Position numbers and translations under genes: made by a program | Origin: Chrysophaeum taylorii | Taxonomy: Eukaryota > Sar > Pelagophyceae > Pelagomonadales > Pelagomonadaceae | Direction: 5' to 3' | Assembly: GCA_029834535.1 (NCBI GenBank) | Contig: JAQMWT010000154.1 | Coordinates: 34,262-98,261, forward strand | Length of the DNA: 64,000 nt | Shown: one piece after another, positions 1-64,000 of the stretch | How the letters are laid out: the number at the start of each line of letters is the position of its first letter | Numbering within the stretch: position 1 is the first letter of the stretch | Notes under the pieces: model-generated | Seen by the model: the letters and a program-made list of their open reading frames with translations, nothing else | Told to the model about the DNA's origin: nothing | Databases searched by the model: none

Positions 1-475
1 GGAGGAGCCTCGGTGACAACGACACGATCGATCATGTATCTGGTACCGTTGCAGTGGCCGTGCGACGGGTCGAGGTTGCGAAGACTTTGAGCTCGCGATC
101 AAAGTCAGCATACCGTTGGTTGTCAGGGAGTTCAAAACTCGACTCTTGAGAGCGAGGCGTCGTCTTCCGACCCAACCTAGTCAGCCGAAAAGAACTCCGA
201 CGCCTCGTCTCCGGGAAAAAAAGGCCGCGGTCATGCGCGCGTTGTCAGCATCGACAACATCGTTTCGACGGGGCGTGAGAATGGCGCGCTGAAAGAGCCG
301 CCGCGGCTCGTGGAAATAGTCAGCGAGGTCGCCGTAGACGGCTTGGAGGATCACTGTCTGGCTCTCGCGCCTACCTGATCCTTACTCTCGCGCCTACCTG
401 ATCCTTACCCTAAATCGAGGGACAGACAGACAAACAGACAAACAAACAGACAAACATCTGTCGATTAGTAGTTAA
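1..475 (-). mobile_element. Helitron-like element fragment, copy A (decayed Pif1-type helicase)
   Basis: Positions 1-353 are a near copy of 38318-38670 and of the reverse complement of 54946-55300. Read on the minus strand they give pieces typical of the C-terminal part of Helitron helicases, such as VYGDLADYFH, AILTPR and LNSLTTNG, but no frame stays open. The block runs off the window start. Upstream on the coding strand, 354-475 also matches copy C (54850-54960), including the sequence around TAACTACTAATCGACAG and a CTGT/TTGT-rich tract at 417-457, so homology covers more than the coding part. Two copies of a roughly 23 bp unit lie at about 363-409. No intact Rep/helicase and no clear Helitron terminus was found, so this is a non-autonomous remnant. 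The Helitron assignment rests on helicase similarity recognised by eye. Confidence 0.6.
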
Positions 476-562
476 GACAACTCGAAAAGGTTGAAAAGAG
501 CGAAGCAGCTTAGATTCGATTGGCGGGGGTGAGAGCGTCGAGAGAGAGGTTAGGATTATTAT

Positions 563-1816
563 ATGGTCGTCAAGCGCCGTTGGTCCGTCGACGTTGACGA
601 GGAGGAAGAAGTAGTCGATCACGGATTCCGGCGACCCCCAAAAAAGATCGATGTGGATAATTTCTACGAGAAGGGAGCCATAGTCCCTTACGATGGGACG
701 TGGCGCGAGTTCCCGAAGCAGGCGATGGCCTTCGGGTTTGTGGACGACTGGGGGACCGAGGACCCCCCACGACTGTGGGCGATGGAGCTCGCCGAGGGGA
801 AGCGGCGTTACGTCGCCGCGCACTGGGCGCGGTTCCGCAAGGAGTACGAGGCTCGAGCCGAGCGACACTTCTACGAACTGATTCGCGAGAAAACAGCCGT
901 CCGACCTTACTTTGATCTAGAGTCGACGACGACGTCGGAGCCACGGACGGAGACCCGCGCCCTAGCGACCGAGTTCCTCGACGTTGTCGCGATCGAGTTG
1001 AGCGATTTTGGCGCCGAGTGCCGCAGAGAGGGCCACTTTGAGGTTCAGGCCGACCTCTCGTTCGCCGTTCTCCGAGGGTTGCCGGTCGTCGACGACGACG
1101 GCGTGCGCGCGACCGCGTTTAACGAGGTGATTGCGCCCCAGCGCTACGTCGTCCTCGAGGCCTCGACGCCCACAAAATTCTCGCAGCACGCTGTCTTCCC
1201 GGACTGCTTAGTCAAAAGCACTCGGGACCTGGGCGTCTTTGTCGCCGGCGTGCTGGCCAGATACCCCCGATACGCGGGCATCGTCGATCTTTCTGTCTAC
1301 TCGCGGAATCGACTCTTTCGCTTGTGCGGCTCGGCCAAGCGCGGCAAGACAAACACCCTCGTACACGTCTCCTCCGACGATATCTTGCCGGAGGAGACGC
1401 TCGTCGTACCGGCGACTCGGCGCTCGCGGACAGAGCCGCTCGGCTTTGACGACGACCCAGCGCTTCTGCCGCACCCCCAAACACCACGACGACGACGAGA
1501 ACAACAGTCGCGCGATGCGGCGGTGGTGGTCGTGCCGCCGCCCAAGGACCTCGAGGCCTTCGTCCTCGGGTGCCGACCGGGGTCCTACGTCCGCAAGCGC
1601 GAGCGCCTCTCCCCGTCCAGGCTCGCCTTCCACCTCGCCGGAAACAATCGCTACTGCGAACGCATCCAGCGTCATCACAAGTCTAACAACGTGTATCTCG
1701 TTGTCGATCTCGACACCCGCCTCCTCTTTCAACGATGCCACGACCCCGACTGCCGCGGCTTCGCCGGATTTCCCGTTCCTCTTCCGCCCCGCCTAGGCCT
1801 GAGCACGAAGACATAA
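563..1816 (+). CDS. PRIMPOL: PrimPol, DNA-directed primase/polymerase
   Basis: A 417-residue archaeo-eukaryotic primase. PrimPol re-primes DNA synthesis past lesions in the nucleus or mitochondrion. The N-terminal block (FPKQAMAFGF, residues 50-59, then the HFYELI segment) resembles animal and plant PrimPol. Motif I is FDLE with metal ligands D118 and E120, motif II is SQH (S207, H209) and motif III is VDLSVYSRNRLFR with D242. The UL52-type zinc knuckle follows, with C365, H371 or H372, C392 and C397. The protein stops about 20 residues after the last Cys, so the C-terminal RPA-binding extension of the 560-residue human protein is missing or unrecognisable. The start is the first ATG and no intron is needed. 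It converges with the 7TM receptor gene, 182 bp away. Helitron-related sequence begins only about 90 bp upstream, so the promoter must be compact or partly transposon-derived. Confidence 0.93.
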   Translation: MVVKRRWSVDVDEEEEVVDHGFRRPPKKIDVDNFYEKGAIVPYDGTWREFPKQAMAFGFVDDWGTEDPPRLWAMELAEGKRRYVAAHWARFRKEYEARAERHFYELIREKTAVRPYFDLESTTTSEPRTETRALATEFLDVVAIELSDFGAECRREGHFEVQADLSFAVLRGLPVVDDDGVRATAFNEVIAPQRYVVLEASTPTKFSQHAVFPDCLVKSTRDLGVFVAGVLARYPRYAGIVDLSVYSRNRLFRLCGSAKRGKTNTLVHVSSDDILPEETLVVPATRRSRTEPLGFDDDPALLPHPQTPRRRREQQSRDAAVVVVPPPKDLEAFVLGCRPGSYVRKRERLSPSRLAFHLAGNNRYCERIQRHHKSNNVYLVVDLDTRLLFQRCHDPDCRGFAGFPVPLPPRLGLSTKT

Positions 1817-1820
1817 TAAA
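1815..1820 (+). terminator. AATAAA poly(A)-signal-like hexamer overlapping the PRIMPOL stop
   Basis: The stop codon TAA at 1814-1816 is followed directly by TAAA, creating AATAAA at 1815-1820. If used, the 3' UTR would be only a few tens of bases, which fits the 182 bp convergent spacing. Use as a signal is inferred. Confidence 0.35.
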
Positions 1821-1821
1821 A

Positions 1822-1852
1822 TAGGAGGAGGAGGAGGAGGAGGAGGAGGAGA
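1822..1852 (+). repeat. (GGA)n microsatellite
   Basis: About ten GGA/GAG triplets lie just after the PRIMPOL stop. This is simple sequence with no evident coding role. Confidence 0.9.
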
Positions 1853-1997
1853 CCACAGCCCGGTGAGGAGGTGTGGATTTTTTTGGGTCCGCGGCCACGC
1901 GCGCAATACGCGTCGTTTTGGCGCGGACTGAAAAAAACAACAATCCAAGGTAATAATATTTTTTTTGCTGCGTCGCTTTTGTTTTCTTGATGATTTT

Positions 1998-2003
1998 TTT
2001 ATT
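1998..2003 (-). terminator. AATAAA-like hexamer overlapping the receptor stop
   Basis: On the minus strand the last codons read CAA TAA AAA, so AATAAA overlaps the TAA stop (1999-2001). This is the same arrangement as in PRIMPOL, to which the gene is convergent. Confidence 0.35.
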
Positions 2004-5000
2004 GCGGACTCGGGAGAGATTGCGTCGAGGCGGGTGGGAAGTGATGACGTCGGATGCGCATCGGAAGTTCCACGGAGGATTGCCCCGCGCCACCCTCTTC
2101 GACGGGGTCGTTGATCGTGTGGCGCCGTACGCGATTCCCCTCGAGAAGAAAGTCCGCCTGGAGCTGGCGGATGGCGTGCTCGCGGACGCTAAAGATGGCC
2201 GGAACGCTCCGAGAAGAGGCCGGAGAGCCCGAACCGTCGTTCAAACCGTCGTACGACGACTCGGCGGTCGAGTCCAACGAATCCGAAATCTTTGCGGTCT
2301 CGAACGGGTAGTTTTTGCGGTCGGAAGCGTCGGTGGTGGGCGAGGCGTCGTTGGTTGCTTGGGGGCTCGCGGGCTGCTCGCCAAGCTCGGGCGGCGGCGA
2401 CACCGCCAGCATGTCGTAGACGTGGTCGATTTGCGTAGACGCGGCCATCGTCTTCTCGATGTAGGCGGCCACGAGCGCGCTGTCGAAATCGCCGTACCTC
2501 CGCACGACGCGAATCTTGGGCGCGAAGACGACGAAAAGCGTAGAGAGCTCGGTAGCGGCGACGACGAGCGACTTGATGATAAGAAACGGCGTCGGATTGT
2601 TTCGCAGCACGTACAGGACGGGCGCGACGATAATGAACGACTGGAGTTGCGCGAAGAGCGCCGTGAAGACCCAGCGGCCGTCGCAGACGACCGACGGTAC
2701 GTTTCGGACGTGATAGCACATGTGGAACGCAGCGCCGTAGCAAAAGAGGTGCCAACACGAGAGAAGAATTAAAAAGAGATACGAGGCGCACTCGCAGCGG
2801 CGGACCGAGCTGTCGCACTCCTGGGAACCGGTAAGGTGAGAGGACTCGTAGTTGAGGCAGTCGCGTTCGGAGACGAGGGGGTCCTCGATCATCCATGCCG
2901 TGATGACGGCGATCTCGCCCACGACCATGATGGTCGCGACCGGCACGAAATCCGGGCACGATTGCGCTCGCCCAAAGGTGATAGCAGCTTCGATGACGTG
3001 CTCGATGTTGGCAAGCTTGCTGTAGAGCGTCGACGCGGTCAGAACGAAGCCCGCGCCGAAGAGCGCGAGGTTCGCGCGACAACCAAAGTCGGTGATGCCC
3101 GTAATATCCGGCACTATCGAGGCCGTCGAGATGACGGCACCCGCGCAGATCGCGTGCATGTACAGCGGCTGGGCAACTTTGACAATCATACGGTCGCGAA
3201 ATTTCCACGTCCAAGTCGAGCAAAACGCCGCAGAGACTGCGACCGCGATCACGCAACACCAGAGGAGCCCGATAGCGAAGCGAGAAAGGAAGTGCTTATC
3301 TTCCTTTCTGTCTTTTATCGCCACGACGCTCGCGCGGAGCTTTGGCGTGGCGACCGTCAAATCAGAATCGATGTGCACCGTCAATTCGATCGTCACGTTT
3401 TCCACGTCCTCGCTCGCGAAGAGAGTCAAGCTGTCAAACGTGCAGACGCCTGCCTCGCAAAAAGCCGTATCTTCCTGTGACAAAAGGCCAGGGGCCGTCG
3501 TCGTCGTGACGCGCGCGTCGTATTCGGTGACGACGAGCGCGTTTCTCGCGTCCAATAAGCGACACTCTAATTTTGGAAGCGCCTCGCCGCTCCTCAAGTG
3601 GAAGTTGAGCAAACTGCCGCAGTCGAGGCTAGCGGCTGGCGTCGCAATCGCGTCGCCATACCCGGCAAAATTGGAGCTTAGGATTTCGAGACCTGCCAGT
3701 TGATCGGACTCCTCCTCCTCCTCCTCCTCATCTGAATAGAAAACGAATCCCACGCCGCCGCCGCCGTTTGGGGCGCTGTTCTCGACGGCGATCGAAACCG
3801 CGTCGAGCAGCGCGGGCAATCGGAACTCGATTGGCGACGTCTCGGTCCCCGACGGAAGCCAGTGAAATTCGTCAGTGGACGCCAACACGGCACGCGACTC
3901 CGTATCAATGACCTCGAGCGTCCCACCCCACCAGGTCGTCGCGAGGCTGCTGTACGCCGTGATTTGGTGCGTGCTATTGGGTTCGAGGCAGTGCGTGTCG
4001 ACCCACGCGCCATTGGCCGACGGCGCCCCGATGATGCCGGTTGGGGATTCCTGGTAGTAATTCTCCAAGTTCGACGAGCACGAACAGCCATCGCAGATGT
4101 CTTCAGTGCTGGTGGCGCGACTCGAGAAGCCGCACGCGTTCGTGTTATAGTCGCACGTGGCGATAGGTTGCAGCGAGATGTTGTAAGGCGAGCAACGGCT
4201 CGTCGTGTACCTCCAATCCATCACGACGGAGACGTCACGACACGAAATTGACGACGTGGTGGCGAAGTAAACGCCAACGTTTGACGCCACTTCGCCTGGC
4301 GGCGCCGACACCGCGAACAAACCGCCGTTGCCGTTCCACGCGACGTTCCTGAAGAACTGCGACCGAAGAACGCGAATCGTCGAGAGCTCGACGAACATAG
4401 CGCCCCCATCTTGGCCGCATTCGTTGGCGACGAACGTTGACTGGTCGACGACGACAGATGCCTCGGAAGCGCTCGACGGGCCGTCGCCCACGTCGAAAAG
4501 AGCCAGGGCACCCCCGTTCCCCGAGGCGATGTTTTCTTCGACCCACGATGATACGAGGTAAAATCGCGAGACACCGGACAAATGAGCAAACCCAGCATTT
4601 AACGCCGAGTTCCCAGTGCCGTTGATGTCGCGGAGGACCACAGATGCGGTCTGCCACGCCGACACAAAGCCACCGGAGCCACTGTCGGCGCGATTCGAGC
4701 TTACGTTACCGCGCGTCACGTTGAACGTCGAGAGCACGTCCACCCAGGCGGCGCCGCCAAAGCCCGAAATTGCAACGTTCGCGACGAAATCGACGTCAAC
4801 TAAAACAGCTGTTGGACCTAAGCTGAGCGGAGTGTCGGCGCTCCGCATGAGCGCAATTGCTCCACCGCTATCGGAGGCAACGTTGGCTTCGAACATTGGT
4901 CCGATATTGGCGACGGGTTGCACGTCGATCTCGATGTCGGCCACGCGCGCACCGTGTTCCAGGAAGTCGAGCGTGTATGACGTCTGCGAACGATTCCCAG

Positions 5001-6963
5001 CGGAGACGGACAGCACGGTGTCCTGCCAGCCCGCCCCCGTGCGGTCCGACAACCACAGCTCGTACGTCGCAGGCGAAAGGCAGAAATGCCCCAGAACGTT
5101 GCTCGCGGTTTCGTCGAAGAAATCGATCGTAGGGTCTCCTTTGGCGTCGACGGCGCTCGATGCGGAGTGGCCCTTGCGCACCAGCGCAAATCCTAGATCG
5201 TTGGCACTGACATCGGTGACCTCGACGGTGACAAAGCTACAATTTTCGCTCGCGAGGAGGCGCGTATCTTCGGAACCTTCGAGGGCGACGGCACCCCCGG
5301 CGGCTGCTGTGTTACGAATGAACCTCGACGCGAGCGAATGGACGACACTCGACGCGCTCGCATAAACCGCGCCCCCCGTAACCGACGCGTTGTTCGCCGT
5401 CAGCTTGGAGGAGACGAGACGAAGCGTGCTCGAGAAGAGCGCGATACCGCCGCCAAAGCTAGCCGCGCATCGCGTGATGCTCGTGGCATCGAGGATCACG
5501 GGGTTATCGATGTCTTCGAAGTCAAATCCACCGCCTTTTCCTTCGGCGAAGGAGTTGCGCACGACGGACCGCGTAACCTGAACCGTCGTAGCACGGTCAA
5601 ACCTGGCCGCGCCTCCGTCGAGCATGGCAGAGCAATTCTCCAAGTGCATCGTATCGAACACCCCTGAAAAACCGAGGTTACGTTTGGTCGTCGCCAAGCA
5701 GCCACCGAAGGTGGACGACCACGTGTTGACGATACGCAAGCGCCTTATGAGACTGAACTCCAGCACGAGAAGTAGCAGACCTCCACCGCCCAGCGAATTC
5801 CGCGCGTCGGTTTCTGTCTCCGGCTCGTCGACCGTCGCGCATTGCTCGAAGGAAACGTTGTCCATTGATATGGTCCCCTCACTCGCGAGTATGGCACCGC
5901 CGGCGTTCACCCCTGCCGAACAACGCTTGACATCCACATCGATCAAGTGGAGTGTGTTTACGACCAATCTGGCGGTAAACGCGCCGGAAAAACTTTCGGC
6001 CGTGCAATCTTCGAAAGTTGTTCGCTCGAACCACGCAAAACTTCCAGTGATTACATAGAGGCCGCCGCAGCCGGCCGAAGGCGACCCGGCCGCGTTGCAT
6101 CCAGAGAATATGGTATCTTCGATGCCGACGAGGCCGAACTCTTCGAACATCGCCCCCCCGGCGTAAAGCGTCGACGAACACTTCTCAAAGCGCACCGAAA
6201 CAATCGAGTTGGACACAGTCCCGATGCTATAGACACCACCACCTCGGCCCTGGAAGGGGGTCCACACAAAGCAGCCGACGACCGTCGACGCGACGAGCGA
6301 CACCGAAGCTGCTCCGTACGCGTACAAGCCACCGCCGTAGAACTCGGCGCTGCTGTTGACGATCGTTGTTCTCGACAAATCGACGACGGCATCGGTCCAG
6401 ACAGCAATAGCTCCCCCAAAGCTCGCGTGGCAGTTTCGGAACGTGACGTTTGTGATCGAAAGGTTCGTGCCCGCTCCTGCCAACAAGCAGCCACCAAACG
6501 AAGCGCTCGTGCCGTTTTCAAAATTTAAACCGTCGATAGACACCGACATTCCCGGCAGAACACTCAACAAGCGGTGCCCTCCGGTACCGTGAAACAACGC
6601 GTTTCCAGCGACGTGCGTTGACACGGCGATCACCATCTCTCGTGTCGTCTGAATCGCCGCATCGGCGATCCAGACAGATGATGCGCAGTCGACTTCTAGC
6701 GCCGTCGAGAGTTCCGACTCCCCCGAGACGACGGCCACCGAGGGCTCCTCGGCGCAAGAGATGGCCTCGGCAAGCTCTAGGCACTGACAGGCGCTGCAGT
6801 CGCAGCCAAGCTCGGCAGTCAACGACGCGACAACCCCTGAACCGGCCTCGAGGTCCGTGCAAAGAATTCCCCAGAGCGTGAAATTGTCGCAGGACGAATC
6901 AAAACAATTTCGTGGGCACGCGCTGACGGCGGCGAGGATGATACCAATCGTTGTCGTTCTCAT
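1999..6963 (-). CDS. Giant secreted-type beta-helix ectodomain fused to GABA-B-like (class C) 7TM receptor
   Basis: A 1654-residue protein without introns. The ATG at 6963 is chosen because it starts a good signal peptide (MRTTTIGIILAAVSAC); the longer frame upstream has only a TTG start. Residues of about 30-1150 contain many Pmp-like parallel beta-helix repeats of the GGA-I/L type (GGCLLAG, GGAIAV, GGGLYAYG, GGAVYAS and others), with many N-glycosylation sequons, expected to form an extracellular solenoid. The segment encoded by about 3300-2470 has seven hydrophobic helices with class C GPCR hallmarks: VKVAQPLYM after helix 1, FGAGFVL with a K two helices on, AWMIEDPL in helix 4, HVRNVPSV in loop 3, and FAPKI closing helix 7, closest to GABA-B receptors. 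The roughly 155-residue cytoplasmic tail is Ser/Pro-rich. It probably couples an adhesive or sensing surface domain to G proteins. The ligand is unknown. Confidence 0.85.
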   Translation of the reverse strand: MRTTTIGIILAAVSACPRNCFDSSCDNFTLWGILCTDLEAGSGVVASLTAELGCDCSACQCLELAEAISCAEEPSVAVVSGESELSTALEVDCASSVWIADAAIQTTREMVIAVSTHVAGNALFHGTGGHRLLSVLPGMSVSIDGLNFENGTSASFGGCLLAGAGTNLSITNVTFRNCHASFGGAIAVWTDAVVDLSRTTIVNSSAEFYGGGLYAYGAASVSLVASTVVGCFVWTPFQGRGGGVYSIGTVSNSIVSVRFEKCSSTLYAGGAMFEEFGLVGIEDTIFSGCNAAGSPSAGCGGLYVITGSFAWFERTTFEDCTAESFSGAFTARLVVNTLHLIDVDVKRCSAGVNAGGAILASEGTISMDNVSFEQCATVDEPETETDARNSLGGGGLLLLVLEFSLIRRLRIVNTWSSTFGGCLATTKRNLGFSGVFDTMHLENCSAMLDGGAARFDRATTVQVTRSVVRNSFAEGKGGGFDFEDIDNPVILDATSITRCAASFGGGIALFSSTLRLVSSKLTANNASVTGGAVYASASSVVHSLASRFIRNTAAAGGAVALEGSEDTRLLASENCSFVTVEVTDVSANDLGFALVRKGHSASSAVDAKGDPTIDFFDETASNVLGHFCLSPATYELWLSDRTGAGWQDTVLSVSAGNRSQTSYTLDFLEHGARVADIEIDVQPVANIGPMFEANVASDSGGAIALMRSADTPLSLGPTAVLVDVDFVANVAISGFGGAAWVDVLSTFNVTRGNVSSNRADSGSGGFVSAWQTASVVLRDINGTGNSALNAGFAHLSGVSRFYLVSSWVEENIASGNGGALALFDVGDGPSSASEASVVVDQSTFVANECGQDGGAMFVELSTIRVLRSQFFRNVAWNGNGGLFAVSAPPGEVASNVGVYFATTSSISCRDVSVVMDWRYTTSRCSPYNISLQPIATCDYNTNACGFSSRATSTEDICDGCSCSSNLENYYQESPTGIIGAPSANGAWVDTHCLEPNSTHQITAYSSLATTWWGGTLEVIDTESRAVLASTDEFHWLPSGTETSPIEFRLPALLDAVSIAVENSAPNGGGGVGFVFYSDEEEEEEESDQLAGLEILSSNFAGYGDAIATPAASLDCGSLLNFHLRSGEALPKLECRLLDARNALVVTEYDARVTTTTAPGLLSQEDTAFCEAGVCTFDSLTLFASEDVENVTIELTVHIDSDLTVATPKLRASVVAIKDRKEDKHFLSRFAIGLLWCCVIAVAVSAAFCSTWTWKFRDRMIVKVAQPLYMHAICAGAVISTASIVPDITGITDFGCRANLALFGAGFVLTASTLYSKLANIEHVIEAAITFGRAQSCPDFVPVATIMVVGEIAVITAWMIEDPLVSERDCLNYESSHLTGSQECDSSVRRCECASYLFLILLSCWHLFCYGAAFHMCYHVRNVPSVVCDGRWVFTALFAQLQSFIIVAPVLYVLRNNPTPFLIIKSLVVAATELSTLFVVFAPKIRVVRRYGDFDSALVAAYIEKTMAASTQIDHVYDMLAVSPPPELGEQPASPQATNDASPTTDASDRKNYPFETAKISDSLDSTAESSYDGLNDGSGSPASSRSVPAIFSVREHAIRQLQADFLLEGNRVRRHTINDPVEEGGAGQSSVELPMRIRRHHFPPASTQSLPSPQ

Positions 6964-7684
6964 TCTTATAAAACCGCGCCGGACGCCGACGACTTCAAAC
7001 AAAATGTCGACCGCCCGCAGACACCACCACCACCACCGTCACCACCAGCGAAAGATTAAGTGTTCTTCTACTTCTTGTCACGTAATTCCGGCACCTTCGG
7101 CACCAAAAGAAAACTACATACAGTTTTGTCGAATACACGTGTAGGGAAAAAATAAGATATTGCTTTCTCGAGTTCTTTTTTTCTTCTTCCTTTTCAAGAC
7201 AGGCGGCTTCACCGGCCGGGCTGGCAACCGTGCGGAGATTGCCAATAATTACTGATTTGCCCCTATGCCCAGGCTCCTCCTGCCACATAGATGAGAGCCG
7301 TGGTGCTTAGTTGCTGCTGCAAGCAATAGTCGCGCGCGCAAGCTGCATTTAATTACAGTAAGATAATGTTCAGACCAGGGCGCTATATAGATGATCAGCA
7401 TAATAGGCACTTCGATATAGCGCAGGAGTAAGCAGGGTGCCCGTCGCTATTGTGGGTAGGAATAACGATGCTGCGCGTACCCAAGACGACGACAACGACC
7501 GACCCTGATGGAAGAAACGAAGGACAAGCAAGGAGCGCCAGCAACAAAGCGGTAGACAGACAGATAGATATATAGATAGCGGAGGGAAGCGCGCACCTCG
7601 GGGAAAAAAAAGAAGGACAAGTGCGAGGGGGCTATTGATTCCGGAATAAAAGGCGGCGGCACCGGCGCGCGGTCAGCGAGTTGT
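6964..7684. other. Intergenic region, no gene recognised
   Basis: It lies upstream of the receptor gene and downstream of the light-harvesting gene (both minus strand). A TTTTATAA stretch sits immediately 5' of the receptor ATG. A (CAC)n run lies at about 7022-7050 and short GATA-type repeats at about 7559-7580. Short open frames here look non-coding. Confidence 0.5.
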
Positions 7685-8443
7685 TCAATGGAAATAGGAA
7701 GCGAGGGTGTCCGCGATAGTCTGGTGTGTGACTTGCTCCTGGGCGCACATCCCGGCGACCGCAATCATAGCTAGGCGTCCGTTGTTGAGCTCCTTGGTTA
7801 CGAGCGTCTTGAATTCTTCAGGGTCCGTTGGCTTGAGTCCAAGGGGGTCAAAGCCGAGGTCACCTGGATAATAGGTAAGGCGCAGGCTGAAAAGCTCGTC
7901 GGGCGAGGGCTCGACCCAGCCGCGGCGAGCTCGATAGGTCTCGCAAATGCCAATGGCGATAGAGAGCGCGGCAAAGAGGGGGGCGGGAATTTGCTGAAGC
8001 TGGTCATTGGCGGGGCCAGAAACCTTGCCCGCCCAGACGATGGGGCTCCAGGCCTCGCCGGCGATGTAGCCGACGCTCGCCATCATCGCGACCCGCCCGT
8101 GCATGATCTCGGCCTCGCGGTAGCGTCTTACGTCCTCGAGCGGCACACCAGTCCCGCAGAGGCCGATGGGATCCCAGTTGCCGAGAGGAGGGCACGCGCC
8201 CGGAAGGCCATAGCAGAACTCGCCGTAGGTCGGGACCCACCCGTTGAGGACAGGTGGCTTGCGCTTGCCGGCGCGTCGGCTGCGAGATGGCAGCGTGGTT
8301 AAAGGAGGGTCATCGCTGACGAGCGTATTTTCTGGAGGCGGCGGCGACGACGAATAGAGGCGCGTCAATGATGGCCGCGCGCCATACGCCGCCGAGGGGG
8401 CGACCAAGATGGCCACGAGCGACAGGTAGCTGCTGGTGGCCAT
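7685..8443 (-). CDS. Chlorophyll a/c light-harvesting antenna protein (FCP/Lhc family)
   Basis: A 252-residue thylakoid antenna protein that binds chlorophyll and carotenoid and funnels energy to the photosystems. The ATG at 8443 is chosen because the preceding in-frame sequence overlaps the divergent gene and is compositionally unlike an LHC. Residues 1-30 form a signal/transit-like leader (MATSSYLSLVAILVAPSAAY) suited to a secondary plastid. Helix 1 carries the chlorophyll-binding motif REAEIMHGRVAMMA (about residues 109-122) and helix 3 the matching KELNNGRLAMIAVAGM (about 217-232), with FDPLG before it. The N-terminal loop WDPIGLCG also fits the family. Assignment to Lhcf, Lhcr or another subclade needs a tree. 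Its 5' end faces the coiled-coil gene across 91 bp. Confidence 0.95.
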   Translation of the reverse strand: MATSSYLSLVAILVAPSAAYGARPSLTRLYSSSPPPPENTLVSDDPPLTTLPSRSRRAGKRKPPVLNGWVPTYGEFCYGLPGACPPLGNWDPIGLCGTGVPLEDVRRYREAEIMHGRVAMMASVGYIAGEAWSPIVWAGKVSGPANDQLQQIPAPLFAALSIAIGICETYRARRGWVEPSPDELFSLRLTYYPGDLGFDPLGLKPTDPEEFKTLVTKELNNGRLAMIAVAGMCAQEQVTHQTIADTLASYFH

Positions 8444-8534
8444 TAAAAAGCGCTGATGACTGTGCAAGAATTCGCACGAAGGTTTTGACCGACGTTCGTT
8501 GAAAAATAACAACGGACGGCTCGACGGTTTGACT
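8444..8534. promoter_or_regulatory. Short divergent intergenic region (probable shared promoter)
   Basis: Only 91 bp separate the ATG of the light-harvesting gene (minus) from the ATG of the coiled-coil gene (plus). It must hold both 5' UTRs or core promoters, or the transcripts overlap. No canonical TATA pair is obvious. Confidence 0.4.
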
Positions 8535-8577
8535 ATGGCGTGGAGCCCGGTAAGCCGGCGACGCGTCGAGGGAGGAG

Positions 8578-8608
<31 letters not shown>

Positions 8609-9719
8609 AAACAGCAACATCAAGGGGGTGTTGCTGGCGACGTTCCGACGGGTGGCTGCACAGTGCGTCGCGGAGAGCTGCCGTCGCGCCGGCGAGCTGA
8701 CGCAGGCCGCGCTCGCGGTTGACGATGAGTCGTCGTCGTCGAGGGTCGCCCCGCCCAAGTGGGGGGAAATGGCGCGACCTCGGCAACTCGCCCCCGCGCC
8801 CCCTTTCGAGTGGCCCGAGCTGCCGGTCCATCTGAGTTTGGAGGACGCGTTGGCGCGCGAGGCGCCGTCGCTGCTGCGGGAAGCATTCGAGCGCGGAGCG
8901 GCTCTCGGCTTCGATGCGGCCTCGCACGTGTGGGTCGACCGAGAAGAAGGGCTTTTGCGGAAGCTCGCGGAGATGGCCGCGTCGCGCGCGCAGCTCGAGG
9001 AGGAGGTCCACGCGATGAGGCGAGCGATGCAAGCCGAGGCCGCGAGCCTCCGCGCGCAGCACGCGCGCTCCGTCGACGCGCTGCGGCGCGAGCGGAGCGA
9101 GCGCGCGCGGACCGACGCGAGCCGCGAGCGTGCCTTGGCGGCGGCGACGGCGGCCGCGATCCAGAACGGAGACGTCGCGACGCGAGTCGCCGTCGCCGCC
9201 GCCGAGGAACGAGCTTTCTCTAGACACGCCAAGGCGCTCAAGGAGGCGATGCGCGCCCAGGCGCACCGCCACGCCCTCGCGCTATCCGAGGCCCTCGCCA
9301 CCTCGGAAGCGGCCAACCACGCGCTCGCCGCCGAGCGCCGCGCGCGCGACGACGCGATCGACCGCTCCAACAAACGACGCGAGGCCGCCAAGTCCCTCGA
9401 TAAGGCCAAGAAGGCCGTCGACGACTTGTGCGACCAATTTGTGGTCGACGACCGACCGACTCGACCACCCCCCGAACAGCGACGCCCGAGGGGCCGGAGC
9501 GCGACTGGACGGCCCCACTACCCGCCTCCGCCCCAGGCTTCAAGGCCTCTCGACGACGACGATGCGATGCAGCGACACCGCAATACCCACCCTTATCTCA
9601 AACGGGGCGCCGCCGCGGCGAGGTTCGAGGCACGGCGCTGCGCCCAGCAGCAGCAACATCAACACACACAAGTCCCGCGCGTCTCAGCTACGTCCTCGGA
9701 TGACCTCACCTTGTCCTGA
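8535..9719 (+). CDS. Ala/Arg/Glu-rich coiled-coil protein, function unknown
   Basis: A 394-residue protein from the ATG at 8535; the frame opens earlier only at a TTG. After a short head it has a run of about nine Asn encoded by an (AAC)n tract at 8578-8613, probably length-variable. Residues of about 80-130 (around FEWPELPVHLSLEDALARE) look globular and precede a long helical region of about 150-310 rich in Ala, Arg and Glu with heptad character, so a coiled coil is likely. The C-terminus is Pro/Arg-rich and low complexity, with a short QQQQ stretch. No catalytic motif or targeting signal was seen. It is divergent from the antenna gene and convergent with eL20 (98 bp). The continuous 1.2 kb frame with GC-rich third positions supports a real gene. 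Confidence 0.75.
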
Positions 9720-9817
9720 GAGAAGACGCCGCCGCCCTCTTTTGCCGCACTTTGATAGGTTGAACGAACGAAACACAATCACTTCGCTACAAATATAAAG
9801 GCGGGACGTCGCGGGAT

Positions 9818-10351
9818 TTACTGGTAGAAAGTGTTCGGGCGGTTCGCGTGAAATGTCGTGCGATACTTCTTCTCGGGGGCGCGGATGATGCGGTGTGGGA
9901 GAGGGAACTTGACGTTGGGCTTGACGAACTGGAGCGTGGCAGGACGCTTGACATCCTTGTCCTTTATGGTAGCCGTGCGGATGATCTGGATAGAGCGCGG
10001 GCGCGCGCGGTGGCGCCCAGCCATCTCCGAATACATCTGGTTGACCGCGCCCGTGAGAGTCAGGTCGCGGTACTCGCGGTACATGTTGTGCGTCCCCGAG
10101 CGCGAGTTGTACCGAAGCCAGATGGCGTAGTTCTTGATGATGTTCGGGTTCTTCTCGCGCAGCTCGTTCACGTCGAGAATCTCACCCGTCGTCTTCTTCA
10201 TCTTCCGGTACTGATGCATAAAGTACCAAAACCGCGACCGCGCGACGACCTCGTTGGGCGCAAACAACTTCATGCGGTACACCGCCGGCTGCGGGTCCAG
10301 CGGCGTCGGCGCCTTGCGCCCGATCACCTGGTACAACTTAAACGCCGGCAT
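9818..10351 (-). CDS. RPL18A: 60S ribosomal protein L18a (eL20)
   Basis: A 177-residue cytosolic large-subunit protein, the same size as the human protein (176). Recognisable throughout: MPAFKLYQVIGRKAPT at the N-terminus, then KLFAPNEVVARSRFWYF, NYAIWLRYNSRSGTHNMY, EMAGRHRARPRSIQI and the VKFPLPHR tail. The ATG at 10351 is the conserved N-terminus; the open frame upstream is 5' UTR. No intron lies inside the coding region. eL20 sits at the subunit interface near the 5S RNP. Confidence 0.97.
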   Translation of the reverse strand: MPAFKLYQVIGRKAPTPLDPQPAVYRMKLFAPNEVVARSRFWYFMHQYRKMKKTTGEILDVNELREKNPNIIKNYAIWLRYNSRSGTHNMYREYRDLTLTGAVNQMYSEMAGRHRARPRSIQIIRTATIKDKDVKRPATLQFVKPNVKFPLPHRIIRAPEKKYRTTFHANRPNTFYQ

Positions 10352-11154
10352 CGTGCACGGCCTTAGCGAGTTGGCGACGGTAGTAGGGTAACCAAATCGT
10401 GGAAACAAGGGGTTAAGTATCAGTATCACATCCATGGAGTGTGCGGGCAAAAAGCTGCGTTCCTTTGTCCACACGGTAGCACCCGCAGGGGCGGAAGGGT
10501 GCATCATCTGACCGGAGCGGAACGGAGACCGGCGGAGCACTATGATGGCCGGAGATAAGCGAAGACAAGGGTGTGACGGAGTCTGGAAACGGATCAACAT
10601 GCCCCCCTTCCCCGACTTGCAGTCCCTGGATGATGCGCTGTGAACTCAATAAGCCCGTCTCGCATTCGCGACTGGTTCAGCCTAGGTCCCCTGCGCCGAG
10701 TTTGGAAGCAAAATTTGTCAGCTAGGTAGTTCGGCAGGTGCGCTTTTTTGGGGGCAGATGAGAAGGTCGAGACGCGGTCGCTCGGACGAGAGGCGGCCCT
10801 GAGGCAACAAAGAGAACCCTGACAAGTCCGCCGCCCTGCCCCAGACTTGGCCACATGGCTACGAGCAGAAGGGTCCGACGTCCGGCTGGTAGGCCTGTTG
10901 CCGCTGCGGTAATGCTGGTGCCTAAGAACTGCTATTCAGCCGCAGCAAAAGATCTGAGAACACGAGATTATGTGTACGGCAAGTAGCCGCGGGGCTCTCA
11001 GGGGAGCTGCAACAACGATGGTGGCACCGAGATTCACTGTTTCCGGCAGAGCCCCGCAAGGAAGGGGCTGGCCACGAGCAATATTCGCGTTTGCTTGTCG
11101 GCGGCAGGTGAGCAGACAGCCGTTTTCGCAGAATTGATTATCTCGCAAGAACGT
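10352..11154. other. Intergenic region, no gene recognised
   Basis: Upstream flank of eL20 and downstream flank of the LRR locus. Only short open frames on both strands and no familiar motif; an eL20 promoter is expected near 10360-10600. Confidence 0.5.
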
Positions 11155-12843
11155 TCAGACTCCGAGGCGCAGCAGCGTTCGCTTGGCAGCTTCCATGAGC
11201 TTCGCTTTGCCCTCGTCGCTATCATAGTTTTTCTTACCGAACGAAGAATCTGGACATTTTGGATGCATTGCCACATGCACACACGAGGCAGAGTATCTGC
11301 AGCTCGGTAAACGTGTTCGCATTGAGTGCGGCTGCAATCATTCCAGCGCCAGGACCGTGATTTTGTTGGCTCTGTACAGACTGCAGAACTATCACACTCG
11401 CAAAACTGGCAGCCTGACGTACGCTATCCGGACCTCGTGCAACGTTGTGTTGGCCGCTAGTGTGCATGCCATCTTCGCAGCACCCTCGTCTCCAATGTTG
11501 TTCCAGCTGCGACGCGCTTTTTAAAGACGCTCTAAGTCACACGCACCCAAGATGGAGCATCTAGAGTGTATTGGTACCCATGAGTGCATCAGCGATCATG
11601 CCTGCTCTGTTGTCCCCGATCTCGTTTGAACCGCGCAAGGGATTCAACGAGGCCAGTAGAATAATCTCACTTTCGCCAGAGCTGACGGAACGTCGTGTTA
11701 TTTTCGATGGCTGCGGCGACCTTCGCTGCGCCTTTGTAGCCTATAACGTTTTTGCTATGATGGGTCCATGTGTACTACGCGTTTATTACGATTTACAATC
11801 GATCCCGACATTTTCAAAATTCTGAAGCATGGCGACAGTTTCCTGAACACCCTCGTCGCCGATGTTGTTTGTTGTTGCGGCGAGCACTAACTAACTAACT
11901 AACTATCTAACTATCTAACTAGAGGCCAGGCCAATGCGTGGGGCGTAGGCTCGTCCCAGCGCCAGGGCGCGCGGGAGTAGGGCCACTGGGCGGTGACGCG
12001 GGGGGGTGGGTTAGAAAGGGGGATTGAGGACGAGTTGATTCGTTGTCGCTAGCACGGTCAAGGAATAACAATAGAAGCTCCAGTTGCCAAGATATGGCAA
12101 TACTAACGTTGTAACGCACGCGAGCCAGAGCACGCGGAGCGTCGAGTTCGCCTTAAGAGACACACTCATCTCCACGGCGCTCTTGTTGCTGATGTTGCCG
12201 ATGTTGTTGGCATTGTGAATCAATCATTCGTCGAGACCAACAACAGTACGCACTTAAGACAAAGGGCGCGCGGGGTCTTATTCTTGGCCAACGTGGATGC
12301 CGTTTCTGCGGCGTCGGATATTTTCGTTGTTGCTCGTAAAGGATCTTCACCATGACACTTCACACGCACGGATGATAGAGCTCTTGGAGAGCCCCGAGCG
12401 CTCTGATTTTGGCAAAGCTTCGCCGCTTGAGCTGTCGCTACATGATTCGCTCGAATCACTCGTGGTTGAAAACGCGCGCTCAAGCCAGAGCTCAAAGAGC
12501 GCCGCGTTCTTTTCGACATTCGCGCGAATTTTGGCGGCGCCGGTGTTGCCAAAATGGTTGTCGCTGCACAAGTCAGAAAAGGGCGACGTCAAGGACAAAT
12601 TACATGGCTTTTTGACAATACGTATGCTCGAAAGCAAGAGGCTCCAGAGCATCATGTTCCTAAGAGAGTTTCCATGATCTCCGCGGCACCCACGTCGGTC
12701 ATTTCATTGCCCCTGGAGAGTCAGGGCGACATCAACATCGTGGCTTAAATTAAAACGGCCCAAGACAGAGCTCCTCGAGCGTCTTGTTGGTTTCGAGCGA
12801 AGCTGCGAATATTGCGACACCTTCGTCGCCAATCTTGGTGCCG
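11155..12843 (-). pseudogene. Ribonuclease-inhibitor-type leucine-rich-repeat gene, decayed, one repeat per exon-like unit
   Basis: At least ten RI-type LRR units occur on the minus strand, starting near 12843, 12712, 12563, 12447, 12325, 12213, 12050, 11873, 11747, 11632, 11517, 11365 and 11235. Examples are GTKIGDEGVAIFAASLETN, GNEMTDVGAAEIMETL, DNHFGNTGAAKI, NNIGDEGVQETVAML and NVIGYKGAAKVAAAI. The best units are 84 bp (28 codons), begin one base after a pyrimidine-rich CAG/TAG, and are separated by spacers of about 30-65 bp with stops, like one exon per repeat with tiny introns. However, the unit at 12712 needs a one-base frameshift, the unit near 11365 another, donors are not clear GT, and 11886-12010 lacks repeats. 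The frame ends with TGA near 11155. It is most likely a degenerate member of a larger LRR family; a functional gene with unusual splicing is the alternative. RI-type LRRs bind proteins. Confidence 0.65.
11886..11922. repeat. (CTAA/CTAT)n microsatellite
   Basis: About nine tandem tetranucleotides lie inside the decayed LRR array, where two repeat units appear to have been lost. Confidence 0.9.
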
Positions 12844-14234
12844 CTGAAAGGGGCAGTATGTTGACGAAAATGCGAAAAGCGCGATACATCATATTAGGGC
12901 CGGCGCGGCAGGGCTTTGGTTGGAAAAAAATAAAAAAGTTAGAAAGGGGGGGGGAGTGCTGCTGGTGACTACGACGAGCTCGTTTAGCTCCCCTGCGACT
13001 CTCGCGGCATACGGCGCGGCGCAGACGATCACTCTCGCGTTCGTCATCGAGCGCGCGCATCGCGTCCTCGTCGCCGGCGTGCGCTTCTTCTTTTCTGTTT
13101 CTAGGAAGTTACTTACGGCTTATCTTTTTTCTTTAGCTTCTTTCTTTCCTGCTTTGGAAGCAGTAGGTATAATTTCTCTTTCTACCACGTAAAAAAGATG
13201 ATGAGTGCTTCAAGCGTCGCATTTGTCGCCATTGCCCGAGAATTCGTCAGTGCGCGCTTCTCATTGATGCTTTTTTCTCGCCAGCGGCGCGCGTCGAGAA
13301 GCTAGAAGCGCCGAGCAGCGAACTTCGTTAGCAGAGACCTCAGCTCGTCCACCGAAGTGGTAAGCTTGGGTGTGCAGAACGCGTCTAACATCAAGAGAAT
13401 TCCGTCTTCGAGAGATGTGTCGACGAGCTCGGTTGAGCGAAGATCGTTGCATCTCTTTCTTGAGGGATGCGATGTCGCTGGAGTCGTGGTCTGCGCTGCT
13501 TTCTGAACAAGCATTTCTGGTTCTTTCATCCCGCTCTCTCCATAGTGGATCTGCTTCCTCATGGCGCCGTCGTCGCCAGATAGGTAGTTCAGAGTAGGCG
13601 GTTTATTTCCCGTGTCGACGTCCTGAGGCGTCGCGCCAGGCGACTTTCTCGCGGTGTCGTCCCCTTGCACGGACGTGCCACGCAGCGTGTTGTTCGCAGT
13701 GTCTTCGCCCAGGCAGGCGGCTTTATGGCGGTGCTGTCTTCCCTGGCGGACGTCGACTGCAGTTCGTTCGCGGCGGAGTCAATGCCCTGGGTCGTCGTCG
13801 TGGCAAGCGGGTCGTTCCCCCTCCCCCGTCCGAAACGGCGTCATTATTTCCGACATCTTGAATGTGGCAAGTAGTCGGCCAGCGACGTGTCAGACTCGCG
13901 CCAATCTTTGCAGGAAAAAAACACTCGTCGAACAGACAGATCGCCGACCGGGACCTAAGCTTCATCGTCGAGCACGCACAACTGACGTTTGAGCTCGGCG
14001 AAACAGGCTGTGGCTCTGGAACGTGCAACCCCGTGTTATTTCAACGGAGATGTGTCGTCGATTAGTTCGAACCAAGGGGTGTCGAACCTAGGTTAGACTT
14101 ATTAGCCCGCACCACGGTGTGGCGTCACTAATAGTTCTGCAACGTCTTCTTCTCGAAGAGAGACAGACGGGCTAGGGAGTATAGAAAACAGCGAACTTCT
14201 TCCTTCGTAAAGAGGTTGTACGACTTGTACTTGA
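12844..14234. other. Low-coding region; possible 5' part of the LRR locus
   Basis: No confident gene. A minus-strand frame at 13302-13562 (86 residues from an ATG, starting MRKQIHYGESG) has an acidic helical C-terminal half and could be a leading exon of the LRR gene, but no splice path to the first repeat at 12843 was established. A minus-strand segment at about 12960-13060 shows a vague LRR-like pattern. The rest looks like spacer, including the 5' flank of the aminopeptidase gene. Confidence 0.4.
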
Positions 14235-17109
14235 ATGCGCTTTAGTTTCCTGTTGGCGACCGCCGCTCGCGCCTTCCAAACAGCAAGAGGAGGTGGACTT
14301 CGCAGCGGCCTGAGCATGTCGGCCGTGGAGAAGTTCCGCGCGGACTACAAGTCGCTGCCGTATGGTGTCGAGTCAGTGAATCTCAACTTCGACATAAAGA
14401 GCGAGTCGTCGACGTACGTCACCTCAAAGCTGCGATTTGTTGGGGGTGGCGGACCGCTCGAGCTCGACGGCGAGGACCTCAAGCTTGTCTCGTTGCGTGT
14501 CGACGGCGAGCCTGTCGAGTACGAGCTCACCCCCGATGGTTTGAAGATCGCGACGCCGCCCCCCGCGCCGTTCGAGCTCGAGACGGTGGTCGAGATCGAT
14601 CCCAAGGCCAACACGCAGCTCAGCGGGCTCTATGCGTCGTCGGGTAACTTGTGCACGCAGTGCGAGGCCGAGGGCTTCCGACGGATCACGTACTTTTACG
14701 ACCGCCCCGACGTCATGAGCAAGTACACGGTCCGCGTCGAGGCAGACAAGGACGCGTACCCGGTGCTCCTGTCGAACGGCAACGAGGTCGGCAAGGGTGT
14801 CGACGGCGATCGCCACTGGGCGACCTTCGAGGACCCCTTCAACAAGCCTTCGTACCTGTTCGCGCTTGTCGCGGGGGATCTCGGCCACATCGAGGACACG
14901 TTCACCACTATGTCGGGCCGCCAAGTGCGTCTCTTTGTGTGGAGCGAGCACCACAACGTCGGGGCGCTCGACTGGGCGATGCACTCTCTCAAGACTTCGA
15001 TGAAGTGGGACGAGGACCGCTACGGCCGCGAGTACGACCTCGACGTGTACCACATCGTCGCCGTATCGGACTTCAACATGGGAGCCATGGAGAACAAGGG
15101 GCTCAACGTCTTCAACACGGCCTGCGTCCTGGCAAAAGAGACGACGGCTACAGACGGCGACTACGAACGCGTCCGTGGCAGAGTGTATTATGCGCTTCTC
15201 TTGTGTGCGCCCGCGTGAGCGTCTTGTTGCTCCCGCCGCAGGTTCTCGGCGTAGTGGCTCACGAGTACTTTCATAACTGTATTTACAGGCCACTCGGTGT
15301 CTTTTTGTCTCTGTTTGTGTTGTTCTTCTCTGTTCATCATCCGTGCTATCTGGAATGTTGCCTCCTTACCGTTGTGGTGGTGGTGGTGGTGGTGGTGGTG
15401 TTCCTTTGTTTTACCGACGACGCTGAGGACGTTCGGCAGGGTCGGGAAATCGAGTAACGTGTCGGGACTGGTTCCAGTTGACGCTCAAGGAGGGGCTGAC
15501 GGTGTTTCGCGACCAGCACTTCAGTGAGGAGCTGACGTCCCCCGCCGCCAAGCGGATCGAGGACATCCGAATCATTCGGTCGTCGCAGTTCACACAGGAC
15601 GCGTCGCCAATGTCGCACCCGATCCGGCCCGAGAGCTACGTTGCAATGGACAACTTCTACACTGTGACTGTGTACAACAAGGGCGCGGAGGTAATCCGAA
15701 TGTACCGCACTCTGCTCGGAGAGGGGGGATTCCGGAAAGGCATGGATCTGTACTTCGAGCGGCACGACGGCGAGGCCGTGACGTGCGACGACTTTCGCGC
15801 CGCGATGGCCGATGCCAACGGGAAGGATCTGACACAGTTCGAGGAGTGGTACAAGCAGGCGGGCACGCCGACGATCAAAGTTACGGAGCGTGGCGTCAAG
15901 GACGGCGCGTACCGCCTCACGCTGACCCAGTCGAACGGCGGCAAGCCGCCTCTCCACGTTCCGATCAAGGCGGCACTCGTCGCCCCTGGCGGTGCCGTCG
16001 CCGAGACGTTGTTCGAGCTTACCGACGAGTCCAAAACGTTCGAGTTTCCCATGGCCGTCAACGGCGAGCCGTACGTGCCGTCGTTGCTGCGCGGATTCTC
16101 GGCGCCCGTGAAGCTCAGTTTCGAACCGCCACTCTCGATCGCCGAGCTCGAGTCGCTCGCCGCGTACGATGACGACGCTTTCGTCAAATGGGACTCGTGG
16201 CAGCAGCTCGCGGCGCGCGTCGTCCTCGACAAGTACCACGGCGCCCAAGACGCGCCGCTCCCCGACTACCTCGTCAACGCCTTCAAGGCGACGCTAACTA
16301 ACGGCGACGAGGAGAGCTCGCTGCGCGCTTATTCCCTCGACCTGCCCGACTACTCGACGCTCGCGCTCGAGCTTGAGGACCTCGACCCGACAAAACTGTG
16401 CGACGCGCTCAAGGCGACGCGACTCGGCCTCGCGACGGCCGCCCGCGCCGAGCTCGAAGCGTGCTACGCTGCGATGGCGCCCGCCGACGACACCTTCTCG
16501 CTCGACGCGGCGGCCGTAGGACGCCGCCGCCTGCGGAACACGTGCCTCGCGTACCTCTCCAAGCTCGACGGTGGCGACGCCCTCTGCGGCGCGCACTTCG
16601 ATGCGGCAACGTGCATGTCCGACTCGATCGCTCCCGTCGCGCAACTCGCCAGCAAGCCTGACTCGAACGACCGGGCGCGCTGCTTAGAAGCGTTTTATGA
16701 CAAGGCTAAGAAGAACCAGGAGGATCTCGTCATCAACAAGTGGTTTGCGATCCAGGCCATGGCTGACTGCGACGGCGCGATCGACAACGTTTCCAAGCTT
16801 CTCGAACACCCCGACTTCACCGATACGAATCCAAACCGCTTCCGCGCCGTCGTAAATACTTTCGCCCTCGGAAATCCGCGCCACTTTCACTCGGGAGATG
16901 GCAAGGGCTATGACTTCATCGCCGACCAGATCTGCTCGATCGACAAGAAGAACCCGCAGGTTGCCGCGCGCCTCTCGAACGCTTTTGGATCTTGGCGTCG
17001 CTACGAGCCCTCGCGCCGCGACCTCATGCGCCAAGCTCTCGAACGGATCAAAGTCACCGCTGGTCTCTCCAAGGACACCCTTGAAATCGTGTCTCGCTCC
17101 CTGGTCTGA
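14235..17109 (+). CDS. M1 family aminopeptidase N (three exons)
   Basis: Exons are 14235-15170, 15242-15278 and 15440-17109, giving 880 residues, the size of bacterial PepN and plant/apicomplexan M1 enzymes. It is a zinc peptidase that removes N-terminal residues from peptides. The substrate motif GAMEN is at residues 283-287. The zinc site is HEYFH (H319, E320, H323) with E342 in LKEGLT, spaced exactly as in the family. Splice sites were set by restoring YERVLGVVAHEYFHNWSGNR-type continuity: intron 1 (71 bp) ends CCGCAG, exon 2 is only 37 bp and encodes the zinc motif, and intron 2 (161 bp) splits the Trp codon after HEYFHN and contains a (GTG)n run. The N-terminus (MRFSFLLATAARAFQ) resembles a signal peptide with an aromatic residue at the cleavage region, as in secondary-plastid presequences, so plastid targeting is possible. 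Confidence 0.93.
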
Positions 17110-17580
17110 GACATGGCTGTTGCAATGCCCCTGAGAGTATATCACTGTCCTAGTTCTTGGTATCGCCACCCATTCTGTCGACCCTCGGCGTGGTGTGGCA
17201 CCGGGTGCCCTTGAGTTCTTTCTTTCTTGCTCCCCCGTCTTCCTAAACATCCATCCTGCTGTTGACCCACATCTCTTCCTGGCACGCCTATTTCTTCCCG
17301 CGACACGCACGTTGATCGCCTGTCTCGACACGTCGCGTGGTGCGTCGCAGCGCCATAAGACGTGGGTACATACGTCCGAATCGCCGCGACCGGTGGTTCC
17401 CCCGCTCTTTGCATTGTATTGTCCAGGTCGCGTGTAATGCGTCTCACGTATAACTACTCTTCTTGTTCCGTGAACCCTCAGCAGTGGACTATTGCAGTAG
17501 ACTGTATTTGACTAACCAAAATGTTCGTGCCCCCCCCCTGGAAACCTCTTCCGCCACGTCTCCACAAATAAGCCCCGCAC

Positions 17581-17620
17581 GCCATCCCCCCCTCTCCGCA
17601 GTCGACTTGTAAAAGAAACG
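17581..17620 (+). repeat. Direct repeat unit 1 (C-rich / GCAGTCGAC / A-rich)
   Basis: A C-rich run, CTCTCCGCAGTCGAC and an A-rich end match 17772-17812 with few differences, about 190 bp apart. The core has the form of a pyrimidine tract plus AG followed by a TTTAAAA-like box. Function unknown. Confidence 0.6.
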
Positions 17621-17771
17621 CTTCCCGCATCTCTTAGAAGCTCAATGCGGCTGAAACCCGCAAGGGCCCGTCCTCTCTTCGCCAGCCTCGCGGCTCGGCG
17701 ATGACCCCGTCTACATTTGCGCGCTTCAGGCACATCCCTCACATTCCCGCACTACGCACCAAGACCATCAA

Positions 17772-17812
17772 GCCCCCCACCCCCCTCTCAGCAGTCGACC
17801 TTTAAAAACGCG
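17772..17812 (+). repeat. Direct repeat unit 2
   Basis: Second copy of the motif at 17581, ending in TTTAAAAACG about 50 bp before the ATG of the zinc-ribbon gene, so it may be promoter sequence. Confidence 0.6.
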
Positions 17813-17859
17813 CAAGAAATTCGGAGTCCGTTACACAAGCTGTAATAATAAGTCTTGTT

Positions 17860-18702
17860 ATGGAAGCTTGCGATAATGAGCTCCCGGAGGAAGAGACACT
17901 CACGCTGCTAGATGAATGCTTGACAAGCATCTTTACGGCAACGCAAGCCTCGCGGCGCAAGGCTGTCCGTTCGCGCCCGAACGAAGAGAGCACAGTGGAG
18001 GAGAAGCTATCAGTCGCCGAGACGCGGTTCGCTCCTCGCAGCAGAGCTCATGTGGAGGTGCCCGCGGAGACGCTGCGAACCGAAAAGCGCGTGCAGAAGC
18101 ACAATGTTCTGCAACTCAGACGATCACTTGTCGAGAAACGCGCGGAGCCGGAAGAGCTCAGACGACGAAGTGGTGGTGCTTTCGAAGAGCTCTCCGAGTC
18201 GAAGAAATCACTGCGAATCTTACCGAAGTCGACGGAGCTCGCTCGGAGCGGACCGACGGCGCGCCAATTTGCGTGTAGTTTGCCAGACAAATCCGCCGAC
18301 CGGATGTCAAAGGTCGCTCGTGACGATGTTTTGGCCGAGAAAGCTGCAAGAAGTCAGGTATATCACAATGCCGACACCAAGGCGGCGAATGTGGAAGAAC
18401 GCTTTGGCCGCGAGGTGGGTGCCTGGGAGGAAAAAAATCCCCTGGCAACCAGCGCAGCGCGCGAGAGATTTGCCAATCATCTCACAGACAAGTACCTTTG
18501 CAAAGAGCTCGATCCATTACCTTCGACCTCCGCCGTGACAGCCACGAGGCGTCGCGTCGCGGCTCTCATCGAGGCTGTTGTTGCAGCAACTGCGGCGCCC
18601 TCAGAAACCCCATCATTCACGGTCTGTGCGATCTGCGGCAAAAAGAACCCCTCGTCCTCTCGTAGCTGCTTGGTATGCAAACGCCAGTTGCGCTTATCCT
18701 GA
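17860..18702 (+). CDS. Helical protein with C-terminal CxxC...CxxC zinc ribbon, function unknown
   Basis: A 280-residue single-exon frame starting at the first ATG. Residues 1-240 are charged and predicted helical (Glu, Arg, Lys, Ala-rich), without recognisable motifs. Residues of about 255-276 form a compact zinc-ribbon candidate, CAIC-x11-CLVC, similar in layout to RanBP2-type or small zinc-ribbon domains that bind ubiquitin or RNA. No signal peptide or membrane helix is seen. It lies in a gene-poor stretch with no nearby partner. The frame is open for 843 bp and ends cleanly, but codon choice is less GC-biased than in the neighbouring housekeeping genes, so it may be young or fast-evolving. 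Confidence 0.6.
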   Translation: MEACDNELPEEETLTLLDECLTSIFTATQASRRKAVRSRPNEESTVEEKLSVAETRFAPRSRAHVEVPAETLRTEKRVQKHNVLQLRRSLVEKRAEPEELRRRSGGAFEELSESKKSLRILPKSTELARSGPTARQFACSLPDKSADRMSKVARDDVLAEKAARSQVYHNADTKAANVEERFGREVGAWEEKNPLATSAARERFANHLTDKYLCKELDPLPSTSAVTATRRRVAALIEAVVAATAAPSETPSFTVCAICGKKNPSSSRSCLVCKRQLRLS

Positions 18703-21000
18703 CTTTCGCGGGTAACTTAACTTGGTATTCTTATGTCTTTAAATGTCGACTGCTAAGAGGGGGGTGTGTGTGTGTGGCATTCTTATGTCTTCAGCTCCTC
18801 CTGGCATTACACAATTATACTAGACCATGAATGGCCCAAGTGAAGACGGATGTTTTTCCCACTCTCTGTCGCGAGTCGTTCGTTAGTTCCGTGGATGTAT
18901 TCGTGGCTAAAAAAATCATCATCGGTTGAGGTGTTGTTGTGACTTCGCCCACATCCCAACGACGCCGCATCCGATCCGGAGGGAACTACACCCTTCTCAT
19001 CTGACGGTGAGAAGGGCGAGATGGGAAACTCCAGTTCATGTGCAAGCCCATCCGCAGGACGATGGAGCTGAGCCCCTGCGGCGCGCGATTCGGAATGTGA
19101 TTACATTGTGCGAGCGGGTTTTTCTTAGAAAGTATCAGAAAGCGCAGAAGTCGTTGTGCGCGGGCAGCGTTCTTATGTGGGTGGGTATCTACGACGAAAG
19201 GGCCTACCGCTGCGCGGAGCCTAGCGAAGGTGGCGTCTACGTTATCTCCTAACAGACGGAGCCAGTGCTGATACATGCCAGCGAAGCCGAGAATTTGGAG
19301 TAATCGCATGCAAAAACAGTTCCCCTGGGTGGCTCGCACTACGTAAACATCGTGCCACACGGTCACGGCTTCTGATGCCGACAGGCTTGAGTACGCCGTC
19401 ACCCAGCCATCGTGTTCGAGGCTCGGTGGCAACCCCTCCGCCGCACGGCTGGCGCCAACGATTCGGAGATGCGTCGAGTAGCATACATCGTTTTTAGTGG
19501 CGGGCGATCGCATGGCGCAACAATTTCTCAACATGCACAAGCCGAGCGGCTCGTCGCTCAGCCCTCTCGAGTCTTCCTTGTTTTGATCGCTGGCAGAGTC
19601 GTTGTCGCGGTTCCACCAAATTTGCAAGACTTCGACCTCTACCACGGCATCCTGCTCGTCGAGCTCCAAATAAACTCGGGGGCTTGGTCCGGGGGCAGTG
19701 AATGACTCCTGTCGGCGTCTATAGGCGTGGCGCGGCGACGTGGTCGTCCACTACGAAACGAGATACGACCTCGTCGCCATCCTCGAGCTTTTGTCTGTAA
19801 TGAGAAGAAAATCGACGTCTTGCTGCTCCTGCGGCTCAACGACGACGCGGTTCTCGATTTCAAAGATAAGAATACGGCGGCCACGTTGGTTCCGTGCACG
19901 CCTTCGTGTCGGAGAGCAGCCAATCACCAGCGTCGACTTCGCGTCTCCTAACGTGAGCCGTGCCAATTGGACAAACATATTGGGGTACGGGGTTTGCGAC
20001 GCATATACCAGCCGCGATATCGTCAACGCGGATTGCGTTGGCCTGAGCCGCTGGGCCATGCATGTGACCAACTTTGTTCGTGGGTTCTGTCGTTGAAACC
20101 CGAGAAACTCACACCCAGCTACCACGCGTCATGAATGTGCTGCGTAGCTCGCTCTTTGAACATCGTGGGCCTGGAGGAAAAATTGACGGGTCTGTACCTT
20201 CCCGATAGCTCCTTGTCGCAAAACGTAGAATGAATCGCGTCTCCAGGGTATGTCGAGCGGTCTCCAAGGCCGCCGACAACGCTCGCGTCCGTCCACACGG
20301 TCCTTTGGCCTTGTCGTGCTGCGGTACGCGGTAAGACTTCCGGACGCGATCAGAACAAGGGTCAAACATCGATACAACGCCCGGCATCACAGGCAATCGC
20401 GCAGCAAAGCGACACCGTTTTCCTCGCGACACACAAGAAGTGCGGCGATTCCAAGCTGCGCTCGAATCTTTTCGCATCTCGTCGATCCTAAGCTTCGGCA
20501 ACGGGCGGCGTCGCAGAGCCCTCGGAACCGAGTGGACTTGGCGATTTATTACGGAGGGATCATCTTGATATAGTCGAACTTTTCACTCGGACGCGTCCTT
20601 CGGTCAGACGGCCTCACGGAGCTCCTCCCTCAACCACGCCGACCGCCTCGCGTGGCGGTGCGACACTACGCTTGAGACCTCCTGCAAGGCCGGATTCGAT
20701 CCCGTCGCAATCCTCGACAGAGCGGACGTATGGGATGAACGATATCCCACAAGGACGAATAAGGCCACTCACCTGATTTCCGCGCTCTCAGCTCCGCCAT
20801 CGCGTACCTTCATGGTACGACGGTTTCGGAAAGCTGCGAAATTCCAATCATCCTCCAAGAAAATGTCCAAGAATACGCCTGGAATTCGCATGAGTCAGCG
20901 CAACTGAAAACTTGTCCGATCAACGGCCACCGCACAGATTATTTTAGGAACTAGTCGTTTTTCGGCGTTGGGACGTAAAGCTATTATTACTACAAGAAGC
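18703..21000. other. Long low-coding region
   Basis: No product recognised. A minus-strand frame at 18986-19669 (up to 227 residues, no early ATG) and another at 19751-20125 have protein-like stretches (for example ILIFEIENRVVVEPQEQQ) but neither matches a family I know. They may be exons of one decayed or spliced minus-strand gene. A GT-rich tract lies at about 18755-18775. Confidence 0.4.
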
Positions 21001-21603
21001 ATGTCGAGGTTCGTGGCGTTTATCCTTGCGTGCGCGGCGTCGTGGGAGCTCGAGGAGCTCAAGCCTCACGAAAACGCTCAGCTCTACAACGAACTCAACG
21101 CCGAGCTCGAACGTGCTGCTTCCATGCTGCGTGGAGCGCGTTATTTCCGCACTCTCCAACGCAGGCTCGACGTCGAGTCATACTCCTACAGCTTCGAGAA
21201 GACGATGTCCAAGTCATACACCGAGTTCTCGTACCCCGCGTCCACCACGTCACCCGGTTTCTCGTACCCCGCATACTCGTACCCCGTGTTCGAGACAGAA
21301 GTCTCGTACGAGATGTCCACCGCCGAGATGTTCTCCTACATGTTATCGGAACCGATGTCGGGCATGAAGAAGAAAATGCCGGAGTCACCGCCGAAGATAC
21401 CTCCGGGATCGACGCCGGGGCCCGTGCCAGGTTCACCACCGGGGTCGCCGCAGGAGCCGCTGCAGCCCACCCCGTCGCCCTCGCCAAAGTTTAGGTGCAG
21501 AGACATCAAAGACGAGGCTCAATGTATCGAGACAGACGGATGCTTCCCCAAGTACAAGGAAAAGAACGGTGATTTCAAGAAATGCAAAAATCATGACGGC
21601 TGA
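21001..21603 (+). CDS. Secreted Tyr/Ser/Pro-rich protein with Cys-containing tail
   Basis: A 200-residue protein from the ATG at 21001. MSRFVAFILACAASWE is a good signal peptide. The mature part has a helical segment (about 17-60), then imperfect repeats built on SYPA/SYPV and SYSF (about 65-110), a Met/Ser segment, a Pro-rich linker (SPPKIPPGSTPGPVPGSPPG type, about 130-170) and a C-terminal tail with four Cys (C-R-D-I, AQCIETDGCF, KKCKN) that could form a small disulfide knob. The composition suggests an extracellular matrix or cell-covering protein. No homologous family was recognised, so the function is open. The frame begins upstream only at a TTG. Confidence 0.7.
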   Translation: MSRFVAFILACAASWELEELKPHENAQLYNELNAELERAASMLRGARYFRTLQRRLDVESYSYSFEKTMSKSYTEFSYPASTTSPGFSYPAYSYPVFETEVSYEMSTAEMFSYMLSEPMSGMKKKMPESPPKIPPGSTPGPVPGSPPGSPQEPLQPTPSPSPKFRCRDIKDEAQCIETDGCFPKYKEKNGDFKKCKNHDG

Positions 21604-22680
21604 TTTGTATGATCTGAACTGCAGTTTCAACTTCGCTGCGATCCCTCTCTGTGAGTATACCCGGCAAATATACGGGAGACTATTGTTTGTGATAGAATAA
21701 TCTGTCACGTTTCTTCTGATGGATGGCGTCTCTTCGAACCTGCTCGTGATTTATTCGGCCTGCCACGAATCATGGGCGGTAGACGGGCAACTTCCATCAC
21801 AATCCATCTCATATTTTAGTACAATGACCATCACCCTGATTCTATAGATCGGAGATTCTCGCCCCAGCTGCGGGAGGTAGGTATTTTGCGAGAATGACGA
21901 GGCAAAGCGTGATCAGGGATTTTTGTCCACAGTTACGCGCACTTAGCGCGCGGAGTTGCGTTATCAACGCGTGTTAAGGATGCTCGATCGATGCTACGGT
22001 AAGTTGATGGAGCAATCCGCAAATTAGTAATTATCATAGGCCTTTATCTGAGACCACGCGCAATTCATGTGGCATTTTTTCCAAGACAACGACGATGGCT
22101 CGCGCCTTTTTAATGGAATTTCTGGTTTATTTGTGCTGTTACTCTCGGGGAGGAAGTCGGATGCCTTTAAGGTAGGCCCCTCGCTTGTCCATATTGCTTC
22201 TGCGCTCGTCGCCGGTGTATTCATCCACAATATTTCGGCTTTGCTCGCCGATGTAGCTCGCGTTGACGACAGTCGCTCTTGGAGTGCGGAGTTATTACTA
22301 GGTTCAAAAAAGAAATGGTGGTAGTTAGTTGTAGGGTCGTGTACAAAGGACTACTTTGTGATCGCCCCAATTGTGGTTTTTGCTAAAGTTCGCGTTCTGA
22401 CGTCGACCTCGGCGCAAGGACTCACAGCAGCAGGCTTCCTGTCTCTTCCACATACCAACAGGACAACATCTAGTAAATCAACTAGGTGTGACCCACCACG
22501 CATTAAAAGGGTTGCAGATACTTAATCGGCGAGGAAAGACCGGACAGACGCCAAGGACCTTGCACATACGGCGAGTCGGTGTGCCCCGGCTTCTCTCATT
22601 GGGCACCGCAATCTATCCAGAGGAGCAATTCAGATGCACAGTGGGCTAGATTTTACCTTATAAAACTTCGTGTGATGCTG
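21604..22680. other. Intergenic region, no gene recognised
   Basis: Short open frames only. A plus-strand frame at 22067-22324 (85 residues, hydrophobic centre) has an ATG but no recognisable feature. Confidence 0.45.
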
Positions 22681-23320
22681 TCAGTCGTTCGATACCCAAG
22701 CGGCAGGCACAGCAGGTCCAAAGACAAGCCTGCCGTGGCAGTCGAATTCAAGGTCAAGTGCGATGTTTTGAGCGAGATCAACGATAGCGGTGTTAGATTT
22801 TCTCAACAAGACGTCTTCGTGGGCGCAAACGAGGGAATGGTGCGTGCATTTCGTGGCATGGTAGACGTCGAACCGCAGGCGATTGTGTGATGACGTGTAG
22901 AAGGCTGTGATGATGAGGTACTGGTTGTCAATCTGCAAACAAAATAAGCGCTTCCGCACAGCCAATGCGAACGTCGTACCTTCTTGCCCCAACGAGCAAT
23001 CTCTTGCTCGTTGTCGGACATCATGTCTAGTTGTGCAGCGTTCGCCTTCATCGCAATGAGGTGACTTGCTCGCGCGTCCATGGCTCTCGCCGTCGAAAGC
23101 AGCATGCTCAGCTGCCGGCGCGGCGTGCAGGGGGATGTTTTGGACTCGGCGTTTGCGCTGGGTATACAAATCGCCGGCACGCAACGGGCCGGCATTATCG
23201 TATGCTATCGCATGTGTGCGCTTGACCGGGCGAGAAGTATGGCCTTCGTCGTCCAACTCTTCGCGTACCTGGAGATAAAAGTCGGCACGGCCTTCGTTGG
23301 CTTTGGATGACGTCACAATA
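22681..23320 (-). CDS. Unidentified spliced gene, 3' exons
   Basis: Three segments join in phase on the minus strand. They are about 23320-23269 (ends FYLQ), 23111-22980 (LSMLLSTARAMDARAS through EIARWGKK) and 22932-22681 (IDNQYLIITAFYTSS through the stop). The 47 bp intron 22933-22979 has a classic GTACGA donor and a TTTGTTTGCAG acceptor. The 157 bp interval 23112-23268 has a GTAC donor and CCGGCAG acceptor and is less certain. The joined piece is about 144 residues, starting with a helix. No family was recognised and the 5' end and start codon were not found. It may be an intact gene extending upstream or a remnant. Confidence 0.35.
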
Positions 23321-24557
23321 TCTTGTGCGTTTTGTGAACACGAATACTTGTATGGGATATGGGAAGGAAGGGAAGAAAAGAAAGAAAAATTGGTATCGCT
23401 GGAACGTGAGTCAGCAAGCTTGCACCCAAGTGCAAAAAAAACCGCCTCACCTTTGAATCTTTCTCGCTTCATTTAGGATTAATCTTTTGTTGCTTCGTCG
23501 CCTGCCTCTCCCCGTGGCTTGGCTATCCTCTGCGGTCGTTTGTGGCCTTCTCTTTTTTTTTTATCTTTCTCTGCGATCATCCAATCTGGCTCTTTGAGTT
23601 GGGGGTTCAAGCAAACTATGGCAATAGTGATTTACTGCTTTTCGCGACGATTTAGTACGCTATATTAATAATAAGCTCGTTTAGCAATTTGAAAATCAGA
23701 ATTGGAACCGAGGCCATGACGGTTGACGTGAAGAAGGAGGGCAAAAAGGAAAAGGGCATTTGGGGTGTAGATGGGGAAAAGGTAGAATCCGAGTAGGAGG
23801 AAGGAGATGACGGGACTTGGTGAGGCGGCATTGATAAGATAAAGCGAAGCCTAATCCGAAAGTGCCGTATTTCGAGCAGAGGCGGCGGCCGCCGGAGCAC
23901 GGAGACGTTTTTTTTACCCCCGACTGCTCGATAAGGGAGTACGAAAGCTTGGATTGCCGTGTTGGGGAGTTGGCATAAAGTGGCGGACACGCGGAGGGCC
24001 TCAGAGGCTGGCAGCCCAAGAGCGACATTGTTCGGATATTGTTGCGATGGCAGCCACTCCCAGGGTTCTTTGTGTACAGCATATGGAGGATCGGATCGAC
24101 GTCGTGATTTGAGATAGAGTGAACGAACGGGGGTTGGTTTAGGCTGGACGGCGGGCGCGCAAAGACAGAAAAGATAAGTTAAGAGGCGTCTCCGAACAGG
24201 ATAAACGAGGGTCGTCGTTCGCGGGCATGACAGACGAATGTTCCTCGAGACAGGGGCACATTTCTAGTATAGATTTTCGCGCTAGGAATGATGATTAACC
24301 ATCATATGGCGTGTAGGACAGAGTCACAGTAGTCCCTGATCAGATAACAGACAGTGGCGAAGGTCCACGCATGCACTCGAGATAATATCGAAGCCGCAGA
24401 GCCAAGGAAATCAGATTTGGCTCCAAAAAAGCGGAAGCGGAACATGTGCGCCGCTTAATATAGTAGTTAGAATCTTATTAGTTGTTTGGCTTCTTCATAT
24501 CCGTCTTCTTCTTTTCTTCTTGGTTCTTCTTCTTCTGGTTATCACGTCACGGGTCTA
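23321..24557. other. Intergenic region, no gene recognised
   Basis: Moderate AT content with poly-T/TTC runs near 23550 and 24495-24540. The 5' part of the spliced gene at 22681-23320 may extend into it. Confidence 0.45.
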
Positions 24558-26810
24558 CTACTCTAAGGGGAGGCACTCGCGCGTCGCCCTCGGGCGAATG
24601 ATATTTCCATTGGAGTATCTTTGAACAAGGCGGCGTGGGTCGGATGTGGTAGCAGCAGAAGGCGGCGCGAGCGGAGTCCAGTTCAAATTCGCGGCGGCCC
24701 AAGCACCGAAGCATATGGCGTCGGCCGCGTCCGTCGTGAGCTTAGCGTCCAAAGACGGCACTCTGAATGCTTGACGGGAGCGGAATATAAACTGTTCGGC
24801 GATGTGATGCGCAGCCTCCTTTGAGCTTGGTGCGTTGCGACACTCTTTTCGGGTGAGGAGGTCGGCGCGCCATCTCCCGGCGTCGACGACCTCGGCAGTT
24901 TTGGCGGCGACGAGGCCAGCTGCCGCGAGGTCGTTCATCGCCCGTTCGCACAAAGCACGGGAACCCTCGGCTGCGACGAGGGCAGGCCGAGAGTCAAGCT
25001 TCATCGAAGCAACAGCAGCCGCGGGGTCGGCCGCAGACGCGTACGCGACGAGAGCGCCCGAATGATCGTACGCGGCGACGCCTACGCGCGTCGCGCCTAG
25101 GTCTACGGCCAAGAGCACACGATCCTCGGGGCTTTTTTCGAGACTGATCTGTGTGATCTTCTCCGTCGGTGCCATCTGGTCGACGTTTTTTGTTTTGGGA
25201 TTATTTTTGTGATCAACAAATTTGAGGTCGAGTCGCGCGGGAGGCCGGACGAGCTCGACGGCGCGACCCGGGTTGGCCGCGGCAGCGTTGAGCACGAGGA
25301 CGCCATCTCGGACGCGCAAGCCGGCCGACTCGTGGATGTGGCCGCATATCCAGAGCGCAGGCAACGAGCGGTTGGCGAAGGCCTGCTCGAGACCACGTCG
25401 TAAGGTCTTGCTGCCGGCCGAGTAGCCCGAGTAGGTCGCGTCGAGGACTCCCGCGGGCGGCGCGTGCGAAACGACGAGGTCGACGTGGCCGACGGTCGCG
25501 ACGAGGGCAGCGGCATGGCGATACGAGCCGTGCGGGGCTGCGAGCACGCGCATCGACGATTTTGCGAAGACAAAATCGTAGAGCGTTGGCTCGGTCGCGT
25601 ACGGCGCGGCGAGCTTCGCGCGGACGGGGTCGTGGTTCCCGCGGACGACCAAGCCAGCGGGGAACTTTTCGAGCCAGCCGTTGAAGGCCTCGAGAGCGGC
25701 CGCGTTGGCTATTTTGTTGCGCGAGTCGAGCGCAAAGTCACCCGCGTGGATCACCAGGTCTCCTTTCGCCTCTGGAATCTCCAAGCCGTGCGTGTCGGAG
25801 GTAACGACGACTCTGATAACGTCGTTCTTAACTTCCGGGCAGTTCACGCGGACGATATGCGGCAAATAATTGGGCTCGTGTTGAGCTAAGTTCAAGGTGA
25901 GGGACCCCGGTTCGTTCGTGGTCCAGCCGCCGGGCCATTGCTCTCCCGGCGAGATTCGATACCGCGCCCAATGCCACCTCGGTACGAAATCGCGCTCTCG
26001 CTTGCGTCTCCACCGTTCTTCTTCCTTGCGCACGTGCCTTCGAAAGTCCTCGTCGGGGCACTCGTTCGACAAGAGGTCCGAGAACAGTTTGCCCGCGTGG
26101 AGCACGCGTTCCCAGGTCTCCTCCTTGCCCTTCGCGCCGCCGCCGTTCGCGAAAATCGCCTTCGCGAGTTCGGACGCCTCGCACTCCAGCACCAATTCCT
26201 CCGGACTAAGAGGTTCCGCGAAGAGATTTGTGTCCTTGGCCCGTTGTGCCAACGCGTGCAACCACTCGAGGTCGTCGCCCCGTGTCGAAGGCTCGACGGT
26301 TTGAAGAAGAAGCTCGACGTCGAGATCGAGCGCCTTCGCGAGAGCGGTCGCTTTGATGAAGTCGACGCGACCGAGACCCCTCGCCGCGCGTTTGCAGCGC
26401 GTCACCAGGTTTGTGTCGGACGTCACGACAGCGATCCGCTTGAGGGTCGAGCGTTCCAACACGTAGCGGACGTCCCTCGCGATCGCGTCGTCGGCCGACA
26501 GGCGCGGACCGCTGAAGACGACGCGGACGTCGTTGCGCTCGAAGGCGTCGGCGCGCGGCCCGTGGTCGTAGTAGACCGTCGCCGGACTCTCGAGTCCCGC
26601 GGAAGCCCATTGCGACACGGCACCGAGAAGCGAATCTTTGGTCGCCCGGAATCCGCTTTTCCCGCGGACGTTATCTCCGTCGATCAGAATTCTCGAGTAG
26701 TGCTCCTTGAGTTCGAGTCTACTCCTCGCCGGCGCCGCCGAGAGACCGTTGGCAACAACAGCCCACACCAAAACCAACACGGAAAACGACGACGACGACG
26801 ACGACGACAT
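24558..26810 (-). CDS. Three-domain fusion: NYN/PIN-like nuclease, calcineurin-like phosphoesterase, RuvC-like RNase H fold
   Basis: A 750-residue continuous frame from the ATG at 26810. Residues 1-30 form a signal/transit-like leader. Residues 39-165 match the YacP/NYN branch of PIN-fold RNases: ILIDGDN (D44, D46), SADDAI (D107, D108) and VVTSDTN (D132). After a basic helical linker, residues 331-515 form a metallophosphoesterase with a full metal set: SDTHG (D339, H341), HAGD (D358), RGNHD (N392, H393), VVSHAPP (H449) and CGHIHE (H491, H493). Residues 564-705 resemble a RuvC/YqgF resolvase fold: LLAVDLG (D570), VAAEGS (E615) and TTDAADA (D694, D697). All acidic residues expected for catalysis are present. 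The linker 531-545 coincides with a 42-nt in-frame stretch starting GTTGAT and ending CAG that could be a tiny intron; removing it keeps frame. Likely a plastid nucleic-acid enzyme. Confidence 0.8.
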   Translation of the reverse strand: MSSSSSSSFSVLVLVWAVVANGLSAAPARSRLELKEHYSRILIDGDNVRGKSGFRATKDSLLGAVSQWASAGLESPATVYYDHGPRADAFERNDVRVVFSGPRLSADDAIARDVRYVLERSTLKRIAVVTSDTNLVTRCKRAARGLGRVDFIKATALAKALDLDVELLLQTVEPSTRGDDLEWLHALAQRAKDTNLFAEPLSPEELVLECEASELAKAIFANGGGAKGKEETWERVLHAGKLFSDLLSNECPDEDFRRHVRKEEERWRRKRERDFVPRWHWARYRISPGEQWPGGWTTNEPGSLTLNLAQHEPNYLPHIVRVNCPEVKNDVIRVVVTSDTHGLEIPEAKGDLVIHAGDFALDSRNKIANAAALEAFNGWLEKFPAGLVVRGNHDPVRAKLAAPYATEPTLYDFVFAKSSMRVLAAPHGSYRHAAALVATVGHVDLVVSHAPPAGVLDATYSGYSAGSKTLRRGLEQAFANRSLPALWICGHIHESAGLRVRDGVLVLNAAAANPGRAVELVRPPARLDLKFVDHKNNPKTKNVDQMAPTEKITQISLEKSPEDRVLLAVDLGATRVGVAAYDHSGALVAYASAADPAAAVASMKLDSRPALVAAEGSRALCERAMNDLAAAGLVAAKTAEVVDAGRWRADLLTRKECRNAPSSKEAAHHIAEQFIFRSRQAFRVPSLDAKLTTDAADAICFGAWAAANLNWTPLAPPSAATTSDPRRLVQRYSNGNIIRPRATRECLPLE

Positions 26811-26932
26811 GTGGGCGGCGGCTGCGGTTGGGACGGCAAGTGCAAGGACGACGAGGGTTAGTTAGTTAGTTAAAAGAATAGAGAGAGGGGAAGCAAAGAA
26901 AGGAGAGACGACGACAAAGTCGCTCGACGAAG
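26811..26932. promoter_or_regulatory. Divergent intergenic region between fusion gene and AP-4 mu
   Basis: 122 bp between opposing ATGs, with a GTTA repeat at about 26858-26873. Probable bidirectional promoter; no defined elements recognised. Confidence 0.4.
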
Positions 26933-28273
26933 ATGCTGTCGCTGTTCTTCGTGCTGTCGCCGCGGGGGGACACGATAATCTCCAAGGACTATCGCGGGGA
27001 CTCGCCGCAGGGCGCGGCCGAGTCGTTCTTTCGCAAGGTGAAGTTTTGGTCGAGCGAGGGCGCTGGAAAGAGCTCGGGGGCCAAAGGGGCCCCGCCCGTT
27101 CTGGTGATCGACAAGGTGACGTACATGTGGGTGAAGAAGAACGGTCTGATATTCGCGTGCAACACGAGGTTCAACGCGTCGCCGTCGCTGTGCATCGAGC
27201 TTCTGAACCGCGTGATCAAGGTGTTCAAGGACTACTGCGGGGTGCTGTCGGAGGAGGCGATCAGAAAGAACTTTATTTTGATCTACGAACTCCTCGACGA
27301 GATGATCGACTTTGGATATCCGCAGGGGACATCGACCGAGAACCTCAAGGCGTTCGTCTACAACGAACCCGTGTTGGTGGAGAAGCTGCGCGTCAACCTC
27401 TCGTCCAAGACGACGCCGTCGAGCGCCGTCCATAAGCCCGTCGTCGCGGCGCAGTCGTCGCTCGCGAGTGCCGTCACGCCGGGGAGCAAGGAACGCAACG
27501 AGATATTCGTCGACATTCTCGAGCGGCTGACGATGCTCTTTTCGTCGAGTGGCGCCGTCGTGAACTCGACGATCGACGGTTCTATACAAATGAAGTCGTA
27601 CCTGAGCGGGAACCCCGAGCTGCGGCTCGCGCTCAACGAGGACCTGGTGGTCGGAAAAGGCGGGGCCTACGGCTCGGTCGTCCTCGACGACTGCAACTTC
27701 CACGAGTGCGTTCGGCTCGACGACTTCGAGACGCAACGCTGTCTCTCGTTTTTTCCGCCCGACGGCGAATTCGTCGTCTTGAACTATCGTTGTACGGGCG
27801 ACTTCCGCGCCCCCTTTCGCGTCTTGCCGTCGGTCGAAGAAATATCGCCCTTCCAGCTAGAGATCGTCGTTGTCGTCCGCGCCGACGTCCCCGAGACAAA
27901 CTACGGCGCGAACGTCTCCATCACCGTCCCGGCACCCCGCAACTGCGCCGGCGCGACCGTCGCCCCCGTCGCCACCGCGGCCGGTCATACGGGCGACTAC
28001 GACTCCCTCGAGAAGAAAATCGCCTGGCACGTCAAAAAGTTCCAGGGCGGCTCCGAGCACGCCTTCCGCGCCAAAATCGCCCTCTCCTCCATGTGCACCG
28101 CCCAGACGAAAAAGGAAATTGGTCCCGTCTCCCTGACCTTCGAGATCCCGATGTACAACGTATCCAACCTCCAAGTCAAATACCTCCGCATCGCCGAACA
28201 AAGCAAGGGGAGCCCTCATTACCGCTGGGTCAGATACGTCACCCGCTCCTCCTCCTACGTCGTACGCTGCTGA
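26933..28273 (+). CDS. AP4M1: AP-4 complex mu subunit
   Basis: A 446-residue medium adaptin. The N-terminal longin-like domain starts MLSLFFVLSPRGD and has KDYRGD and RKVKFW, the signature that separates AP-4 mu from AP-1/2/3 mu. YELLDEMIDFGYPQ (about 122-135) and TSTENLK follow. The mu homology domain, which binds tyrosine-type sorting signals, spans about 180-446 and includes RNEIFVDILERL, a substrate-groove region, and ends YRWVRYVTRSSSYVVRC, the family's terminal motif. AP-4 forms a clathrin-independent coat at the trans-Golgi. The gene has a single exon with the ATG at the conserved N-terminus and diverges from the nuclease/phosphoesterase fusion. Confidence 0.93.
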   Translation: MLSLFFVLSPRGDTIISKDYRGDSPQGAAESFFRKVKFWSSEGAGKSSGAKGAPPVLVIDKVTYMWVKKNGLIFACNTRFNASPSLCIELLNRVIKVFKDYCGVLSEEAIRKNFILIYELLDEMIDFGYPQGTSTENLKAFVYNEPVLVEKLRVNLSSKTTPSSAVHKPVVAAQSSLASAVTPGSKERNEIFVDILERLTMLFSSSGAVVNSTIDGSIQMKSYLSGNPELRLALNEDLVVGKGGAYGSVVLDDCNFHECVRLDDFETQRCLSFFPPDGEFVVLNYRCTGDFRAPFRVLPSVEEISPFQLEIVVVVRADVPETNYGANVSITVPAPRNCAGATVAPVATAAGHTGDYDSLEKKIAWHVKKFQGGSEHAFRAKIALSSMCTAQTKKEIGPVSLTFEIPMYNVSNLQVKYLRIAEQSKGSPHYRWVRYVTRSSSYVVRC

Positions 28274-28398
28274 TCTACAATCATCTATCCCCCGCGATCA
28301 TGCTGCTATCCGGGTAGGTAGGCATCCAGGTAGGTCAGGTACGGTACACATCGACACGCGTTCCTTGTCGAAACGAGACACTGGCACCTCGAAAAAAA

Positions 28399-29108
28399 AT
28401 GTTATGGTCACGGCGGTCGGCGATCGCGTTGGCGATGTGCGTTGTCGGCGCTATCGCGGCGAAGAAAAAGAGCAGCAAGGCGAGCGACCTCGAGAAGGTG
28501 ACGACGCAGGTGTACTTCGACATGTCGATCGGAGGTGAACCCGCGGGAAGGATCGTGATGGGCCTCTTCGGAAACACCGTTCCGAAAACCGCCGAGAATT
28601 TCCGGGCCCTCGCGACGTGCGAGAAGGGCACGGGAAAGAGCGGGAAACCGCTCTGCTACAAGGGCTCCAAGTTCCACCGAATCATTCCCGACTTCATGCT
28701 TCAAGGCGGCGACTTTACCCACGGTACCGGCACGGGCGGCGAATCCATTTACGGGACGAAGTTTCAAGATGAAAACTTCAAGATCAAGCACACCAAGCCG
28801 GGGTACCTCTCGATGGCCAACGCGGGCAAGGACACCAACGGATCCCAGTTCTTCATCACGACCGTCAAGACCTCGTGGCTCGACGGCAAACACGTCGTCT
28901 TTGGCAAGGTCCTCGAGGGCATGGTGAGTTTTTTTGCGACACTTGCTGAATCGCGCCGCAGGACGTCGTCAAGGCCATCGAGAGGATCGGCTCGCAATCC
29001 GGCAAGCCGAAGAAACCCGTCGTCGTCGAAGACTCCGGCGAGCTCCCAATTCCTACTCCCGACGAGGTACCCTCCGAGGTACTCTCCGCGCCGGCCGCCG
29101 AAGCCTAA
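28399..29108 (+). CDS. Secretory-pathway cyclophilin (peptidyl-prolyl isomerase B type)
   Basis: Two exons, 28399-28923 and 28962-29108, encode 223 residues. The 38 bp intron (GTGAGT donor, CGCCGCAG acceptor) is needed: without it the frame runs into non-cyclophilin sequence, and with it the domain ends properly with [16 protein letters not shown]. The signal peptide is about residues 1-21. The cyclophilin domain (about 35-190) has the full catalytic set: R94, F99, M100, Q102, W160 and H165, in [15 protein letters not shown] and [10 protein letters not shown]. It catalyses proline isomerisation during folding in the ER. A 30-residue acidic/proline tail follows; no KDEL-type retention signal is present, so it may be secreted. 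Confidence 0.95.
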
Positions 29109-29215
29109 ACCTTCTGCTGCCGGGTGTCGACTATTCCTATTCTTCTTCTATTTCAAGAGAGAGAGAGAGAGAAAGAAAGGATCTCCTTGGAGACGGATGA
29201 TATACTCGCAATTTG

Positions 29216-31354
29216 CTAGCGAGGGATGAGCAGGTAGGTGGTCGCGTCGGCGGCAACCCGAGACCCCCGCCTCGCCGAACCGAGGGGAAAAAGCCAGTCG
29301 CGCGTCGCGTTCCCGCACTCGAGCGGTTTGGCGTGGGTCGTATCGAGGCCGTCCTTGGTGTCGTGGAAGCGGTGGGCCACGACGTAGGTGGACGTGGAAA
29401 CGGCGCTCTTGAGGGCGTCGAGGTCTCGGACGTAGACGAGGTCCCCGAGCGGAGCGAAAAAAAGGAACAACGCGTGCCAGTGTCGCGCCTTGAGGCTCTC
29501 CCAGGCGTATCTCGCGAGAGGGAGTGCGGCCGTCGTGTCGTGGGTACCGACGCCGCGCGGCACGTTGCAATCCAGGGTGGTGAAGTTGACCCGTCCCGAG
29601 AGCTTGTAGTCGAGGCGGGACGCGAGCGCGCGGTGGCCGAGATCGTTCTCGCACACGCCGACGACCACGGCGTCGAAGGTGTGGAGCGCCGAACACAGCG
29701 AGGCGAACGCCGCCTGGTCGGGCACGCGCGCGACGAGCGGCACGAGAGCTACGGCCTCGGCTCTGCTCGCGGGCGGTCGGTCGAAGGTAACCGCCGCCGC
29801 CGCCGCCGCGTAATCGACGCAGGGGTCCGTCGCGTTATGATGATGGTCATCGAGCCGGCGGCGGCGCTCGGTCGGGTAGTGGCGTCGCCGGCGATGCGGC
29901 GCGTCGGCGGCGTGGCGGTGATGGTGGTGGTGGTGCCACCCCGCGCGATGATGCTGATGCTGCTGTCCCGAGGCGTCGTAGGGCGGCCACCGGCCGCGAC
30001 AGAGCCTGCACGTGGCGAAATCGGTGGGTCTCGTCGTGGAGAGCGTCCAGGTGTGCCAGGATCTCGAGAGCTTGAGCTCGTCGAGGGCCGCCGTCAGCGC
30101 GGACAAGCTCTTGAGCGGTGCCTTGAGCCTCTGGACGTCGGCGGCGAGGAAGAGCTTGGCGTGCGCGAACCAAGCCCCGACCTGCTTCTCGGCCTGGTTC
30201 CAGCACCGGGCGAACCCTACTACCGTGTGGTTCTTCGAGGAAAGCGGCTGGTAGCCCGGACTCAACGCGCTCGCGTACGTGTGCCTCGCGTTCTGGCGCG
30301 ACGTCGCGTCGTCTTTGAAGTAGCGGTTTCTCGCGCGTACGCTCGCGAGCGCCGCGTTGATTTCCCGGTCGACGACGACAGCGCGCGGCGTGTCGAGGGC
30401 CGGCCAACTCACGCGGGTGCCGCGCTCGGGAAACGTCCTCGCGGGAAGCGTCCCCGGCGGCCTCGCGAGAGTCGCCACGAGCTCGCCGTTGCAAATGTTC
30501 TGAGAGAACTCGTGCGGGACGTCGTCGAGCCGAACGAGACCGTTTCCGCGCCTCGGGAACGGCTCGCGCAGGCGATTCGGCGCGACGTAGACGTGCTGCC
30601 CGACGGCGCCCATCAACTGCCTCGCGCTGAGCTCGCTATACAAAATCTGATCGGCTTCGGTGAAATAGACGAAATCGCAAGCGAGAGCCTCCGTCTCGAC
30701 TCGACGCTGGAGCTCCCGGAGCACGGCGAACGCCAAGTGCGCGCCGTGCTTGACCCGGACCTGCCATACTTCCTCCCTGATCGCCTCCACGGACGCCTGG
30801 TCTGCGTCGTTCGCCACTCCCACCACGACGCGCGCGCCCAACGCCGCGCGAATAGAGCACGCGACGGCCCTCAGCTGACGCGTCTTCAGCGATCGCTCCA
30901 GTCTCGAATGCGAATTCCCGACGACCTTCCCGGCGCTGTCCGTCTCCGGCGCGCCTCCCCAAAACGGCACCACCGCCACCACCGCGGCCTCCGTGACAGC
31001 CGGTCTCTCGACGCACCTCCGCTCGGCTCTCTCCGTTTGCGCGACCAACAGCGCCTTCGCGTCCGCCACCTTCGCCCGCTCGATCGTGTGCTCGTACTCG
31101 GATAGATGGTTCACCCAAAACGCTCCCGCGTCGGCAGACTTGAGGGGCACCCGAGGCCGCCCGTTCCCCCCTTGATGGAACATGAAATAGTCGTGGAACT
31201 CCATCCCCAGCTTGTCCCCGAACTCCGTCTCCAGTACCGTGTCGCGTCGGGCGAACCAAGCCGCGGCGTACGCCCCCGCTGGACCGTGGCACGTGCGCCA
31301 CAAAGCGACCTCCTCACCAACCGCGGTCCCTCCCAACAACAACAACAACAACAT
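29216..31354 (-). CDS. Secreted/Golgi protein with two tandem glycosyltransferase-like halves
   Basis: A 712-residue protein; the ATG at 31354 starts a signal peptide ([18 protein letters not shown]), while the longer frame has no better start. The first half contains an alpha/beta region with [12 protein letters not shown] followed by [15 protein letters not shown], where EAD in a beta-strand/turn context is a plausible DxD-like metal site. A linker with about twenty His residues (about 500-540) separates it from a second half with the same order: [14 protein letters not shown], then [16 protein letters not shown], where the acidic triad is altered (PLGD). This suggests duplication with a degenerate second site. 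CRLCRGRW lies before the linker. Short halves and many sequons fit a Golgi lumenal enzyme, but no CAZy family was assigned. It converges with cyclophilin across 107 bp. Confidence 0.65.
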
Positions 31355-31811
31355 CCTGTCGTTTTCGGATCCCCCGGATTGGGGAAAGAGAAAATGAGGG
31401 CGGGGGGTGAGTGCGGAACCGACCGAACGAACGAAAAAACGAACGAGCGAGCTTTCGGCGTTGGGTGTCGGCACCGATGACGTCGGTCCCTCCTCCTGCC
31501 ATTCTACCCACACGATGTGGGTCGCCAACGCTCGGAACTAGACTGCTCGGACGCCTGCGGCTGCCGGTAGCCGCCCTTCAGGAACGTGACTTTGCAGCAG
31601 CAGCAGCACTACCCAACGAGCTTCGACGCGGTACGAGCAGTTTACGCGCGTGCGCTCTCGATTAATATCCATTTCGTATTGAGGAGGAAGGAGTGCCTGC
31701 GATTTTCGGGGGAGGGGCGCTTGCAAGCGCGCGAGCAGAGGGGAGACGACCCGCAATCGGGCGGCCGGCCGGCCGGTTCCCAATGCCGCACCAACACCAT
31801 GATCATGATCA
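31355..31811. other. Intergenic region
   Basis: Upstream of the glycosyltransferase-like gene and downstream of the Cys-rich gene, both minus strand. Nothing else recognised. Confidence 0.5.
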
Positions 31812-32537
31812 TCAGCGGGATTCGAATGGGAATGCCGCCGGGTCCTCGGGCGAGGAAATGGCGGGAGCATCTTGGGGCGTGGGGTCGAGGTCGGGCGCGC
31901 GGCGGCAGGCGCGACGGAGATTGTAGTCGCCGAATTGGTAGGCGAGGCGGCAGCCGGGGGAGCAGCGAAACTTGCGCCAGGACCAGGTGCAGACGGTGTC
32001 GGTGGCGGGGGCGGCATCTCTGATGAAATTTCCGATGGCCTCGACGGCTTGGACTGCGCTGCGACTCGCCTTGACGAGGGCGCCGGGCTCAGAAGCGAGG
32101 TCCGCGTCGCAGTCGTCGATGCGCGACTCATCGCGGCGTCGTCTGCGACAGGCCCGCGAGGGCGTGATGTCGCCGGCGCGATAGCGGAGCTCGCACTCGC
32201 ACTTGGGGACGCACACGGCTTTGGCGTAATGCCAGCGGCAGGCGCCGTCGCTGCGCGGGAGGAGGCGCGAGCCGACAAACCGCCGCACCGCACGCGTCGC
32301 GAGCTCGACGACCGACAACTCGTCTTCGTCGTGGTATCGCGCGAACCGCGCCTCGAGGAGCTCCACGCGCTCCTCGAGGTCCAAGCATGTTGCCGCGACG
32401 GGGACCAAACGTTCCTCCCTGTCAATCCGGCTCGCGTTCGCTACCATATCCAACGTCTCGTTGCACACGGTGGAAGCCACGGCGGCCACCACCATCATCA
32501 AGTATCCCAACAACGTCGTCGTCGTCGTCCAGACCAT
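31812..32537 (-). CDS. Secreted protein with two copies of a small Cys/Trp motif
   Basis: A 241-residue protein from the ATG at 32537, with an N-terminal hydrophobic leader (about 6-24, LLGYLMMVVAAVAST) and a coiled-coil-like acidic segment (about 50-85). Two related Cys blocks follow: CRWHYAKAVCVPKCECELRY..GD..PSRACRR (about 97-130) and CTWSWRKFRCSPGCRLAY..GD..LRRACRR (about 183-214). The shared pattern is C-x-W, basic, C-x-P-x-C, Tyr, Gly-Asp, then A-C-R-R, so each unit could make two disulfides. Between them is a helical linker. I do not recognise the motif as a named domain. It could act extracellularly or in the secretory lumen. Confidence 0.65.
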   Translation of the reverse strand: MVWTTTTTLLGYLMMVVAAVASTVCNETLDMVANASRIDREERLVPVAATCLDLEERVELLEARFARYHDEDELSVVELATRAVRRFVGSRLLPRSDGACRWHYAKAVCVPKCECELRYRAGDITPSRACRRRRRDESRIDDCDADLASEPGALVKASRSAVQAVEAIGNFIRDAAPATDTVCTWSWRKFRCSPGCRLAYQFGDYNLRRACRRAPDLDPTPQDAPAISSPEDPAAFPFESR

Positions 32538-33048
32538 CTGCGAAAGTTGAAGGTGAACAAAGAGCGACACAAGGAAAGAACGAACACAAGGGTTGGTTGG
32601 TTGGTTCCTTCCTTCCGGTGCTTTTTAACAAGTTTATATTATTGGGGTTTTTATCCCGCTCCCTATCCAATCGAATCGACGGCGGTGGTGCCTGGAACGA
32701 AGGAAGAAGCGACATGATGGCCCGAGAGAGGGGGGGGCGACCGACGCGCGCCTTGGAACGCGCGCGAAGAAGGGCTCTAGGCACCCGTCCGTCCGTCCGT
32801 CCGTCCATCCGTCCGTCTGTCTCTCTCTTGGCAAGAGTGGCGGCGCATCTTCTTCCTCGGAGGATATACACGCCTCGCGGAGAGGCAGGTCTCGTCGTGG
32901 TCGTCGTCGTCGTCTTGCAAGACTGATGAATACCGGAGGTTTTCTGTTTGTATTCGAGGAGAAACGTCGTCGTCTGGACGACGACGACGACGGATCGCGA
33001 GAAGAACAAGAAGGTAGAGAACGAAAAGGGAGAAGAAGAGCGAGATGA
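32538..33048. other. Intergenic region with (CCGT)n microsatellite at about 32786-32826
   Basis: Tandem CCGT/CTGT tetranucleotides and a (GGTT)n run near 32592-32612. No gene recognised; it lies between the 3' end of the exportin gene and the 5' end of the Cys-rich gene. Confidence 0.55.
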
Positions 33049-35967
33049 TCAGGAGGCGGTTTGTTGGGCGAGGTGGGCGAGGTGCTGGAATGGCTGGGGT
33101 TTGGCCATGACGAGCTGCGAAACGTGGGTGTGGACGTAGGAGGAGAGGTCGGGGACGCTGGAGAACGGGTCCTTCGCGGCAGTCGAGGTCCCAAAATGCA
33201 ACTTGGAGAAGGCCGAGTCGAAGCCGGCGAGCTGGGCTTCGTCGAGGTTGAGGTCTTCCTCGGGGAGCGTCCCGAGGGGGTCGGGAGCGTGGTTGGCGGG
33301 CGGGTTCGCCTCGACGACGGCGAGGAGGCCGGCGAGGAGGCCAACCCAGGCGTTTGTCTGGTCTTGGGCGGGCTCCGCGACGGCGTCAGGGGTCTCGCAG
33401 AGGACGCGGGTAAAGCCGACGACAGTGGTCTTGGCGTCGATGTAGGCGTTGAAGGCGGGCGCGCCGAGCAACGCGGGGACGAATACGTGTTTCGCGAGCT
33501 GCAGGAGCATGCCGGGTTGGGAGGCTTGTTCGAGCTTGGCGACGAGGAGTTGGGGGGACTGCTGGCCGGCGAGGAGACCGCAAAGCGCGACGACGTGGTG
33601 GACGAAGCTCGGGCGGTCGCGGTGCTGCTGAAGCCTGGTGAGGAGGAGCTGGAAGATGGTTGGGAGATACTTTTCGACGTACTCCGCGCGAACGGTCGCG
33701 ACGATCGCTTTGACGAGGGCAAAGGCGTAAGCTTCGAATTGCTTGGATGCGAGGAGCTTTTGGAAGACGCCGAGGATGGGTTCGAGCTGACCCTGGTCGA
33801 CGACGGTCTGCGCGCCGACGGCAAAGTATGCCTCCAAGAGCTGCGCGAGCGCGGGAACGTTGCCTCGGCGTTCCCAGAGGGTGGCGTTGGCGAGGGGGGG
33901 GAGCAAGGAGACGTATGCCGCGGAGAGCGATCCGCGGAACGTGAGCAACAGCGCGAGGATCTGGAAGACGTAGGGCGCGAACTCGACGACGTCCATGTGC
34001 AGCACCGACTGGAAGGGCGGAAAGAGGAGCAGCTCGAAGTTGTCGGCGTGGTCAGTCTTTTGCGAGCAGACGACGCGGACGAGGACCGCCAAGGACTCGA
34101 AGAGGTAGTGATTGAACTTTGGGTTTCGAGGGTTGGCGCAGACCCTCCCGAGCGCGGCCGTGAGCTTGTCGGTGACGATCTGCGCCGCCGGCGTGACGGC
34201 CGTCTCGGCGACGATCAGGAGCCGCACGATCGCCTTCATCGCGTACTCGTTTTCCCAGGAGGATTGGCTGCTCGCGTCCTTGCCGTTTTTTTGTTGTTCC
34301 GGCTCGAGGACGGTGAAGAGCGCCTCGAACAACGAGGTCAAGTGGGGCTGGAGGTCGGCCGTCGACACCTTGCCCGTCCCGAGGAGGCGGTCGATCGCGG
34401 CGGCCGCGTAGGTGTGGACGACCCGAACGCTGGATCTCGCGTGGGCGGCAAGGATTGGGACGAGGGAGACCACGACGTGCGGGGGGAGCTGGTTGCGAAA
34501 GGTGCTCGCGAACTGGAGGCAGTCGGCCAGAATGACGGGGTTTTTTTGTTGTTGTTGCTTAGAATCGATCGCGAGCTCGGGCTTGACGTGACTGTCGAAG
34601 AAGTTGACGACGTCGACGTTCGGCGATATCTGGGTGACGCCGCGCTGGCGGCTTTCGGCGCGGACAGCAATCGCGACCACCAGGTGCATCGCCGAGTCCT
34701 TGTCGCGCCACGCGGCCGTCTGGGCGTAGTTGGTTAGGAGCCTCGTCGCGCGCTCGAGGCAGAGCCGCGTCGCGAGCGCGTCGTGCTGCTTGCACATCGC
34801 CTGCACGAGTTCCTTGGCCGAGCGGCGTCTCGTTTCCGAGTCGGCGTCCTCAAAGTCGCGCGAGATATACTCCATGGGGTTGTCCTCGAAGAGCTCCAGG
34901 TCGACCTCCCTCAGTTGGAGGTTGGGCACGACGATCGCCTCGGTGATTTGACGCAGCGTCTGCTCGTCGCCAAAGTTGGCCGCGTGGACGGCGTTGCCGA
35001 CGACCGACGCGAGAAATTTGATCGAGGTCACGGTGAGCTGGTCGTGCCTCGCCGCTTGCGAGGTCTTCATGAGCCGATTCCAAATCGCCGAGGCGAAGCG
35101 CTGCAAATACGGCGCGAACTCCTCCTCGTATTTCGAAGCGTAGAGCGACACGTTCTCGACGATCGCCGACTGCAACCGCTCGAGCGCGCCCTCCTCTTCG
35201 TCCTCGTCGCTGGGGAGCTCGAGGGCGAGGTATTTTTCGAACTGGGGCATCCACTGGCTCATGTTGTCCTCGAAAAACTCGGGGAGGTCCTGCCAATTGA
35301 GCGAATAGAAGACGCGGCACGCGAGCCGCAGCGCCTCGACGACGGCCTCCACGCTCCGTCGGTTGTTGGTCGACGACTCGGACGCCAGCAAGGCCCCCAG
35401 CCGCCCGAATAATTTCGTGAGCGGCGCGGCGGCCATATCGAGGACGTACTTGAGCTCGGCATACAGCGCGTCCGACTTCTCGACGTCGCGAAACCGCTCC
35501 AGAATCGAGTCTAGAGACCGCAGCATTCCCGTCACCGTCTTGAGATCGGGACTCTCGAATTGCGAGATCAGCTCGGGCAGCAAGTTCGGCCACTTGGCGG
35601 GAAAATCGCTCGCCGATATGATGGACAACGCCGCGCTCAGCTGCTGCTGCACGTCGGAATGATGCCCGCATTCGCACACGAGCTTTACCATGTTCGCTTT
35701 AATCGCGTCGCGGTCCCCGACCGAGATGAGCTTGTCGTCGGCCCACCCTCGCTTCACGAGATTTTTGAAATAGATGGCCGCCGCCGTGCGAACGACCGCA
35801 GACTCGGCCGTTGCCGTTGCGCTGTGTTGCTGGACGAGCTGGAGAAGCAAGACGGCGAACCCCTGCTGCGTCTGGAGCTTGGAGAGATATGCCTCGGCGT
35901 TTCGACGCTGCTCGCGCTCGGGCGACAGGGTCGCCATCAGCGCGCCGCAGATCTCCTGCTGCTCCAT
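33049..35967 (-). CDS. CSE1L: Exportin-2 (CAS/CSE1), importin-alpha re-exporter
   Basis: A 972-residue importin-beta superfamily protein, the usual CSE1 length (about 960-970), in a single exon from the ATG at 35967. It returns importin-alpha to the cytosol with Ran-GTP. The N-terminus has the importin-beta-N region, with AAAIYFKNLVKRGW (about 63-76) and ISASDFPAKWPNLLPEL (about 117-133), both strongly CSE1-like. Further conserved landmarks are the acidic loop after the LALELPSDEDEEEG segment, YISRDFEDADSETRRR (about 366-381) and KNPKFNHYLFES-like NPKFNHYLFES. HEAT repeats fill the length. A poly-Gln stretch (QQQQK) marks a variable loop. The C-terminus (HLAHLAQQTAS) is short. Confidence 0.93.
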   Translation of the reverse strand: MEQQEICGALMATLSPEREQRRNAEAYLSKLQTQQGFAVLLLQLVQQHSATATAESAVVRTAAAIYFKNLVKRGWADDKLISVGDRDAIKANMVKLVCECGHHSDVQQQLSAALSIISASDFPAKWPNLLPELISQFESPDLKTVTGMLRSLDSILERFRDVEKSDALYAELKYVLDMAAAPLTKLFGRLGALLASESSTNNRRSVEAVVEALRLACRVFYSLNWQDLPEFFEDNMSQWMPQFEKYLALELPSDEDEEEGALERLQSAIVENVSLYASKYEEEFAPYLQRFASAIWNRLMKTSQAARHDQLTVTSIKFLASVVGNAVHAANFGDEQTLRQITEAIVVPNLQLREVDLELFEDNPMEYISRDFEDADSETRRRSAKELVQAMCKQHDALATRLCLERATRLLTNYAQTAAWRDKDSAMHLVVAIAVRAESRQRGVTQISPNVDVVNFFDSHVKPELAIDSKQQQQKNPVILADCLQFASTFRNQLPPHVVVSLVPILAAHARSSVRVVHTYAAAAIDRLLGTGKVSTADLQPHLTSLFEALFTVLEPEQQKNGKDASSQSSWENEYAMKAIVRLLIVAETAVTPAAQIVTDKLTAALGRVCANPRNPKFNHYLFESLAVLVRVVCSQKTDHADNFELLLFPPFQSVLHMDVVEFAPYVFQILALLLTFRGSLSAAYVSLLPPLANATLWERRGNVPALAQLLEAYFAVGAQTVVDQGQLEPILGVFQKLLASKQFEAYAFALVKAIVATVRAEYVEKYLPTIFQLLLTRLQQHRDRPSFVHHVVALCGLLAGQQSPQLLVAKLEQASQPGMLLQLAKHVFVPALLGAPAFNAYIDAKTTVVGFTRVLCETPDAVAEPAQDQTNAWVGLLAGLLAVVEANPPANHAPDPLGTLPEEDLNLDEAQLAGFDSAFSKLHFGTSTAAKDPFSSVPDLSSYVHTHVSQLVMAKPQPFQHLAHLAQQTAS

Positions 35968-36141
35968 TCGATCGTTCGAGAGTTAACAAAGGGCGACGTC
36001 CATCCGTTCCCTTTCCCAGGGAGACCGTTGGTTGAAACCTACTAGGTTACAGACGATCACGGGGAGGGTTTAGGATTGGGTAGTTCTTGGGGTCGACTCG
36101 ACGACGCTTGGGGGCGTCGCGCTTCGGAGCTGAGCTTGGAT

Positions 36142-37690
36142 TTATCCAGCGGCTTGCGAAGCGCCGGTGTTACATATTTGTTTTTTTCGGCAGAAGTGAC
36201 GCTTCGTCGTCTTGAACTTGGTATGATTCAGGCGAATCTCATTTTCTGCCAGAGCCCCTCGCCTGCGTCGGATCTCGAAGAGCTCGCGTTCGGCGGCGCG
36301 CCGAATCACCACCTCCGCCGCATTCCAAGACGGCTGGAGCCCGCTCCAACTGTCTTTCGTCGCAGCTGCATTGATGTCGGCGAGAGCTGCAAGCGCGCCG
36401 CGAAGTTCGCCGATAAGCTTCTCGCAGTACCGCTCCGCGCCCTCCGCCGGCGACTGAGTACTCTCTTCAACCTCCGCAGGCGATGCTGCCTCGTCGCGGG
36501 CGCGGGGCTCGATGACCACTCTCGTGGTTTTGCCCCACGAGAAATTTGCGCCGTTTCCACAAAAGACTCCCACAGCGCCTCCGCGGATCTTTTTGCGCCA
36601 ACGCTGGGACGCCGGACCGACTCGGCCGCAGCACCACGCTACAAAGGCAATGAATCGGCCGCAGCACGCTGCTCCACAAGCAAAGGGACCCAACGCCAAG
36701 ACGGCAACAAAGCACAACGGCGGACGCGTGACGGGTGCTTGGAACGCATCGCTTCGCTCGGAGCGCTGGCTGACCGATCGGCTCCTTGGGCCACTGTCTG
36801 TTCTGCACGCACGGCGAGGTGACCCCAGTCAAGGTTCGTGGACTGCGCCAGCTCCGTCGTCGACATGCAGCGACGCGGCGCCCCTTCCTCGCCCGTCGAG
36901 ACAGCGTCATCCGCTGTTGAGTATCGAACACGACTCCTGATTTCCTTTCGGCGACGGCGAACATCGCGCTCATGACGCATAATCCCCGAGCGCGCTGCGC
37001 AGAGCCAGAATACAACAAAGTATCCTGAGAGCGCGAGGACGGAGGCGCAAATTGCGAGGGACTCGATGAGCACGGCGATGGTGAAGAGACCCCTCGGTGC
37101 GCCCGTGCCTCGCGAAAGGACTGCGTGATCTTGCGAGCCAGTCTGCGCCGCCAATGCAGGTGATGCTGGTGTTGTGTGCAGACTTTCGCAAGCCAAAACC
37201 GCGATCGCGCAAGCGACGATCACCACTTCGTTCGCCGTCGACGCCCACGCGGCCCTGCACGTCGCAAACCACATCGCCGCCCAGCGGGCCTCCAGCACCG
37301 CGTCCAAACGCCCGGCCGCTCCTTGTGCACGGAGGCCTTGCGCTTGCGGGAGGGCCTTGTTCTCCGCCGCTCGCGTTTCTTATTTTTCTTCTTCTTCATC
37401 CTCTTCTTTGCTGCCAACATCTCGCTCGACAGCCGTTCGCTAGCGACCACATCGGCGCCCGACTCGCCCATCTCACCGCGACCAGCCGCAGACCCCGTTG
37501 TTGCCACGTCTTCCGTCACACGTGCTAAACCGGCGCGCTTCTTGTTCTCGCCGCCCCCTTGACGCCGACGCCGACGCCGGAGGCGACGCCGGCGGCGAGG
37601 CTTGGCAACCGTTTCTTCCGCGGGGTGTGCCGTAGTGAGGCACTTGCGCTCATCACACTCAATAACATCCGCTACAGCCTCCGTGTCCAT
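36142..37690 (-). CDS. Unresolved multi-exon locus, probable two-helix membrane protein
   Basis: Three minus-strand stretches look coding but lie in different frames, so introns or frameshifts must join them. The 5' part starts at the ATG at 37690 (MDTEAVADVIECDERK), with very basic Arg/Lys-rich runs. The middle part, about 37274-36800, has two hydrophobic helices, ASTANEVVIVACAIAVLAC and FTIAVLIESLAICASVLAL (the latter continuing to FWLCAAR), then a basic, Ser-rich segment. The 3' part, about 36640-36142, is acidic/helical (EAASPAEVEESTQSPAE, ELRGALAALADINAAA) and ends in a basic tail at the TGA or TAG. Splice sites could not be fixed. No family was recognised. Confidence 0.35.
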
Positions 37691-37854
37691 CAGCCTTCTT
37701 TTTCAACGAGCACGGCGTTCTTGTGCCTTGAAGGAGAATAGTTCCTTCTGTGGCATTCGAAACGCACTTTATACGGACCGTTTTTGACCCAACGGCATAA
37801 GAGGCCGGCGGAACAATCCGGAACAAGGGCCTCGGGTTATCTCTCTTGACAGAA

Positions 37855-38735
37855 GTTCGGCGTAAACCCACTCGTGCTCACACCCCACTCCTTCGAGCTC
37901 GTCGCTCTCACCTCCGCCAATCTAAGCTGCTTTGATCCGCACACGCCGCTAACCTTTGAGTTTACTCTAAAACCCCCAGTAAGTTCACCTGGCCCCAGTA
38001 AGTTCACCTAGTCCCAATCTCTTACTCCAGTAAGTTCACCTGGTCCAAATAAGTTCACCTGGTCCAAGTTATAGTTCACCTACAGTGCGCGTGTAGACGC
38101 CGGGGGGGGGCTTATCGGTATTGCGCAGCACGTGTGGGGTAGGGTGGAATCGTCGACCCAGATGAGTTTATCCTCGGGGTTGCCGATCGACAGAGAGCCA
38201 CGTAGAGCTGGACGTGGCAGAAGACGGGCTTGGGCAAGAGGACGCCGACCTCGCGGGGCGTCTGGCCGTGGCTCTTGTTGATCGTTTGGCGTCGGTGGGG
38301 CTTAAGGGATACTGGTTGGAGGAGCCTCGGTGACAACGACACGATCGATCATGTATCTGGTACCGTTGCAGTGGCCGTGGGACGGGTCGAGGTTGCGAAG
38401 ACCTTAAGCTCGCGCTCAAAGTCAGCTTGCCGTTGGTTATCAGGGAGTTGAAAACTCGACCGTAAAGAGCGAGGCGTCGTCTTCCGACCCAACCTAGTCG
38501 GCCGAAAAAAAGAACTCCGAGGCCTCGTCTCCGGGAAAAAAAGGCCGCGGTCATGCGCGCGTTGTCAGCATCGACAACATCGTTTCGACGGGGCGAGAGA
38601 ATGGCGGGCTGAAAGAGCCGCCGCGGGTCGTGGACATAGTCTGCGAGGTCGCCGTAGACGGCTTGCGGAAGGGAGTCAGGAAGGGGACCGGCAGGAGCCG
38701 GTACGGAATCACAGAGGAAAATCACGCAGTTGGGG
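37855..38735 (-). mobile_element. Helitron-like element fragment, copy B
   Basis: The helicase-related part at about 38103-38670 is coded on the minus strand. In the direction of reading it gives YGDLADYVHDPRRLF, LNSLITNG-like sequence, then in another frame a segment with NKSHGQTPREVGVLL and PVFCHVQLYVALCRS, the last motif of Pif1/Helitron helicases. Frame changes and stops break it. Its 3' side carries the minisatellite at 37974-38081 and a unique block (37855-37973) that reappears inverted at about 55640-55775. The whole unit is the inverted counterpart of copy C, 17 kb away. Sequence up to about 39000 may be a further upstream part of the element. Confidence 0.65.
37974..38081. repeat. 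Minisatellite, unit about 20 bp around CAGTAAGTTCACCTGG
   Basis: Five imperfect copies of a unit with core AGTTCACCTGGTCC at the 3' side of Helitron copy B. The reverse complement is expanded at 55537-55872. The core contains GTAAGT, but there is no sign that it acts in splicing. Confidence 0.85.
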
Positions 38736-39271
38736 CTGAGGCGAGGGACGAGAACGGCCACTTGTTGATGGTGGACCGCCACTGCGGACCGCGGTCTTGT
38801 GCGAGGTCGTGCAAAAGCGTCGCAGGCCGCGGACGTGTTGGTCCACGAACAACAACAATCGACCTGTCCGTCGCGTTCTGCCCAACCGAGCGAACCCCAT
38901 CCATCCAAGCGCGGACTTTCCGGGTGCTAACCGGCCAGCCCGGGAGGCGAGCAGGCACCCTCTCACTCCGGGACGGCCGGGGCCGCCGCAGGGAGCAAGC
39001 GTGTTAGGCGCCGTCCTCCATCGCAACCAACCAACGGGTCGCGATCGCAGGGTTAGAGCGTGGAGCGGAAAGGGGAGAGCTGGGGTGAGTAGAAGGAAGG
39101 ACGTCGATCGACAAACAAACCCATTTTAGTAGTTGACGGCCACGCGCGAGCCTAACCGTCCGGGCGCCGCCAGGGAGTGACCCCGGCGGAAAGGAGGCAT
39201 CGTCGTCGGAGAGGGTTAGTAGAAGTAAAAGGCGCTCGAGCGAACGAGGGTTTCTATAACGCGTGCTGTCA
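38736..39271. other. Region between Helitron copy B and sulfotransferase
   Basis: No independent gene recognised. The first 250 bp may be further decayed transposon coding sequence on the minus strand. Confidence 0.45.
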
Positions 39272-40249
39272 CTAAGCCGCCGAAATTTGCGCTTTGAAAC
39301 GGCCGCGACTTGTTCTTCTGCTCATGAAACCCGCTCTTCTTACACCAACCATACGGGGGTTGTTGGGCTCGGCGTTTCTCATCTCCGCGGCCAGCTCGCG
39401 CCCGCGTTTTTTCGCGCGCACGAAAAAAGCGCGATCGAGCTCATTTTCCCTGTTAAATGTCGGCCGGAAGTACTCGGTCTCGGGACGGCCCGCATCATAC
39501 AGCTGTTTACCGAGTGGACCGAGGTGCGCGACGAGATCGCTGTGGTTTTTTTTATAGTTGGGCGAGAACGGGTTGTTTGAGGTAGCGCGGGCGAACGCCA
39601 CGGCACGCCCAAGCGTCATATTGGCAAGAACCGAGGTAGCCTCCTCCTCCTCATCTTTTTCGAGCACGAAGACATGCGTGAAGCCATCAAGAACCTTGGT
39701 CGCATCTCGTAAGTGGTCGTAATTCGGCGCGTCGGGACGGCCCGCGAGGGTCCAAACGTAATAGTTCGGCCGGTTGTATGGTCCCCATCTCTCCGTGTTG
39801 AACGACGAGTAGGCGGCCGATGCAAACGTCTCGATGGGCATCGACTTCAGAACAATGAAGATTTCGCGCTCGTACGCCGACTTGAGCCGCGCCCACGGTT
39901 CCCTCACGACGATCGCGAGCGCGTAGGGCCAATCGAAACGATGGAATTGGCTTGGCGTGGGATACGACCTCGCGCTTTCGATCATGCAGACGTCGAGATC
40001 TGTCATTTTATCCAAAAGCGCCGACGCGGGTTTGCCGAAGTCGACCAGGTCGTCGCAGACGCAATTCACCAAGTTGCTGCGATAACCTGCGCGCTTGAGC
40101 GTCTGACACATCGTCGTTCCACCCGCTTTGTGGAGGTGGAACAGCAGAACTTTCGCCCTCTCGCGGTAGCGGACGACCTGCCGCTTTGACCCCCCGACCT
40201 CCAGTCGCTGCGCGAGAGTGACGGCGACAAGGCTCAGCAGCAGCAGCAT
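39272..40249 (-). CDS. Secreted/Golgi carbohydrate sulfotransferase family protein
   Basis: A 325-residue protein from the ATG at 40249, with a signal peptide or signal anchor (MLLLLSLVAVTLAQ). The PAPS-binding 5'-phosphosulfate loop is LLFHLHKAGGTTMCQTL (about residues 35-51), and the 3'-phosphate site is IVVREPWARLKSAYER (about 113-128), both in the form used by heparan-sulfate 2-O and related membrane sulfotransferases. The rest of the fold is short but continuous. It would transfer sulfate from PAPS to sugars of secreted polysaccharides or glycoproteins. The C-terminus is basic. Acceptor specificity cannot be read from sequence. Confidence 0.85.
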   Translation of the reverse strand: MLLLLSLVAVTLAQRLEVGGSKRQVVRYRERAKVLLFHLHKAGGTTMCQTLKRAGYRSNLVNCVCDDLVDFGKPASALLDKMTDLDVCMIESARSYPTPSQFHRFDWPYALAIVVREPWARLKSAYEREIFIVLKSMPIETFASAAYSSFNTERWGPYNRPNYYVWTLAGRPDAPNYDHLRDATKVLDGFTHVFVLEKDEEEEATSVLANMTLGRAVAFARATSNNPFSPNYKKNHSDLVAHLGPLGKQLYDAGRPETEYFRPTFNRENELDRAFFVRAKKRGRELAAEMRNAEPNNPRMVGVRRAGFMSRRTSRGRFKAQISAA

Positions 40250-40794
40250 TTAATTCGTGAGAACCGTGTTTTTGCCTCGAAGAGTTCAATAATAATAATA
40301 ATAATTGTTCAAGATTCACTCGGACTTGAACAACTCTCTTATCCCGGCCGCCACCAACAAGAAGACACTTTCGAAACTCGAGGGGAGGAGCGGCGCTGGT
40401 CGTCCGTCCACCTTGGGACCTCACACTTCTTCTTCTTCTTCGAGTCGTGCGCAAGAACTCGAACACAACCAGAGGGCCGAGGTTGGAAGTTAAGAAATTA
40501 GAGTGCACTTCCTGGGGCTGGCCACACCTATCAAACGACCCTGCTTCTCGTGTGCGCCACAGAATCTCGAAGAAGAAGGGGAAGAAGAATGAGGGGGGGA
40601 GAAGAAGCGCAATCTAGGATCATCGCGCGATGAAGAAGTGCAACGCATCATCGCGCGGGGGACGGAAGAAAAAAGCTTCCATCGAGAAGACCAAGGAGAA
40701 GGGAAACAACACACAAACACAGATGGTATGGCGGGCGCGCTAGGTTCCGCGCGCCGAGACGAGTCGAATCGAGGGTCCACTTTGATAACGGGAG
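40250..40794. other. Intergenic region
   Basis: Spacer between the sulfotransferase start and the pterin dehydratase stop, with an (AAT)n run at about 40289-40307 and purine-rich AGAAGA runs at about 40565-40612. Nothing else seen. Confidence 0.5.
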
Positions 40795-41208
40795 TCAGAT
40801 GAATATGACTGGAGTGGCTGCGTTACCGAGGGGGATCTGGTCGAAACACTCGGCAAGGAGAAAGTCGAGTTCGGAGACGCCGCGCCTTCCGTGGGATCCG
40901 TCCGTCGAGAGCGTGAGGGTGATGGTCTTGTCGCGCGCCAAGACGATGTCGGGGTAGTGTCCGTGTTCGGAGGCCATCTCGGTGACGGCATGGATGAAGG
41001 CGACCGCGGAGACGTAGCTCTCGGTGACGACGCGGCGTGACATGCTCGTGCAGTCATCGCTAAGGCACCAGTTGGGCCAGTCGTACATGGCGGCGCGCGC
41101 GGCGTCGGCCGCGAGCAGCTCGCGCGAGACGTCGAGGGCCTTGGTGTTGTTGGCATCACCCTCGACAACAGCCTCCGGCTCGACGACTTGGACGGGCGTC
41201 TCCATCAT
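40795..41208 (-). CDS. Pterin-4a-carbinolamine dehydratase family protein
   Basis: A 137-residue protein from one of two adjacent ATGs (41208; the next at 41205). The family dehydrates 4a-hydroxytetrahydrobiopterin, and plastid homologues assist Rubisco or have other roles. The conserved helix carries FIHAVTEMASEHGHYPDI (about 70-88), with the paired His-Gly-His-Tyr-Pro site, then a strand (ITLTLSTDG) and a final helix ending SELDFLLAECFDQI. The N-terminal 40 residues are not conserved. No targeting peptide is obvious. Divergent from the hypothetical gene at 41327 across 118 bp. Confidence 0.85.
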   Translation of the reverse strand: MMETPVQVVEPEAVVEGDANNTKALDVSRELLAADAARAAMYDWPNWCLSDDCTSMSRRVVTESYVSAVAFIHAVTEMASEHGHYPDIVLARDKTITLTLSTDGSHGRRGVSELDFLLAECFDQIPLGNAATPVIFI

Positions 41209-41326
41209 CGCGGCCGTCGCCGCCGCGCCGTATGTCGTCTCTTCGACAGAACGACACGCATCGTTGCCGGCCGCACTTAGCGTTCCGAAAGGTTCCTGAG
41301 AATTCCTCTAGGGTACGGATGCTGAG
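41209..41326. promoter_or_regulatory. Divergent intergenic region (pterin dehydratase / hypothetical)
   Basis: 118 bp between opposing ATGs; probably a shared promoter. No clear box identified. Confidence 0.35.
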
Positions 41327-41941
41327 ATGACGGCCGAAGCCTTTGCCCACCACCGTCGCGAGGCGGCGGTGCACCTCGCCGTCGACAACGCGAAGAAGGC
41401 GCGCGCGCACCTCGTCGAAGCGGCGAGGTGTCTGCGGCCCTTCGTTGGCGCCGACGTCGAGGATGCTCTGGTCGAAACGGCGCGCGCGATGGCGGCCGCC
41501 CTCGTCTTGGTCTTCGCCGACACCTCCGAGGTCGTCGAGGCCCTCGCCACGCTGCGCGCGTTCCCAGCGAAGCATCCGCCGCTGCGACGAGACGTCGACG
41601 GCCAAGCCTACACGTTTGATGCCTTCGTCGATTTTTACGGCCTCGACTCGGCCCTCGCCGAGTGGGATTCGAGGGAGGTTGTCCGCGCTTCGCGCGTTTA
41701 CTCCAAGGCCCACATGCGCCTCATCCGGAGCCAGCTCGACATCCCGCGATCCGAGGACCACCGCTGGCTCGTCGTCCCGGTCCCCAAACAACACTCTAAG
41801 AAAAAGCCCCCCGCGCCGCCAACGACGCGTCCTCCCGAGGAGGAGGAGGAGGAGGAAGGAAAACAAAAAAAAAGCGGCGCGCAGGGTGGTGCGTGCTCAC
41901 CAGTGGATTCGCCAGGAGAAGAAACTCCCGTCGTCAAATGA
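41327..41941 (+). CDS. Hypothetical helical protein with acidic/low-complexity tail
   Basis: A 204-residue single-exon frame from the ATG at 41327. The first 90 residues are Ala-rich helices (AVHLAVDNAKKARAHLVEAA type). Residues of about 92-118 carry a compact motif, YTFDAFVDFYGLDSALAEWD, of a type I have seen in small algal proteins but cannot name. The tail from about 155 is Lys/Pro then poly-Glu and low complexity. No signal peptide or catalytic site is seen. It is convergent with the ADCK1-like kinase (103 bp). A larger antisense frame here is rejected, so a real protein is likely but not certain. Confidence 0.6.
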   Translation: MTAEAFAHHRREAAVHLAVDNAKKARAHLVEAARCLRPFVGADVEDALVETARAMAAALVLVFADTSEVVEALATLRAFPAKHPPLRRDVDGQAYTFDAFVDFYGLDSALAEWDSREVVRASRVYSKAHMRLIRSQLDIPRSEDHRWLVVPVPKQHSKKKPPAPPTTRPPEEEEEEEGKQKKSGAQGGACSPVDSPGEETPVVK

Positions 41942-42044
41942 CGAGGATGATGGACTTGAAGAGAGCCATCCCCATCTCGCGGCGGCGGCAGCAGCAGGAG
42001 CAGCACTTTGGTGGACACCCACCCACCCTCCCTCATCCGTGATT

Positions 42045-43740
42045 TTAATTCAAGAGGGCGGAAGGGAGGACCCACCACGCGAGCTTGAACATGCGCTTTT
42101 TGAGCTGAAAGAGCCAGACGGAGAGCTTGACGCGCGCGTAGGTCAGGTGATCCCGGTCGTGGGCGTGGAGCGCGTCGAGGCAGGCGTGCAACGTGAAGAG
42201 CGATGGGTCGTGACCGTCGCTGTGGTGGTTCCCGAGCATGGCGGAGTCGAGACGGCGGAGACAGTCGGACATTTTGAGGAGGAGGAGGAGCTGGCGAGGG
42301 GCGGCGTCGAGGACGTGCGTAATCTGCTTGACGTAGCGCTGGGCGTACACTTGGAGGAGGGCGTCGTTGGTAGGGGTCATATCGAGCGCGGCGTCGGGGT
42401 TGGCGACCTGGTCCCACGTCTTCCTCGTGAGCATCGCGGCGAAGAGCGGGTAAGCGTCGCCGACGCCGAGGCGGCGCGCGTGGAGCTCGATGGCCTTCAC
42501 GTCGGCGAGGACGAGGGCGCGCCAGAGCCGGGCGTACGTAAGCCTGAAGTCGTCGTCGAGGTGTCTATAAAGGCCGTGGTCGAGGAGGACGATCGCGTCG
42601 TCGTCGCGCACGAGGACGTTGGCGCCGTGCGGATCGCAATGAACAAATCCGTGGCGAAAGGTCTGCGCCGCAAAGGCGGCGGCGACGGTGCGCGCGACGC
42701 GGCGAAGCGAGGACCGCGGGCGGTTTGGCTGCTTGGCCGCGACGTCGGTCGCGTTGACGCCCGACTCGAAGCTCATCACCAGAACGCGCTCGGTGGCGTG
42801 AAGTACCTCGGGAACGACGACGCGCCGCCACGACGCGAAATGCGCTGCCGCCCGCCGACAGTTGCGCGCTTCTTGGCGAAAGTCCAGCTCGACGGCGAGG
42901 TGCGGCGCGATCTCGTCGACGAGCCACCCGAGCTTGAAATCGGGGAAGAGCCGCGACGCGAGCCGAACCACGGCCGCGACCGCTTCGACGTCGCCGCGAG
43001 ACGTCTCGCGGAGACCGAGGTGCTGCACTTTGACTGCGACCTGTCGCCCTCCAAAGTTCGCGCGGTGCACCTGCGCGAGCGAGCCCGACGCTATCGGCTC
43101 CGGCTCGAGCGCCTCGAGGCTCACGCCCTCCTCGCGCAGCACGCGCTCGACGTTCGCGTAACTCGAAGTCGGCGAGTCGTCGAGACACTTCTCGAAATGC
43201 GCGATGTACTCTTTTGGTATGAGGTAATCGAGCTGCGCGGCGTGCTGCGCGATCTTCAGATAGACGCCGCCGTTCTGTCGGACCATTCGGAGCAACCGCC
43301 GCGCGTTGCGCTCGTGAAGCGGGTTCTCGCCGCCGGGCTCCGCCGCCGAGAGCTCGGCCGTCGCGCGAACAATTCGCGCCCGCGCGTCCGCTGCCCGCGC
43401 CGCCCCGGCCGACCGCTCCTCCGGAGTTCGCGCCCGAGACACCGCCAATCCCGCCGCTTCCTGCTCGCCTGTCGCCTCGTCCAGCTCCCGCCGCCACGCG
43501 CTCGCGGTCGGGTCTGCCGCCGCCGGAGCGAGTTGATAGTCGAGAGCCACGCGCGCTGCGGTTGTGACGAGTCTGACGGCGCGGCCCGCGGCCTGTTGCT
43601 TGCTTCAGTTATGGCGCACGCCGACCTCCACACACCTCGATTCTTGCGCGCTGTCGTTCGTCCTCGGCGAGGTGCCTGACCAGCAGGCCGCCGCCGCCTG
43701 CACCCCCGAGACACACCATAGCCACAGCGCGCCGCGCCAT
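42045..43740 (-). CDS. ABC1/ADCK1-like atypical kinase
   Basis: Two exons, 43740-43636 and 43592-42045, encode 550 residues. The frame lacks a usable ATG in exon 2; splicing a 43 bp intron (GTGTGT donor, AACAG acceptor) adds MARRAVAMVCLGGAG, a hydrophobic N-terminus like that of mitochondrial ADCK1, and restores the RAVRLVTTAARVALDY segment. The ADCK signature region reads GGVYLKIAQH: the usual KxGQ is KIAQ (A150 for G). Other motifs are intact: SGSLAQVH (A-rich loop), VAVKVQH (catalytic Lys), ELDFRQEARN, FVHCDPHGANVLV and LLDHGLY. The whole C-terminus matches ADCK1 (LWRALV, LGVGDAYPLFAAMLT). Likely mitochondrial; ADCK family members support coenzyme Q and lipid homeostasis. It diverges from adenylyl cyclase across 245 bp. 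Confidence 0.9.
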
Positions 43741-43985
43741 CTCACTGACGATCTTTTTTGCGCACAATCACCACCACGGCCTCTACCATCGACGAAGACG
43801 CTTCGTCGTCGTCGTCGTCGTCGTCGTCGATCGTGACGCCGCGCGCCATGTCATCATCGTCAGCGCGCTGAGTCAGCAGCATTCATCGTAACCCCTCTTT
43901 GACCTACAAGATGAAGGAGATATCGTAACTTCGTACAATTTTGTATCCTTGTTGTTGGATAAGCTGCGATATGAGATGAGCTGAG

Positions 43986-46900
43986 ATGAAGGGACTCTCG
44001 GCCGAGCCATGGCGTCGGTTCGCTCGCGTGTCGTTTCTGGGCCTACCCCGTGACGATGGAAAGGAAGAGGAGGAACCACCGATGGTCGAAGAAGACGGCG
44101 GAATCGCGCTGTCCGAGCGCATCCAATGCTTCGTGCCGCGGACAGTGCTCGAGAGGCTCGAGGAGGGCCCAGTCGAGGGCGGCGAGATGGTGAGAACAGA
44201 GGCTGCCGTGGGGTTCTTTGACATTTCGGGATTCACCAAACTGAGCACCGAGCTCGCGGCCAAGGAGCACCAGAGCCACCAGAACGTGATGAATAAGTCG
44301 AGGTACCGTCGCTCGTCGTTCGGCACGATCGGGGGCGCAGACGCCGGCGAAGCGTTCGCGACGGCATCGCTCACGGCGCGAGGGCTCTCGGCCGAGGTGC
44401 TGACGCTGCAACTCAATAAGATGTTTGGGAGCGTGATTGAGGTGATCGAACGGCACGGCGGCGACATCATCAAGTTTGTCGGGGACGCGATGATCGTGAT
44501 GTGGACGGCCAAGCGGCCGCCGCCGCCGCCGCCGCCACCTCAGGAGGGAAAAAGGACCACGGCTCGTTTCGTCAAGACCACCGACAAGGACCTCGATACG
44601 GTGCTGCTGGTTGCGACGCTGTGCGCGTTGGAGTCCGTCGCCGTGATGAAGCGCATGGATTCCAAGCTCGGTATCCACATCGGAGTCGCCGTGGGCTCGG
44701 TGCTGCAGTGCATTGTGGGAAACCCCGAAACGCGCTTCGAGACGTTTTTAGCAGGCGAGGCGTGTCGCGCGACGTTCCGCGCGATGGATGTCGCCAAAGC
44801 CGGAGAAATTGTCGTGCCCACCAAGACGTGGGAGCGCCTGAGCCGCATCGCGAGAGACAAAATGAATGGTGAAGCCTCGGGGGTCGCCGTAAACGCCCAG
44901 TTCACGAGGCTCGAGGGCATTCGATTGCCGCAAAACGACGCGACGCTCCAGTCGCTCGTCCGGCCGCTGCCTCCGATGCCGCCGCCGACGGCCGCGCTCG
45001 CGCGGTTGGTCAGCCCGTTCCTCCCAAAACCATTCGTGTCGGCACTCGACCCAAGGCTCGGCGGGGCGCGCTCGGAGATGCGGAGCCTCGGCGTCCTCTT
45101 CGCATCGATCACCGGGCTGCCCGAGACGCAGTCGGATTCGACGTTTCTCGCCGCGATTCAGATCGTCATGAAGGCACTCGTCGAAGCCTGCCACAAGCAC
45201 GGCGCGTGTCTCCGCCAGTTTGTTTTCGACGACAAGGGATTCGTGGCAGTGATCTGCGGAGGCATGCCAACGAGCAACAGCCACAGCATCGAGCCGTCGA
45301 ATTGTGTCGTCAACGTCGTCGCCTACATCCGCGGCCACTATCGGAAGATCTTCGACGCCGCCAAGTTTGGGATCACGACGGGCAAGTGCTTCTGTGGACC
45401 AGTGGGGGCTCTCAAGCCAGACGACGACGACGACGGGGTCAAGTCGGTGCCGCAAGGACGCCAGGATTATGCGGTGGTGGGTGACGCGGTCAACTTGGCC
45501 GCGCGCCTCATGTCAAAGGCTGCCATTGGCCAGGTCCGCGTCGACGAATTAACCCGCGACTCGACCGTGCGCGACGGTTTCACCTACGAGCGCCTCCCCG
45601 ATTTCACGCCTAAGGGCAAAACAGTGCCGGTGAAGAACTATGGTCTCATCCTAAAAGACGCCCACGCGGGTGGTCCGTCGTTCTCGACTGCAAAGTCGAT
45701 TGCCAACGCCGCCATCGTCCGGACGCTCAGGGGAATCGCCAGCGCAAAGCGTGGTTCGGCGGCAGACTGCGACGAAGAGGTAGGCCCTTTCGCTAACCTC
45801 GACCATTTCGTCGATCGTGGCTCGGCATTCGACGCCCTTCGACGGCTCTGCCGAGCTTCCAAGCGCGACGACGCCGTGCAGACGCTCGTGGTCTCGGGTG
45901 GCATCGGCTCCGGAAAAACGACGTTGCTCGAGGTCTGCACCAACTGTCTCTCGATGGTCCACGTGCTCACGCTCTACGCGTCCTGCGAGCCGACCGACTG
46001 CGAGCAGCAGTTTGCCTCCTTCCGAGCTATCGCCGCTGGTGCCGTAAGGATTTTATTACATGCGAGCAAGCAGGATCCATGTTTGTTGCACTCGAGCAAG
46101 CAACCCGATACTCCTTCTTCTTCTTCTTCTTCTTCTTCTTCGGATGGTGGTGCCGCTGGCCCCAACGGCCGTGGGCACGACCACAAACGCTACCATCACA
46201 TACCATCGCACCGCGCCTCGTGTGGCGACAAGCCCGACACCGCCAAGAGAGCACCCGGGCGTATGCGTCAATCGTTCGAATCGGAGCACGCCGTAACAGG
46301 ACCCTCTTCCGACAGAGGAAGCGAGGGCGGCGACCCCACGACAAACGACCAATTGCCAGAAGACGACGACTTTTTGGAGGAAGTGCGGAAGCGTTCGTCG
46401 CTGCAGCTGTCGAGACTGCACGAGACCGGCTATCTTGACCACAAAGATATCGCCAACATATTCGAGGTCTTCGAGGTTGCGGGGACTCGCCGACGACCCA
46501 AATCCCCAAACGCCAAACAGGACAACTCGGAACAGCAGCAGCAGCAGCAGCAGCAGCCCGAGGAGTTCGAACGGATGTGCGAGTCGCTCCGGAGGCTCCT
46601 CGAAGCGTGCGCAAAGGTGGCGGGTGGCAAGTACCAATCAGGAGAAGGTCTCGCCATCCTTATCGACAACGGACACTACGCCGACGCCGCAAGCTGTGAG
46701 GTTCTTTCCAAGGTGCGAACACGGATGCCACTCCTTCGGCTAGTGATCACACATCGACCGCTCGTCATGAAGCGTCACTTTGACGCGTTATTGAGCCACC
46801 TCGGGTGCACGACGGACGCGACGACGGGCGAGGCGCGGCCGCAAACAAACCTCAAACCCAGCAGCAACTCGGTGCACTCCGACGCGGCCGTGATGGTTGT

Positions 46901-48374
46901 GACTCTGGGGCCGCTTACAAGACCACAGATGCGCAGGCTCATCGCTTCGGGCACTGAGTTCGCCGGGGACGTGATGGATGTCCAACCCGAGCTTGTTGAC
47001 TTTGTCTTGACACGGAGCTCGGGAAACCCATATGCTGCGCTCGCGATTGTAAGCGATTTAAAATCAAAGGAGGTTGTCGCGTTGGACGAGGCAAACGGGC
47101 TTTTGAAACTGAGCAAGGACACGCGGGACCTGGCTTGCGAAGTCCCCGAATCTGTGAGAAGCTCGGTGACGGCCGCGTTCGACGCGCTCGACTCGACCAA
47201 GCAGGCAATTTTGAGGTTGGCGTCGACCCTCGGCGCACGCGTCGACGTCGGCTGCCTTGCTTTCTTGTTCTGGCGGTTCTTTCGCTGCACCTCGCGCACG
47301 TCGAAACGCTTCCAAGGCCGTTCGCTCAAACGCCCGAGCTCGAACGTCTTGAGCGACGGCGAAAAGACTCCAACCGAGACGCCCAGAAAAGCGAGTCGCA
47401 GCTTTGGTGGAGCGCTGACATTCGAGGTTACCGGCACCGTCGACTTCCGTGACGAGTGCTTCCAGCTTGTCAGGCTCAACTACCTCGACTTCGACGGCGC
47501 GCATCATCTGGTCTTCTGCCGCGATCTAACCCGCCAAGTTATCTACCACCAGATGCTGGCCGCGGACCGCAAGGCGGTGCATCTCCAGATCGTCAACTGG
47601 CACACCTTCAAACTTGCGACGCGCGCCAAGCGCACGACCGTCGACCTCAATCAGCAGTGCGAGGCCGACTCGGTGATGCCGACCGACATGGCGGTGCACG
47701 GCGAGATCGCATTCCACGCGCTCTGCGCCGAACAGTCGGAACTCGCGTTCCACTTCTGCGTTCGAGCTTTTTCGTTGGCCATCAAGGCCAACCTTGTCGA
47801 TGTTGCGCTCGGTTTCGTCAACGATTCCGAGGGTATCAGCGAGAACCAGAAGATTCCGGAAAGCTTTCAGGTTCAGGCCCAGCTCGGCTTAATGCGCGCC
47901 GTAGTCCAAGTGCACCAAGCAAATTACGGCGCCGCCCTCGAAAGTCTCGAAGCCCTCCCCATCGATCGTGATATCTCGCGATGTCGATTGTGCTCCCCTA
48001 GTCGCTTCATCGCGCGACAAAAACTCCCTCAGCTCCCCAGTTCCGGTTCCCAGTGTGTGGACATCGTCGAGGACGCCTCCCTCAAGCTCGACGTTCCTGT
48101 CGACAACTCCGCCATCATCTTGTACCGAGACTACGCCATTGCCGCCAGCTCGCAAGCGCGGAACCTTCACAAGCGCCTCGCAGCTCTCTACGCTCACATC
48201 GCGCGCGCCAAGGCTCGCATCGATCGGGAACGACGGAGACTCCGTCGCCACATCGAGCCCTGTCTCCTGCTCGAGCCCGACGACACAGTCCCAAACGTCA
48301 CCACGCCGGCGGTCTCCCGCGGTTCGTCGATACACGCTCCTCCTCGCGTAGTACCGCTCAATAATAAGCGATGA
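43986..48374 (+). CDS. Soluble adenylyl cyclase (ADCY10-like): two cyclase domains plus NTPase module
   Basis: A 1462-residue frame (human ADCY10 has 1610). The C1 catalytic domain (about 70-290) has both metal Asp: GFFDISGFTKL (D79) and IIKFVGDAMIVMW (D167). C2 (about 365-560) has FASITGLPE, VFDDKGFVAVICGG and YAVVGDAVNLAARLM, the last with the Asn/Arg transition-state motif. An AAA-like NTPase follows with P-loop GGIGSGKTTLLE (about 640-650). A low-complexity insert (about 690-870) has a (TTC)n-coded Ser run and a Gln run. The rest is helical, TPR-like. In animals it makes cAMP in response to bicarbonate and calcium. A GTAAGG sequence at 46045, followed by a pyrimidine tract, could be a retained in-frame intron. 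The start is the first ATG. Confidence 0.9.
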   Translation: MKGLSAEPWRRFARVSFLGLPRDDGKEEEEPPMVEEDGGIALSERIQCFVPRTVLERLEEGPVEGGEMVRTEAAVGFFDISGFTKLSTELAAKEHQSHQNVMNKSRYRRSSFGTIGGADAGEAFATASLTARGLSAEVLTLQLNKMFGSVIEVIERHGGDIIKFVGDAMIVMWTAKRPPPPPPPPQEGKRTTARFVKTTDKDLDTVLLVATLCALESVAVMKRMDSKLGIHIGVAVGSVLQCIVGNPETRFETFLAGEACRATFRAMDVAKAGEIVVPTKTWERLSRIARDKMNGEASGVAVNAQFTRLEGIRLPQNDATLQSLVRPLPPMPPPTAALARLVSPFLPKPFVSALDPRLGGARSEMRSLGVLFASITGLPETQSDSTFLAAIQIVMKALVEACHKHGACLRQFVFDDKGFVAVICGGMPTSNSHSIEPSNCVVNVVAYIRGHYRKIFDAAKFGITTGKCFCGPVGALKPDDDDDGVKSVPQGRQDYAVVGDAVNLAARLMSKAAIGQVRVDELTRDSTVRDGFTYERLPDFTPKGKTVPVKNYGLILKDAHAGGPSFSTAKSIANAAIVRTLRGIASAKRGSAADCDEEVGPFANLDHFVDRGSAFDALRRLCRASKRDDAVQTLVVSGGIGSGKTTLLEVCTNCLSMVHVLTLYASCEPTDCEQQFASFRAIAAGAVRILLHASKQDPCLLHSSKQPDTPSSSSSSSSSDGGAAGPNGRGHDHKRYHHIPSHRASCGDKPDTAKRAPGRMRQSFESEHAVTGPSSDRGSEGGDPTTNDQLPEDDDFLEEVRKRSSLQLSRLHETGYLDHKDIANIFEVFEVAGTRRRPKSPNAKQDNSEQQQQQQQQPEEFERMCESLRRLLEACAKVAGGKYQSGEGLAILIDNGHYADAASCEVLSKVRTRMPLLRLVITHRPLVMKRHFDALLSHLGCTTDATTGEARPQTNLKPSSNSVHSDAAVMVVTLGPLTRPQMRRLIASGTEFAGDVMDVQPELVDFVLTRSSGNPYAALAIVSDLKSKEVVALDEANGLLKLSKDTRDLACEVPESVRSSVTAAFDALDSTKQAILRLASTLGARVDVGCLAFLFWRFFRCTSRTSKRFQGRSLKRPSSNVLSDGEKTPTETPRKASRSFGGALTFEVTGTVDFRDECFQLVRLNYLDFDGAHHLVFCRDLTRQVIYHQMLAADRKAVHLQIVNWHTFKLATRAKRTTVDLNQQCEADSVMPTDMAVHGEIAFHALCAEQSELAFHFCVRAFSLAIKANLVDVALGFVNDSEGISENQKIPESFQVQAQLGLMRAVVQVHQANYGAALESLEALPIDRDISRCRLCSPSRFIARQKLPQLPSSGSQCVDIVEDASLKLDVPVDNSAIILYRDYAIAASSQARNLHKRLAALYAHIARAKARIDRERRRLRRHIEPCLLLEPDDTVPNVTTPAVSRGSSIHAPPRVVPLNNKR
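46105..46141 (+). repeat. (TTC)n tract inside the adenylyl cyclase frame
   Basis: About eleven TTC triplets encode a Ser run (frame TCT); together with a CAG run at about 46533-46556 they mark a variable insert. Confidence 0.85.
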
Positions 48375-48540
48375 ACACTCATTCCAGTGGCAAATACCTA
48401 CAAGATCGTTCTTCGCGGGTATCGCCGATAGAAAAGAAAAGATTTGCGTGTCGGGGGACAGAAGAAAGTTTAATCATCATCAGAGTGAAGGAAGGAATCG
48501 TTCGGCGCTGCTTGATCGATCGCGGTCCCTGATAGCAAGC

Positions 48541-51112
48541 ATGAACACGGTGCTAGGTAACGAGAAGGCTCTGGAACTTCTCGCAGCACTTGCGACGGCC
48601 TCTCGCGACGAGGACGAAGGGACCGTAGAGCGCACAGTCAAGAAGGTCGCCGAGGTGGCCGGCGTCGAGGGCGTCAAGGCCGTCATCATCATAGCATTCG
48701 CGCGGCGCGTTCACGGGAAGGCGGTGATCGTGCGCGAGGAGGAAGACGCTTCGGGCGACGGCGAGAAGAGGGTCGGGCGACTGTTGCTGGAAAAATCACA
48801 CGGCGTCGCGCCCGACGAGGTGGAGCGAGCGCTGCCGTTGCTCCCCCTGTTCGGCTCGTGGCGCGACGTGTTGGTGCTGGGGGAGGCGTTTGCAAAGACT
48901 TCTTCCAAGTCGCGCGGCCTCGAGGCGTGCGTCGAACTGTTCGCGGCGCAGCTCCGCGCCGACGAGGCGGCCGACGTGCCTTCGTGTGCTTCCAAGTACG
49001 CGCCGCACGCGGGGCGCCGCGCGGGGAGCAAGCGCAAGCGCGTCCCGGACGAAGGGATGAAACGGTTCGCGTCGGGCGTCGCGAACCGGTTGTTTCCCGG
49101 CGACCCGACGACTCAGGCCAAGTACCGCAAACTGCGCGCCGGTCTCAATCGCGAGCTGACCGTCCGCGGCCACTTGCTCGAGCCGCTGCTTTGCGGCAAG
49201 CAAATCGACAAAATAAACTTCAGAGCCGCGCCGAAGAGCGCGCTGGAGAAGTACAAGAAGTGCATCAAGAAGGACGCGGCAGCGTGGAAACGCTGGCAGC
49301 GCGCGATGGCGGCGTCGGCCAAGGCGGTACCGGATATCGAGAGCCTGGACGCGGCGTGCGGCGCGTACGTCGAAGATATCGAATTCGAAGTGGACAGATT
49401 CTTCTTTCGACGCGTCGACAAGGCGGTCGAGACGCTCGTGTCGGGCCGCGCCAAGCTGCGCGAAAAGGCGGAAGCGCTCGTGGACGTCGACGCGACGACG
49501 GTAGATTTCGTGCCGATGGCGTTCGGCCGCTTCGACGGCGAGCGTCCGTTCGCGGCGATGCTCGCCGCGTTCTTGCTTTGCAAAGCACAGGGCGCGTCCT
49601 CCGCGTGTGTTGTCAACGGCGCTGCGGTTGGCGTGCTTGAGAACACCACCTGGGACGACTTCGTGGTGTCCGTGCGTCGCGACGGCGACCAGCCGACGAT
49701 CGCGTCCCTGAGCGCGGCGCTCGACCTCGTCGGGCGCGACGACGACGACGACGAGAAGAAGCCGTACGACGCGTGCGTGCTGTGCTCCGACTTCTCGGCA
49801 TGCGTGGACGCGACCCTCGAGTCGATGCGCGCGTCGCGACCGGCGCTCCGCAGTCTTTTAGTGCACCGGATGCGCGCCGTCTCCGACGGCGCGCCGTTCC
49901 GGCCGCGCCTCGCGCTCCCGCTTCCGGAGAGGCGCGCGGACACGATCGTCGACGTCGCCATTGTCATGGATTTGACAGGAAGCATGGGTATGGATTCAGC
50001 GTTGTCGACATTTTTTTTACCTCGATGGTAAGGAATTTTTTGTCCTAGGTTCGTGGATCGCGCAGTGCAAAGAGCATCTCGCGAACATCGTATGGTCCTT
50101 GGCGCGCGACGTTGATAGTCGCGTGAGAGTGGCCTTCGTCGGATACCGTGATTACAACGACCGCGACCGCGTCGTCGTCCACGATTTCAACACCCAGCCC
50201 GAGCGCATCATCGAGGCCATCCGCTCGCAGGAGGCGAGCGGCGGCGGCGACGCGCCCGAGGACGTCGCGTCGGCGTGGAATGCCCTCGAAGGCCTCGCTT
50301 GGACCGGCCACGTGCGCGTCGCCGTTGGTGTCTGGGACGCTCCGGCGCACGGATTCTACACGCACAAAGGCGGCGACGACTACCCAGGCGGCCTGTGTCC
50401 CGACCAAACCGAGACGCTGCAGACCATCGGGGCGCGCGTGCGCGACAAGGGCGTCGATCTTCTCTCGACGAGGATCCAAAACGGCACCGAATTAATGGAC
50501 GAAATGTTCAAGGACCAGATCTACGGCGACAAGGGCTTTGGCATCCTTAAGCTCTCGTCCGGCGCTGGCAAGTTCAAAGAGGCGTTGCTTTCCGCACTTT
50601 CGACCGCCGTTCTCGAGGCTATCGCGCCCTCTCGCGAGCCGGGCCTCCAGACCTTCGATGGTCTCACGCTCGCCGCGCTTGCAAACACATTCAACTCGAG
50701 CCTCCGCGAGACAGTCTCCCAGGCGGCAGAGGCCGAGGTTGCCGCGGCAACAGCTGCTGTCGAACCAGAAAAACCAGAAGAAAATAAGGACGACGACGAC
50801 GACGACGAGTCTACTGCCGTCGTCGTCGCCCCCGTTGCTGCGGTTGCTGCTCCGATGGAAGATGAGATCGAAATGCCAAAATCCACCAAGTCGGACATCG
50901 ACAAGCTCCGCCAGCTCCTCAAGTCGGATGGGCTGGCCCCAGTGCGTCTGGCACTCGGTTTCGACGTCGAGGATCAGCTCCTAGCTTCTGCCGCCGCCAA
51001 GAGCCTCGTCAAGGCCGGCCTCCGCTGCGACGACCTCCGGCGTCTTAACTACCCTGCTGCCTTCTGCGAGGCACTCGTGCGCGCCAAGGCCGACCTCGCT
51101 GTGGCTCTGTAA
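48541..51112 (+). CDS. DUF2828/TROVE-like protein with C-terminal von Willebrand A domain
   Basis: Two exons, 48541-49987 and 50049-51112, encode 836 residues. The 61 bp intron (GTATGG donor, GTCCTAG acceptor) lies between DLTGSM and GSWIAQ, rejoining the metal-binding MIDAS motif DLTGS of the vWA domain. The N-terminal about 480 residues are helical and fit the DUF2828 pattern: LPLFGSWRDVL (about 100-110), KYRKLRAGLNREL and an internal region rich in Ala/Lys. The C-terminal vWA domain continues VRVAFVGYRDYND, GGGDAPEDV, and DAPAHGF with HKGGDDYPGG, like the alpha-kinase-associated vWA class. A helical acidic tail follows. DUF2828 proteins are known from plants and large DNA viruses; function is unsettled, with RNA binding suspected. 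The ATG is the first in frame; earlier starts are GTG. Confidence 0.82.
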
Positions 51113-51116
51113 TAAA
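51111..51116 (+). terminator. AATAAA overlapping the DUF2828-vWA stop
   Basis: The stop TAA (51110-51112) continues into AATAAA, the third instance in this window. A (TTTG)n tract follows. Confidence 0.35.
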
Positions 51117-51120
51117 CAAC

Positions 51121-51185
51121 ACAATGTTTGTTTGTTTCTTCGATTGTTTGTTCGATTGTTTGTTTGTTTGTTTGTTTGTTTGTTG
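51121..51185 (+). repeat. (TTTG)n microsatellite
   Basis: TTTG/TTCG tetranucleotide array immediately after the DUF2828-vWA stop; probably in its 3' UTR. Confidence 0.9.
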
Positions 51186-51390
51186 TAGGAGGAAACCGGA
51201 AAGGTCACAACAAGACACGGACAGACAAACGCCAGGTTTTTGATATTACTCTGGCACGAATTCCTCCTACTCCTCCTCTGACGACATAGAGATAGACAGG
51301 GCGCGCCCAGCCGTATATAATCTCGCAAGATGGGGAGTTTCCATTCCATCAAAAGGGCAGGGCGTCTCTCTCTTCTTTGTGGAGTGGTAG

Positions 51391-52365
51391 CTATGACGTC
51401 GAGCACGACGATTGCCTTGCGAAATCGGCGAAATCGTCGGCGAGCTTGGTGCGGGTGGGTTGCGGTACAGATGGCCTGACCGTAATCGCGCCGTAGGAGG
51501 CGGCATATCGCCACATGCAGAGCTTGAACCGATGGGAGAGACACAAGCAGCCGATTGCAAACTCCTCGAACGTTAGAAAGGTGTTCCACCAGAACATGAC
51601 CGCCTTGTGAGGCTCCTGCGTCAAGAAGACGCCAGAGCACGAGGCGACGAACTTGTCGAGGAAGCTGAAAAGGCTGACGGTGACGAAGTAGATGCCCGTC
51701 ACGCGCCAAAATCGCTGCAACCCCGAGGCAGGGGTGAGGCGGGACGCGGCGTGCGAGAAGACGGGGACGAGCGAACCCCCGAGTCCCGCGTGAAAGGCCC
51801 AATAGAAGACGTTCCACTGACAGTAGCGGCGCGGGAAGACGCGCACGCAGTCGCCGTTACGCAGGATATTTATCTTGCGTCGCGTCAACAAGGCACAAAA
51901 CGACGCGATCAGAATGCAATTCCATATCGAAACGACGAGCATCACTCGAATCCGCGACGTGTCGCTCGGCAAAACGGTGGGAAGCATGAGAAAAAATGTG
52001 GCGAACGTCGTTGCCCACGACACGTAGTAGCGATGCGAGTACTGCGGCGCAGCGAAGACGCTCCCGAGCGAAGCGACGAAAGCCACGCAGCATCTTCGCA
52101 GGTAAACATCGCCTTTGCGGACGCGGCGCTGGCGCTGCTTGGTCACGTAGCCCGCTGCCGTCGTGTCTGCGTGCTGCGCGGTCCCAACGCCCTCCCCCAA
52201 CCGGCGTTCGGTCGTGATCGACAGTGCCTTGCGCACTGGCTTGCGAGGGCTTCTTGCAGGCGGGGGCGGGCTTTTGCGACGCGGCGGGCTCCTCGGCGGG
52301 CTTTTCGGAAACGACCCCATTGATCCTCTTCTTCGCGAATTTGCAGGCCTCATGCCGTTGGCCAT
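51391..52365 (-). CDS. Multipass membrane protein with basic Pro/Ser-rich N-terminal tail
   Basis: A 324-residue protein from the ATG at 52365; the frame upstream has only a GTG. Residues 1-95 are cytosolic-type, rich in Pro, Ser and Arg, with SPPRSPPRRK and SPRKPVRK runs and several SP sites. From about 100 there are five or six hydrophobic segments, in the blocks AFVASLGSVFAAP..WATTFATFFLML, MLVVSIWNCILIASFCALL, NVFYWAFHAGLGGSLV, ITGIYFVTVSLFSFLDKF-like and FWWNTFLTFEEFAIGCLCL. No transporter or receptor signature was recognised. It diverges from the S/TP-rich gene across 186 bp. Confidence 0.75.
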   Translation of the reverse strand: MANGMRPANSRRRGSMGSFPKSPPRSPPRRKSPPPPARSPRKPVRKALSITTERRLGEGVGTAQHADTTAAGYVTKQRQRRVRKGDVYLRRCCVAFVASLGSVFAAPQYSHRYYVSWATTFATFFLMLPTVLPSDTSRIRVMLVVSIWNCILIASFCALLTRRKINILRNGDCVRVFPRRYCQWNVFYWAFHAGLGGSLVPVFSHAASRLTPASGLQRFWRVTGIYFVTVSLFSFLDKFVASCSGVFLTQEPHKAVMFWWNTFLTFEEFAIGCLCLSHRFKLCMWRYAASYGAITVRPSVPQPTRTKLADDFADFARQSSCSTS

Positions 52366-52551
52366 GTCGGCCAAGGCCGCAGTCCGCAGCCTACCGGAAG
52401 ACGACTCTTTCACTCGGTGGAATTCGTGACGGTGATACGCTCAACCCTTCTTCGTCTTACCGTTGTTCTTTCTTTGCCATCAAAAAAACCCTCGTACCGT
52501 TGCGTATCAATTTGAAGAAGGATTCTTCGCGGTGTTCTTCGCCGTTCGTTG

Positions 52552-53154
52552 ATGGAAAAGTCAACCACACGCACTTCTTCCTGCATGATGATGAGGAGGA
52601 CGGTGAGCCTGCGACGGTACGAAGAGAGTCCAAGCGAGGAGGAGAAGTGCAGAAGCCGCGAATGCAGCCCAGCAGACGACGAGTTGTCCCCAAAACGCAA
52701 GGTCATTCGGCGCCTCAGCGACAAGCTCGAGTCTTTCTTCGGCTTGAACGAGGCCATCAAACCCAAGACGCCCCCGCGGCGGCGGCTGGCTGCCCGCGGG
52801 TGCTCGCCCCACGACGTGCGCGGCTCGTCGCTCTTCCACGGCCTCCGCACGCCCACGACACCCCAGGCGCGCAAGCAAGTCGTCGACGCGACGCCGAGGC
52901 GCCGCCGCCGGCGGAGTAAAGACCTCCTCAATCCGCGAACTCCGGGGACTTTTGACGACGATCCCCACGCCCACTTTCTCAAGCTGCTCTGGCCCACGCT
53001 CGTTGTAGACAAAATCAAGGCGCCACGGCCGCAGAAGGGAGCCGCGTCTTCTGCGCCTTCAGCGGCAGCAGCAGCAGCAGCAGCAAGAACAACGACGACG
53101 GCAAAAAAAACAATGCAGGACGACGCCCCCGTCGTCGTCACACCTCCCGTCTGA
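52552..53154 (+). CDS. Small basic protein rich in S/TP sites (CDK-substrate-like)
   Basis: A 200-residue protein from the ATG at 52552. It has about eight Ser/Thr-Pro sites, several in full CDK consensus or next to basic residues: SPSEEE, SPADDELSPKRK, KTPPRRR, CSPHD, RTPTTPQAR, ATPRRRRRR and RTPGTF. A central helix (RRLSDKLESFFGLNEAI, about 55-71) and the HFLKLLWPTLVVDKI segment (about 143-157) may be interaction motifs. The C-terminus has an Ala run. No globular domain is seen. The layout is that of a nuclear cell-cycle regulator or chromatin adaptor, but no family was identified. It is convergent with the coiled-coil gene at only 59 bp. Confidence 0.65.
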   Translation: MEKSTTRTSSCMMMRRTVSLRRYEESPSEEEKCRSRECSPADDELSPKRKVIRRLSDKLESFFGLNEAIKPKTPPRRRLAARGCSPHDVRGSSLFHGLRTPTTPQARKQVVDATPRRRRRRSKDLLNPRTPGTFDDDPHAHFLKLLWPTLVVDKIKAPRPQKGAASSAPSAAAAAAAARTTTTAKKTMQDDAPVVVTPPV

Positions 53155-53213
53155 GAGACGACGGAGGACACACGCGCTTGTAGCAAAAAAAAAAAGAGAC
53201 CCGGCGACGACGA

Positions 53214-54725
53214 TCAGCGGGGTGGTGGTGGTGGTGTCGAGGTGTTATTGTTAATGCGGGCGAGATGGAGGTGAAGGGTGTCAAGGTCGCGGTCGAGGGC
53301 GAAGAAGCGGCGTTTCGGGTCGTCTCGGTGTTGTTGTCTGAGGTACTTGAGGCGGTCGCAGAGGGCGTTGAGCTCGTGTCTCGCGAGGACGATCCCGGCG
53401 TCGTCGCGGTTGTCATCGTGCCCAAGGATGAGGTAAGCGAGGGGGTGGTTGTGGGAAGAGTAGAAGACGAGGTGTGCGAAGAGGTGGAGGACCGAGGCGG
53501 CGGCCTCGGAGCCTCCGTTATTGACGTCGTCGTCGTCGTCGTCGTCGTCGAGAGCATCGTTGGCGTACTCGAGGAAGGCGCGCGCAGGCTTTCCCGCGAC
53601 GACGCGTAAGGCGAGGTCGTGGTCGCGAATGGCGAGGGTCGACGCGAGCTCGATGGCCGTCTCGACGACGCGTCGCGCGCGGCGGCACGAGCGTTCGCGC
53701 TTGGCAGCGGCGGCGACGGCCTTGGCGACTTCCGGAAACAAATCCGTCTCGACGACGTCGAGGCTCTGGATCGCCACCCTGAGGAGGTCGAGCGCGCACT
53801 CGAGGAGGGGTTCGGAGGCCTGATACACAAGAATTTCGACGCAAACGCTCGTCTCGGGGGAGTCGGGATCGAGCTTGGCGACGAGGAGCGGCGCTATCGC
53901 GTCCGCCGGGACCTCGCGCGCCAGCGCCGCCGCGACCTTGAGGTGCTGCCACTTGTGCCTGGCGATTTTGCGTTTCGCTTGCTCGAACACCTCTCGCGGC
54001 CACGGGCTCTCGTCGTTGGTCGCCCATCGCAACGGCAGGAGCGCCGCGACGAGATCTTCGGCCAGGTCGCACGCGTCGTCGGCGACAAAGGAAAACAGCG
54101 CCGTCGTCGCGGCTTCGCGGACGCGCGCGGGCGTCAACGCTTTCCCGAGGGCGGCGACGGCATTCTGCGCCGACGGGGGCGCGTCGCCCCGGAACGCGAC
54201 CTCCAGAACCGCGTGCGCCGCCGCGCGCCCGCGGTCCTCCGCCGTCGCCCCCCCCGCCGACGAGCGACCCCTGCCGCGCAGCCGCGCCACGGACTGCTGC
54301 GCCGTCGCGAGCTCCTCGGTCTTGAACCGCAGCTCGGCGCGCAGAGTCTCGAGCCCGCGTTCGATCTCGTAAGTCTTTTCCGCCTCGTTCGTCGCCAGCT
54401 GCGCCTGCCAATCAAAGTTCTCCTCCTCGGCCGCCGCGACCCGCCGTCGAGCTTCCTCCAGCTCCACACGCAGAGATTCCTCCGCCGCCGGCTCCCCCGT
54501 CGCCGTCTGCCGCAGCCGCTCATTCTCCGCCTCGAGCGCCGCGACACGTCCGCGGAGCGACACCACCTCGTTCTCCACGTCGTACTCCTCCACGCATTGC
54601 GATGCGGCCGGCGTCTCGGCGGGGGGGCGCCGCCGCTTCGGAGACCCCGTCCCCTCTCCCAACGCCTGCCGCGGCCTGATCGTCAGCGCCGGCGCCCCCT
54701 TGATCGTGCTTCGACCCTTGCGCAT
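53214..54725 (-). CDS. Coiled-coil plus alpha-helical-repeat protein, possibly ATRIP-like
   Basis: A 503-residue single-exon protein from the ATG at 54725. Residues 1-45 are basic and Pro-rich, with possible nuclear signals (SPKRRRPP). Residues of about 48-150 form a long coiled coil (VVSLRGRVAALEAENERL, then ETLRAELRFKTEELA). From about 165 to the end the chain is helical and solenoid-like, with an Asp run coded by a GAC tract in a loop. The coil ending in ELRFKTEE followed by a helical repeat domain resembles ATRIP/Ddc2, the partner of the ATR checkpoint kinase, but the similarity is weak and the acidic ATR-binding C-terminal signature was not seen. An unrelated coiled-coil protein is quite possible. 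Confidence 0.7.
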   Translation of the reverse strand: MRKGRSTIKGAPALTIRPRQALGEGTGSPKRRRPPAETPAASQCVEEYDVENEVVSLRGRVAALEAENERLRQTATGEPAAEESLRVELEEARRRVAAAEEENFDWQAQLATNEAEKTYEIERGLETLRAELRFKTEELATAQQSVARLRGRGRSSAGGATAEDRGRAAAHAVLEVAFRGDAPPSAQNAVAALGKALTPARVREAATTALFSFVADDACDLAEDLVAALLPLRWATNDESPWPREVFEQAKRKIARHKWQHLKVAAALAREVPADAIAPLLVAKLDPDSPETSVCVEILVYQASEPLLECALDLLRVAIQSLDVVETDLFPEVAKAVAAAAKRERSCRRARRVVETAIELASTLAIRDHDLALRVVAGKPARAFLEYANDALDDDDDDDDVNNGGSEAAASVLHLFAHLVFYSSHNHPLAYLILGHDDNRDDAGIVLARHELNALCDRLKYLRQQHRDDPKRRFFALDRDLDTLHLHLARINNNTSTPPPPPR

Positions 54726-54866
54726 CGCAATGCGTGGTGGTTAGGATTTGTTAAAACCTCGATACGGGGGGGTCGGGTGAGGAGGGACGTGCAAAAGACG
54801 TTGATTTTTTTTTGGTTACATTCTAATCTTTCTGACGTGGTGGCTTCCTAACTACTAATCGACAGA

Positions 54867-54867
<1 letters not shown>

Positions 54868-54902
<35 letters not shown>

Positions 54903-55872
54903 CCTCGATTTAGGGTAAGGATCATGTGGGCCCGCGAGCCACACATTGATCCTCCAAGCCGTCTACGGCGACCTCGCAGACTATTTCCACGACCCGCGGC
55001 GGCTCTTTCAGCGCGCCATTCTCACGCCCCGTCGAAACGATGTTGTCGATGCTGACAACGCGCGCATGACCGCGGCCTTTTTTTCCCGGAGACGAGGCGT
55101 CGGAGTTCTTTTCGACCGACTAGGTTGGGTCGGAAGACGACGCCTCGCTCTCAAGAGTCGAGTTTTGAACTCCCTGACAACCAACGGCATGCTGACTTTG
55201 ATCGCGAGCTTAAAGTCTTCGCAACCTCGACCCGTCGCACGGCCACTGCAACGGTACCAGATACATGATCGATCGTGTCGTTGTCACCGAGGCTCCTCCA
55301 ACCTGTATCCCGTAAGGCCCGCCGACGCCAAACGATCACCAAGAGCCAGGGCCAGACGCCCCGCGAGGTCGGCGTCCTCTTGGCGAAGCCCGTCTTCTGC
55401 CACGTCCAGCTCTACGTGGCTCTCTGTCGATCGGCAACCCCGAGGATATCCTCTTCTGAGTCGACGACTCCACCCTACCCCACACGTGCTGCGCAATACC
55501 GATAAGCCCCCTCCCGGCGTGTACACGCGCACTGTAGTTGAACTTACTGGGACCAGGTGAACTTACTGGGGTTTGAGATTGGGACTAGGTGAACTTAGTG
55601 ACCAGGTGAACTTACTGGGACCAAGTGAACTTACTGGGGATTTTAGAGTGAACGCAAAGGCTAGCGGCGTGTACGGATCAAAGCAGCTTAGATTGGCGGA
55701 GGTGAGAGCGACGAGCTCGAAGGAGAGTGGGGTGAGTGGATGTGAGCACGAGTGGGCTTACGCCGAACTTACTGGGGTTAGAGATTGGGACTAGGTGAAC
55801 TTACTGGGACCAGGTGAACTTACTGGGGTTAGAGATTGGGACCAGGTGAACTTACTGGCGAACTTACTGGCC
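54868..55872 (+). mobile_element. Helitron-like element fragment, copy C (inverted relative to B)
   Basis: The helicase fragment on the plus strand at 54946-55505 gives ILQAVYGDLADYFHD, FQRAILTPRRNDVVDADN, LNSLTTNGML and, in another frame, TKSQGQTPREVGVLL and PVFCHVQLYVALCRS. Short insertions or deletions and stops break it into at least three frames. A 5' segment from about 54850 (TAACTACTAATCGACAG then a CTGT tract) is shared with copy A. The 3' side is an expanded minisatellite plus the unique block also found inverted at copy B. It ends about 130 bp before the gene at 56004. No complete Rep domain is present, so it is a truncated relic. Confidence 0.65.
55537..55872 (+). repeat. Minisatellite around AGGTGAACTTACTGGG
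   Basis: Two blocks (about 55537-55640 and 55765-55872) of a roughly 20 bp unit, at least nine copies, reverse complementary to 37974-38081. The blocks flank the unique segment shared with copy B. Confidence 0.85.
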
Positions 55873-56003
55873 TGCACTTGTGTTTCCTACTTACTACCCG
55901 TGAATGTCTGAATTGGTTTTTGAGCTTTGTGTCTATGTACTATATATATGTAGAGTAAGCCCAAAATCCGCCACTTAAGGTGAACGGGAGTAGTAGCAGC
56001 ATA

Positions 56004-56554
56004 ATGGAGGTGGAAGTCCCGAAAGGGGCGACCCCCGGCACGTCGCTCACCGTGCAGAACGCCGACGGCAGCGTCATTGTTGTCATCGCTCCGGATGGAC
56101 TCAAGCCCGGAGACAAGTTCCTCCTCACACCGCAACCATTGCCAGACATCTCGCACGTGGTCGAAACGGTGCGCAATGGCGGCACAGTTCCGTCCACGGT
56201 CGCGCCCGCCTACGCCAACTCTATCGACTTCAATCAAAAGAACCACGCGGGATGCTACGTCATCAGGTGCCTTCTTCCATGCGGCGGCTTTCCAGTTGCT
56301 TGCACGTGGAACGTGTGTACGCGGGATGGTGCCTGTGTTTCCCACCGCTCATCTTCGGGCTCATTCCATTTCCTTGTTGCTGGTCCGCCGAGCGCTACGA
56401 TAACGTCTACGTCACTCGCTTCAGAAGCACATACCCCACGGGCTTCCTCGTGGTCATTGACGAAGAGAGAGGCACCTTAGCGAACTATCCCGCCGGATGG
56501 TGTTCGGAAAAGGCGCGGAAACGGCCGTGGTGCCATTGCTTCCGCGTCTACTGA
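56004..56554 (+). CDS. Small Cys/Trp-rich protein with N-terminal beta domain; candidate 29 bp intron
   Basis: Exons 56004-56266 and 56296-56554 encode 173 residues. Residues 1-45 (MEVEVPKGATPGTSLTV, then PDGLKPGDKFLL) are a short beta-type module seen in many algal proteins. The frame changes at 56267-56295, which has a CAG/GT donor, a pyrimidine-rich tract and a CCAG acceptor. Removing these 29 bp keeps phase and yields a continuous Cys/Trp-rich C-terminal part with an aromatic, hydrophobic helix-like stretch (YAGWCLCF...GLIPFPCCW) and ending CHCFRVY. A 29 bp intron would be exceptionally small, so a frameshift mutation is the alternative. Function unknown; a membrane-associated Cys-rich protein is plausible. 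Confidence 0.55.
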
Positions 56555-58639
56555 TGCGGCGTCGTGCAAAATATCCCAGCGGGAGAGGAGAATGCTGTAC
56601 ATATTATCTCGCCCCGTTGGCACATTCGAGTCTCGAGCAAAATCAGGAACATCGTCGTGATGGTCGGATCCCACACGGGGCTGCGACTGCCGATACGCGG
56701 ACGTGAAAAGGGTCGGAAATCCACTGAAGTAGGATGGTTGTTTTTATTTCCATGTTTTCTATCGGGTCACAGCTTTTGGTCGCAGGAAGGCAACACGGGA
56801 CTGGCAATTGTGGTGCGGACCTGGAGTTGAAGGTCTGGACAGGATGGAGTCGCCGCCCAAGACCGAAATGACGTCGCGTCTACAAAGTGTTGTTGCGCCC
56901 TGCAAGCTGCTGGATGCTGCGTACATTCCGTTTCTTCAAGTCAGTAGTCGTCTCTTTGGTTCATTGGTCGACTCTACAAACCTGTCAAAAAACAGCACTA
57001 AAGGGCCGACTCTGTCTGGAGCTGTAAAATTGTACGAACGACGTCGTCTGGCGCGTGCTTGGGGAAAATCATCTCGCAAACGTCCCCCATTGTTCCCTCG
57101 TACGCTTTCTGACGCGTCTTGCTGACGGCGGGCATCGCGTAATCTGCTCGAGCAGCGGACCTCTTTCACTCTCCGAGGGTGGGTCGGGTGGTTTTGGATG
57201 TTGAGTATAGTCTGTCTGACGGTCCCCCCAAGGTGGGTCTGGACTCTGCTTTACCTTTGAGGGGGGCGTGCTCCGATGCAAAGGTACTTGAAGCTAGCTA
57301 GTGCACACCCGCACATGCCGCACCGGGCGTGAATCCAAGAGGAGGCCAAAACGAAGAATTCCTCGCAGTGACTTTGAGGATCGTCTTGCGGATTATTAGA
57401 AAGAACCATGGTTAGAAGGAGCGATGAATGTGAGTGAGTGCGATTCCTCATCCTATTTGGAAGCAATTCCCAGGGTCAAAGAGCCAGTATGAAAGAGTAC
57501 AGAGTAAAAGAAAGAAGAAAGACAACGCGTGACAAACAAGCTGAAAAAGAAGAAGAAGAAGAAGAGACCTCACGGGGCGGCGAAGAAGAAGCAAGAAAGC
57601 AAAAAGGAGACGGTAAAAGCACCCAGGAAGCCAATGGATAAGAGAGAGAAAGGAGAGGAACAAAGAGAAGTAAGGGACAGTATTGAATGAAGCACAAATA
57701 AAGCAAATGGATAGAAAAAGAGGGCAAGAGGGAGGGAGAGGCAGAAGAAGGAGATAAAAGGGTGCAAGCAAAAGGGGCGACGCAAGAAGAGCACACAGGG
57801 CAGCAAAGGAGCAGAAGGACGAAGGAGCAGAAGATAAGAAAGCCGACGAAGAGGAGAACGATGGGATGGAGAATACACGAGAAGGCGACACCAGGAAATG
57901 GCCGCGGCACGATATCATACATCCCAAACAAATACCCCATCTTAACGCTTGCGACGAGCTCGGTCAACAAGTACGGCGTCGAGGCCGATTCCAAGTAGCC
58001 CGAGATGCAGATGAGAAAAGTGTTTCGCATGAACAGTACATATTGATTGTCATGGCAATTTAGTAGATTCTGGCGCTTTGCGAGATGGTGTTTTATTTCC
58101 ATGTTTGAGCAGCCAATATGTCAGATGCGCCAGAGCATCGTGAGCAGGCAGGCGGTGCGACCGGCGAAGATTAATGGGGAAAGTGTCGACTTGCTGATTC
58201 TGGGCCATGGGCCATCTACGAAAAACGGCGCCATATCATCGAAGAAAGAAAGCGAACCAGTCGCCCGCGCTTCGGTCCCCTTGGTCTACTCGGCCACTTT
58301 CTGCACTTCACTGCAGAGGGGAAATGGTAAGCGTGTTCCGACTTTTGGTGAGGCTGAGCTTCTAGGCCCTCGAGTATAGCAGGGTCGCTAAGAAGTGTCG
58401 GAATCATGCAGCTGTCCGGTTCATGTCTAGAGCACCCGAGTGTACTACAGTCTACCCGAGTTGCGACGCATATGTGTCCCGAAAGAGGCCACTGTTGAGT
58501 TAGCACGCGTCGGCTCCGGCAGTACGCGGAACGTAACAGTGGTCAAAACCACGGACTTTGTCCGCGGATTGGAAAAGCGGTGTGTCAGAGGGTGCACGGA
58601 CTCGACGCAAAACACGCGTTCGCTGTTGACGATGATCCT
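56555..58639. other. Gene-poor region
   Basis: No confident gene. A plus-strand frame at 56844-57125 (93 residues from an ATG, MESPPKTEMT) looks weakly coding. Purine-rich sequence fills about 57480-57860. The rest shows nothing recognisable. Confidence 0.45.
57481..57860 (+). repeat. Purine-rich (A/G) tract
   Basis: About 380 bp with strong A/G excess on the plus strand, including a GAAGAA run near 57546-57575. Open frames in it are compositional artefacts. It could form triplex or act as an autonomous spacer. Confidence 0.7.
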
Positions 58640-59340
58640 GCTTTGAGGACAATGACATTGGCTTTGAACTCGAACTCGATGCATTGATTATGAGGGCGTA
58701 CTCGTGGCGAGAGAGTTCAGCAGCTTTCTCGAGCATTGCATGGCCGTGGTGTGCAAGGTAAATCGTATGTTCACAGACCTCAGTGAGGCACTGGTCGACG
58801 AGGCCAGCTTGAACATTCCAGTGACGATGATCTATCTGTTTCGGCGGAACACCGACGCGCTCTTTTACTTCGTCATGCGAGTATCGCTGGTAAAAGTAGT
58901 GAAATAAAAGGCTCTGGACGCGCGTGTTGTGTTTGCTGGTGTATTGCGTGAACGGCCCGAATCCTTAGCTGTTCCAGCCGTTAGTATCGTTGGCCAAAGC
59001 GCGGGATAACATGTGCAGCGCAAAGTCGTACAGTTTAATTGATAGTTTATAAGCCACGAAGTTGCGATTGACGTTCGACCGCACTCTGCATGTCGTCAAG
59101 AGGTAACCACTCGCGGCGCAGTGAAACACGGGCCACGGGTCGCCATACACGCATGTGTCGGTGTCAACGACGGCGTCGTAGTCGTCGAATGCCCAGGCGT
59201 TGAACTTCATGAACTCCCGGCTTCCGCAGCACCCACCCTTGGTCGGAATCTTCGAGCTCATGTTCGGCGGCACAATCCATCGCGCCTCAACCAACTTAAG
59301 GCGAGGTATGTGCTGAACGGCTTCGTTTTTGACGGTGGTT
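58640..59340 (-). pseudogene. GT8-like (glycogenin-type) glycosyltransferase, decayed copy 1
   Basis: The minus strand reads PRLKLVEARWIVPP, KFNAWAFDDYDAVVDTDTC (with DTD as the GT8 DxD metal motif, near 59157-59169) and GDPWPVFHCAASG, the expected order of GT8 enzymes. It then runs to TNGWNS and a TAA stop at 58967-58965. The same frame resumes with GFGPFTQYTSKHNTRVQ and FHYFYQRYSHDEVKERV, and continues to about 58640. Upstream sequence (59300-59590) has GT-like fragments in other frames. A premature stop in a conserved stretch marks a pseudogene, unless the stop lies in an intron. A related C-terminal piece lies at 60718-60975. Confidence 0.55.
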
Positions 59341-60717
59341 CTTTTGCTGCGACGTTCGCAGGCTTGCGAGGATGTAGTCCACTTTCTGCTCCTCGAGTCT
59401 CGCGGCATTTTTCGCGAGTCGCAGGGCATCGTCGTCAAACAGTATGTTGCAGTCGAAGACATGTACAACGGTTGCTTTTGCCGCTTTTTTTCGTGCACTG
59501 TGCTGTGAACGGGTCGATACACGATGTTTTCTTCCCAGCAGGGTACCCGGTACACCGTATACTGGAAAAGATCGGCGCAACCGGCGCACAAAGCATGAGA
59601 ACGCAGCCCCACAAAATTGCCAGAGGAATCTACTCGGAAATAAGATCCAAAACGTCGAGCATGAACTCTTCTTTCATGCTCGCTCGCTTGCTTGATGGCC
59701 AGTCGTGCGCTCGCGAAGGACAGCGCCACGACCGAGGCAAGGTTCCAAAACTAGACCGGCGTGCAGTTCCGTTTTAAACGTGTGGTCTCAAGTGCTCAGC
59801 AAATGCGTTTTAATGCGTTAGGTGTGTGTTTCTTCGCGCCGAGAAGAGAACATGTCAGAAGTACGACCAAGGTAGTGGTGCCTTTTACGGACACAGTCAG
59901 GTTTGCAAGACTCGTTGGTACAGCAGAGCCTCGCGGTTGTTCATGAATGCGCTATAGTGGCTCAATCAAGACGATTGCCCGAGTCGTTTAACAAAACGCC
60001 TGAAATGACCATCTACTCGCTGGATGGGAAGGAAATAAAACAATTGCTTGAGAGTGGTGAATGGGTCAGGGACCAAAACCCACTGAGGCACCACGCGACT
60101 TAATGCCCTTGTCCGTCAGCATGACGGCAGGAGCAAATGCGCTGACACCGTCCGAATCAGGCTATCGCCCACGGGGAGAGAAACGCTCTCAGGCCCCGCC
60201 CTCGCAACCATATCCAGTTCCCGGCCTCGCAACCATATAATTCTGGGAGCTAGCTATGGTAAAGCAAAGAGACACCTAACTGTCGTCCTTTTCAAAGCGA
60301 ACAAAGTACTATACTGTCATGTCGGCACAATGCGTTCTAAGCTGCACCTGCATTGAGGAAGCACCAACCGGTTCTGTTTGAATCTTTCATAAAAAGCTAG
60401 ACCTCATCCGCAACGCGAATGCCAACATTTATCTCCAAGCACGCACGCACATGACGAGCGTGCACAAAACTTCGACGCATAACCACATTTTATTATTCTC
60501 GTTCTCCGCCAAATCCCAATACCGTTCCCTCTATGAATGCAAGGCAACTTGCCGAGTATGTGCTAAGATCGAAGGCAACGACAAAGACCACGCTTTCTAG
60601 ACTGCGAGGCAATCAACAGTGTCTTACTCCGCACCTTATAGCCTTCTGCAGGAAACACTCAGGCGCCGGATTTGAATGATGCTGAACGGAATCCTCAAGA
60701 GGCCTCTCCGGTACGGC
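59341..60717. other. Gene-poor region
   Basis: Contains possible N-terminal fragments of the GT8 pseudogene (minus strand, about 59300-59590, with VVHVFDCNILFDDDALRLA). Otherwise nothing recognised. Confidence 0.45.
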
Positions 60718-60975
60718 TAGCGTGACGATACCGCTTTTCTGGCGGCTCTCTCAAGCATCTTGCTGCCGTGATGATGCACAAGATAGCAGGTGGTGTGTTC
60801 GCCGACCTGGTGGAGGAAATGATGGCCAACGAGGCCTGTACATTTCAGTTGCAGTGGCCCATGTGCGCCGGAGTGCCAAGACCCCGCGCGTGGCTTGCCC
60901 TCGTCGGGCGAGTTTTCTCGGTAGAAGTAGTGAAATGAAAAGCCCTCGACACGCGTGTCGACCTCGTTGTGTTAT
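60718..60975 (-). pseudogene. GT8-like glycosyltransferase C-terminal fragment, copy 2
   Basis: The minus strand gives DTRVEGFSFHYFYRENSPDE, then CTGLVGHHFLHQVGEHTTC and LVHHHGSKMLERAA before a TAG at about 60718. This aligns, by eye, with NTRVQSLLFHYFYQRYSHDE, AGLVDQCLTEVCEHTIY and LAHHGHAMLEKAA in copy 1, with the same spacing. There is no upstream catalytic domain; an in-frame stop (TAA near 60975) sits where homology ends. It is a duplicated, truncated relic overlapping the promoter side of the gene at 61028. Confidence 0.55.
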
Positions 60976-61027
60976 GTATGTAGGGGAGCCGTTTTCGGCC
61001 ACAAATTGTGCAATTGGAGGAGGGCAA

Positions 61028-62071
61028 ATGTTGGGCGTAGTTGTAACGCTCGTTTGTGGTAGCGTGTTCGCCTACCACGAGGAGCAGAACGAGCTGATCG
61101 TGGCGCTGTGCGCGCACGTAGAGCACAAGGCCCCGCTGACCGCGTTTCTGATCGGGGGCCTGAGTCGGGGCTTCTCGCAGCGTTACTTGACTCTCAAGCG
61201 TACCGTTGACGACTGGGGCTCGCCGTCGGAAGTCTTCCTGATGCTCAAAACCTTCGACTACCCCCCAGACCGGGCGTGGGGAACGTACGGCCAGGAAGAC
61301 GCTGAGGCGCTTTCGCGCGCCGTCGCGGCGTTGCAGCCCGCGCGCGTCGAGCTCTTCTCGGACGAGAATCCGCTTAAGGCCGCGCCATTTCGCGACTGGG
61401 CCAGTCGATGCTTCAAGGGCTGGCCCCACTGGAAAGTCTACAACAGCCGCATGGTCGGGGTCCACGGCTACTGGGACACGATGATCCGCCTCGTTATCGC
61501 GATGCGGGCGCGCGAGGCAGAGAGAGGTCGCGAGTTCGAACGGGTTTTCTTCGCCCGGCCGGACCTCGAGTACGTTGCGACGCCTGGGCCGTGGTGCGGC
61601 TACGACAACCGGGCCTTTCATTCGCGCGGGAGCGACTGCGATGTGCAGTTTCCCTTGGGGGCGGCTAACGACAATTGCCACAAGCACTCGGGCATCGACT
61701 TCTGGTGGCTCGGGCCTCGCGAATACGCGGATGTCGTGAAGAAAGTAGCTGACCGCGTCCTCAACTGCAAGGTCGAGATCACCAACAACGAACGCGGCTA
61801 CCACACTCACGTGTGGCCCGAAGCGACGAAACGGCACATTCGAATCTTTGCCGACCAGTCGGCCTTCGCGGGTCTCGCCGTCGTCGAGCGCCCCTCGACG
61901 CCGCTCCACGGCGCCCAGGGCATCGGAGCCATGAGCTTCTTCGCTGGACGCGCGGGCATTTCGCTCCACAAGCTCATCTACAACGACACTCGTCCGGACT
62001 GCTCGGTCTTCGTCACCGCGTGTCGCGAGCGGGCAAGCGGTTGCCCTCGCACTGCAGGCGTCGTTCTGTAA
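61028..62071 (+). CDS. Secreted glycosyltransferase-like protein, family not assigned
   Basis: A 347-residue protein from the ATG at 61028 with a signal peptide (MLGVVVTLVCGSVFAYHEEQ). The longer open frame upstream has no sensible N-terminus and covers the GT8 relic. The mature protein begins with a beta-strand and switch region, LTAFLIGGLSRGFSQRYLTL, followed by WGSPSEVFLMLKTFDYP, LQPARVELFSDENP, a long helix, and FFARPDLEYV, where R-P-D-L is in the position of a nucleotide-sugar/metal motif in several uncharacterised algal and plant Golgi proteins (compare DUF7796-type). CHKHSGIDFWWLG follows. Cys residues suggest disulfides. Substrate and family are not established. Confidence 0.75.
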   Translation: MLGVVVTLVCGSVFAYHEEQNELIVALCAHVEHKAPLTAFLIGGLSRGFSQRYLTLKRTVDDWGSPSEVFLMLKTFDYPPDRAWGTYGQEDAEALSRAVAALQPARVELFSDENPLKAAPFRDWASRCFKGWPHWKVYNSRMVGVHGYWDTMIRLVIAMRAREAERGREFERVFFARPDLEYVATPGPWCGYDNRAFHSRGSDCDVQFPLGAANDNCHKHSGIDFWWLGPREYADVVKKVADRVLNCKVEITNNERGYHTHVWPEATKRHIRIFADQSAFAGLAVVERPSTPLHGAQGIGAMSFFAGRAGISLHKLIYNDTRPDCSVFVTACRERASGCPRTAGVVL

Positions 62072-64000
62072 TCCAGCCCCATAATCGAAGCGAGACAGCG
62101 GCTTCGAGGCAAAACGCAACGGTCCATGATATTTGCGAGTCTCAGAGCGCAAAGAATGTCTGCTGCACACACCACCGCCGTCATTGCCCCGAGAGGTGCG
62201 AAGGGTACGCCAATGCCTCCGCTGCCTATTGTGGGCGCCACTCCATACGGTTTGATATCATCTCTTTGAGTATCGGTTTTTTCGGTCGTATTGTTTTCCT
62301 GTGGACTTCATCGGGCGAGGACGCGTCTGTAGAGAGCCTGCCCGTGGCGTCTCTGCGCGGCGTTCGAACATATGGTGTGTCGCACCTTTGCAGTCTGGTA
62401 AGTGCGAGCAAGTGAAACCCATTGATCATCGCAGAAACTCGCCAACACTTTCATAATATCACGAGATGCGCTGTGCTGATCTTGTTGCCGTCGAACGAGA
62501 GGTGGCGTGCACGAGAAGTATGTTGCCCGACATAGAGCGCGTCTCCGCTCGCGTCGCGCCTCGTTTATGTCTTCGATGCATTTACCCATTTTCCCACACT
62601 GCCTGTGTCCAAGTAGAGCGGGCGTCCAAACAAACATGCGGCGTGCGAGCGATTGCCGATAAGAGAAGGAGGTCCCAGTCAAATTTCCCATTCAGACCTC
62701 TGTGGGACGCACGAGATCGTGTCGAAATTAATACGTCTAAGGCAGCTTCATGCGATGGTCTCGCACCACATCCCAGAGGCTCCTCGGCCTTCGGTTACAA
62801 CACCGGATTGCACCCGCTACAAACCATCGCGCAAGCGGCGGCGTACCGTTCGACGGCTAATCGCAATCTTTCATCGTGAAACACGACCTGTGACGCCGAA
62901 ATCAGACCATGCCATTTTCGACACCGCCAGCGACTTTTCTCTGATCTGGCGGCGGGGCTCAACATCGTCATCTTGCGCGACATACAGATGGTGATGTCCT
63001 TCGTTTGTTTGCTCCTTCATCTCCAGCAGCGGGCGGGGATCGCCCGAGGTCGATATGTCGATTGGACAGGGCGTCGACGTCGCCCGCTTATCTGACAACG
63101 AATATTAGACAAGGGGTCTGGGAATGAAGTAGGATTTGGAGGCAGCAAAAGCCCGCTGCAACGTGGTTTTCTTGGGTTGTCGTGCTCCGAGACAGACAGC
63201 GCGATAATGACCACCGCCGAGACGGTTGCAGCTCAAACACGCGGTACTGCGTGCCGCAGCTGGCAAAAGATCTAACAAGTTGGAAAACGACAAAAAAATA
63301 ATGTCGCGGCTGAAGCCGAAAGCCCGAAGGTTCCATTTTTGTTGAGGTTAGTAAGAACATGAAGGCGCAGCTTTTATTCGTGTGCTCGACAGACGACTGC
63401 GGTAGCGCACGGGAATGGAAGGAGATATCGTGCACCATGGAACGTTTGCGCATCAAAGGCGCCACAAATTTAATAGCTACGGATCCGTCGTACACTTTGC
63501 CGCCATTCTGAAACGCGCGATTTTTCGAAGCGTCGATACACATCAAGGTGACTGACACACGGAAACTTAGAGCGACATCAAGACACGCTTCTTGTCAACG
63601 CGCGACGGCGAGCAGAAGAACCGGTCTCAGGTTTTATGGTGTACTCAAGCCAGCCTGGGAACGCAACTACCCGTGGCCATTAGATTTCACTCGTCAGACC
63701 AAGTCGGCATGGTGGCCAGCTGCACTGTTACGAGTAAATGCTTATTTCGCTAAGTTGCCATCTCTTGATACAAGCGTGCGGTGTCCTAACCCGGAGTCCG
63801 TTCTCAAAGGCTCGGCTCATTGCCGCTTAATTAATGGGATCTGCGCTTGGGCGACGGCTCGGATCGTACAAGCACTTGGCACGGATTCTACAGAGAGTGG
63901 TTGAGGGCAGTGGAGAAGTTCCACGACGAGCTGCGCTGTGGATGGGAACTGTGTTGGACATCGTGCTTGGGCTGAGCTGAGCCAAATCAGGCCTTTGGGG
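62072..64000. other. Gene-poor region to window end
   Basis: No confident gene. Frames on both strands (for example minus 63088-63558) have no recognisable motif. Confidence 0.45.

Follow-up and report, generated by a model that had tools for sequence, protein, structure and literature searches.

Rae1/YacP is described in the available portion of PMC11780869 as an endoribonuclease that acts in ribosome-dependent mRNA decay. Metallophosphoesterases of the MPPED type, according to the part of PMC10547211 at hand, act preferentially on 2',3'-cAMP, with 3',5'-cAMP as a further substrate; MPPED1/2 and dMpped hydrolyse cAMP, and dMpped also hydrolyses cGMP and acts best on 2',3'-cAMP. A loop that follows the catalytic Glu in RuvC, Ydc2 and MOC1 has, in the accessible section of PMC7078210, the consensus E(X)2-4Y/F(X)1-2D/K/R/N/Q/S. 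Searches of the open-licence PMC literature returned no paper that joins a NYN domain, RuvC and a metallophosphoesterase, none on a diatom RuvC-like fusion and none on an orphan RuvC family, and the available portion of PMC2848206 (NYN domain, diatom) contains neither RuvC nor metallophosphoesterase.

The window analyzed here, a stretch of 64,000 nucleotides from a contig (C154) of Chrysophaeum taylorii, contains a gene in which relatives of all three systems are found on a single chain (Table 1). The 750-codon frame lies within an open frame of 767 codons. A sequence-only reading of this DNA had proposed that NYN/PIN, metallophosphoesterase (MPE) and RuvC-like folds occur in this order in one gene, and this is borne out by profile and fold evidence as well as by 97 of 152 relatives. 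Transcribed divergently, 122 bases from the start codon, is a frame on the forward strand (26933-28273) that by eye resembles an adaptor-complex mu subunit, followed by a secretory cyclophilin-like frame (28399-29229, forward strand, judged by eye) that continues into non-homologous sequence, perhaps an intron. Elsewhere in the window, a light-harvesting (PF00504) domain lies inside a long open frame (7733-8209, reverse strand) whose probable true start is the internal methionine of MATSSYLSLV, and a 1667-aa open frame (1999-7002, reverse strand) appears by eye to contain beta-helix-like repeats and, towards its C terminus, membrane segments.

Table 1. Features of the three-domain gene, in positions of the window.
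Feature	Residues	Position	Strand	Residues, motifs or basis
Whole gene		24558..26810	(-)	single frame without internal stops, 750 aa + stop
Signal-like leader	1-38	26697..26810	(-)	helix, hydrophobicity, family and same-genome comparison
NYN domain (YacP/Rae1-like, PIN-fold)	38-165	26316..26699	(-)	D44, D46, D82, D107, D108, D132
Helical linker	179-274	25989..26276	(-)	
Linker motif E-x-T-W-E-R-V-L	230-246	26073..26123	(-)	conserved
MPPED-type (class III) metallophosphoesterase (MPE)	325-534	25209..25838	(-)	D339, H341, D358, N392, H393, H449, H491, H493
RuvC-like (RNase-H fold) domain	564-710	24681..25121	(-)	D570, E615, D694, D697
C-terminal tail	711-750	24561..24680	(-)	R[YFH][STL]N motif

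The 152 relatives were gathered in three protein searches (for one of them, 120 of its 122 matches are listed) and were assigned to architectures with domain models derived from nine close relatives or, in the case of RuvC, from seven pieces. The order NYN-MPE-RuvC is present in 97 proteins, nine of which are rows of the model itself; the others consist of MPE-RuvC (14), NYN-MPE without RuvC (37), RuvC alone (3) and MPE alone (1). Five of the 37 proteins without RuvC (P0011, P0025, P0026, P0027 and P0029) are without the GHIHE motif and look truncated, as by eye does P0150. Among the matches listed, the diatoms Seminavis robusta, Nitzschia inconspicua, Cylindrotheca fusiformis, Fistulifera solaris, Fragilariopsis cylindrus and Dactyliosolen fragilissimus encode all three domains, and RuvC appears to be missing from Pseudo-nitzschia multistriata P0150 and from P0152, whose CCRYP tag we take to denote Cyclotella cryptica. 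We infer that most other three-domain members are of algal origin. Record names, where informative, cite the phosphoesterase only: diatom entries titled 'Calcineurin-like phosphoesterase' or 'Metallophosphoesterase domain-containing protein 1' have titles that cover just the middle domain, although Seminavis P0061 and Nitzschia P0067 are, by the domain models built here, the same three-domain protein.

As the three domains recur in order in 97 of 152 proteins, the frame is no chance run-on. Two of the relatives, P0037 and P0080, are transcript-derived open reading frames (MMETSP) that span NYN, MPE and RuvC-like domains, supporting a single mRNA in those organisms. That two or three genes have been run together, through an assembly error or an open frame, could be argued from the single three-domain copy in the C. 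taylorii genome, where NYN (L002, L004) and MPE (L003) are also encoded apart; the repetition of the order on many contigs, the transcript-derived frames of relatives and a linker motif conserved between domains leave this a vanishingly small chance, and a merged-gene artefact was ruled out on the conserved order and those transcript-derived frames. Of 134 relatives, 116 have a T[GWYF][ED]R-type motif in the segment from NYN to MPE, versus 4 of 134 shuffled, and the motif of the C-terminal tail is present in 70 of the 97 full-length relatives. Because the combination and its active-site residues recur in diatoms and environmental sequences, the fusion is a real but uncharacterised protein.

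Identification of the NYN domain is supported by profile, weakly for the C. taylorii protein itself, on which PF05991 (NYN_YacP) scored 21.5 bits, below the curated cut-off of 24.6; the same model matched 20 of 29 relatives at E <= 0.01 (best 1.3e-6). The acidic set D44, D82, D107, D108 and D132, which we take to define the PIN-like fold, is present in nearly all aligned rows. The NYN fold and conserved acidic residues are common to Rae1/YacP and the fusion, whereas the fusion additionally has a DGDNVRGK signature, a helical linker motif and two further enzymes attached. The middle domain matches both the curated profile and the fold of the MPPED-type class III metallophosphoesterases, with complete metal ligands (DxH, GD, GNH, H and GHxH). 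In comparison with MPPED1/MPPED2 and Rv0805, it sits within a larger nuclease chain and retains a His whose place is taken by Gly in wild-type rat MPPED2. Six loci in viral contigs match the phosphoesterase part only.

The catalytic sets that had been called intact from the single sequence are near-invariant at aligned positions across relatives, as counted over the 97 full-length (three-domain) rows. The eight MPE ligands (D/H/D/N/H/H/H/H) are conserved wherever aligned, six in 97 of 97 rows and two in 92 (5 gaps). The acids of the RuvC-like domain are likewise retained, with D570 in 97 rows, E615 in 96 (1 gap), D694 in 94 (one P, 2 gaps) and a fourth acid that is E in 92, D in 1 and a gap in 4. 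For the NYN domain, D107 and D108 are found in 94 rows, D82 in 90 (one N), D132 in 86 and D44 in 83, the remainder being gaps, and at position 46 E predominates (74 rows), with D in 9, N in 1 and a gap in 13; outside these rows, G stands at 107 in a single one of the 37 others that carry NYN. The retention of all three centres argues against a dead scaffold.

The RuvC-like assignment stands at the level of the RNase-H/RuvC-like superfamily fold; by profile, the domain is neither PF02075 RuvC nor RuvX. PF02075 was absent at E <= 1 both from the C. taylorii protein and from 25 RuvC-like rows (this domain plus 24 stand-alone bacterial-type relatives, 21 from titled bacterial loci and 3 from the protein collection, none among the fusion pieces). 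No Pfam or NCBIfam family appeared in more than 2 of these 25 rows at E <= 1. Two PHROG families annotated as Holliday junction resolvases did, namely PHROG 1770 in 18 of 25 rows (best 3.7e-6) and PHROG 159 in 5 of 25 (best 8.1e-5), both at E <= 1. Profile comparison by hhalign was weak against six true RuvC proteins (E 0.027 over 27 columns and E 0.1) and gave E 4.4e-4 over 19 columns against two RuvX proteins. With PF03652 (RuvX), the C. taylorii domain scored 15 bits, below the cut-off of 29.2; the best of the other aligned pieces reached E 6.2e-5 (3 of 7 matching at E <= 10), and full-length relatives reached E 8.4e-4. The fold match to the RuvX structure 7ess was weak (E 0.02), single-sequence structure prediction gave a pLDDT of 42, and PDB profile searches returned ribosomal protein S3 only (E 0.4) with the fusion pieces and nothing with the bacterial alignment. 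No RuvC rows occur in the VIA list, which carries no weight because MPE matches take up that list.

The order of RNase-H-like elements and the D-E-D-D/E acids are common to the fusion and to RuvC, RuvX and MOC1, but the aromatic loop residue is mostly missing from the fusion. Against the consensus as given in the accessible section of PMC7078210, E(X)2-4[Y/F] was found in 6 of 96 fusion rows and 1 of 53 bacterial rows compared to 6 of 6 true RuvC controls, and the full consensus in 6 of 96, 0 of 53 and 4 of 6, respectively. The loop of the C. taylorii protein reads EGSRALCER, without the aromatic consensus residue. As this residue is mostly missing, a classical Holliday-junction resolvase is unlikely; the catalytic centre resembles that of RuvC, and specificity for Holliday junctions is doubtful.

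Searching with the seven RuvC-like pieces revealed short stand-alone proteins, and a genome scan gave 216 relatives, of which 80 loci were kept (L005-L084). By title or taxonomy these belong to Thermodesulfobacteriota, Rhodothermota, Bacteroidota, Planctomycetota, Gemmatimonadota, Nitrospirota, Chloroflexota, Myxococcota and others. Together with P0034, and with P0032 and P0033 (origin unstated), they make up a stand-alone family whose bacterial members are about 155 aa long. The proteins of these loci (e.g. L011:5028-5498) are widespread and share the conserved motifs LLAVDLGLRTGLA, EGGG, WR and SLRHDAAEAI. Aligned by hhalign, the 7 fusion pieces and the 24 stand-alone rows gave a probability of 99.9 and an E-value of 2.6e-32. 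This whole-domain homology includes WR, K and D-A-A-E/D-A motifs common to both, and the fusion differs by an extra C-terminal motif. In the domain tree, a single branch (95/92; recovered in 96% of 200 bootstrap trees) divides 20 fusion domains, picked by hand from 111, from 28 stand-alone domains, a topology compatible with a single transfer. A viral origin was rejected, as the scan of viral contigs showed no relative of the RuvC-like domain; one bacterial RuvC-like protein likewise had no match at E 1e-5 in plasmid and phage records. Six genomes from the 80 loci were checked, and each encodes a true RuvC (6/6) alongside the family gene, with RuvX in 2 of 6.

Clustering of the gene neighbours at these loci showed no RNA link. 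Next in size to the family itself (53 loci) was a cluster (17 loci) of minus-strand frames overlapping the family gene and displacing it in the longest-first filter; the open reading frame filter retained the family gene in 53 of 80 loci. The next cluster, an M24-type peptidase identified by eye, was present at 12 of 80 loci and the others at 11 or fewer, which we read as clade synteny.

Presence of the RuvC-like domain was mapped on a tree of the NYN and MPE domains of 124 proteins (91 with RuvC, 33 without). Five changes are needed, and the starred branches force at least four, with long branches, an unrooted tree and truncated models making the number of losses uncertain. Two clades are without the domain throughout, one of 16 short proteins within the large clade containing the named diatoms and one of 12 proteins (P0012-P0023). 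The short proteins (P0129-P0149, 16 tree rows) keep NYN and phosphoesterase, and their chains end after the phosphoesterase. They likely reflect loss of the RuvC-like domain, and the clade of 12 may primitively be without it. The constant core of the family is NYN plus phosphoesterase, as seen in these sequences. The two stay paired in entire subclades from which the RuvC-like domain is absent, and we therefore take that domain to be accessory.

The C. taylorii genome (70.8 Mb) contains 84 light-harvesting-domain matches, which mark it as that of a photosynthetic alga; contigs C88 and C539 carry light-harvesting gene arrays with equal or near-equal scores and a spacing of about 1.2 kb. A whole-genome search found no second three-domain copy and no RuvC-like domain elsewhere, with partial matches limited to two NYN-only frames (C21, C524) and one phosphoesterase (C176). 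One stand-alone NYN protein (L002:1420-2505, 362 codons) has the DGDNVRGK signature and a segment resembling the linker motif of the fusion (EQTWMRVVLAERLR; EQTWMRV), and NYN and linker may for this reason be a single module. A second stand-alone NYN frame (L004:1384-2139, 252 codons) has a hydrophobic N-terminal segment. The sole PF05991 match in the genome is a canonical YacP-like NYN protein of 346 aa (L085:1228-2268), which by eye has a plastid-type leader and to which the fusion NYN domain is only marginally similar (E 0.064). Profile searches of the genome also gave two RuvX matches and no PF02075 RuvC.

A leader indicating plastid or secretory targeting had been proposed from the sequence, and the hydrophobic leader itself is well represented: a 13-residue stretch with a mean Kyte-Doolittle value of at least 1.6 was found in 62 of the 78 full-length relatives whose NYN signature is preceded by 28 residues or more, compared to 0 of 78 linker control stretches and 3 of 78 anywhere behind residue 70. 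An organelle role is plausible from this excess and from the resemblance of leaders by eye. In the C. taylorii protein, a hydrophobic helix (residues 8-23) precedes NGL-SAAPARS (reading VVANGL-SAAPARS), so that Leu stands where an ASAF-like site has an aromatic Phe. Leaders from the same genome read, by eye, AAAF-V and SAAY-G for light-harvesting proteins, WSF-S for the canonical YacP and EGL-Q for one RuvX. The leader may be a plastid bipartite presequence with Leu.

We tentatively favor, with a confidence somewhat short of even, an enzyme of RNA processing or decay that is targeted to the plastid and carries an accessory domain for structured nucleic acids. The protein would enter the plastid, or the compartment around it, and would act there in RNA processing or turnover. 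We infer the activity of each domain from its family: the NYN domain would make an endonucleolytic cut in RNA, by analogy with Rae1/YacP; the MPPED-type domain would hydrolyse phosphodiester bonds, whether at the ends of RNA or within small products, with 2',3'-cyclic phosphates or cyclic nucleotides as candidate substrates; and the RuvC-like domain would bind or nick structured RNA, DNA or RNA:DNA. Against this, the canonical YacP and the two RuvX matches of the same genome suggest that the plastid roles of those families are already filled. The sub-threshold PF05991 score and marginal YacP similarity of the NYN domain, the lack of an RNA link among the bacterial gene neighbours and the Leu in place of the ASAF aromatic also speak against it. 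Should the enzyme instead serve plastid DNA recombination or repair, the RuvC-like domain would resolve branched DNA and the other two would trim the products, a proposal that draws on the retained acidic tetrad, the PHROG resolvase matches, the lack of a PF02075 match in the genome and the possible plastid leader. We consider it unlikely, given how rarely the loop aromatic occurs in fusion and bacterial rows compared to the RuvC controls, the coexistence of the bacterial relatives with true RuvC in every genome checked and the absence of the domain from whole subclades.

Three phosphodiester-cleaving folds on one chain, behind a hydrophobic leader that by eye often has no aromatic residue after it, would also suit a secretory, periplastid or vacuolar phosphodiesterase/nuclease that salvages phosphate from nucleic acids. 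RuvC-like and NYN families are known elsewhere as intracellular and the leader by eye resembles those of plastid-type proteins in the same genome, which make salvage a rather improbable role. The cAMP hydrolysis described for MPPED1/2 and dMpped in the available part of PMC10547211, and the complete His set of the phosphoesterase, including the residue replaced in rat MPPED2, would fit a second-messenger enzyme acting on cyclic nucleotides, with the other domains regulatory or sensing nucleic acids. Sensing alone would not call for catalytic residues, and in the NYN and RuvC-like domains these are kept to much the same degree as in the phosphoesterase, so that this holds only a slim chance. 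A more speculative reading, to which we give little credence, is a single-chain hub of algal plastids in which NYN, MPPED and a new RuvC-like family clear R-loops or stalled transcription and translation products: the NYN domain would cut RNA, the MPPED domain would dissolve cyclic or diester ends, and the RuvC-like domain would take RNA:DNA hybrids or branched intermediates. If this were true, the stand-alone proteins of bacteria would likewise form a class of nuclease not yet described.

In total, the parts of this protein are known folds, the RuvC-like family is without a curated name in Pfam and NCBIfam scans, and the combination was not found in the open-licence PMC papers searched. The fusion would represent a diatom-conserved enzyme with three centres of cleavage, behind record names that cite its phosphoesterase alone. 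It offers a candidate for a role in plastid RNA or DNA processing that can be tested directly in model diatoms, and it points to a widespread bacterial RuvC-like family that exists beside true RuvC in the genomes checked and goes unrecognised by Pfam and NCBIfam scans.
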